Shown in pieces: positions 1 to 37,189 of a stretch of DNA of 37,189 nt. This DNA comes from Neochlamydia sp. AcF84 (lineage in GTDB: Bacteria > Chlamydiota > Chlamydiia > Chlamydiales > Parachlamydiaceae), in NCBI RefSeq assembly GCF_011087585.1, contig NZ_VJOT01000003.1:1-37189 (forward strand). Direction: 5' to 3'. The notes below the pieces were generated by a model. The model saw only the letters and a program-made list of their open reading frames with translations. It was not told where the DNA came from and made no database searches. Positions within the stretch are counted from its first letter, which is position 1; each line of letters opens with the position of its first letter. The position numbers and the translations under genes are program-made.

Positions 1-143
1 AACAAGAACCCAGATAACAATAAATGAAGGTGTTGATAAAAAATATTAATCAGAAAAAAGATTAGGTTAAATGCCAGTTAATGACAAGTGTCCTTATTTG
101 CGTTGAGAATGTTTTTAACTCTATTAATCAAGGATGCATTATA

Positions 144-593
144 ATGGGATGCTTTTTTTTTAACTTTAATCCTTTTAATGGTATAGATCTGCGCCCTTGG
201 CGCCTCATTACTGAGGCCCCTCCCTCAATAAAAACCATACCAGAAGAATTGATTGTGCATATTTTTTCTTTTCTCTCCCCCAAAGAGCTTGTGAATGCTC
301 AGCAAGTATGTAAACACTGGAAAAGAATAGGAGATGAAGAGACCTTGTGGAAAAGACATCATCAACAGCATTTCAAAGACAAACCCTTACATATTAGCTT
401 TTGTCTAAAAACACCTCGGTCTTTTAGGAATAGTTATCTTTTTTATAGCCGGATGAAATCAAGAAGACGGCAAACTAAGCTAGATATTGCCGCTTTGCGC
501 GCCTCTCCCGCATATAATCCAATTTTTTCCGAGAGGCTGTTATGGATGAATCAAAATCAAAGCTTTAATCATCAAAAGAGCTTAAGGTTGTGA
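144..593 (+). CDS. F-box domain protein, candidate host-directed effector
   Basis: Small protein of about 149 residues. A eukaryotic-type F-box lies near residues 28-72: it starts at IPEELIVHIFSFLSPKEL, continues through the conserved VCKHWKRI stretch and ends in a DEETLWKR helix. F-box domains bind SKP1 of SCF ubiquitin ligases; in amoeba-associated Chlamydiae such proteins are thought to act in the host cell (family knowledge). No substrate-binding repeat follows. The C-terminal 75 residues are basic (MKSRRRQTK) and I do not recognise them. The ATG at 144 is preferred over the upstream in-frame ATG at 81 because AAGGA lies 9 bases before it. No classical signal peptide is visible, so export would need a type III signal that cannot be judged here. 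The gene stands alone on the plus strand, followed by a non-coding region with a palindromic element. F-box call firm; effector role inferred. Confidence 0.8.
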   Translation: MGCFFFNFNPFNGIDLRPWRLITEAPPSIKTIPEELIVHIFSFLSPKELVNAQQVCKHWKRIGDEETLWKRHHQQHFKDKPLHISFCLKTPRSFRNSYLFYSRMKSRRRQTKLDIAALRASPAYNPIFSERLLWMNQNQSFNHQKSLRL

Positions 594-976
594 GGGGAGG
601 CGGGCAAAGAGAACAATGCTGATAAGATAATCTGTATAAATATCAAGAATATCAAGTTTCATTTTTTTCTCCTCTTTTCAAAGGAAAAAATATATCCTTA
701 GAATAATTTATTCAACTCATCTGGTGCGTAAGTAGCTTAAATTTTTCAACAAAAAAGCAAGGGGAGTTCAAGAGGTAAATCAGCTGTAACTTTTTTTGAA
801 AATTTAAATTAAAAACTGGCCTTACGTACAGATGAGTTAGTTAGGCAATTTTGCTCTTTTTTTATTTCTTATAATTGCTTCCTTTCTCAATTAAAAATAG
901 CATCTACTTCACATATTTTTTGACTTTACCTCCCCTAAAATATTAAACTCATTCATTAACTTGAGGTAAAGAACGC
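594..976. other. Intergenic region holding a palindromic element
   Basis: 383 bases without a credible gene. The middle (714-838) is the palindromic element listed separately. The rest is AT-rich. GAGG at 963-966, ten bases before the hydrolase start, is the likely ribosome binding site of the next gene. No RNA gene seen. Confidence 0.5.
714..838. repeat. Palindromic MITE-like element, about 125 bp
   Basis: The left end AACTCATCTGGTGCGTAAG (714-732) is the inverted complement of the right end CTTACGTACAGATGAGTT (821-838), with one indel and one substitution. The inner arms also pair: GCTTAAATTTTTCAA (735-749) against TTGAAAATTTAAATT (796-810 or nearby). Almost the whole element could fold into one long hairpin with a loop around 758-789. 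It encodes nothing. This shape, in AT-rich intergenic DNA, is typical of a MITE or another non-autonomous element. No unambiguous target duplication is visible. Confidence 0.6.
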
Positions 977-2611
977 ATGCATTTAAAAATTTTGACAATT
1001 TTTTTTCTTTTAAGTACTTCATTATGTTGGGCCAAGGATAATTTTGTTGCCGATTTGACAGTTAAAATCCCCATGCGAGATGGTTATGAATTACCAGCCG
1101 ATATTTATTTTCCCGCGGAGGGAAGGGAAAAAAAAGCTCCTTGTATTTTATTAAGATGCCCGGCAGGTCGCAAAGCAATGCCTTGGGTGGGATATACCTC
1201 CCTCACTCATTTTGGCTATGTAGTCGTTATGCAGGATACCCGGAATGCTTTAGATATCAATGGAAAGACGGCTCCTTTTATCACCGATGGCTGGGGAGCT
1301 TTACAAGATGGGTATGATACAGTTGAGTGGTTAGCAAAAAGCCCTTATACAAATGGAAAGATTGGGACCTTAGGTTTTTCAGCCGTAGGTTGCACCCAAC
1401 TGCTGCTAGCACCTTCTGCACCCCCATCTCTTAAATGTCAGTATATTGGAATTGCCGCTGGTAGCTTATATCATCACGCCATTTTTCCAGGTGGACAGCT
1501 ACATAAAAATCAGGTAGAAGGATGGCTAGGATATTATTCTAAAGATACAGGTGTGTTAAGCTTTGTAAGCTCTCAGCCTTTTTATAATGCATTTTGGGAG
1601 GAGTTAGACTCAATCAAGGTGGCACAAAAAGTGAGAGTACCAGGATTTTTATATGGAGGGTGGTATGACACCTTTTTGCAAGGGACCATCGATGCTTTCG
1701 TCTCTCGGCAGAATAATGGAGGAAAAGGTGCTTTAGGAAAGCAGAAACTGCTGATAGGGCCGTGGACTCATTGGTGGCCTATATCCTCCAAGCTAGGTGA
1801 TTTTCCAGTTCCTCCTCAAGGATTTTCTCCTTCTTATGATATGTCTCCTCAACGTTGGTTTGATTATCACCTTAAAGGCATAGAAAATGGTGTAGATCAA
1901 CTGCCTCCCGTTACCTATTACGTTATGGGTCCCTTTGATGGCTCGCCTTCGAAAGGAAATGTATGGAAAACTGCTGAAAATTGGCCTATACCTGCTAAAA
2001 ATAAAGCTTTTTATTTGGGGCAAAAGCATAAATTAATAACCGAGATAACAAAAGAAAAAAGGGGTGTCTATTCCTTTAATGCTGACCCTAAAAATCCTGT
2101 TCCTACAATAGGGGGGCGTAATCTCTTTCTAGATTGTGGCCCTAGAGATCAGCGAACGATTGAAAGTCGTTCCGATGTACTGGTATTTACTACCGAACCC
2201 TTAGAAGAAGACATGGAAGTGACTGGACATTTATTAGCTAAATTATATGTAACTTCCAATGTTTCTGACACCGATTTCGTCGTACGTTTAAGTGATGTTT
2301 ACCCCGATGGGCGTAGCATTTTAATTTCCGATGGAATCCATCGAACAGCCATCCAGTCTTCTCAACTAAAAAGATGGGCTTCTTTGCAAAAGCCTTATGA
2401 AATTGAAATTGATCTAGCTTCTACGAGTATGGTTTTTGCCAAAGGACATCGCATAAGAGTCTCAATTTGCGGTTCAAATTTTCCTCGCTACGAAGTTAAT
2501 CATAACGTGGGCTTATTAGAAGCGACTTCTGGGCGGTGTGCTGTGGCCCGCAATAAAATCTATACAGGCCCTGGTTATCCATCACGACTTATTTTACCGC
2601 TAGTTGAGTAA
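977..2611 (+). CDS. Secreted CocE/NonD family serine hydrolase (peptidase S15-like)
   Basis: 544-residue alpha/beta hydrolase of the cocaine-esterase / X-Pro dipeptidyl-peptidase superfamily. An N-terminal signal peptide (hydrophobic residues 4-18, cleavage probably after CWA) points to export. The family opening MRDGYELPADIYFP lies at about residue 33. The nucleophile elbow is GFSAVG (about residue 135; canonical GxSxxG). The catalytic Asp is likely in GGWYDTFLQG and the His in GPWTHWW (about residue 262). The C-terminal 200 residues fit the jelly-roll domain of this family (a VRLSDVYPDGRS stretch and a GHRIRVSICGSNFPRY stretch). It should hydrolyse an ester or amide bond; the substrate cannot be told. 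Single transcription unit: a non-coding gap lies upstream and a hairpin terminator sits between its stop and the convergent mcsB. Confidence 0.88.
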   Translation: MHLKILTIFFLLSTSLCWAKDNFVADLTVKIPMRDGYELPADIYFPAEGREKKAPCILLRCPAGRKAMPWVGYTSLTHFGYVVVMQDTRNALDINGKTAPFITDGWGALQDGYDTVEWLAKSPYTNGKIGTLGFSAVGCTQLLLAPSAPPSLKCQYIGIAAGSLYHHAIFPGGQLHKNQVEGWLGYYSKDTGVLSFVSSQPFYNAFWEELDSIKVAQKVRVPGFLYGGWYDTFLQGTIDAFVSRQNNGGKGALGKQKLLIGPWTHWWPISSKLGDFPVPPQGFSPSYDMSPQRWFDYHLKGIENGVDQLPPVTYYVMGPFDGSPSKGNVWKTAENWPIPAKNKAFYLGQKHKLITEITKEKRGVYSFNADPKNPVPTIGGRNLFLDCGPRDQRTIESRSDVLVFTTEPLEEDMEVTGHLLAKLYVTSNVSDTDFVVRLSDVYPDGRSILISDGIHRTAIQSSQLKRWASLQKPYEIEIDLASTSMVFAKGHRIRVSICGSNFPRYEVNHNVGLLEATSGRCAVARNKIYTGPGYPSRLILPLVE

Positions 2612-2638
2612 GGTTTGCTTTATTTAATAAGGAAAGAG

Positions 2639-2663
2639 GCTTGCTAATTATAAATTAGCAAGC
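2639..2663. terminator. Hairpin between convergent genes, likely bidirectional terminator
   Basis: Perfect 11-bp stem GCTTGCTAATT / AATTAGCAAGC with a 3-base loop, 28 bases after the hydrolase stop and 17 bases after the mcsB stop on the other strand. T-rich DNA follows on both sides (2671-2680 on plus; CTCTTTCCTTATT on minus), so it could end both transcripts. Confidence 0.65.
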
Positions 2664-2679
2664 TAGGCAAGCTTTATTT

Positions 2680-3753
2680 TTAGACTCTTAGATGAGCTTG
2701 AAGAAGAGCTTTATGGATGAACTCGGCTCTTTTATGGACAATTTCTTCCTGGGGTAGATGGGTTTTCTCATGAAATTCTGCTAGCAAATGAGATCTTCGA
2801 CAATTAAAGAATAGTTGATTGATGGATTGGCGGGAGATGCCTTCTACCCAGCCCATCTCTATTCCTAATTTAAGGAGGCTGATCGCATTCAGGGCTTCAA
2901 TAGCATCAATTTGATAAGAATGCGTTAAAATACCAAAGGCACGGCTGATTTTATCTTTAATATAAGGATTACTACTCGCTCGAATTTGATTTCTGGCCAT
3001 ATTTTCTTCGACAACCATTTTAGTAGCAAAGGCATTTAAATTAGAGATAATCGATTCCTCGGTAACGCCTAAGGTATAATTGTTTTGCACGACTAGCAAA
3101 TCACCAATGATTTCTTGGGGAGAGCCGCGAATACCGGAGCAAGCAATGCTTTCCTCTTTATTTTTTTCTACTATTTCCTCCATTTTTCCTGTATGGACAA
3201 GAGCGGGAAGCTGAAGATAGATAGAAACAAGTAAAGCTGTTCCGCAGCTACCTATATCTGCAGTAAGAAAGCCATATTTAGCATTATAAGCAAAAGAAAT
3301 GTTATGGCCAATAGTGGTTTCAATTTTTAAAAGTTTATTCCAAGCCTTCTCTAGTTCGCCTTTACATTCGATAAGTTGCAAGTGGAGATGATTGCGAATA
3401 TTAAAAGAAGCTAAAAATTGTCCTGAAGCGTCAATGATAAAAGCTTCTCCTGAATGAGCCTGGATGAAATTATCATTAGACCAGAAATGTTCTCCTAGAA
3501 ATTCTTTCTCAAAAGGTTCCATTTCTTCTGCCCGAATAAGAGTAGCTTTCTCAAGTAGATCTAAAGAGAGGATTTCTTTGCTTAAAACTGAAACCACCTG
3601 CTTACGTCGCTCTGTACTAAGTTTACCCGGGAAATTGAATTTTTCAAGGTTTCGATGTAGATGAAGAATGGAAGCTAGCCAAATATCATTATCATTGTCT
3701 TGCCAAAGTTTTTTCTGGTTAATAATAACATTAGATTTATCATTGGGGGCCAT
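2680..3753 (-). CDS. mcsB: McsB-like protein-arginine kinase (phosphagen kinase fold) with altered active-site motifs
   Basis: About 357 residues, the usual McsB length, directly after mcsA. The order mcsA-mcsB downstream of frr matches Chlamydia. Family landmarks: WLASILHLHRNLEKFNFPG (where McsB has its SxRxRxARN region), FLTADIGSCGTALLVSIYL followed by LPALV (nucleotide-binding region), and IRGSPQEIIGDLLVVQNN then TLGVTEE (C-terminal ATP-grasp region). McsB phosphorylates arginines to mark proteins for ClpCP in Firmicutes. Here the NEEDH catalytic loop of Bacillus McsB appears as NIRNH, and the TACPTNLGTG stretch as TADIGSCGTA, so catalysis may be changed or lost (inference from remembered motifs). 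The ATG at 3753 has GGAG 7 bases upstream and overlaps the mcsA stop; an ATG at 3768 is possible but lacks this signal. Confidence 0.85.
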   Translation of the reverse strand: MAPNDKSNVIINQKKLWQDNDNDIWLASILHLHRNLEKFNFPGKLSTERRKQVVSVLSKEILSLDLLEKATLIRAEEMEPFEKEFLGEHFWSNDNFIQAHSGEAFIIDASGQFLASFNIRNHLHLQLIECKGELEKAWNKLLKIETTIGHNISFAYNAKYGFLTADIGSCGTALLVSIYLQLPALVHTGKMEEIVEKNKEESIACSGIRGSPQEIIGDLLVVQNNYTLGVTEESIISNLNAFATKMVVEENMARNQIRASSNPYIKDKISRAFGILTHSYQIDAIEALNAISLLKLGIEMGWVEGISRQSINQLFFNCRRSHLLAEFHEKTHLPQEEIVHKRAEFIHKALLQAHLRV

Positions 3754-4300
3754 TGCTTTTCTCCACATTTTCTTCTGTCAAAGCTCTAATTTGATCACGT
3801 AGCCATGCAGCTTGTTCATAGTCTTCTCTTTTTAGAGTCTCATTGAGGGCTTCGTTAAGAGCTAGTAGACGCAAGGAGGGGCTGATTTCTCTAACCTCAC
3901 CTGGGCTGCGCCCAATATGGAGTGGAAAAATTTTTTTATTAGCTTTTACGCGAGGAGGAACTTTATCAAGAATGAGGAGTTCTTGTAAGATAATGTCATC
4001 AAAAACCTCGTAGCAGTTGCTACATCCTAAAGAGGCCCCTACCCGTAATGCTTCTAAAGAGGTATTACATTCTCCACAAGCCAAGCTGGTTTCTCCCACC
4101 ATATGGCCCATCTCTTTTTCACTTGTTTGGCCATGTAGCTTACGTCGCAAGATAGGGCAGTCTGAACACATGCCCGTTTGCGAGATGTTATTTCCTATGA
4201 GCTCCGTATACCAAATGGCGATAGGTTTCTTGCATTCTGTGCATTCAATGGGTCGTTCAGGAACTTGCTCTTCAAAAAATTCAAAGGCTTTTTTAACCAT
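3740..4300 (-). CDS. mcsA: McsA-like zinc-ribbon/UVR-motif activator of McsB
   Basis: About 187 residues. Four CxxC pairs form two zinc ribbons: CTEC and CSDC in the first 50 residues, CGEC and CSNC further on. A C-terminal UVR motif follows (about residues 148-180: LNEALNETLKREDYEQAAWL then RDQIRAL), as in UvrB/UvrC/ClpC/McsA. In Firmicutes McsA binds and activates the arginine kinase McsB; overlap with mcsB by 14 bases implies translational coupling. The open frame runs 58 codons further upstream, but that part has no family resemblance, and the Met of MVKKAFEFFEEQ at 4300 begins the conserved part, so the shorter start is used. It lies downstream of the tRNA pair, across a 560-base gap. 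Confidence 0.85.
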   Translation of the reverse strand: MVKKAFEFFEEQVPERPIECTECKKPIAIWYTELIGNNISQTGMCSDCPILRRKLHGQTSEKEMGHMVGETSLACGECNTSLEALRVGASLGCSNCYEVFDDIILQELLILDKVPPRVKANKKIFPLHIGRSPGEVREISPSLRLLALNEALNETLKREDYEQAAWLRDQIRALTEENVEKSNGPQ

Positions 4301-4862
4301 AGTCGATCTTTTGATAGATGTTATATATTTACACCTACTATAGAAAATGTGAGCAAAAAAGTATAAATTTATTTTCGTAGGGAGAGTTTTTTTTTGCTTA
4401 TTTGGCTTTGGCGTCAATGAGCAGTTTTTTTTCTCTAGCTGGCAGGATTTTAGTAGAGGCTTAAAGCTTAGCATTAGCTTGCGAAAAGCTTAAAGTTTAT
4501 CTATTCATTTATAAAAAGCTAATTTTTCTCTGATTTTTATAAGGCTAAGAGCATAAACTTATTTTAGTATCCTCTTCCTTTAAGTTTAATCAATTGCTAG
4601 GATGAGGACGTTTAATGAATGCATAAAAGGTAGGTGGATAGGGAATTTAATTAGATCAATATAAAAGGGAAAAATGAAAAAGCAGATGCTTTGTAAGCTT
4701 AAAGGGCTTATTTAAAAGGTAAAGGATTTCTAACGAAAAAATAATCGGCTGGGCTTACTGGCAATGGGCTTGATAAATGCTTAACTTAAACTAGCATGAG
4801 TAGAAAAATAAAAGCAATTCAAGGGATGAGATGGAAAGCAAAGTAGAAATTGCTTAAAAGCT
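4301..4862. other. Intergenic region between tRNA-Lys and mcsA
   Basis: No convincing gene. The mcsA frame stays open to 4474 but is probably non-coding there. A putative tRNA terminator sits at 4803-4855. Any mcsA promoter must lie here, but no clear -35/-10 pair was chosen. Confidence 0.4.
4803..4855 (-). terminator. Possible terminator of the tRNA transcript
   Basis: On the minus strand, AAGCAATT (4855-4848) can pair with AATTGCTT (4819-4812), followed at once by TTATTTTTC. The 28-base loop is long, so this is tentative. It sits 8 bases after the tRNA-Lys 3' end. Confidence 0.38.
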
Positions 4863-4935
4863 TGAGACTTGATGGACTCGAACCATCGACCCTCTCATTA
4901 AAAGTGAGATGCTCTACCGACTGAGCTAAAGTCTC
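4863..4935 (-). tRNA. trnK: tRNA-Lys (anticodon UUU)
   Basis: Full cloverleaf on the minus strand: acceptor GAGACTT / AAGTCTC, D arm with GCTC...GAGC, anticodon stem TCTCA / TGAGA around loop CTTTTAA (anticodon TTT), T arm GATGG-TTCGAGT-CCATC. Discriminator base A. The 3' CCA is not encoded. It lies 7 bases downstream of tRNA-Glu and is probably cotranscribed with it. Confidence 0.96.
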
Positions 4936-4942
4936 GTGCAAT

Positions 4943-5017
4943 TGACCCCAAGGGGATTCGAACCCCTGTTATCGGAATGAAAATCCGGTGTCCTAGGCCA
5001 GGCTAGACGATGGGGCC
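4943..5017 (-). tRNA. trnE: tRNA-Glu (anticodon UUC)
   Basis: Cloverleaf on the minus strand: acceptor GGCCCCA / TGGGGTC with one G-U pair, anticodon loop TTTTCAT (anticodon TTC), T arm AGGGG-TTCGAAT-CCCCT, discriminator A. CCA not encoded. The outermost anticodon-stem pair looks like a C-A mismatch (27-43), the other four pair. First of the two-tRNA unit, downstream of frr. In bacteria this tRNA also feeds haem synthesis through glutamyl-tRNA reductase (general knowledge). Confidence 0.95.
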
Positions 5018-5025
5018 TGACTGGC

Positions 5026-5054
5026 ACCTTATAAGGTTGAAAAACTTATAAGGT
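5026..5054. repeat. Twin palindromic box CTTATAAGG upstream of the tRNA genes
   Basis: ACCTTATAAGGT (5026-5037) is a perfect 12-bp palindrome. A second copy of its core, CTTATAAGGT, lies at 5045-5054. The two copies can also form a 10-bp stem with a 9-base loop, followed by a T-run on the plus strand, where no gene precedes it. It ends 9 bases upstream of tRNA-Glu. It may hold the tRNA -10 box (TATAAG), an operator pair, or an RNA stem between frr and the tRNAs. Confidence 0.5.
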
Positions 5055-5119
5055 ATTTTTTCTTCAAGTTTCCTTAAAGAGGCCTAATGTTACAGGATTT
5101 TGACTTTTATAAGCAATAA

Positions 5120-5671
5120 CTAAATGGTGATAATTTCTTTTTCTTTTTTTTCTGCTAGCTCGTCAGCTTCTTTGCAAAACTTATCGGTCAACTCTTGAAC
5201 ATTTTTCTCATTCCTTTTCAGCCCATCTTCAGTAAGCTCACCAGCTATTTTTTGTTTTTTGGCAGCTTCATTAAACTCGCGGCGTATATTACGGATGCTA
5301 ATTTTTGCTTCTTCTTTCTTTTTATGGCATTGCTTAACCATTTCTTTGCGCATATTTTCATCCATAGGAGGAATCTTAATGCGTATAGAATTAGCATCCA
5401 CAATAGGCATGAAGCCTAAATTAGCTTTTTCAATGGATTTGCCAATCGCATTTGTTGTAGAAGGATCAAAAGGGGTAATTAAAAGCGTGCGCGCTTCAGG
5501 GGCAGTCACATTAGCAACTTCTTTGATACGCATGCTAGAGCCATAAATTTCTACAAAAATGCTATCTAACATACCAGCATTGGCACGATTAGTGCGTAGA
5601 GATTTTAAATCATTTTTCAAATGTTCAATTGCCACTAACATCTTGGATTTCGCTTGTTCAAGAATATTCAT
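5120..5671 (-). CDS. frr: Ribosome recycling factor
   Basis: 183 residues, the usual length. RRF signatures: [20 protein letters not shown] (about residues 25-44), [20 protein letters not shown] (about 68-87), [20 protein letters not shown] (about 97-116) and the [13 protein letters not shown] helix. With EF-G it splits post-termination ribosomes. GGAG lies 9 bases before the ATG. It follows pyrH by about 50 bases in the same direction, as in most bacteria, and precedes the tRNA pair. Confidence 0.97.
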
Positions 5672-5720
5672 TATACAACTCCATTTTCCTAAATTCAGGC
5701 TGTCTATTAAGATACTTTTC

Positions 5721-6443
5721 TTAACTAATTAATGTTCCGTCTTCCGTTTTCGATAATATTTGTTTTAAAGATTCTTTTCCAAGAGCTTCCATGCTAAACA
5801 CAAAAATAGGAAGCTGATTATTCATGCAAAGAGCGATGGAAGTTGTATCCATAACCTCTAGCTTTTCTGTAAGATATTGGGAGTAAGATAAAGTCCTATA
5901 TTTTTGTGCTTGAGGGAATTTCAAAGGATCTTGCGTATAGACACCCTTGACTTTGGTAGCCTTAAGCAAAACATCAGCTTGTATTTCGCAAGCACGTAAG
6001 GCAGCAGCGCTGTCCGTAGTGAAATAAGGATTACCGGTGCCACCTACGAAAAGGACAATATGGCCAGCAGCAAGGTAATCGTTAGTGCGGTTCCAGTTAT
6101 AGCTTTCAGCCACTTTAGGACATTCCAGGGCGCTTATTAGCTTAGTTGTACAGCCGATAGAAGTTAACGCTTGCTGTAGGGCTATACCATTCATAAGGGT
6201 AGCTAGCATACCCATTTGATCTGCCGCAGAGCGAGGGATTTTTGAGCCTTTTAATTGAATGGCTCGAAAAATATTTCCTCCTCCAATGACCAAAGCTAAT
6301 TCGAAACCCTCTTGCTTTATATCTTTTAGCGATATAGCTAGCTGCTCCGCAGTCGGAAAATGGACGCCAAAAGGTTGCTCCCCTAGAAGGGTTTCTCCAG
6401 AAAGTTTTAACAAGATTCGCTTAGCGTTAGATAGATTTGTCAT
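5721..6443 (-). CDS. pyrH: Uridylate (UMP) kinase
   Basis: About 240 residues of the amino-acid-kinase fold. It shows [19 protein letters not shown] at the N-terminus, the glycine-rich [10 protein letters not shown], the [19 protein letters not shown] helix and the [20 protein letters not shown] region followed by DPLKFPQA, all typical of bacterial UMP kinase (UMP + ATP to UDP + ADP). ATG at 6443 has AGGA about 11 bases upstream; an in-frame ATG at 6455 (adding MKKT) sits too close to that site but cannot be excluded. In Chlamydia, rpsB and tsf precede pyrH; here 390 non-coding bases precede it instead, so the block is split. Confidence 0.96.
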
Positions 6444-6455
6444 CGTTTTTTTCAT

Positions 6456-6845
6456 CCTACAAAAAGGTATAGATTAAATAAAAAATACATTCTAGAAAAC
6501 CTTAATTGCTACTTACCTTAAAATAGCATTTAGGGTTGGTGCCATTAAAGCTAGCTTGCAGTTTTCCTTCCAGCGACGCATTGAAAGTTTACTTCAAGTG
6601 ATTATAGCCTATTTAAGGCGCTACTCTCAAGCTAGTTTAGGTTAGGCAGGGAATGAAAAGGATAAAAAGCTTAAAATATACTTAAGAAGTAATACGCTCT
6701 CGAGTAACTCTTTATGTCATCATATACTTAGTAAAAAGCTTGTTTTTACGGGTAAGGCCAGCTTGGAAAAAGGTTAATTTCTTTTTTGGTTATGTAGATG
6801 TAGTTTCTTTAAAAGGTGTAATTGAGGATCTTAATCGATAAGAAA
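6456..6845. other. Intergenic region with a dispersed repeat
   Basis: 390 bases between pyrH and a small secreted-protein gene, both on the minus strand. It contains copy A of a dispersed repeat (6691-6817). The pyrH promoter should lie in 6456-6690, but no strong -35/-10 pair stands out. No RNA gene seen. Confidence 0.4.
6691..6817. repeat. Dispersed non-coding repeat, copy A
   Basis: About 127 bases that match 13852-13979 in inverted orientation, with roughly 16 differences by eye (about 87 percent identity), including a 34-base perfectly shared core (6765-6798 here, 13871-13904 there). Neither copy is coding. Both sit just past gene 3' ends. Likely a small non-autonomous mobile element or a structural repeat; no terminal inverted repeat is obvious. 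Confidence 0.75.
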
Positions 6846-7319
6846 TTAAGATTGCTGGGAAGGAGTGGTAGGGTAGCTCTCATAGATTTTGATATGCATA
6901 ATTTTCCAATCGCCTTCTCGGTTTGCTAGGTGAAATTCAAGATAGAATTTCTGATAGGTTGACGAGCCTTTTAACAAGATTTGGTAAGTAGCTTGATCTT
7001 TGGCTACATTAGTAAACGAAACATTCTTTCTGGTGAGTTGAGTAGTTAAAACCTTTCCATAAAGATCCTGGATGAAAAGGTGAAAATATTTGAAAGAAGA
7101 AGCTTGTTGAAACTCTTTACTTGTACTAAGAAAATAAGCATCATTAATATTTCTTTGTTGAATGCGTTCTAGAAATAGGTGTACAGCTTGGACTACCGCT
7201 AATTCCTCTTGCTCCGTGGGAGGATGTAAAGATAAACGTTCTTCAAAAAAATCTATAACAGACTCTTCAGCAGCTAACGATAAAGACAGAGTGGTAAATA
7301 AAATAAACAAATATTTCAA
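6846..7319 (-). CDS. Small secreted protein of unrecognised family, possibly NTF2-like
   Basis: 157 residues with a clear signal peptide (KYLFILFTTLSLSLAAEES; cleavage near residue 17). The rest has an opening helix (VVQAVHLFLERIQQRNINDA), then alternating strands ending in GDWKIMHIKIYES, reminiscent of NTF2-like/DUF4864-type accessory folds, which also end in a W-K-I strand. That is shape resemblance only. The start codon is TTG, with AAGAG 6-7 bases before it; no in-frame ATG lies nearby. It follows the TPR membrane gene by 9 bases, so the two are probably one operon. Periplasmic or outer-membrane location inferred. Confidence 0.7.
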   Translation of the reverse strand: MKYLFILFTTLSLSLAAEESVIDFFEERLSLHPPTEQEELAVVQAVHLFLERIQQRNINDAYFLSTSKEFQQASSFKYFHLFIQDLYGKVLTTQLTRKNVSFTNVAKDQATYQILLKGSSTYQKFYLEFHLANREGDWKIMHIKIYESYPTTPSQQS

Positions 7320-7328
7320 TGGATGCTC

Positions 7329-8375
7329 TTAAGAAAAAGGTTTAAATAAGCCATAATTTTCCATTAAGCTTTCTGCCTTTTTATAATGCGTACGTTTTAA
7401 TTCTTCATACACACGTAGTCCTTGCGCATTAAATCCTTGTTGGAAGTAAAGAAGGCCCAGCTTATAGAAAGTTTCTCGATCACCCGGGTTTAATTTTAAG
7501 ATGGTTTCATATTCTTTAATTTCTTCTTTAGGCATTTGCAGATCACGATAACTATAAGCTAGTTGGGCATGGACCCAAGGGTCGTTGGGTGCATAATCAT
7601 TAAGAACCTTAAATTCTTCAATGGCTCGTTCGGCAATGGCACGGAATTTCTCTTCCATCTGAAGGGAATAGCGCTCTACAGGCATCCAGCGTTCCTCATC
7701 ATATCCCTCTAACTTACGCGGATCTACATAAAGGCCGGAAAGCATAACGTAAGCATTGGCAAGCGAGGCGTGGACCTCCAAGCTAGTCGGCTCGCACTTG
7801 ACAAGCTTGATATTTTCTTCTACAGAAGTTAGCAAGAGAAGTTCTTTAAAGCGATGGACATCTTGCCAATGCCACCAACAGCTAAATTTTTCTATAAAAG
7901 AATGTAAAGATTTTAGCCATTGAGGGAAGGAATAGAAATTATATTCTTTGCCGTGAAGGTTATTAGCTAATTTGCAACATGCATTGGCTAAAGCAATATG
8001 ATGTTCTGGGCAGCCTTCTTGATAATTCAAAAGGCTTTTGCAAGCAGCCAAATAACGTTGAATGATCTCTTTATGCTGCTCAGGCTTCTTAGCCTGGTAA
8101 TAAACTTTCAGGATGAAATAAGAAAAGAAAGTAAGAAATACTCCAGCTAAACACATAGCAAGTAAAGCTGATTGTGTCAATAAGCTAAAAAAGGTAACCA
8201 TTAAGATACATTCAATCACACCTAATATCAAAAAAATCAAGTGTAAGATCACATAAGAGCGCATCATCCCTTCAAACTGAGGAATAATAGAAGCAATGAT
8301 AGGGTTGATATGATCGTTATAAAAGAAAGTATTAGCTTGAAAGTAAGTTTCTCCTTCAATGCGGGAGGATGACAT
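7329..8375 (-). CDS. Membrane-anchored TPR protein
   Basis: 348 residues. Two closely spaced hydrophobic segments lie at about residues 41-92 (YVILHLIFLILGVIECILMV, then LLAMCLAGVFLTFFSYFIL), forming a membrane hairpin. A soluble domain follows, with tetratricopeptide-like helices, clearest near the C-terminus: APNDPWVHAQLAYSYRDLQM and LNPGDRETFYKLGLLYFQQG, and an earlier LEVHASLANAYVMLSGLY. TPRs mediate protein-protein contacts, so a scaffold role is likely, partner unknown. A bilobed hydrophobic hairpin is also the hallmark of chlamydial inclusion-membrane (Inc) proteins, but here it could simply anchor the protein in the inner membrane. Operon with the downstream secreted-protein gene. No homolog recognised by name. 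Confidence 0.72.
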   Translation of the reverse strand: MSSSRIEGETYFQANTFFYNDHINPIIASIIPQFEGMMRSYVILHLIFLILGVIECILMVTFFSLLTQSALLAMCLAGVFLTFFSYFILKVYYQAKKPEQHKEIIQRYLAACKSLLNYQEGCPEHHIALANACCKLANNLHGKEYNFYSFPQWLKSLHSFIEKFSCWWHWQDVHRFKELLLLTSVEENIKLVKCEPTSLEVHASLANAYVMLSGLYVDPRKLEGYDEERWMPVERYSLQMEEKFRAIAERAIEEFKVLNDYAPNDPWVHAQLAYSYRDLQMPKEEIKEYETILKLNPGDRETFYKLGLLYFQQGFNAQGLRVYEELKRTHYKKAESLMENYGLFKPFS

Positions 8376-8598
8376 GGTACTACTCTTGATAAAGCTTCAG
8401 GAAGACCTTTTATAAAGTTTGCCCTAAATTTAAACAAGGCTTTTTATGTTTACACCCCCTTTTTGTTAGCGGTGAGAGGCTTAATTCTATCATTCGTTAG
8501 TAATTTTAAAGAAATGATGAGCGCTATGCTGGATAGCTATTCATGAAAAAAGTAATAAACTAGGGCAAGGCAATATAAACGAGGCAGATGCTTTTTCT

Positions 8599-9528
8599 TT
8601 AGCCGGTCGTTTGTCGGTTCACCCTAACGCTAGATTTTTTTAATTCTTCCTGATAGAAAAGACTCAAACCTAGCAAATTAAGGGCCGAAGAAGTGAAAAA
8701 GGCTAAGCCTAGTTCCTCTCCCAAGAGAGCCCACCCGAATAGAGCAGAAAACATTGAAGTGGAAAAGCCTGCAAAAGACATAAAAGTGGCAGAAAAACGT
8801 TTCATTAGCCAGCCGTAAAGATTATAGCAGATAAGATTTGAAACAAGTAACAACCAAGCCGCACAAATAAAGAAGGGGAGGAGGCTGTTAAGATTAACAG
8901 GTACGGGCTTCCAATCTTCTACTAACAGCGAGTGAAAAAGGGTAATGATTCCACCTATCAGCATGCTCATTCCATTGGCAAATAAAGGTGAATAAAGATT
9001 TTCATTAACGAGCTGACGTAAAAGAATCCATCCATAAACGCTTGTAGTAGCGGCAATAATCACAGCTAACTCTGCCCAAGAAAACATAAAGAGATGGCCC
9101 GCTTTTTGCTCTGCAGATGTTTCACTAAGTAACATAGGAATTATGCCTACAAATCCAATCATTAATCCTATCCATTTTTTTATCGACATTTTCTCTGTGA
9201 AAATAAAATAGGAAAATAAAGCAGATATAAAGGGAGAAAGGCTATAGATAAAACAGGTTTTAAAAGAGGTTAAATATTTAAGACCCCAAAATTCGAGGAC
9301 ATTGGTAATGTAAATGTTAAAGAAAGCCAGGCGTAAGATACGACCAAAGCTGTGCCAATTCATGGAGATATGGGCCCCCTTGCGGTAAAATTCATAGGCT
9401 AAAAGAAGTATACCCGCAACTAGCATGCGTGATCCAATCAGGAAAAAAGGCTGTGCATATTCTAGAGCAACTTTGCCGACTGTGAAAACGCTAGCAAAAA
9501 GGGCAAAAAGTACAAATACAAAAAACAT
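8599..9528 (-). CDS. EamA/DMT superfamily transporter
   Basis: About 309 residues with some ten hydrophobic helices in two homologous EamA halves. Typical pieces: LIGSRMLVAGILLLAYEF in the first half, FKTCFIYSLSPFISALFSYF, EKMSIKKWIGLMIGFVGIIP, and the second-half FAGFSTSMFSALFGWALLGE. Drug/metabolite transporters move small solutes across the inner membrane. In Chlamydia trachomatis a DMT protein imports S-adenosylmethionine (known); whether this is its ortholog cannot be told from sequence alone, and metK is present about 6 kb away. A TTG at 9531 precedes the ATG at 9528; the ATG with GAGA about 8 bases upstream is chosen. Single gene, 128 bases from the next minus-strand gene. Confidence 0.85.
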   Translation of the reverse strand: MFFVFVLFALFASVFTVGKVALEYAQPFFLIGSRMLVAGILLLAYEFYRKGAHISMNWHSFGRILRLAFFNIYITNVLEFWGLKYLTSFKTCFIYSLSPFISALFSYFIFTEKMSIKKWIGLMIGFVGIIPMLLSETSAEQKAGHLFMFSWAELAVIIAATTSVYGWILLRQLVNENLYSPLFANGMSMLIGGIITLFHSLLVEDWKPVPVNLNSLLPFFICAAWLLLVSNLICYNLYGWLMKRFSATFMSFAGFSTSMFSALFGWALLGEELGLAFFTSSALNLLGLSLFYQEELKKSSVRVNRQTTG

Positions 9529-9659
9529 CAATCGATCTCTTTTAAATTATCTATAGGATATAGTAAAAAGCAAAAAGATTCAATTAAGAAGGAGTAAAAG
9601 GATGGCGGGTACATTCATTGGCAACTTTAAATTTCCCTGATGCAATCGGTATAATTAAT

Positions 9660-12600
9660 TTACGCCTTCTCTCTCCATTCTGTGGTATGTAGGTTAAAAC
9701 TTAAATTTGCTAATTTGAGTAAATAAAGTGGGTGAAGGGGGTGGAGCTTTAATGCTTTACTCCAGGCTTGAATTGCATCGGTTAAATGATTTTGCTCTTC
9801 CTCTATACAAGCCAGCGAGCGCCATGCTTCTTCATCGTGAGGAGCAATTTGTAAAACTTGCTTTAGATGATAAAGAGCAGAGTCAAAATCTTTCTCAATT
9901 TTATTAATCAGCGCTAATTGCTTATAGGCTTCCACATAGTAAGGATTTAAATCAATCGCTTTTGAGAAAGCTTGTTTGGCACTTCGATTAAGTTTTAAAT
10001 GAGTTAAGACTTGGCCTTGAAGATACCAGGCTTCTGGAAGATAAGAATGCTTTTCATTGATTTTCTTAAGAATATCGTATGCTAATAGAAGTTTTTCAGA
10101 GCTATCAGCGCAGCTATCCGTTGAATAATTAAAATAAGAAATAAGCTCTTTGGCTGAAAGTAGCTGAAGGGAGATACTTTGAGGGTATAATTGCAGCTGG
10201 TGGCTTAATAGCTGTGAGCTTAGATTGAAAGATTTATTCTCTTTGAGATCGATGCCCAAATTTTGAGGGATTGGGAATAAAGCAAGATGATCGATTTCAA
10301 ATTGCCTAAAATGTATAGAGGCAAGATCAGCTCTTCCTAGAAGGGTAAGCGCTTGACCATATAATCGATGAACACTCGAATCTTGCCGACAATCTAAAGC
10401 AAATAGTTCTTTAAAAGAAGAGACGCTATCAGGATATAAACCAATTTCAAAATAAATTTGGCCTAAAAGCAAAAGAGCTTTTTCTCGTGGCGAGCCCTGG
10501 ACGTTCTGTAAGGCTTCATGTAAATCTTTAAGCGATTCGGGGTAATTTTTTAATGTATAAGCCAGCTGAGCCCTTTCTAAAAGAAGATCAGGAAGGGGAT
10601 TTTTAACTTGGCGAAAATAACTTAAGGCTTGGACTAAATCTTTTTTAACATAAAGAAAATAGCGGGCAGCAAAATCATAGGCATTAAAGCTATACAAATG
10701 CATTTTAAGGATATTGTAAGGTGTAGAGCCCCTCTCTTCGAGGAAATAAAGGGGAATGTGCTTTAAAAAAGTAGCAAATATCTCTTCGGCTTGTTCTTTT
10801 TGATCCTGGGCAAGATAAGATTGGATAAGCATGCCTTGAACGGCAGGGATTTGCTGCCTAGAAGGAGCCAGCTGAGGATATAAGTCAATCACCTGCAGCC
10901 AATCTTGCTTTTGAAAGGCTGCAATATAAAATCCCAGAAGGATTTCATCATGGAAGAGAGCATGTTGAGCCCTTTGAATTTGCTTCAGCCAACTAATGCT
11001 TGGTTCGGGCTGAGATACGAGTAAATAGCCTAAACCTAGGCGCAGCTTATTATCATCCGATAAAGGCTGATGAGTGCAAAGAAGTTGCAGGAAAGAGGCT
11101 CCTTGCTTCTCTCCCGTAATGAGCATAGAAATGGCCAGAGGCTCTAAGATAGAAGAATCTAGGCTGCTTAAATGCCTAGCATGTTCGACCACTTCAAAAT
11201 ATTTCCCTTCTTCATAAGCAGTCAAAACAGCTATACGGCGGGCTGCTTGATCGCAAGGAGTAGCTTTAAGTACTCCTAAAGCTTTATCGGCAGCTAAGGT
11301 AAACTGCTTTTTTTTGTACAAGTATTGTGCATCTGCTATTTGGTTAGCGATTTCTGGAGCCTCCAGGACTGGCAGAGAACTAAAATTAAATTGTTGTATA
11401 GCTTGTTGAATAAAGGCAAAATGATAAACGTTATCTTGAAGAACTGCCTGTTGATATATTTTAATTACTGCACGTTCAATGTCTTGCTGGAACTCTTTTA
11501 GCTCTTCTTCGAAGGGTAAGGTAGTAGCCAATCTTATAAGATCTATGGCTTTTTGAGGTTTATTTTTAAGCGACCAAAGACATTCGGCTTTTTGCAATAG
11601 CTGCTGAGCTAAGGTATAGCGCTGGAAAGCTCTTTTTTCTAAAGCCTGCCATAGGTCAAGATAGGCGTAGATTTCTTTAGAAATTTCAGCACCATTCTCA
11701 AGTACCTCCAAGATTTTAGATGCTAAAGCATGGATGAGTGTTGGCAGGCAGGAGGAATCAGAAGAGAGAAGCTTTTGGCTGAGAATCCAGCCCTCTTTCC
11801 AGTAATCAAGATGGCCCTTTTTTATCGCTTCTTGCATAGAGGCTGTTAATTGCGAGACCAACAGCTGATGAAAATTACTTTCATACAAATGGTCTGTTAT
11901 TCCTTGAATAAATTGCGAAGCTTCTTCAATATTTCCTGTGCAAATCATCTCAGTAAATCTCTGAGCAAATCGCTTACTTATTTCCTTTAATTGAGGAAAA
12001 GCATGCATTCTCTCTAAGGTGTGAAGGTAAAGCGGTAAGCTTATAAATGTAAAACCTTCAATTTCTTGCAAAAGCTGGGCTTTAAAGGAATGAGCAAGGT
12101 AACTTTTTTCTTGAAGGTAATAGACATTGGCGTGGGACGTTAATTGGAGATAGCTTGCAGCTTTTTGATAAGCAAAAGGGCGTGCAGGTGGGGGCAATTT
12201 TTCGGCTTCTTTCACGTAGCTTAAAGCTAATAGCAGATTAGTATCCTCTTCGACAGCCGCTGGGGAGATGAAAAGCATGGCTTTCAATGCTTGGCGGGCT
12301 TCCTCTAATTGGCCTACCTCGATTTGAGCGTATAAACAATTAAGCCTCACTTTTTCTTCTGGAAGATGGCGTTGAAAACTTGCTTCCATCCATTTAGATA
12401 GCCAAGATCTAGATTGGCTAGCTTGCCAATGGGTAAGGGCTTGAGGATAATCTTTGAGCAAATAAAAATAATAGCCTTTAAAGAAAAGGAACCAAGGATG
12501 ATCAACAGTAGTATACAAAAGGCATTGATCAAGCGCTTGATGTAAGGCGTCTATATCTTTTTGCAAAAAAGCATTTAAGGCTAAATTTAAAGATAATTCA

Positions 12601-12899
12601 AAAGCTTTATTACTTCTTTTATTAGTAAGATGCTGCAGGGCTTCTAAAAAATAAGGTTGTGATTTTTCTGCCCCTAATTTCTCACGAGCTATATACCCTT
12701 CATATAAATAAAAGTCTGCTGATGAGAGGGCATGATCGCCATGTAAGAGATGGAGGTGTGCTTCATCGTATTGTTGGCTAGCAAAATGCTCATAAGTTTG
12801 GTCAAGGAGGGTTCTTGAATCAAAAGTAAACCCTATAAAGAGAGCAATAAACAGCAAGCTAAAACAAAACGAAAGAGTAAAAATTTTAAAATAGGACAT
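9660..12899 (-). CDS. Very large TPR-repeat protein with N-terminal membrane anchor
   Basis: About 1,079 residues. An uncleaved signal or anchor (YFKIFTLSFCFSLLFIALFI) at residues 3-22 puts the rest in the periplasm. The remainder is nearly all helical TPR/Sel1-like repeats; the clearest are near the C-terminus (YLPEAWYLQGQVLTHLKLNR, LNPYYVEAYKQLALINKIEK, IAPHDEEAWRSLACIEEEQN, LHPLHPLYLLKLANLSFNL). The middle is more diverged (for example EKALLLLGQIYFEIGLYPDS). No enzymatic motif seen. Role probably scaffolding of an envelope complex; partner unknown. The open frame starts with TTG at 12908, but ATG at 12899, preceded by AGGG, is a better start. Divergently oriented from the response-regulator gene across about 160 bases. 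Confidence 0.8.
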   Translation of the reverse strand: MSYFKIFTLSFCFSLLFIALFIGFTFDSRTLLDQTYEHFASQQYDEAHLHLLHGDHALSSADFYLYEGYIAREKLGAEKSQPYFLEALQHLTNKRSNKAFELSLNLALNAFLQKDIDALHQALDQCLLYTTVDHPWFLFFKGYYFYLLKDYPQALTHWQASQSRSWLSKWMEASFQRHLPEEKVRLNCLYAQIEVGQLEEARQALKAMLFISPAAVEEDTNLLLALSYVKEAEKLPPPARPFAYQKAASYLQLTSHANVYYLQEKSYLAHSFKAQLLQEIEGFTFISLPLYLHTLERMHAFPQLKEISKRFAQRFTEMICTGNIEEASQFIQGITDHLYESNFHQLLVSQLTASMQEAIKKGHLDYWKEGWILSQKLLSSDSSCLPTLIHALASKILEVLENGAEISKEIYAYLDLWQALEKRAFQRYTLAQQLLQKAECLWSLKNKPQKAIDLIRLATTLPFEEELKEFQQDIERAVIKIYQQAVLQDNVYHFAFIQQAIQQFNFSSLPVLEAPEIANQIADAQYLYKKKQFTLAADKALGVLKATPCDQAARRIAVLTAYEEGKYFEVVEHARHLSSLDSSILEPLAISMLITGEKQGASFLQLLCTHQPLSDDNKLRLGLGYLLVSQPEPSISWLKQIQRAQHALFHDEILLGFYIAAFQKQDWLQVIDLYPQLAPSRQQIPAVQGMLIQSYLAQDQKEQAEEIFATFLKHIPLYFLEERGSTPYNILKMHLYSFNAYDFAARYFLYVKKDLVQALSYFRQVKNPLPDLLLERAQLAYTLKNYPESLKDLHEALQNVQGSPREKALLLLGQIYFEIGLYPDSVSSFKELFALDCRQDSSVHRLYGQALTLLGRADLASIHFRQFEIDHLALFPIPQNLGIDLKENKSFNLSSQLLSHQLQLYPQSISLQLLSAKELISYFNYSTDSCADSSEKLLLAYDILKKINEKHSYLPEAWYLQGQVLTHLKLNRSAKQAFSKAIDLNPYYVEAYKQLALINKIEKDFDSALYHLKQVLQIAPHDEEAWRSLACIEEEQNHLTDAIQAWSKALKLHPLHPLYLLKLANLSFNLHTTEWREKA

Positions 12900-12988
12900 T
12901 AGAACCAACCCTAAAAATCTTCTACATTAAACTTTATAAAAAAAATTTTAATGTAAGAAAAAAACTGTTAAAAAAAGTATTTTAAAAT

Positions 12989-13016
12989 TTGATGAAATAA
13001 AAATCCAGCCTATGTT
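12989..13016 (+). promoter_or_regulatory. Candidate promoter of the response regulator
   Basis: TTGATG (12989-12994) and TATGTT (13011-13016) are separated by 16 bases and lie about 41 bases before the ATG. The match to the sigma-70 consensus is moderate, in an AT-rich gap where chance matches are common. Confidence 0.3.
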
Positions 13017-13057
13017 AAAATAGAGATAAAAAGAATTTACCTTGAGAAAGGCGTATC

Positions 13058-13753
13058 ATGCAAAAATCAAAAATTGTACTGCTTGAAGATGAGGAAGATA
13101 TAGCGGCATTGATTAAATTACAAGCAGATATTTCTGGCTATAAATTGCATACAGAAATTGATGGCCTGAATGGATTAAGAGCCATTGAAAGAGAGAAACC
13201 GGATTTAGTGATTTTAGATATTATGCTTCCTGGCTTAAGTGGCCTAGATGTTTGCCGAAAAATGAAAATTCATCCCGAATTAAAAGATATTCCGGTCATT
13301 ATGATTTCTGCCAAAAGTGAGGAATTAGATGTGGTGTTAGGGTTAGAATTAGGGGCCGATGATTATGTGGCCAAGCCTTTTTCCCCTAAAGTTTTATTTT
13401 CACGCGTTCGAGCTGTACTGCGACGTGGCAAAGATACCCATGAAAAAGCTTTAAAAATTATTGCGTTTGGTAATTTTACAATAGAATTAGAACGTTATCT
13501 GGTAAGAAAAAACGATAAATCTATTTCTTTGACCCTTTCAGAATTTGGGATTTTAAAGCGCTTGGTAACAAATATGGGTAAGGTTTTAACCCGTAACCAA
13601 TTGCTTGACGATATTCAAAATAGTGACGCTTTTGTGGTGGATAGAAATATTGATGTACACGTCGCTTCTCTTCGTAAAAAATTAGGTCCCAACTTTCAAT
13701 GGATTGAGACGGTCCGCGGGGTGGGCTATCGCTTCTTAGAAGAGGAAGAATAA
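13058..13753 (+). CDS. OmpR/PhoB-family response regulator
   Basis: 231 residues. Receiver domain at residues 4-120: acidic pocket LEDEED, phospho-acceptor Asp in LVILDIMLPGLSGLDV (about residue 54), ISAKSEE (Thr/Ser position) and the conserved Lys in DDYVAKPF. C-terminal winged helix at about 130-229, with TLSEFGILKRLVTNMGKVLT and VVDRNIDVHVASLRKKLG, then TVRGVGYRF, which bind DNA and RNA polymerase. All receiver residues look intact, unlike the atypical chlamydial ChxR. No histidine kinase gene is adjacent, so the partner kinase is elsewhere. Divergent from the giant TPR gene. Ribosome site: GAGAAAGG about 7-14 bases before ATG. Confidence 0.94.
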   Translation: MQKSKIVLLEDEEDIAALIKLQADISGYKLHTEIDGLNGLRAIEREKPDLVILDIMLPGLSGLDVCRKMKIHPELKDIPVIMISAKSEELDVVLGLELGADDYVAKPFSPKVLFSRVRAVLRRGKDTHEKALKIIAFGNFTIELERYLVRKNDKSISLTLSEFGILKRLVTNMGKVLTRNQLLDDIQNSDAFVVDRNIDVHVASLRKKLGPNFQWIETVRGVGYRFLEEEE

Positions 13754-14189
13754 CAAATAGAACGACTTATTCTATAGGCCAAGGAAAAAATCGCGCCTAC
13801 TTGCTAAATTTCATACATTCGCATGAATTTCATGCTTATCTTTTTTCTAATACCTTTTAGAGAAATTAAGTCTACATAACCAAAAAAGAAATTAACCTTT
13901 TTCCAGGCTGGCTCTACCCGTAAAAACCAAGCTTTTTATCAAGCATATGATTACATAAAGAGTGGCTCGAAAGCGTATAATTACATTTTTTAATTAATTT
14001 TTTATAAATGCCACCTTTTAATTGATAGGTTTATAGAAACATAGAGGTCTGTTGAAAAAATAGTGTTCCTGTTTTTTGAAAAAAATGTTACCTTTCCAAC
14101 AGCTTCCTTGCTAATTAAAGATCTAGTCTTTCCATATGATTGTATAAAAAGCTTGTCAAGTATCTCTTTATTTAAGAAAATTTTAAACC
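13754..14189. other. Intergenic region between convergent genes, with dispersed repeat copy B
   Basis: 436 bases between the 3' ends of the response-regulator and NFACT genes. It holds copy B of the repeat (13852-13979). The remaining 210 bases are AT-rich, with runs such as TTTTTTGAAAAAAA (around 14075-14088) but no clean terminator hairpin. No gene seen. Confidence 0.4.
13852..13979. repeat. Dispersed non-coding repeat, copy B (inverted relative to copy A)
   Basis: Reverse complement of 6691-6817, with the 34-base core TCTACATAACC...TTTTTCC at 13871-13904 identical in both. The two copies bracket about 7 kb in inverted orientation. Confidence 0.75.
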
Positions 14190-15590
14190 CTAAGAAAGAG
14201 TGGTAAACTTATTTTCTTTAAGTTTTTTTAGCCGCTCTAGATCTATTTTAGCGTAAGCGATACGTTGAATAGAGAGATGAACTTTTCCCGGAATATGGTT
14301 TTTATAACGCGAGACATACTTACATTGAGTGATGCAAACTTCTCCTTCTTGGCGCTCTTTAGCTTTGCTGTAGAAAAGAGCTGCATGAATAGCATCTTGT
14401 AAAGACTCTTCATCGGGTTTAAGACGTTTACCTATATGTAAAATGACATGCGATCCAGGGACATCTCTAGCATGTAGCCAATAATCTGAGCCATGGGCAT
14501 AAGTAAAAGTTAATTTATCGTTAGCATGGGCGTTCTTGCCTACCCATATCTTTAATCCTGCTTGAGTCACAAATTCGTGATAAGGTAAAGGTAAAATTTT
14601 CTTTGTCGAGTTGTTCTTTGTTATTTTCTTAGATAGCTCCTCCGAATGTATTTGGCAAAAACTTTCAAGCTTTTGCTTAGTTTCTAGCTGTTGCACCTGT
14701 CCTAGCATTAAAGATAACTTTTCTATGGCTTGATGGGCCTGCTCTAACTGAGCGGAAAGGGGGGCAATTGCTTTCTTTAATTTTTTACTTTTTTGAAAGC
14801 GCTTAAAGACTTCTTCTGAGGGCGGCAAGGTAGGGTCTAAGTTTAGGATGACTTCTTGATTACCTTTCAACCAATCATTGACCCTGACCTGGCTTAACCC
14901 CTTCGTTATTTTATATAGATTGGCTTGAAGAAGGGAAGCTTCATGGTGTGCTTGTTCCCAAAGAAGAGCTTTCTGTAGCTCTTCTGAAAATTTGGCTTCG
15001 GCTTTCCGAGTTTTATTCAGTTTATTTTTTAGCTCGGCAACCAGTGCATTTCTTTTTTCAAGAAATTCAGCTTCTAATTCTTTCTGTCTGTAGATAGCTT
15101 CCACTGAAGCACTAGTAATATTCTCAGGCGAGTCGAGTGGCAAAAGAGGAGGCAGAGTTTTAGGAGGAGTATAAAAAGTATGGATAGTGGGATGCAAAGA
15201 AACTAGAATGCACTGTTGGCTATCAACAAGATAGCAATTGGGTTTTTTAGGAATAAGTTCGCTGATAAGAGTTTGGGTGAGCTTGCCTTTTTTAAAAACC
15301 ATCCATAAAATTCTATCTTCATTGATAAGCTCGCAGCTTTCTAAATACCAGGTCCGTAAATGATGGGTCAGTTGCTTAGAAAAGAATGAAGAAATATCTT
15401 GACCAGGGTATTTGGTAAGATGGAAGCGCAAAAAGGCTTCTTGAAAACAAATCAATAAGGAGGGTGCGTCTTTGAAATGAAGGATAATCTTTTGAGAATG
15501 TGACGCTGTGCAGTGATCAAAAAGCGCTTCCTTTAAAGAAGAGTTAAGTTCTTTAAGAATTTTTTTCATTTGATCGATTGTTAATGACAT
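14190..15590 (-). CDS. NFACT-family protein (RqcH/FbpA-like)
   Basis: 466 residues, shorter than the roughly 560-570 of Bacillus RqcH. An NFACT-N domain shows an INEDRILWMVFKKG region and later LLQANLYKITKGLSQVRVND with LDPTLPPSEEVFKRFQKSKK, typical of this family. A long coiled coil (about residues 265-315) follows. The C-terminal NFACT-R (DUF814) domain contains WVGKNAHANDKLTF and DYWLHARDVPGSHVILHIG (about 350-385). RqcH rescues stalled 50S subunits by recruiting tRNA-Ala and adding alanine tails; Rqc2/Tae2 are the archaeal and eukaryotic relatives (known). The older name fibronectin-binding protein is probably misleading. It starts 3 bases after metK, so it is the second gene of a metK operon. 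No separate C-terminal NFACT-C domain is visible. Confidence 0.85.
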   Translation of the reverse strand: MSLTIDQMKKILKELNSSLKEALFDHCTASHSQKIILHFKDAPSLLICFQEAFLRFHLTKYPGQDISSFFSKQLTHHLRTWYLESCELINEDRILWMVFKKGKLTQTLISELIPKKPNCYLVDSQQCILVSLHPTIHTFYTPPKTLPPLLPLDSPENITSASVEAIYRQKELEAEFLEKRNALVAELKNKLNKTRKAEAKFSEELQKALLWEQAHHEASLLQANLYKITKGLSQVRVNDWLKGNQEVILNLDPTLPPSEEVFKRFQKSKKLKKAIAPLSAQLEQAHQAIEKLSLMLGQVQQLETKQKLESFCQIHSEELSKKITKNNSTKKILPLPYHEFVTQAGLKIWVGKNAHANDKLTFTYAHGSDYWLHARDVPGSHVILHIGKRLKPDEESLQDAIHAALFYSKAKERQEGEVCITQCKYVSRYKNHIPGKVHLSIQRIAYAKIDLERLKKLKENKFTTLS

Positions 15591-15593
15591 ACT

Positions 15594-16775
15594 CTATCCT
15601 GCGGCAAAAGATTCCATTTTTACACATTCTAACAAGGAAATAATCTTATCTGTTTTTTCCCAAGTAAAGTTTTCTTCATGACGCCCAAAATGCCCACCAA
15701 AAGCAGTAGAGAGATAAATAGGTTTTTTTAAGTTAAGCATTTGAATGATGCCTTTAGGTGTTAAATCAAACACTAAAGGGACGGCTCTGCTGAGAATATC
15801 TTCACTCACTGATCCTGTACCAAAAGTATCTACTTTAATAGAAAGGGGATGGGAAACACCGATAGCATAAGAAATTTGCACTTCACAGCGCCGGGCTAAT
15901 TTAGCTGCCACGATGTTTTTTGCCACATAACGAGCTGCATAGGAAGCGGAACGATCTACCTTAGAGGGATCCTTGCCTGAAAAAGCCCCACCTCCATGAT
16001 GGCCCATTCCTCCATAGGTGTCTACAATAATCTTTCTTCCGGTAAGCCCACAGTCGCCCGCAGGGCCTCCAATCACAAAACGGCCGGTAGGATTAATGTA
16101 GAAAAGAGTATTATCCGTAATAAAGCCTTTAGGAGCTATCCTATGCACAAGTGCTTGCATATCATGGACGATTGTCTCTCTTTTAACTCCTTCTGCATGC
16201 TGCACGGAGATCACAACGGTATGAAGACGGATAGGTTGATTTTTTTCATCATACTCTATTGTAATTTGCGTTTTCGCATCAGGTCTTAGATAAGGAAGCT
16301 GTTTGTTTTGTAGGATGTGATGGAGCTCTCGAACAATTTGATGGGCTAGCGTGATAGGTAAAGGCATTAATTCGGGTGTCTCTTCACAAGCATACCCGAA
16401 CATTATGCCCTGATCGCCTGCACCTTGTTCTTTATAAAGGCCTTCTCTTTCATTGATACCTTGAGCGATGTCTAAGGATTGCTTATGAATAGAGGTTAGC
16501 ACGCCACATGAGCGATAGTCAAAGCCCTCTTCTAATTGATCGTAACCTATATATTTAAGAGTATTACGTACGATCTCTTGATAATCTACTTGTGCTTTAG
16601 TCGTAATCTCTCCTGCAACCACGACAAGGCCTAAAGTTACCATTGTTTCGCAAGCCACTCGGGAGTTTTCATCTTGTTCAAGACAAGCATCTAATATAGC
16701 ATCAGAAATTTGATCAGCGACCTTATCAGGATGACCAATTCCTACTGCTTCGGAAGTAAATAGAGAATGCTTCAT
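15594..16775 (-). CDS. metK: S-adenosylmethionine synthetase
   Basis: 393 residues, full length. Makes S-adenosylmethionine from methionine and ATP. Diagnostic motifs: [20 protein letters not shown] at the N-terminus (His and Asp ligands), [12 protein letters not shown] (about residue 118), [20 protein letters not shown] (about 260, phosphate-binding loop), and AFGGHFGR near the C-terminus. All look intact. The gene is absent from Chlamydiaceae, which import this cofactor, but present in several environmental chlamydiae (known). AAGGGA about 6 bases before ATG serves as ribosome site. A terminator-like hairpin lies just upstream in the leader. NFACT gene follows by 3 bases. Confidence 0.97.
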
Positions 16776-16795
16776 GCTTATCCCTTAAAGTTAGT

Positions 16796-16825
16796 AAAAA
16801 CGATAGCAAGGCTCTTGTTATCGTT
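16796..16825 (-). terminator. Terminator-like hairpin 20 bases before metK
   Basis: On the minus strand AACGATAACAAG pairs with CTTGCTATCGTT (12 bp with one G-U), loop of 3 bases, followed by TTTAC, giving a run of five T that includes the stem end. It ends about 20 bases upstream of the metK ATG and about 165 bases after the murI stop. It could terminate the murI transcript or attenuate metK. Confidence 0.6.
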
Positions 16826-16987
16826 TAAATTAAAAGATTAGATAATCAAGAGAGGAGATTAAACTTTAAAGTCTAGCAACCTTTTTGTTTTTTAGCATAA
16901 TAAAGTTATTAAATATTCTTGAGTATAGATAAGAATGTGTATTTCTCTACGTTAAAGAGGCCTACTTGTATGTATAGATAGGCGACT

Positions 16988-17803
16988 TTAAATCTCAAAT
17001 TTCATTTTTAAAGGAATGTCTACTTTATCAATGGAATGTCCTAGAAACTTGGAGCCATGCAAACGAAATTTTTCAGGATAATCCGAAACATAAAAGCGAT
17101 GAGAAGGTGTTTTACCAGGGGAGGCATGTAAATGATGAGCCTCTAAAGTGAGCGACACATGTTCTGCGCAGGTGCTAGCCGAGTCGACAATGCAGACATG
17201 CGGGCCTATTTCCTTTTGGATCAAAGAACGAAGAAGAGGGTAGTGAGTGCATCCAAGAAGTAATGTATCAATGCTGCTTTGCTTTAAAGGGGCAAGATAA
17301 TCTTTGATAATTAGCTGGGTGGCCGGATGATCGAGTAGGTGCTCTTCAATAAGGGGTACTAACAGGGGGCATGACATGGAGTAAACTTGGCAAGAAGGGA
17401 GCTTTTTTTTAATTTTTTGGGGATAAATACCTGATTCGGTGGTCGCTCGTGTAGCAAGCACACCTATTCTAAGGTGGCGTGAAGCTTTAGCGGCATGCTC
17501 CACACCTGGCTGAATCACATCAACAATAGGGATTTTAAGGATCTGTTTCAACTTATCTACAGCATAAGCTGAAGCTGTATTGCAGGCAATGACTAGTAAT
17601 TTAATTTGGTGTTCCATTAAAAAGATTGCGTTTTCTATAGAATAACGCAGAATGGTATCGGCACTTTTGTCGCCATAGGGCAACCTGGCAGAGTCTCCGA
17701 AATAAATAATTTGTTCATGGGGAAGCTTATGCATGATTTGTTTCATCACTGTTAGCCCGCCGATCCCTGAGTCAAAAATTCCAATTGCTTGCGAATTACT
17801 CAT
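16988..17803 (-). CDS. murI: Glutamate racemase
   Basis: 271 residues, normal for the family. It makes D-glutamate for the peptidoglycan stem peptide. The N-terminal catalytic region reads GIFDSGIGGLTVMKQI (Asp and Ser of the DSG motif), IIYFGDSARLPYGDKS, and the first catalytic Cys in LVIACNTASAYA (about residue 73). The second is in LLLGCTHYPLLRSL (about residue 185), so both Cys are present. Chlamydiaceae lack murI, whereas environmental chlamydiae may keep it. The ATG overlaps the stop of the LysM gene (ATGA), so it is translationally coupled to the Tol-Pal/LysM unit. Confidence 0.95.
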   Translation of the reverse strand: MSNSQAIGIFDSGIGGLTVMKQIMHKLPHEQIIYFGDSARLPYGDKSADTILRYSIENAIFLMEHQIKLLVIACNTASAYAVDKLKQILKIPIVDVIQPGVEHAAKASRHLRIGVLATRATTESGIYPQKIKKKLPSCQVYSMSCPLLVPLIEEHLLDHPATQLIIKDYLAPLKQSSIDTLLLGCTHYPLLRSLIQKEIGPHVCIVDSASTCAEHVSLTLEAHHLHASPGKTPSHRFYVSDYPEKFRLHGSKFLGHSIDKVDIPLKMKFEI

Positions 17804-18459
17804 GGGATTCTAAGATTTTGGCCAACAACGATTTTATCATGGGAAAGGCCATTAAGCTCTTTAATAGCTTGGATAGTCGTTTGATGCTTACGCGCAATCT
17901 TTTCTAAAGTATCTCCGGGTACCACTTTATAAATCTTAACGGATGGAAGCCCAGCTTTTTCTGAAAGGCCGCTTGTGGGATTTAAGGCCTCTGCAACTGA
18001 TTTGATCGCTTGATGAAGGCTGTCGATGTTTTGATTTTGAAATTCAATAATTTTTTCAAGCTCCGTAAGCTTTTGCTTATATTGGGAGAGGGTGGTAGCT
18101 ATTTCATTCGAGTAGGTTTTAAACTGCTTAGCATCCGAAATGATCCCTTGAGTAAGTAGCTCCAGGCTATTAATTTTTATTTCTAGGGCTTTAGAAGAAT
18201 CTTTCCATGCTTCTGTTTGCGCATGACCTGCCTCCATCCATTGCTGGCGCATCGAGTCGATAATCGTTTCTAAAGTACGGACTTTCTCATCATAGGTTTT
18301 GATTTCAATTTCGTGATTGCCGACCTCATGGCGTAAATCATCCAGATTATGGCGCATTTCACGCAGAACAACGGCTGTTTGATCATTATAATAGCGATTA
18401 GGGGCTGCTTCAATATTGCCTAGAAAGCATAAAATTAAAGGGATGATAAGGAATATCAT
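17800..18459 (-). CDS. Secreted coiled-coil protein with C-terminal LysM domain
   Basis: About 219 residues. Signal peptide IFLIIPLILCFLGNIEAAPN; then a long coiled coil (about residues 25-145), rich in charged heptads; then a LysM domain at the C-terminus (YKVVPGDTLEKIARKHQTTI, then KELNGLSHDKIVVGQNLRIP). LysM binds N-acetylglucosamine-containing glycans such as peptidoglycan. It occupies the place of ybgF/cpoB next to pal and has a similar coiled-coil start, but ends in LysM rather than TPRs; in Chlamydia a gene (CT601) sits at this position. ATG at 18459 has GGAG about 11 bases upstream. The longer ATG at 18522, overlapping the pal stop as TAATG, is an alternative. Overlaps murI by 4 bases. 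Confidence 0.82.
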   Translation of the reverse strand: MIFLIIPLILCFLGNIEAAPNRYYNDQTAVVLREMRHNLDDLRHEVGNHEIEIKTYDEKVRTLETIIDSMRQQWMEAGHAQTEAWKDSSKALEIKINSLELLTQGIISDAKQFKTYSNEIATTLSQYKQKLTELEKIIEFQNQNIDSLHQAIKSVAEALNPTSGLSEKAGLPSVKIYKVVPGDTLEKIARKHQTTIQAIKELNGLSHDKIVVGQNLRIP

Positions 18460-18521
18460 AACTTTTATAACTCCAGGTTGCTTGCGCAACCTGAGCCTTG
18501 GGAAGAAGATTTCTATAAACA

Positions 18522-19250
18522 TTATTTTTGATAAATTTTAAATTCTGCTCGACGATTTTGTGCCCAGGCCTCTTCGTGGCTTTCCATCACGGCAGGACGT
18601 TCTTTACCATAAGAGATCGTAAAAATATTATCAGGGCTGGCGCCTTCGGCAATCAGAGCATTACGAACAGCGTTAGCACGCCGTGAGCCTAAAGCTAGGT
18701 TATAAGCTTCTGCTCCTCTTTCGTCGGTATGTCCTTCAATAAAAATATAGGTGTTAGGATTTCTTTGCAGATAGTCTACTACCTTGCGTAAAATACTCAT
18801 GTTTTCCTGGCCTTTGATCAAATTGCTATTATAATCAAATTTGATGCTTTGGAAAATACCCGAAAGGCCTTGAATAGTACTAGGATCTTTGAAAAATTGA
18901 ATGTCGGGGAGAGTACTGCCTGGATCACCTGGATTTTCTCTCGGCTGTGGGCTAACAGATTCTGCCATGGCTAACTCGGCAACGTTGGGCTGATCTTGTA
19001 AGGGTATAAAGTCTTCGTGAGCATAAATATTTGCAGAATTGCTTGGTTTACCCAGGGTATAAAATTCATCAGGAGAATAGACTTGGCGCGAATCGCCATG
19101 TTTACCGCCAAGAGATTTAACACCTCTTCCAATATGACGCCCAGCGGTTTTCGTATCTTCCCATACATCATCGCTCGTGCGCCTGCAGCTTGTAAAGGAT
19201 AAGCTAATAAGAAGTATATTCAAAAGCAGGCAATAGGGAGTTAATTTCAT
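18522..19250 (-). CDS. pal: Peptidoglycan-associated lipoprotein Pal
   Basis: 242 residues. Lipoprotein signal: hydrophobic LLLNILLISLSFTSC with lipobox Cys at about residue 22. A flexible linker of about 100 residues follows. The OmpA-like domain at about 135-242 has FDYNSNLIKGQ, IFIEGHTDERGAEAYNLALG (the DERG contact with diaminopimelate) and SYGKERPAV, NRRAEF. It is an outer-membrane lipoprotein that grips peptidoglycan and TolB. GAGG about 6 bases before ATG. In the same orientation as tolB but separated by 400 bases, so it may have its own promoter. Confidence 0.95.
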   Translation of the reverse strand: MKLTPYCLLLNILLISLSFTSCRRTSDDVWEDTKTAGRHIGRGVKSLGGKHGDSRQVYSPDEFYTLGKPSNSANIYAHEDFIPLQDQPNVAELAMAESVSPQPRENPGDPGSTLPDIQFFKDPSTIQGLSGIFQSIKFDYNSNLIKGQENMSILRKVVDYLQRNPNTYIFIEGHTDERGAEAYNLALGSRRANAVRNALIAEGASPDNIFTISYGKERPAVMESHEEAWAQNRRAEFKIYQK

Positions 19251-19653
19251 AAAATCCTCAGGCTTTGTGGCTATAAATAATTACAAAAATAAGATAGTAA
19301 CATAAAAGGGGAAATATTCTAAAAGAGCTTTTTTAATTAGCTTGTTTTACAAAGGAAAGATAAGAATAAGACTCTATCTTCCTTGAGAGGTTTTTAGGGT
19401 TTTATCTCTTTAATTTTAAGCAACTTGCGTTTTAATTTGTTTTAAGTGTATGAGCCTAGAAAAGCTCTAAAAAAGCTTTTGTATGGGTCTTAGTTTTTTT
19501 ACTCTTACTTAAGAGGAGCTTATAGGATTTAGGGCAGCATTTTAATCCTAGGCATGCTCGAAGCAAAGGCTTTGAGGCTCAAGCGTAAGTAGCCCATGGA
19601 AGAAAAGAGCCATCAGGAGACTTAAAGCTTGACTGACACTATAAGGCAATGAG
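19251..19653. other. Intergenic region between tolB and pal
   Basis: 403 bases, unusually long for a tol-pal cluster. An imperfect hairpin AAGGAAAGATA / TATCTTCCTT lies at 19352-19384, and AAAAGCT / AGCTTTT at 19460-19480. Either could be a terminator of the tolB transcript. No gene seen. Confidence 0.4.
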
Positions 19654-21030
19654 CTATTTGCTAAACTTAGGCTCCCATGCAGGAAAGCGTTTCAGGCCTT
19701 TTCCGGAGGAAATTTTTACTGCTTCTGTTTGATGCATATTGATCAAATAGAGTTCGCTGCTATTATCGCCCGCAGAGTTAAAAATAAGATGCAAGCTATT
19801 AGGAGCCCAGGTAGGATTTTCTTTGTGACCCCCTCCTTTAGTAATTTGCCTTTCTTGCTTTTTGTCAAAATCATAAACCCAAATTTGGCGGATATCCTGG
19901 CTTTTTGCGCAATAAGCTAGCTTACTGCCATCGGGGGACCAGGCAGGAGCTGTGTTCTCTCGATTTGATTTGCTAATCAAGAGAGCTTTAATGTTTTTAA
20001 GGCTTGCTCCGGGTTGCGGAATGTCTATGACATAAATGCGAGGGGATCCATCTTTGTTAGAAACAAAGGCAACCTTAGTACCATCTGGGCTAAAGGTAGG
20101 GGTTCCTTGCGTGGCTAGATAGGTAGAAAAAATTTGTTGAGGTTTACCTAAAGCGCCTTTTTCAGGATTAAATGCTTGTAGGAAAAGATCAGGGTTGCCG
20201 GTATAATCGCAAATGAAAGCTACCTTATCCCTTTGTTTGGCAATAGCAGGCATCAATTGATTACCTTTAAGCAAGCTGAAGCGCCTGCCTACTCCATCTT
20301 TTAAGGAAGCTATATAGATTTTTGACTGCCCCGCTCGATAAGAAACATACATAATGCTTCCGCTCGTATGGCCTTCTTGAGGAGGAATATAGGTAGGGGT
20401 CACAATAAGACTGTTTTCATGGGTAATTTGTCTGGCGTTAGCGCCATCGTAATCAGCTTCCCATACTTCTGCGATAGACTTAAGACCCTGCGAGATTTTA
20501 CACGTGTAAATGATTCGCGTGCTGGCTATTCCTTCGCTGCCAAATAAGCTTTTATGGAGGCTATCGGCTAAACGATGTATTTGCCGGCGATCTTGGCTAA
20601 GGTCTCCGCTTAAAGAAATATTATTGACTGATTTTTCATGCTCACTATTCATGGAAAGCATCTTTGCTGACATTTGATTGCCTTTGATCAATATTTTCAA
20701 TACATAGTAAGTATTCAGGCTTTTCCAGGTAGAGCTATTAATGGAATCAATAAAATCACCAACAGGTGTGTTAGATTCATTTTTTATTGTAAAGGTCATG
20801 CCATTGTGATTTAAGTCAAACTGTAAAACTTGTTCTAGCTGCCGAATGTAAGAGATAGTAAAGGCAGAGCTTTCCTGATAAAAAGGAGCTAGATAAAGAG
20901 GTATTAGCTTATTTTCCGTTGCTAATCTAACTACGATTTTCTCATTGTCTTCGTTTGCTATAGCTGGTAAATTTTGTTTAAAAACTAAAAAAAGAAGAAA
21001 AATTATTAGATAATATTTTAGGTGGTTCAT
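19654..21030 (-). CDS. tolB: Tol-Pal system beta-propeller protein TolB
   Basis: 458 residues with a signal peptide (YYLIIFLLFLVFKQNLPAIA). N-terminal alpha/beta domain to about residue 160, then a six-bladed propeller of PD40/WD40-like blades. Characteristic blade starts: FSPDGTKVAFVSNKDGSPRI, WSPDGSKLAYCAKSQ, WAPNSLHLIFNSAGDNSSEL. It is periplasmic, binds Pal and TolA and helps constrict the outer membrane. The ATG overlaps the tolA stop by 4 bases (ATGA). Slightly longer than the usual ~430. Confidence 0.94.
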   Translation of the reverse strand: MNHLKYYLIIFLLFLVFKQNLPAIANEDNEKIVVRLATENKLIPLYLAPFYQESSAFTISYIRQLEQVLQFDLNHNGMTFTIKNESNTPVGDFIDSINSSTWKSLNTYYVLKILIKGNQMSAKMLSMNSEHEKSVNNISLSGDLSQDRRQIHRLADSLHKSLFGSEGIASTRIIYTCKISQGLKSIAEVWEADYDGANARQITHENSLIVTPTYIPPQEGHTSGSIMYVSYRAGQSKIYIASLKDGVGRRFSLLKGNQLMPAIAKQRDKVAFICDYTGNPDLFLQAFNPEKGALGKPQQIFSTYLATQGTPTFSPDGTKVAFVSNKDGSPRIYVIDIPQPGASLKNIKALLISKSNRENTAPAWSPDGSKLAYCAKSQDIRQIWVYDFDKKQERQITKGGGHKENPTWAPNSLHLIFNSAGDNSSELYLINMHQTEAVKISSGKGLKRFPAWEPKFSK

Positions 21031-22127
21031 AATTCATTACTTAATTGAATGATAAAAGTATATTCTGGCATGCCGGCAAACTCCCTTCCTAGAGGAGGAA
21101 ATTTTAACATAGGCAAGTTTTTTTCTACATAGAGGCGATTTAAATGGCTGGGAGATTTAATGACATTCACTTTAATGGCTCGGCCTAAGCGATCGACAGT
21201 TAATTTCAGTTGAACTTCCCCATGTTCGGGTAGTTTTAATAAAAGTTTAAGGCGGCTAGCTAGCTCATCTCTATAGCTTCTCTCTACTGCGGGGGAAGGA
21301 AGAGTCTGAGCTATAGGCAGATTATCTATTTGCAATGTAGGGATAGCATTAGCTGAGGCGAGTGCCGTCTGGCTTGCTTGAGAAAAAGAAGCATTTTGAT
21401 GAGCTCGGTTCTGCTCAAGCTTGGCAATGCTGGCCTGGGCAGTAGCTAGAAGTTTTTTCTTTTTTTCTTGTACTTCAAGGCTTGCTTGTGAATTAAAGCC
21501 TTTAGGTTGAGGCTCTGTGGAAGACTTTTCTAAAAGAGCTTTCATGGGTTTTTTCTCAGCCGCCTTGGCTGCAGTAGATGCAGGACTAACGCTTTTTTTA
21601 ATATTATCTTTTTTAAGAGAGGGCTTGCCGGTGGTTGAATGGGTGGATTCATGAATTGCATTCTCTTTTTTTATAGCTGCTTTTTTATTAGGCGTTTTTT
21701 TAGAAGCTGTAGGGCTTAAAGCTTTTATACTTTTTTTATCTGGCGAGGGAGGGGGGGCAATTTTTTTATTAGATTCTGCAGAAGCCAAAGAAGTTTTGCT
21801 AGGTTTCATCTCTTCTACGTTAAGAGGAAGAGGTGGAGGAGAGGTAATAAGTTCAGCGGCAATTTCTTTTGAAGGTTTAGGGCTGGGTAGAATATTAGAA
21901 TTGGGAGCCATTTTTTCTTTGTTCTCACTAGGCGCAAGAGGGGATTTTGCTTGCACTCCTGGAGGAGTAAGCTGAATTGTATGCACGGCTAGACGTTCGT
22001 TATATTGGCGAGGGGCTTGTTTGGAAAAAGGAAGCGAGATCATGCTTAAAATCATTCCTCCATGGATTATGAGGACCAAGAGAGTGATTTGCCATAACAT
22101 CTTATCGCGGAGGTAGATACTACTCAT
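21027..22127 (-). CDS. tolA: TolA-like inner-membrane protein
   Basis: 366 residues. One N-terminal membrane anchor (LWQITLLVLIIHGGMILSMI, residues 10-31), then a long Lys/Ala/Pro/Ser-rich periplasmic linker (about residues 55-235), then a TonB/TolA-like C-terminal domain (about 275-366: VQLKLTVDRLGRAIKVNVIK, then YTFIIQLSNEL). It should connect TolQR in the inner membrane to TolB-Pal. It lies between tolR and tolB, as expected. It could be called TonB on the C-terminal domain alone; the operon supports TolA. Sequence is low complexity, so identity with known TolA would be low. Confidence 0.86.
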   Translation of the reverse strand: MSSIYLRDKMLWQITLLVLIIHGGMILSMISLPFSKQAPRQYNERLAVHTIQLTPPGVQAKSPLAPSENKEKMAPNSNILPSPKPSKEIAAELITSPPPLPLNVEEMKPSKTSLASAESNKKIAPPPSPDKKSIKALSPTASKKTPNKKAAIKKENAIHESTHSTTGKPSLKKDNIKKSVSPASTAAKAAEKKPMKALLEKSSTEPQPKGFNSQASLEVQEKKKKLLATAQASIAKLEQNRAHQNASFSQASQTALASANAIPTLQIDNLPIAQTLPSPAVERSYRDELASRLKLLLKLPEHGEVQLKLTVDRLGRAIKVNVIKSPSHLNRLYVEKNLPMLKFPPLGREFAGMPEYTFIIQLSNEL

Positions 22128-22140
22128 AATTACTTAGAGA

Positions 22141-22572
22141 CTAGGCAGGTTTAAGAATCACATCTAATTGAGTAAATCCTGCTTTTTCAGCTGTATTCTT
22201 AACGGCTTGATAGGTTCCGAAGTGGGCCGTGCGGTCATGATATAGCTGAGGCTGGGCATCAGGATAACGCTTTTTGGCCTCTTTTAACAAGGTAAATAAT
22301 TGTTCTATAGTCACCATTTGTTTATTAAACCAAATAGTATTATCTTTGCGTACATGAATAGAGATAGGGCTGCTAGCTTGAACAAAGTTTGGGCTGCTTT
22401 CGCTCAGGCCAGAAGATGCTTGAGCAAGTTCAACATTATCAAGCTCCAGCAGAGGTGCTATCAATATAAATATAATTAAAATGACAAAGACCACATCGAT
22501 TAGAGGAGTTAGATTAACAATAGGCTCTTCGATATTTTTATGGATAGAATTCTTAATGAATCGCCTGCTCAT
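22141..22572 (-). CDS. tolR: TolR/ExbD family proton-channel subunit
   Basis: 143 residues. One transmembrane segment with the family Asp: NLTPLIDVVFVILIIFILIA (about residues 20-39; the D in LIDVV is the conserved proton-carrying residue). The periplasmic domain ends in AGFTQLDVILKPA. It forms the proton-driven motor with TolQ. Its start overlaps the tolQ stop by 4 bases; tolA follows after 13. Confidence 0.93.
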   Translation of the reverse strand: MSRRFIKNSIHKNIEEPIVNLTPLIDVVFVILIIFILIAPLLELDNVELAQASSGLSESSPNFVQASSPISIHVRKDNTIWFNKQMVTIEQLFTLLKEAKKRYPDAQPQLYHDRTAHFGTYQAVKNTAEKAGFTQLDVILKPA

Positions 22573-23318
22573 GAGAAGTCCACTTTTCTATATTGCATCT
22601 CTACACAACCCAAAATTTCGCTTGCAAAGCTTTCCATTTCAATCTCAAAGTCGCGAATAGCATGCTTTAAATAATTGTAACCAATCAAAGCAGGGATGGC
22701 GTCTATGAGTCCTAAAACTGTTGTTGCCAAGGCAAGAGAGAGCCCACCTAGTACCATTTGGGGTGTATTGCCTGCTGCTTGTACCTGAAAGTCGGAAAAG
22801 CTTGTCAATATGCCCCATACAGTGCCGAGTAATCCTAAAAAAGGGGCTAGACTTACCACCGTAGATAGAATAAAAAGATTTTTTTCTAAATTTTTAATTT
22901 GATGAGCAACCTGGGTAGCTAAGGAGCCTTGTAGAAAATCGATATCTGTAAGAGAAAGAAAAACTGCATCTTGCTCAGTTTCCTTATTTTTAGGTATAAA
23001 AAATTTATTTTTATTAAGGACTTCCAGAGTCTGTTTTTTAAGAAGAGAGTAAAGATCCATGTAAGGGTTGCTATAATATACTCTAGTGGCAGCTTCGCAA
23101 TCTAAATTCAAAGGATTTTGCTTTTGCAGTTGAAAGATATCATAGAAACGGGCTGCCTGTTTCCTTGCCTGGTAGGTATGCCAGATCTTATGGAGTAAAA
23201 TGATCCAGGTCATTATAGAAAGGAAAATGAGGCCAATAAAGATCAATTTGCCTAAAAAATCAGAATGCACATAGGCTTCATAGAAGGGATTAGTAGCTAC
23301 AAAAATGTTTACATTCAT
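22569..23318 (-). CDS. tolQ: TolQ/ExbB family proton-channel subunit
   Basis: 249 residues with three membrane segments: about 24-42 (LIFIGLIFLSIMTWIILLHK), about 150-172 (SLAPFLGLLGTVWGI motif) and 190-210 (GGLSLALATTVLGLIDAIPA). These last two carry the MotA/TolQ/ExbB signature. It is the first gene of the tol operon; AAGGA about 8 bases before ATG. Its promoter must lie in or near the 50-base gap shared with dsbD. Confidence 0.94.
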   Translation of the reverse strand: MNVNIFVATNPFYEAYVHSDFLGKLIFIGLIFLSIMTWIILLHKIWHTYQARKQAARFYDIFQLQKQNPLNLDCEAATRVYYSNPYMDLYSLLKKQTLEVLNKNKFFIPKNKETEQDAVFLSLTDIDFLQGSLATQVAHQIKNLEKNLFILSTVVSLAPFLGLLGTVWGILTSFSDFQVQAAGNTPQMVLGGLSLALATTVLGLIDAIPALIGYNYLKHAIRDFEIEMESFASEILGCVEMQYRKVDFS

Positions 23319-23368
23319 TCATAAATCCTTTAAAATATAGCCTTTAATTAAAAAAGAAGGGGTTTACA

Positions 23369-25639
23369 TTGGCAGCCAAGTTTCAACATATGGCCTATGG
23401 GTTACTCGGCTTTTTGATCATTTTCATCCCTCTCTTATACAGTGAAAATCCTTCTCAAGTCAATCAACTTCATTCATTTCCATCTAATCTGGGCTTGATC
23501 GAGCCCCCAGCGAATGACTCTTCTTTACCTATTAAAGCTTATGTGCATTCCGAAACGATAAATTTCAGGGCCGCCGAGCCCTTTTGGATAAAAGTCAGCC
23601 TTACCATAGCCCCCTCTTGGAATATTTACTGGAAAAATCCGGGAGATACAGGCATGCCTGTTTCCATTATTTGGGAGCTGCCACCTGGGTTTAAAGCAGA
23701 TGAGCTGCAGTGGCCTTATCCGCAACGTTTTGAATCCCCCTCATTCATTGGTTTTGGTTATGAAAATGAGGTGCACTTTTTGTGTCGAATTTTCCCTCCT
23801 GAGCACCTAAGCCATTCTGAGATTTATAAGTTTAAAGCGACTATTAAATACTTAGCTTGTTCAGACTCTGCCTGTTTGCCAGGAGAAACTAACGTGCAGA
23901 TGAACCTTACCCCTACTTCTTTTTCCCCAGTCATCGATAAGTCTTTAACTGCTGTTTTCGAACAAGCGCGCCGTTTGTTGCCCAAAACTAATGGGAATTT
24001 TACGGCCAAGCGTGTCAATGATTTGATAGAGCTCACCCTGCCATCTCCTTTAAAGCATGGAGAGAAAATTATAAATATTTATTTCTTTCCCGAAGAAGGA
24101 CAAAGCATAGACTACCATTTAGAGCCTTCTGTATCCTTGCAAAAGCCTTCTTTTTCTTCTTACTCCCTTGTGTTTAAAGAGAAAGATTCATCGTTGCCTA
24201 CAACTTTCCTTAAAGGTGTTTTAGTCTTGGCTATTCAGCAGGCCGAAAAAATTGTGACGGAAGCTATCGAGGTAGCCGTACCTATCCAAGACTTCAATAA
24301 AAAAAATTCTGCGTGGGCTTTTAAGGAGACTTTTCCTCGCCCCTTAGATATTACGTTGCCCTCCACACCTAGCGATTATGAGGGGGGATTGGGCATGGCT
24401 TTGATATTAGCTTTTTTGGGTGGAATGCTTTTAAATTTAATGCCTTGTGTTTTACCGGTAATCTCTTTTAAAATTTTAAGCTTCGTTAAAATGTCCGGAC
24501 AAAGCCGCCAGTTGACCTTGCAGCATGGTTTGATGTTTAGTGCAGGCGTTCTAGTTTCCTTTTGGATATTGTCTGCAGCTCTTTTGATTTTAAAGGCTTA
24601 TGGCCATGCTGTAGGCTGGGGATTTCAGCTGCAGGAACCTGCTTTTGTCGCTTTGTTGTCAGCGGTCCTATTCATTTTTGGTTTAAGCTTATTTGGTGTG
24701 TTTGAAATGGGAACTAAAGTGGGCTCTTTTGCGGGGCAGTTGCAGCATCAAGGGATAAAAAAGGGAAGGGGCGCTTCCTTTTTAAGCGGGGTACTAGCCA
24801 CGCTCATAGCTACCCCTTGCACGGGCCCCTTTTTAGGTACAGCAGTGGGTTTTGCCATGACTTTACCTTTCTACCTGTCTTTTTTGATTTTCACTTCCTT
24901 AGGAATGGGAATGGCGTCTCCTTATCTTATCCTATCTGCTTACCCCTCTTTTCTGCGTTTTTTACCTAAGCCGGGAAAATGGATGGAGACCTTTAAACAA
25001 TGCATGGGTTTTATCATGCTTGCTTCCGTGTTATGGTTAACGTGGGTCTTTGCAGCTCAAACAAATGCATTAGCTCTTATCCTGCTCTTAGGGGCCTTTT
25101 TTATGGTAAGTATAGCTTGTTGGATTTACGGGCGCTGGGCGACCCCTCTTCATTCCAAATTAAGCTACAGGATTGCTGTAACCCTCGCCCTTTTATGGCT
25201 GCTGGCTGCTCTATACGCTTTACTTTATGCTTCTAAGGTTGCCTCCCACTCTACCTCTTCTTCTCCTGCTATAGTTGAGCAAGAGGCTATATGGGAAGAG
25301 TTTTCTCCCCACCGGCTTGCAGAGTTAACCTCCCAAGGTATTCCTGTTTTTGTTGATTTTACAGCTAAGTGGTGTTTAATATGCCAAGCTAATCATATGA
25401 TATTGGGAGGGGCGGACGTTCATAATCAATTTAGCGAGCAGGGCGTAGTACGAATGAAAGCGGACTGGACAAAAAAAGATGCCGCCATCACGGAAGAGCT
25501 GCAAAAATTCGGACGCCATAGTGTACCCTTGTATGTGCTTTATCAGCAGGGGCAAGAGCCTTTTATTTTTCCTCAGTTATTGACTCCTAGCTTAGTCATC
25601 AACAAACTAAAAGCCATAAATAAATTTTCTGGAAACTAA
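23369..25639 (+). CDS. dsbD: Thiol:disulfide interchange protein DsbD (ScsB-like N-terminus)
   Basis: 756 residues. N-terminal signal, then a periplasmic domain of about 320 residues with the NIYWKNPGDTGMPVSIIWEL stretch and the Cys pair of CSDSACLPG. Eight or nine hydrophobic helices at about 340-620, with the two redox Cys in LMPCVLPV (about 358) and ATPCTGPFLG (about 483). C-terminal thioredoxin domain with WCLIC (about 667-671). DsbD passes electrons from cytoplasmic thioredoxin to the periplasm; the N-terminal form resembles ScsB. Start is TTG at 23369, supported by AAGGGG 6 bases upstream; an ATG at 23390 lacks this. Divergent from tolQ, as in Chlamydia. Confidence 0.94.
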   Translation: MAAKFQHMAYGLLGFLIIFIPLLYSENPSQVNQLHSFPSNLGLIEPPANDSSLPIKAYVHSETINFRAAEPFWIKVSLTIAPSWNIYWKNPGDTGMPVSIIWELPPGFKADELQWPYPQRFESPSFIGFGYENEVHFLCRIFPPEHLSHSEIYKFKATIKYLACSDSACLPGETNVQMNLTPTSFSPVIDKSLTAVFEQARRLLPKTNGNFTAKRVNDLIELTLPSPLKHGEKIINIYFFPEEGQSIDYHLEPSVSLQKPSFSSYSLVFKEKDSSLPTTFLKGVLVLAIQQAEKIVTEAIEVAVPIQDFNKKNSAWAFKETFPRPLDITLPSTPSDYEGGLGMALILAFLGGMLLNLMPCVLPVISFKILSFVKMSGQSRQLTLQHGLMFSAGVLVSFWILSAALLILKAYGHAVGWGFQLQEPAFVALLSAVLFIFGLSLFGVFEMGTKVGSFAGQLQHQGIKKGRGASFLSGVLATLIATPCTGPFLGTAVGFAMTLPFYLSFLIFTSLGMGMASPYLILSAYPSFLRFLPKPGKWMETFKQCMGFIMLASVLWLTWVFAAQTNALALILLLGAFFMVSIACWIYGRWATPLHSKLSYRIAVTLALLWLLAALYALLYASKVASHSTSSSPAIVEQEAIWEEFSPHRLAELTSQGIPVFVDFTAKWCLICQANHMILGGADVHNQFSEQGVVRMKADWTKKDAAITEELQKFGRHSVPLYVLYQQGQEPFIFPQLLTPSLVINKLKAINKFSGN

Positions 25640-26113
25640 AATATCAGGTGATTGATTTTTTAAATCCTCTATTCGTTAAAAGTTCTTGTTACTCTCCAAA
25701 ATGGCTGGATAGCTGATTATCTAGCTTCTTCTTGGCTAAAAATTTTAAAATTCAGTAAATTTTTCTTTCTTTTTATTTGGGTTGATCGGCATTCGGTTGC
25801 CTGCAACATACCTTTAGCTAACAAACAGAGCCTTATTATCTCTTTTTAATTGCCCTAATGGCTCTTGAGTTGTTTTATTAGAAGGCCTATACTAGGATAT
25901 AAAAGAGAAGAAGGTGAGGAAAGAGCAGGACCATTTTTTCTCTCTAGATAGATGTAGTTGTAACAATTGCTAATGAGAATATTTACCTAAATTGGGGAGC
26001 TTTTCTTGCCCGTCCTGTTTCTAAAATTTGTTTGCTTTTTTGCTTCTATATAGATATGTTTAATCTCATAAAAAGCACAAAAATAGATATGCAATTTAAT
26101 AATAGGACCCTCT
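25640..26113. other. Intergenic region upstream of the LRR gene
   Basis: 474 AT-rich bases between dsbD and the LRR gene, both on plus. No RNA gene and no strong terminator hairpin after dsbD were found. AGGA at 26104-26107 is the likely ribosome site of the LRR gene. Confidence 0.4.
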
Positions 26114-27289
26114 ATGAGCCCAATTTCTATGACTCTCGAACTTCTCCCTGATGAAATACAAGTCCACATTTTAAAGGATTGCGCTAGCCCTTCCTTATTT
26201 GGCGTTTGTACAAGATGGCAACACCTGCTAGCTAATGAAGTTATACCCTCTCTTTATAAGCAAATAGGTAAAATGCACTTTCCTCAACGAAAAGCTACCG
26301 AGCAGGCTAACCTTTTAGATAAACTTTACAAGCTCCCAGCTGGGCTTTCTATACAAGCAAAGGTAAATGAAATTTTTAGGCAAACCTTCGCTCTAGCTAA
26401 ATCTCTTGCTCCAGCGGAATTTAGAGGCCAAATCGAAGAAAGAAAATATTTTACCCTGGCTAATTATACTTTACTTCTTTTAAACATTAATCGTCTTTTA
26501 ATAGAGTCTAGATTGCCCGGCTATAAAAAATATTTAAACCGACCAGACATCAAAAATCTGCCCTTAAAAAAGAAAGAAAAGCTTTTAGCAGGTTGGATTA
26601 AAAGGTATGGCAAAAATATTAAGAAATTTGAGCTAACAGGAAGCGAATTGACTTCTTTGCCTTCCGAGATAGGCCGATTGTCTAAGCTACATCAGCTTAA
26701 ATTAAACGATAATCGCTTATTTACCCTTACGGCAAAAATAGGAGAGCTTTTTAATCTAAAAGAGCTTTGCTTGAACGGCAACCATCTCACCTCACTTCCT
26801 GCAAAGATAGGCCAGCTCTCTGAGCTCCAAGAACTTTTCTTAGGCGGTAACAAGCTAATTACCCTTCCTGCAGCCATCGGGCAACTTTCTAAGCTGCGAG
26901 GGTTGTATTTAAACGATAATCAACTTACCATTCTTCCCGCGGAAATAGGAAACCTCTCTCAGCTGCAAGAGCTTTTCTTAGGCGGCAACAAACTAACTAC
27001 TCTTCCCTCAACAATCGGGCAACTTTCTAAGCTGCAAGAGCTGTACTTAAACGATAACCAGCTTACCATGCTTCCTGAGGAAATAGGAAACCTCTCTCAG
27101 CTAAAAGAGCTTTTCTTAGGTTGCAACAAACTGGCTATCCTTCCTCCTACGATAGGACTTCTTTCGCAGCTGCGGCTACTTTGCCTAAGCAACAACCAGC
27201 TAGCTGTTTTGCCTGCAAGTTTAAAGCAGTTGCCCGCAGGAATAGATCTTAACCTGGATGGAAACCTGCTGGAGAGCATTCCCTCTTGA
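26114..27289 (+). CDS. F-box-like leucine-rich repeat protein, candidate effector
   Basis: 391 residues. The N-terminal 40 residues resemble a short F-box (LLPDEIQVHILKDC, then FGVCTRWQHLLANEVIPSLY). A helical spacer follows to about 170, then about ten 23-residue LRRs of the type NQLTILPAEIGNLSQLQEL, in the bacterial/plant intracellular class with LP and IG. LRR proteins bind other proteins. F-box plus LRR is the architecture of eukaryotic FBXL substrate receptors, so this may recruit host targets to SCF ligase (inference). No signal peptide. The repeats alternate between two types (GGNKL and NDNQL), giving a 46-residue super-repeat. Ribosome site AGGA 6 bases before ATG. LRR call firm; F-box call moderate. 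Confidence 0.88.
   Translation: MSPISMTLELLPDEIQVHILKDCASPSLFGVCTRWQHLLANEVIPSLYKQIGKMHFPQRKATEQANLLDKLYKLPAGLSIQAKVNEIFRQTFALAKSLAPAEFRGQIEERKYFTLANYTLLLLNINRLLIESRLPGYKKYLNRPDIKNLPLKKKEKLLAGWIKRYGKNIKKFELTGSELTSLPSEIGRLSKLHQLKLNDNRLFTLTAKIGELFNLKELCLNGNHLTSLPAKIGQLSELQELFLGGNKLITLPAAIGQLSKLRGLYLNDNQLTILPAEIGNLSQLQELFLGGNKLTTLPSTIGQLSKLQELYLNDNQLTMLPEEIGNLSQLKELFLGCNKLAILPPTIGLLSQLRLLCLSNNQLAVLPASLKQLPAGIDLNLDGNLLESIPS
26825..27150 (+). repeat. 138-bp tandem repeat inside the LRR gene
   Basis: Units begin at 26825, 26963 and 27101 (CTCCAAGAAC, CTGCAAGAGC, CTAAAAGAGC), exactly 138 bases or two LRRs apart. The first two units are highly similar at the DNA level; the third diverges after about 50 bases. 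This indicates recent duplication of an LRR pair. Confidence 0.85.
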
Positions 27290-27836
27290 ATTGAAGCAGT
27301 GTTTTAGCCTCCCTATTTAAGTAATAATCTTATAAGGCGTTTTAAATCATTTTACCTGTGATTATAAAAAACGTAAGCGGTCACGCGAATTATCAATTGA
27401 TTCGCGATAAATAAAACAATTTTTAGAGTTTGTGTTTACTTAATCATATGTTGAATAGTATGCAATCATTATACGGGCAGCTAGTTACAGAATAAAAGCC
27501 ATGATTACCTACTGGTAAATCCTCCCTACTAAAGGAGGAAAAGCTGTTTTAGCAATTTCTTCTCTTTTTGCCTCTTTCTAAGCATTCTGCTTAAGGTTTT
27601 TAATTTCTTGTACATTGCCTAGAGGGTGTGTGTGTTATTTTTCCTCAAAAACAGGTAGAAGTAATAGACTCCTTAGCTACTCCTTATGCAATCGCTTAGC
27701 CTAGCAAAGTCTCTCTTTAACTAAAAACGCAGTTTTTAGAGCTTGAGTGTGCAGACTTAGCTTTTCTTAAGCACTATAAATGCACCTCTTCATATGAGGC
27801 TGGCAACTTTATAAGGAGAGTGGCTAGCGATAAACT
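27290..27836. other. Intergenic region between convergent genes
   Basis: 547 bases without a gene. Two hairpins: the AT-spaced palindrome at 27384-27406 and TCCTCC / GGAGGA (27520-27525 with 27534-27539). No classical U-tract follows either. Confidence 0.4.
27384..27406. repeat. Inverted repeat CGCGAAT / ATTCGCG
   Basis: Perfect 7-bp arms with a 9-base spacer (TATCAATTG) in an AT-rich gap, about 95 bases after the LRR gene. A GC-rich stem here stands out. It may be a terminator lacking a T-run or a protein site. Confidence 0.4.
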
Positions 27837-30503
27837 TTAAAGGCGAGCATCATTGACCAGCTCTTTAATAAATCCTATAATTATTTGGTTTTCTTCGGGA
27901 TTTAATCCTGGATTTATTCTTATAGTACTAGAGCCTTCTTCTGCATTAACGGCGATAATGATGCAATTAGGGTGATAAAATCCAAAGCTAGCTCGAGAAT
28001 GTACCTTTATCCCTTTCTTTAGGCATTTTTTATAGAAAAGCCCCATAATAGCCCTACTTTTTATGGCATGACCTTTCCCTATAAGTTTTATATCGATAAA
28101 GGAACATTCCATCTCTGGATCTGCGGTGCTAATGCGTATCTTCTGGCTACTTTTCTTGCCTAAGGGCTGAAGAAGCCGGGGAACATGATCAAGGATTTCC
28201 CTAGTATTCTTAAAAATAGCCGCTCGATAACTATCCATTTGCTCAGTAGTATACTTATAAGCAAGAGAGAACCATTGAAGACTTAGTTTATCGGTTTTAT
28301 GGGCAATGTCTTCAGTTAAGGAATCAAAGGCATCCCAGGGAGCTTTTCCATTATTAACCATGTAAAATGGGGACCCATAGTAGTTATCCATTCCAAACAT
28401 ATCAAATTTCTGTCCACTACGGAAAAAGACAAAGTTTAACTTACCCTCTTTTATTTCCTCCTGGAAGGTGGTAAGCAAATCGCGGGCTTTAGGAGAATTG
28501 ATATAATCGATTGTGCAATCGACCGCTACCGTAAGTTGCTTATTTTCGTTTTTTTGCGCTAGTATTTGTCGGATATCTGCTTTGATATCCCTTACCGCAT
28601 AGTGGGTATGTTTGGCATCAATTTCAATATTAGGATTAAATTGACAAGCGTATAGATCAATTTGCTTTAAGCTTGTATCTTGTAAAGCGTTCTCAATACG
28701 CTGGTCGTTGCCTATAAAGCTTGCTTGCTCATAATAAAAGCCTGTACTAAATACTCGGGTAGGGTGAGGGTTCAGTTTTGATAAGGCCGCATTGATTCCA
28801 GCGAATACGTTGACTGCCGTCTTACCTAAGCCTGCTTTTATCAAGGGACGCAGTTCTTCTGGAATGTTTGCTAACTGCTTTGGCAAAATAGTAGGGAATG
28901 CCTTTTCTTCAAAAGGAGCTGTAAGCGTTAAAAGGTTAGCAATTTCGCAATGAATCAGCTCAATTTCCTGTGCATACTTCCTATAATCGTTCATAAAAAG
29001 TTCTGCTGTGGCCAGATGTTCTTTTATTTTAAACAAGGAGGTTTGAATGATTTCACGTTTTATTGGATGTTTTTGCAACTCTTTCCATTGCTTGCCCCTG
29101 ATTTCATTAAGTAGACCCCTTAAAAGATGTAAGGTAGATTCGCCTAAAATAGCTAGATGAGGAGAGTGGGCATGCATTTTTGGAGAAGAAATTTTTTCTA
29201 AGAATCTTTCAAAGAGTGCTAGCTTGGTGAAATCAAGCCTATCAGGAAAATAAACATCTTTGTTAGGAAAACCTTTAGCATCAGGACCTTTAATAGGGTA
29301 TTTAATATCCGGTCTAATATTAAAGCCATTAAGAATATGTGCACGCATGTTAATAGCGCCGATATACAAGCCGGTTTGCTCAATAAAATCTAAAAAGGCA
29401 GGGTGCTTTTGAAGAATTTTTTTACCTTGTAAGCTAGAAAAGAGAGGTAAAACTTTGATGCCTGCAATTTCGTCAAGCTTTAACCTGCAAATGCAGGTGC
29501 TATTTTTTTTCAACAATTTTTTAAATTTACCTGTAGAAATTTTACTAAATTCAGGATGCTGCTTTCTAAATTCTTCAATTGACCTATCAAATGAGCGATT
29601 AAGGCTTGTACGTAGTAAATTCAATTGCTTTTCAAAAGCTTTTTCCTTTTCTCTTTCTCCATTAGTTTTGGCTAAGTCTTCCAAAGAAGGAGTTAAATCC
29701 ACTAGTAAGCTAACATTCATCGTTTGGGAAAAAGCTTTGCGTGGTTCCTTGGCAAACTTTGAAAAATGTGCATGTAGGGCTTGAGTAATTGTGTTTTCCC
29801 ATTTAGCTTCGGGCATTGCATTATCAATCACATAGAAGTTTAAAGGAAAAAATTGAGTAACCTCGGTAGTATCGGTAAGAATGAGAGGGCTCTTACGAGT
29901 AAATGCTAAATTTTTATTAATTTCAGCTCCTAATTCTGTATTTTGTCGAAATCCCATGCGATGGTAATGATAATTCGTATAGGGTCCCACCTGGAATAAT
30001 ATTCCAATTTTTCTTTGCAATAATTTCATCATGTTAAGATAAATAGGGGCAGATTTTTCCAAATAATTGGTCGCCATGAACTCAATTTGTTTCTTTAACT
30101 GGGGATCCTGTGTTTTTTTATAGGAATCCTTCAGCAGCGCTAGGTTAAGACTCCAATCTGTTTGTGAATTCTCTATGGTTGCTACGCTTTCTAAAAGTCC
30201 ATGATAGGATCGTCGCCTTATATGCAGAAGGCGGTGAGCTAGGTCAGATATTAACTGTAAGAGTTTAGTAAGACCTTCTTTTAGGATTGATACAAAAACT
30301 TCCCCTCCAAGGGTAATATTTCTTTTTAATACTTTAATGAAAGATGAAATACGCATTTTAAAAGATGCTAGGGCGCACTCATGGGTTTTAGATGAGCAAG
30401 AAGAAGAAATACTACTATAAATTTTAGGGGCTACGGCTTCTTGAGCCATTAAAGGATTTTTAGAATGATAGTTAGGAATATTCATTTCTATGTTATTATC
30501 CAT
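27837..30503 (-). CDS. 888-residue protein, family unrecognised; C-terminal half looks like a PLP fold-type-I enzyme
   Basis: I do not know this family by name. The N-terminal 600 residues are mostly helical, with a hydrophobic stretch near 65-95 but no signal peptide. The C-terminal part (about 580-888) has features of PLP-dependent fold-type-I enzymes: LTVAVDCTIDY (about 657-667; the Asp would hold the pyridine nitrogen), then 38 residues later FFRSGQKFDMFGMDNYYG (about 696-713; the Lys would form the Schiff base), and a C-terminal KKGIKVHSRASFGF...STIRINPG segment (about 825-865; the Arg would bind a carboxylate). A Ser-Thr-rich N-terminus would suit a type III signal. Start ATG at 30503 lacks a clear ribosome site; an in-frame ATG at 30485 is possible. 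Function should be treated as unknown; enzymatic role is an inference. Confidence 0.6.
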   Translation of the reverse strand: MDNNIEMNIPNYHSKNPLMAQEAVAPKIYSSISSSCSSKTHECALASFKMRISSFIKVLKRNITLGGEVFVSILKEGLTKLLQLISDLAHRLLHIRRRSYHGLLESVATIENSQTDWSLNLALLKDSYKKTQDPQLKKQIEFMATNYLEKSAPIYLNMMKLLQRKIGILFQVGPYTNYHYHRMGFRQNTELGAEINKNLAFTRKSPLILTDTTEVTQFFPLNFYVIDNAMPEAKWENTITQALHAHFSKFAKEPRKAFSQTMNVSLLVDLTPSLEDLAKTNGEREKEKAFEKQLNLLRTSLNRSFDRSIEEFRKQHPEFSKISTGKFKKLLKKNSTCICRLKLDEIAGIKVLPLFSSLQGKKILQKHPAFLDFIEQTGLYIGAINMRAHILNGFNIRPDIKYPIKGPDAKGFPNKDVYFPDRLDFTKLALFERFLEKISSPKMHAHSPHLAILGESTLHLLRGLLNEIRGKQWKELQKHPIKREIIQTSLFKIKEHLATAELFMNDYRKYAQEIELIHCEIANLLTLTAPFEEKAFPTILPKQLANIPEELRPLIKAGLGKTAVNVFAGINAALSKLNPHPTRVFSTGFYYEQASFIGNDQRIENALQDTSLKQIDLYACQFNPNIEIDAKHTHYAVRDIKADIRQILAQKNENKQLTVAVDCTIDYINSPKARDLLTTFQEEIKEGKLNFVFFRSGQKFDMFGMDNYYGSPFYMVNNGKAPWDAFDSLTEDIAHKTDKLSLQWFSLAYKYTTEQMDSYRAAIFKNTREILDHVPRLLQPLGKKSSQKIRISTADPEMECSFIDIKLIGKGHAIKSRAIMGLFYKKCLKKGIKVHSRASFGFYHPNCIIIAVNAEEGSSTIRINPGLNPEENQIIIGFIKELVNDARL

Positions 30504-30618
30504 AATTAAGTTATTTATTTTTCTAACAATTAGATATTTTATATTAATTGTAGTAAATAATAAAAGAATTATTTCTGTCAGTTTTATTTAAAACAAAAAA
30601 ATTAGTCTTATTTTTTAC

Positions 30619-30647
30619 TTGAAGGTTTTCTTCAAAAATCCTATAGC
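30619..30647 (+). promoter_or_regulatory. Candidate promoter and operator of the metal-efflux operon
   Basis: TTGAAG (30619-30624) and TATAGC (30642-30647) are 17 bases apart, about 50 bases before the first gene. The -35 box is part of a perfect inverted repeat TTGAAG-GTTTT-CTTCAA (30619-30635), a plausible repressor site. No regulator gene is adjacent. Confidence 0.4.
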
Positions 30648-30696
30648 AGGTAATCACGTCAGCGGAAAATATTAACACATACTCTTGTAAATCCCT

Positions 30697-31953
30697 ATGA
30701 GATTGTCTAAGTTCCCAAAATTAAGTTTAGCGCTTTACTTTTACCTCTGGCCTTGGCTAATGGAAGCAAGATTACTAACTTTAGATGAGGCTACCCAGCG
30801 AGCTTTAATTTATTCTCCTGCCGTAGCCATCGTTGAGACCGCATGGAAAGTTAGGCAATCGGAGGAATATCAGGCAAGCTTTCTACCAAATCCCTTAGCT
30901 TCCGTAGAAATTGATAAAGCTAATTTAATTGGGAAAGAGAAAAAAAGAGCGAGAGATCGAGGATTTTCTTGCAATTTATCGCAATCCATTGAATTAGGGG
31001 GTAAAAGACATCTTCGAAAACAGACTGCTGGACTCCAAACCTCATTAGCCTTCAAAGAAATAGAAGTTACAAGGTTAGAGGTAAGTTGCCAGGTAAAGAA
31101 AGCTTTTATTGAAGTGGCTGCTGCGCAAGAGTATTTGCGCTTTGCTCAAGAACTCCAACTAAGTGCCCAAGAGGTTTTTTTTTCCACTTCGGCAAAAGTT
31201 GAAGGAGGAAAAATATCTTCCTTAAAAGGAAAGAAAGCTAAGTTATCGGTATTAACCGCTCATCTAGCTTTAGAAAAAGCTCGCAATAATTTTGAAAATT
31301 CTAAAAAAAAGCTCGCTCTGATTTGGGGAGATAGCCGTCCAGACTTTACTTCTGTTGATTATAATCTTTTAGAAATTACTTTAGTCGAGGATCTTGCTGC
31401 CTTCATTGCTGAGCAAAATGATAATATTGCAACGAAGCAATGGGATCTACAGATAGCAAATGCTGACCTCCTGATTGCGAGTGAAAAAGCGCAACGTATT
31501 CCTAACCTTGTAGTTACCGCAGGATATGTCAGCTCTGCTGAGGACGGAGAAGGACTATTGCTTGGATTTTCCATGGCTATTCCGATATGGGATAGAAATC
31601 AGGGCAACATTTCTAAAGCCAAGCATTTATTAAAGCAGCTTTATAACAAAAGAAATAAAGACAACTTGCAAGCGCGCCTGCAATTAGAAGCTGAGTATGC
31701 ACAACTTCTCACTGCTTACCAAGAGGGCCTATTATATAATAATGATGTTTTGCCTATAGCTTTAGCGACTTTTGAAGGTGCCAAACAGGAATACTTGCAA
31801 GGAAAAAATGATTACCTTGAACTTCTAGAGGCCCAGCGTACTCTTCTTGATGTGCATGACAAGTATATGCATGCTTTAGTGGATTATCATCAAAGAAAAA
31901 TAGAGCTCTATCGATTGGTAAGGGTGGGCTATGCAGATACGCAGGGGCGCTAA
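30697..31953 (+). CDS. TolC-like outer-membrane efflux protein (CzcC type)
   Basis: 418 residues, the normal size for a CzcC-type outer-membrane factor. N-terminal signal (LSLALYFYLWPWLMEA) then LTLDEATQRALIYSPAVAIV, the start of the classical OEP repeat. Two such repeats with long helices follow; a GFSMAIPIWDRNQGNI stretch at about residue 290 is typical. The C-terminal repeat contains YLQGKNDYLELLEAQRTLLD. It forms the trimeric outer-membrane tunnel for the RND pump. First gene of the operon; 24 bases before the next gene. Ribosome site weak. Confidence 0.88.
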   Translation: MRLSKFPKLSLALYFYLWPWLMEARLLTLDEATQRALIYSPAVAIVETAWKVRQSEEYQASFLPNPLASVEIDKANLIGKEKKRARDRGFSCNLSQSIELGGKRHLRKQTAGLQTSLAFKEIEVTRLEVSCQVKKAFIEVAAAQEYLRFAQELQLSAQEVFFSTSAKVEGGKISSLKGKKAKLSVLTAHLALEKARNNFENSKKKLALIWGDSRPDFTSVDYNLLEITLVEDLAAFIAEQNDNIATKQWDLQIANADLLIASEKAQRIPNLVVTAGYVSSAEDGEGLLLGFSMAIPIWDRNQGNISKAKHLLKQLYNKRNKDNLQARLQLEAEYAQLLTAYQEGLLYNNDVLPIALATFEGAKQEYLQGKNDYLELLEAQRTLLDVHDKYMHALVDYHQRKIELYRLVRVGYADTQGR

Positions 31954-31977
31954 AAGGTCTGACTTAAGGAGACGTAA

Positions 31978-33114
31978 ATGAAGAAAAAAATTTTTTTATA
32001 TATAGGATTAGCTTTTCAACACTATTTGGCAGCAAGCCAGGAATTTAAACCTGAATCTTCCAACTTTATCTTTTTAAGTAATGAACAGATTATAGAAGCA
32101 CAAATCGAGACATTAAAAGCTTCTCCTAGCATATTGCAAAAAACCTTTGGGGCGCCAGCTCAGATTGTCATCAATGAGCAACAGCAAGCCATCATTGTAG
32201 CTAGAGTTTCGGGGGTAGTGAGCGATATTAGCAAAAATGTTGGAGATTATGTAAGCAAAGGAGAAACATTAGCTGTATTACAAAGCCGGCCAATGGCGGC
32301 TTTTAAAGCTGCTTATCTTACCTTGCTGAAGCGTTCTTCCTTAGCGCAACAAGCTTTTGAGGCTGAAGCTATTCTTAAAGAAAAGAAAGTAACATCTGAA
32401 CAAGCCTATCTTCAAGCACTTTTAATCGCTGAAGAGGCTAGCATTAAACAAGAGCTGGCAGAGCAGCAACTCTATCTCTTAGGAATGAGCAAAAAAGATG
32501 TAAAACAACTGACCCAAGAAGAGAACTATGACTTATTCAGCTATCAGATTAAGTCTTCCTTAAATGGCGTGATAACTAGCAAAATTATCAATATAGGTTC
32601 ATTGCTAAATGCAGATCAAGAAGCTTTTAAAATTGCTGATCTAGACACTGTATGGGTACAGATAGGAGTATATGCGCAAGATCTTCCTTACCTTAAGCTA
32701 GGGGATAAAGTACAGGTGGCTCTTCTAAATGAAGAAAAATTTTCTGATGTAGCAGAAATTATCTATCTTAGCCCTATCCTTGATAAACAGACCCGTAGTG
32801 GAACAGCTATAGCTTTGCTAGCTAATCCATCTAGAAAATGGTATCCAGGCTCTTATGTTCGAGTAGAAGTTATAGCCGAAGAGGTGGAAGTGCCTATAGC
32901 TGTGCTTAAAGAAGCTGTTCAAGTTATTGAAGGAAAAACTTTTCTTTTTATCGCCCATTCCCAAGGATTTGAAAAATGCGAAGTAGAGATAGGAAGAGCT
33001 GATCACACTCATGTAGAAATTCTTTCAGGAATAAAGCAGGGCACTCCCTATGCAGCTACGCATGCTTTTATTTTAAAAGCAGAAGATGGAAAGAAGGCTA
33101 TTAAAAATGATTGA
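31978..33114 (+). CDS. RND efflux periplasmic adaptor (CzcB/CusB type)
   Basis: 378 residues. Signal peptide or anchor (IFLYIGLAFQHYLAA). Barrel-sandwich hybrid halves: ARVSGVVSDISKNVGDYVSK then GETLAVLQSR (about 75-105), and IKSSLNGVITSKIINIGSLL (about 196-215), flanking a helical hairpin. The beta-barrel part follows with VWVQIGVYAQDLPYLKLGDK, then TRSGTAIALLANPSRKWYPG, and a membrane-proximal end. It joins pump and tunnel. AAGGAG 6 bases before ATG. Its stop overlaps the pump ATG by 8 bases, so the two are translationally coupled. Confidence 0.9.
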   Translation: MKKKIFLYIGLAFQHYLAASQEFKPESSNFIFLSNEQIIEAQIETLKASPSILQKTFGAPAQIVINEQQQAIIVARVSGVVSDISKNVGDYVSKGETLAVLQSRPMAAFKAAYLTLLKRSSLAQQAFEAEAILKEKKVTSEQAYLQALLIAEEASIKQELAEQQLYLLGMSKKDVKQLTQEENYDLFSYQIKSSLNGVITSKIINIGSLLNADQEAFKIADLDTVWVQIGVYAQDLPYLKLGDKVQVALLNEEKFSDVAEIIYLSPILDKQTRSGTAIALLANPSRKWYPGSYVRVEVIAEEVEVPIAVLKEAVQVIEGKTFLFIAHSQGFEKCEVEIGRADHTHVEILSGIKQGTPYAATHAFILKAEDGKKAIKND

Positions 33115-36100
33115 AAAAATCCTAAATTTTTCTATTACTTATCGTTATCTCATCCTCGCAGCTACTGCTTGCGCCATGCTTTTGGGTATATCTGCTTTAA
33201 AAAATCTTCCTATGGATGCTGTACCCGATATTACTAACAATCAGGTGCAAATTAATACCCTGGCTATAGGGCTGACACCTATGGAGGTAGAAAAAAGAGT
33301 GACTTTTCCTATAGAAGCTGCCCTAAGCGGTATCCCAGGACTTGAGAGTACACGCTCTCTTTCACGCAATGGATTTTCTCAGATAACAGCTATATTCAAC
33401 GATCAGGTAAATATCTACTTTGCTAGGCAGCAAATCAATGAAAAGCTAATGGATGTTCGGAATATTTTACCAGCTGAGGCTGAATCTAAAATGGGACCTA
33501 TCTCCACAGGTTTGAGTGAAATATTTATGTGGTCAGTGGATTACAGTCCTGAAATGAGACCATCTAAGCAGCAGGAGGCAGGCCTAGGGTGGCATGCAGA
33601 TGGAAGTTATTTAACGCCTGAGGGGCAAGTACTTAAAACTGATGCGGAATTAGCTTCTTACTTGCGTACTGTTCAAGATTGGATAATCACCCCTCAAATT
33701 AAGGCTGTTAAAGGGATAGCGGGTGTTGATGCACAAGGCGGCTTCATTCGCCAATATCATGTGGAGCCAAGTCCTGAGAAAATGATGGCTTTTAATATCA
33801 GCTTACAAGATTTACTTACCGCTATTGAAGAAAACAACCTTAATGGAGGAGCCGGTTACATTGAACGCGGGGGAGAATCCTTGATTGTTAAAGCTGATGG
33901 AAGAATAGAAAATCAAGAAAATATTGGAAATATCGTGGTTGCCATGCGTGAAAACATGCCGATTTTCATTCATGATGTGGCAGAGATAAGCATAGGAAAA
34001 GAGCTACGTAGTGGCAGTGCTAGTAAAGATGGTAAAGAAGTAGTGATTGGCACAGCACTGATGCTAATTGGCGAAAATAGCCGTAGCGTAGCTGAAGCAG
34101 TAAAGGAAAAATTACAATGGATCAATACAACCTTACCTCTCGGGATTATTGCCCAGCCTGTATTAAATAGAAGTAAATTAATAGATACAACTATTCAGAC
34201 TGTAGCTAGGAATTTGATAGAAGGTGCTCTTTTAGTTATTGTCATATTATTCGTTTTTCTAGGAAATTTTCGTGCAGCTTTGATCACTGCCTTAGTGATT
34301 CCTATTTCTATGTTGATAACCGCTATAGGAATGGTTCAAGCTAAAATTAGCGGTAATTTAATGAGCTTAGGCGCACTTGATTTTGGGCTGATTATCGATG
34401 GAGCTGTTATCATTGTGGAGAATTGTTTAAGGCGTTTAGGAGAAAAGCAAAAGGCGCAGGGAAAAAACTTGCAGATAGAAGAGCGTTTAGAAGAAGTGAG
34501 GCAAGCTAGCAAAGAAATGATACAACCCTCTGTTTACGGGCAAGCGATTATTATCGCAGTCTATCTTCCTATACTGACTTTATCCGGGGTAGAGGGAAAG
34601 ATGTTTCATCCTATGGCTTTAACAGTGCTTTTTGCTTTGTTAAGCGCTTTTGCTTTATCTTTGACATTTATACCTGCTATGGTAGCTATTTGGATCACCA
34701 ACACCATACGCGAAAGAGAAAATTTCTTTATTTCCAAAGCTAAAAAAGTTTATGAGTGCCTTCTTTGGAGGATCCTTAGTTTTCCTTACCTAGTTGCTAC
34801 AGTTGCTATCTTTATGGTGGCAGCAGCCCTAATTTTGTTTAGCTTTCTTGGGCAAGAGTTTATTCCCACTTTAGATGAACAGGATTTAGCCATTCAGGTT
34901 TCAAGAATTCCTAGCACTTCCTTAACTCAAGCTACTTCCATGCAGCTACAAATAGAAAAAGCACTTAATAAATTTGATGAAGTGGCTTTTGTTTATTCAA
35001 AAACAGGTACAGCTGAAATGGCATCAGATCCGATGCCTCCCTATGCCTCAGATACTTTTGTTATCCTTAAACCTCGTTATGAATGGCCAGATGCTAAACG
35101 AACTAAAGAAAATCTTGTAAAAGCTATAGAGACTAGCCTAAAAAAGCTCCCTGGCAATATTTATGAATTTACACAACCTGTGGAAATGCGCTTTAATGAG
35201 CTAATAGCAGGGGTAAGAAGTGATTTAGCAGTGAAAGTCTATGGGGATGACTATAAGGTGTTAAAGAAAACTGCAGAGGCTATTGCTCAAGTCATGCAAC
35301 AATTACCAGGAGCGGCCGATGTTACGGTAGATAAAACTGATGGGCTACCTACTTTAGAAATTAATATAAATAGAAATATTTTAAGCCGTTATCATCTGAA
35401 TATAAAAGAGGTTGTAGAAATGGTGGGAGTGGCAATTGGGGGTGGAAAAGCAGGAACTCTTTTTGAAGGAGATCGGCGGTATGATATTATTGTTAGATTG
35501 CCTGAAAAGCTAAGAAATGACTTGCTAGCCTTATCAAGGCTGCCGATACGTTTGCCGCTTGCTACCCGTAAAGCGAATAAAAAAATTGATTTTCCTTATA
35601 TTCCCTTAGGTGAAGTGGCTAATTTAGACGTAACGACAGGTTTAAACCAAATTAGAAGAGAAAATGGAAAAAGGGTAGTAATAATTCAGGCTAATATAAG
35701 GGGCGCTGATATGTCTACTTTTGTAAAGTTAGCCAAAAAGAAGATTGGTGAAGAAGTTAAAATCCCTGCTGGCTATTGGATAGCCTGGGGAGGACAATTT
35801 GAAAATTTAATAGCTGCTAAAGAGCGTTTATTGATAGTGGTACCAGCAGCCTTTCTTTTAATTTTTATCCTGCTTTATGTAGCCTTCCATTCGATTCGGC
35901 AAGCCTTTTTAGTTTTTAGTGCTATTCCCCTAGCTTTTACTGGCGGCATCGTAGCTTTATGGTGGCAAGGCATACTTTTTTCCATTTCAGCAGCGATCGG
36001 ATTTATTGCCCTTTCGGGTATTGCCATATTAAACAGTTTAGTTCTTATAAATTGCATCAATCAACGGATCTTAAAGGAAGCTTCAGCTAAGGAAGCAATC

Positions 36101-36328
36101 GTGAAGGGCTCCATAGCACGCTTTCGTCCAGTTGTCGTGACAGCTCTAGTAGCAGCATTAGGATTTTTGCCTATGGCATTAGCACAAGGGGCAGGAGCTG
36201 AAGTGCAGAAACCTTTGGCCACTGTGGTCATTGGGGGTCTTATTAGCTCCACTTTGTTAACCTTAGTCGTATTACCAGCTTTATATATTCTTACTATCTC
36301 TTTAAAAGAATTTAAAACTTTTAAATAA
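33107..36328 (+). CDS. czcA: CzcA-type heavy-metal efflux RND pump
   Basis: About 1,073 residues, full length. N-terminal FSITYRYLILAATACAMLLG (TM1), then KNLPMDAVPDITNNQVQINT; large periplasmic pore domains; TM2-6 around 370-540 and TM8-12 around 865-1065. The fourth helix reads LGALDFGLIIDGAVIIVENC, carrying the DFG-xxx-DG-xxxx-EN signature of divalent-metal HME-RND pumps (CzcA, CnrA, NccA); CusA-type copper/silver pumps differ here. It expels Zn, Co, Cd or Ni from the periplasm using proton flow; the exact metal cannot be told. ATG at 33107 is preferred, with AGAAGG about 9 bases upstream, over the upstream ATG at 33086. The operon (outer-membrane factor, adaptor, pump) is complete, with no metal sensor gene adjacent. 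Confidence 0.95.
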   Translation: MIEKILNFSITYRYLILAATACAMLLGISALKNLPMDAVPDITNNQVQINTLAIGLTPMEVEKRVTFPIEAALSGIPGLESTRSLSRNGFSQITAIFNDQVNIYFARQQINEKLMDVRNILPAEAESKMGPISTGLSEIFMWSVDYSPEMRPSKQQEAGLGWHADGSYLTPEGQVLKTDAELASYLRTVQDWIITPQIKAVKGIAGVDAQGGFIRQYHVEPSPEKMMAFNISLQDLLTAIEENNLNGGAGYIERGGESLIVKADGRIENQENIGNIVVAMRENMPIFIHDVAEISIGKELRSGSASKDGKEVVIGTALMLIGENSRSVAEAVKEKLQWINTTLPLGIIAQPVLNRSKLIDTTIQTVARNLIEGALLVIVILFVFLGNFRAALITALVIPISMLITAIGMVQAKISGNLMSLGALDFGLIIDGAVIIVENCLRRLGEKQKAQGKNLQIEERLEEVRQASKEMIQPSVYGQAIIIAVYLPILTLSGVEGKMFHPMALTVLFALLSAFALSLTFIPAMVAIWITNTIRERENFFISKAKKVYECLLWRILSFPYLVATVAIFMVAAALILFSFLGQEFIPTLDEQDLAIQVSRIPSTSLTQATSMQLQIEKALNKFDEVAFVYSKTGTAEMASDPMPPYASDTFVILKPRYEWPDAKRTKENLVKAIETSLKKLPGNIYEFTQPVEMRFNELIAGVRSDLAVKVYGDDYKVLKKTAEAIAQVMQQLPGAADVTVDKTDGLPTLEININRNILSRYHLNIKEVVEMVGVAIGGGKAGTLFEGDRRYDIIVRLPEKLRNDLLALSRLPIRLPLATRKANKKIDFPYIPLGEVANLDVTTGLNQIRRENGKRVVIIQANIRGADMSTFVKLAKKKIGEEVKIPAGYWIAWGGQFENLIAAKERLLIVVPAAFLLIFILLYVAFHSIRQAFLVFSAIPLAFTGGIVALWWQGILFSISAAIGFIALSGIAILNSLVLINCINQRILKEASAKEAIVKGSIARFRPVVVTALVAALGFLPMALAQGAGAEVQKPLATVVIGGLISSTLLTLVVLPALYILTISLKEFKTFK

Positions 36329-36454
36329 AAATAACGGATTAATTTTTCTAAATTGATTTAAAAATCCAGTTTCTTCAGCAAGACGCTGGTATTTTAAGGG
36401 AGCTTTTCAATCCAAAATAAATAGCTAAGAATGTTGAATGGTAACTATTCAGAC

Positions 36455-37180
36455 GGCCTTGTTGCGTAAATGAACTAATAGCTGTCTGTTTAAGGCGCAG
36501 CCTTTATCTAGAAGCTAGCACCCACTGCCCTTGGGGCATTCCAAGTACTGTCATCTTATTCATCGCCAAAAATTTAGCATATAATTCCGCTCGCTGATAG
36601 GGCAGTTTTCTAGAGCGAAAATCTCCTCCAAATCTTCGCCCTCCGCTTTGCGTTGCCATGCTGGCGCACTTTCTACTCTCCTTCGCCATAGACCTTTACC
36701 CCTGAAGTCAAAGGCTATGTCTGTTGGACGCTTTAAGGCTTAAATTTTTAAGCTCTTGTCCAAGCTCTTTAGCGCGTCTACAGATGCGGGTATAGCAAAG
36801 AACAGGCAACCTTGGAAGCTAGCAAAGTAATCAAAGACAAAAGAAATCCTTAGAATAGGTTAGGAAGGATAGATGATAAACAGCTCTAATCATCAACATG
36901 CGTAGGATAGCGTCAGCAGAGTAAATTCTTGGGGGTCCTTTCTTACCCGTGCTTTTATTTTCTCTCCATCCTTTAATGGTTTCATCCGAAAACCATAAAG
37001 TTATGCTTCCTCTTTGTTCTAAAGCTTTGTTATACTCGGACCCATTACGTATGCGGTAGTTAAGCTTTTTTCATAGCTTGCCTGTAGTTTTGCTTTAGCA
37101 AATTAAATTTTATAGCTCTTAGCTGTTAAAGAGCAATCTTATTGCCTACTCTTCTTAGCATTTACGCAACAACGCAAGCC
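36455..37180 (-). mobile_element. Internally deleted IS5-family (IS903-like) insertion sequence
   Basis: About 726 bases bounded by inverted ends: GGCCTTGTTGCGTAAATG (36455-36472) and, reversed, GGCTTGCGTTGTTGCGTAAATG (37159-37180); 14 bases are identical at 36459-36472 and 37159-37172, and the start resembles IS903 ends. The right end carries about 4 extra bases. It holds a broken transposase on the minus strand. Complete elements of this group are about 1 kb. The flanking 9 bases (TATTCAGAC and TATCTACAT) differ, so no clear target duplication. Confidence 0.8.
36504..37073 (-). pseudogene. Degraded IS5/IS903-type transposase
   Basis: Reading the minus strand, the first part (37070-36831) gives NYRIRNGSEYNKALEQRGSI followed by TLWFSDETIKGWRE and KGPPRIYSADAILRMLMIRA, the N-terminus of IS5-family transposases. 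It ends at a stop at 36831. The start ATG (37071-37073) is out of frame by one base at a run of six A. Later frames give CYTRICRRAKEL and VKVYGEGE-stop-KVRQHGNAKRR, the middle catalytic region, with frameshifts and TGG changed to TAG. The end NKMTVLGMPQGQWVLASR (to 36504) matches a transposase C-terminus. Most of the second half is missing. Non-functional. Confidence 0.82.
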
Positions 37181-37189
37181 TATCTACAT

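What the first reader, a model, noticed from the sequence alone, without database searches (positions are those of the whole stretch)
27837..30503. Large unknown protein with a PLP fold-type-I-like C-terminal half
The spacing of an Asp (VAVDCT, about residue 661), a Lys 38 residues later (SGQKFD, about 700) and an aminotransferase-like ending (ASFGF...STIRINPG, about 835-865) matches the order in cystathionine-lyase/aminotransferase folds, but it follows some 600 residues of unrecognised helical sequence. The fusion looks like an unrecognised chlamydial enzyme or effector.
Basis: inference. Interest (0 to 1): 0.62.

Follow-up and report, generated by a model that had tools for sequence, protein, structure and literature searches.

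The report
Chlamydial vitamin-B6-type enzyme, possible effector
An unannotated 888-residue protein of an amoeba-dwelling chlamydia belongs to an unnamed, Chlamydiota-wide family predicted to be vitamin-B6 (PLP) enzymes related to sulfur amino-acid enzymes, in which an enzyme-like but inactive front half probably completes the active site of the back half; some relatives carry host-type domains, so the family may act on the host.

Summary
The 888-aa ORF on the minus strand (27837-30503) is real (dN/dS 0.19 against an 89%-identical congener). No Pfam, NCBIfam or PDB sequence model recognises it. It belongs to a family found in 58 of 232 Chlamydiota genomes. In 82 distinct members D662 (77/77), K699 (78/78), S696 (77/78) and R862 (76/76) are essentially invariant: the fold-type-I PLP signature. 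AlphaFold2 (pLDDT 88, pTM 0.87) puts residues ~454-888 in the Cys/Met gamma-family fold (VIA Z 21-22). Residues 101-453 are not a foreign helical fusion: they are alpha/beta, present in nearly all full-length members, carry a Y180-x-R182 pair (Cys/Met enzymes normally supply this from the partner subunit; the C half has none), and match weakly but almost only the PLP large domain. BesB and CndF have the same displaced Y-x-R, and CndF co-aligns over both halves. Best reading: a single-chain pseudo-dimeric PLP lyase/transferase, a remote cousin of BesB/CndF-type enzymes. Relatives are fused to F-box, ankyrin or pentapeptide+C26 domains and are locally amplified, so a host-directed role is plausible. 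Substrate and secretion are untested.

The parts
27837..30503 (-). whole gene, 888 aa, stop codon included
   Evidence: 89% identical orthologue with dN/dS 0.19
30204..30503 (-). residues 1-100, low-confidence, least conserved N-terminal stretch (possible signal or targeting region; inferred)
   Evidence: mostly pLDDT 31-64; dN/dS 0.31
29145..30203 (-). residues 101-453, alpha/beta N half, probable degenerate fold-I large domain without Lys
   Evidence: inference
29958..29966 (-). Y180-x-R182, proposed PLP-phosphate pair supplied by the N half
   Evidence: Y in 73/74, R in 72/74 members; displaced to the N-terminal part as in BesB and CndF
29697..29699 (-). D269 in VDLT, conserved Asp of the N half
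   Evidence: 69 of 76 members; paired with D662 in a non-significant N-to-C profile alignment
27840..29144 (-). residues 454-888, PLP fold-type-I half nearest to the Cys/Met branch
28518..28520 (-). D662, predicted contact to the pyridine nitrogen of PLP
   Evidence: 77/77 members
28407..28418 (-). S696-x-x-K699, predicted phosphate contact and Schiff-base Lys
   Evidence: S 77/78, K 78/78
27918..27920 (-). R862 in RINPG, predicted contact to the substrate carboxylate
   Evidence: 76/76 members

Best explanation
A PLP-dependent enzyme of fold type I, nearest to the Cys/Met (gamma-elimination/replacement) branch, built as a single-chain pseudo-dimer. The C half (454-888) carries the working site: PLP as an internal aldimine on K699, D662 at the pyridine nitrogen, S696 at the phosphate, R862 at the substrate carboxylate. 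The N half (101-453) is a degenerate copy of the large domain without the Lys; it replaces the second subunit of ordinary dimers and lends Y180-x-R182 to the PLP phosphate. It probably performs beta- or gamma-elimination or replacement on an amino-acid-type substrate. Because relatives are fused to F-box, ankyrin or pentapeptide+peptidase-C26 domains and are locally amplified, the family may well act in or towards the amoebal host. Supported by prediction and conservation: fold and active-site residues (about 0.95 and 0.9). Inferred: pseudo-dimer (about 0.6), host-directed role (about 0.5), reaction class (about 0.4).
For: AF2 pLDDT 88.1, pTM 0.87; 824 PDB chains at Foldseek E<=1e-3, best a cystathionine gamma-synthase; all 50 listed VIA entries are Cys/Met-type or close, Z 21.0-22.4; invariant D, S, K, R in 82 members; profile alignments put D662 and K699 on the PLP Asp and Lys, Prob 80.5, E 1.3e-5 for the divergent members against CndF/BesB; Y-x-R conserved in the N half and absent from the C half, as in BesB/CndF; CndF co-aligns over model 174/189-888; 46 of 50 VIA rows for the N half alone are PLP enzymes; fusions to F-box, pentapeptide+C26 and ankyrin; tandem copies.
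Against: No sequence model reaches its cut-off. The whole-family profile match to CGS or CndF/BesB is weak (Prob 1-20). Foldseek finds nothing significant for the N half, the VIA Z values there are only 3.7-4.6, and N half to C half similarity is not significant (P 0.083). No eukaryote-like domain in this protein itself. No PLP, substrate or secretion data.
Confidence: 0.62

Rival explanations
1. An ordinary bacterial metabolic or specialised-metabolite PLP enzyme of BesB/CndF type, working on free amino acids inside the chlamydial cell, with no host role; the fusions in relatives are side branches.
For: The nearest architecture is that of enzymes on free amino acids; this protein and most members have no eukaryote-like domain; the window genome lacks a full-length PF01053 enzyme.
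Against: Patchy distribution, local amplification and F-box, ankyrin and pentapeptide fusions are unusual for core metabolism; no conserved biosynthetic neighbours in most loci.
Confidence: 0.33
2. A catalytically dead PLP-fold protein used as a binding scaffold.
For: Extreme divergence and lack of any model match; part of the chain (N half) has already lost the Lys (inference).
Against: D, S, K and R of the C half are kept in essentially all of 82 members, also in the F-box and C26 fusions; dN/dS is lowest in the C half.
Confidence: 0.08
3. A fold-I enzyme of another branch, for example an aminotransferase or decarboxylase, rather than a beta/gamma lyase or transferase.
For: Histidinol-phosphate aminotransferase and AONS rank close in Foldseek; the D-K spacing of 37 is nearer to that of aspartate aminotransferase (36) than of CGS-type enzymes (about 25; general knowledge).
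Against: The listed VIA entries are Cys/Met-type; Y-x-R, the Asp at K+7 and the R-x-x-x-G ending resemble the Cys/Met branch; the divergent-member profile finds CndF/BesB. A shared fold does not fix the reaction.
Confidence: 0.25

Closest known systems
CndF (PDB 8zif/8zij/8zil, PLP-dependent gamma-lyase) and BesB (PDB 9aua/9aub; S. cattleya plasmid locus L176)
   Same: Fold-I C half with SGM-like strand, VDxTI Asp motif and SxxK Lys; an N-terminal part that holds the Y-x-R pair, far from SGM; CndF aligns over both halves
   Different: Chlamydial N half is much longer and shows no sequence match to theirs; SGQKFDMxGMDN instead of SLTK; weak overall profile score; phylum-restricted
Cystathionine gamma-synthase / methionine gamma-lyase family (PF01053)
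   Same: Fold of the C half, Z 21-22; PLP Asp, Lys, Ser and C-terminal Arg
   Different: PF01053 does not recognise it; no S-x-T-K-Y-x-x-G-H; Y-x-R not on the arm of the same half
Glycine decarboxylase P-protein (general knowledge)
   Same: One long chain with a decayed fold-I half and a working half
   Different: Working-half fold branch, size and reaction differ; not compared by sequence here
Legionella sphingosine-1-phosphate lyase LpSpl (general knowledge)
   Same: Precedent for a fold-I PLP enzyme used as an effector in an amoeba-adapted bacterium
   Different: Relative of a eukaryotic enzyme, a different fold-I branch, no pseudo-dimer chain; not compared here

Membership tests
PLP fold type I superfamily | Fold-I large and small domain | tested here: met
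   AF2 plus Foldseek and VIA, Z 21-22; a prediction, not a solved structure
PLP fold type I superfamily | Invariant Asp and Schiff-base Lys at the right places | tested here: met
   D662 77/77, K699 78/78; aligned with the known residues; pocket distance not measurable
PLP fold type I superfamily | Binds PLP | not testable with these tools
   needs purified protein
Cys/Met PLP family (PF01053) | Scores above the family's curated cut-off | tested here: not met
   no PF01053 hit in P0001 or listed for 51 members
Cys/Met PLP family (PF01053) | S-x-T-K-Y-x-x-G-H signature | tested here: not met
   residue before K699 is Q, L, A, I or V in the commonest forms, and GMD stands where GHS is expected
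Cys/Met PLP family (PF01053) | Y-x-R about 29 residues before SGM in the same half | tested here: not met
   no conserved Y-x-R between residues 430 and 560; it lies at 180-182
BesB/CndF-type enzymes | Y-x-R displaced to an N-terminal part far upstream of SGM | tested here: met
BesB/CndF-type enzymes | Sequence homology over the C half | tested here: inconclusive
   Prob 80.5, E 1.3e-5 for divergent members only; Prob 13-20 for the whole family
BesB/CndF-type enzymes | Sequence homology over the N part | tested here: inconclusive
   no significant profile match although CndF co-aligns structurally from residue 174/189
Chlamydial secreted effector | Eukaryote-like domains in the protein | tested here: not met
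   none in this protein; F-box, ankyrin and pentapeptide+C26 in some relatives
Chlamydial secreted effector | Delivered into the host | not testable with these tools
   needs localisation in infected amoebae

The most novel reading that the evidence does not exclude
A previously unrecognised, Chlamydiota-wide family of single-chain pseudo-dimeric PLP enzymes that are delivered to the protist host, some steered by fused F-box, ankyrin or pentapeptide modules, and perform beta/gamma chemistry on a host metabolite, peptide or protein side chain.
Probability: 0.3. Interest if true: 0.8.

Novelty: new variant of a known kind. Interest (0 to 1): 0.57.

Why it matters
It turns a group of unannotated proteins, patchy but widespread in Chlamydiota, into predicted enzymes with a named cofactor and named residues, so function can be tested at once. 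If the pseudo-dimer reading holds, it shows how a fold-I enzyme can become a one-chain enzyme with a decayed partner half. If host delivery holds, it adds PLP chemistry to the effectors of environmental chlamydiae, where ubiquitin-pathway proteins have been the main theme (PMC4209131).

Tried and rejected
Pfam, NCBIfam and PDB sequence searches gave only chance-level hits; AllC, PvuRts1I, LPD15 and CC_BshC were rejected as far below cut-off. Phages, plasmids and IMG/VR: no relatives, so no sign of a phage or plasmid gene. hhalign to canonical chlamydial CGS was weak in score. Searching Chlamydiota with BesB found only matches within ordinary-sized Cys/Met enzymes, no bridging form. Genome relatives of BesB could not be searched. 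N-half homology to the BesB/CndF N part by sequence: none found. BFVD hits are viral PLP-type enzymes. No Rfam RNA at gathering score in 27000-31500. Literature: no description of this family found; no held paper on the BesB or CndF structures. A query written from memory as a consensus of STR2-type fungal enzymes served only as bait to find CndF and BesB; it is not evidence itself.

Full report
WHAT IS THERE. The ORF at 27837-30503 (minus) codes for 888 aa. A congener (G001) has an 89%-identical full-length copy in the same place, before the efflux genes. dN/dS between the two is 0.19 overall, falling from 0.31 (1-100) to 0.21 (101-455) to 0.15 (456-888), so the gene is real and the C half is the most constrained.

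FAMILY. No curated model recognises it. Relatives are found in 58 of 232 Chlamydiota genomes and, in a scan of one genome per species across prokaryotes, in 40 loci. Nearly all of those titles are chlamydial; several records labelled Verrucomicrobia have contig lengths that equal those of Chlamydiota genomes. None was found in phage, plasmid or viral collections. The scan used two conserved peptides, so distant forms outside the phylum could be missed. Some genomes have several copies: five genes in G007 and at least four in G014, in tandem or divergent pairs. The window's genome has one more, distant paralogue (G000:C12, 24% over 131 residues).

FOLD AND ACTIVE SITE. AlphaFold2 on the window protein with 50 relatives gave pLDDT 88.1, pTM 0.87. 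Foldseek against PDB: 824 chains at E<=1e-3, best a cystathionine gamma-synthase, E 1.3e-7, prob 1.00. VIA-align: Z 21.0-22.4 for cystathionine lyases and synthases, methionine gamma-lyase and sulfhydrylases, over residues 454/529-888 at rmsd mostly 3.2-4.5 and 285-319 aligned residues. In 82 distinct members D662 (77/77), S696 (77/78), K699 (78/78), G704 (78/78), D706 (77/78) and R862 (76/76) are essentially invariant. Profile alignments place D662 on the PLP Asp and K699 on the Schiff-base Lys of chlamydial CGS and of CndF/BesB. The scores are weak for the whole family (Prob 1-20) but reach Prob 80.5, E 1.3e-5 for its divergent members against CndF/BesB. The distance between the two residues in the model could not be measured, because no coordinates were available.

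THE FIRST 450 RESIDUES. These are not a separate helical fusion. Residues 101-453 are present in nearly all full-length members and 101-455 are predicted well on their own (pLDDT 86, pTM 0.79). Foldseek gives nothing significant, but in the VIA second look 46 of the 50 listed rows are, by their titles, PLP fold-I enzymes or mutants and scaffolds of them, at Z 3.7-4.4 over about 140-180 residues, matching residues ~45-303 of aspartate aminotransferase, the large domain. Z this low may mean only a common arrangement; the one-sidedness of the list is the argument. The half has a conserved Y180-x-R182 (73/74, 72/74) with a variable middle residue. In Cys/Met enzymes such a Y-x-R binds the PLP phosphate of the partner subunit (general knowledge); chlamydial CGS have it 29 residues before SGM. 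The C half here has none, and BesB and CndF also have theirs in the N-terminal part, 135-180 residues before SGM (for CndF the spacing includes a filled 48-residue gap). CndF aligns over 379-392 residues spanning model 174/189-888, more than the ~290-315 of most one-domain enzymes. A profile alignment of the N half to the C half pairs D269 (VDLT) with D662 (VDCT) but is not significant (P 0.083). I infer a single-chain pseudo-dimer, at about 0.6.

ROLE. Relatives carry an N-terminal F-box (L073, 1689 aa), pentapeptide repeats plus peptidase C26 (L071, L072, ~1515 aa), or ankyrin repeats (one of 51 members); the PLP residues are kept in the F-box and C26 fusions. Near the window gene lies an LRR gene (26114-27289; LRR by Pfam; F-box-like start by eye) of the kind described as the expanded NEX1 family of Neochlamydia; the authors suggest from a heterologous secretion assay that such expanded families are effectors (PMC4209131). 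This makes a host-directed role plausible (about 0.5) but not shown; the protein has no such domain itself. The reaction class (beta/gamma elimination or replacement) is inferred from the nearest fold branch only.

COMPARISON. It works like, and has the fold of, PLP type I. It is not a member of PF01053 as defined: cut-off, S-x-T-K-Y-x-x-G-H and own-arm Y-x-R are not met. BesB/CndF are the best architectural match; membership by sequence is inconclusive.

Noticed in passing
L121:10445-11032, L122:7918-8598, L123:2738-3337, L124:3764-4414, L147:6359-7039, L149:749-1408 (all -): A small alpha/beta-hydrolase (200-227 aa, GYSMGG nucleophile) lies directly 3' of the family member, convergent, in six loci: a recurring gene pair in one subclade.
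   Followed up: partly
26114-27289 (+): LRR protein with an F-box-like start, like the NEX1 family of Neochlamydia; similar ORFs turn up by BLAST near other members in L003, L028-L031.
   Followed up: partly
L071:399-4940, L072:2251-6804 (G104): Family members fused to pentapeptide repeats and a peptidase-C26 (glutamine amidotransferase-like) domain, ~1515 aa.
   Followed up: partly
L073:1146-6212 (G100): 1689-aa member with an N-terminal F-box; K and D of the PLP site kept, R of Y-x-R is K.
   Followed up: partly
L104 (G102:C47:83050-85632): A family member split over three consecutive reading frames, apparently a decaying copy.
   Followed up: no
G000 and G001 (whole genomes): No full-length PF01053 enzyme found, whereas congeners G002 and G003 have one.
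   Followed up: no
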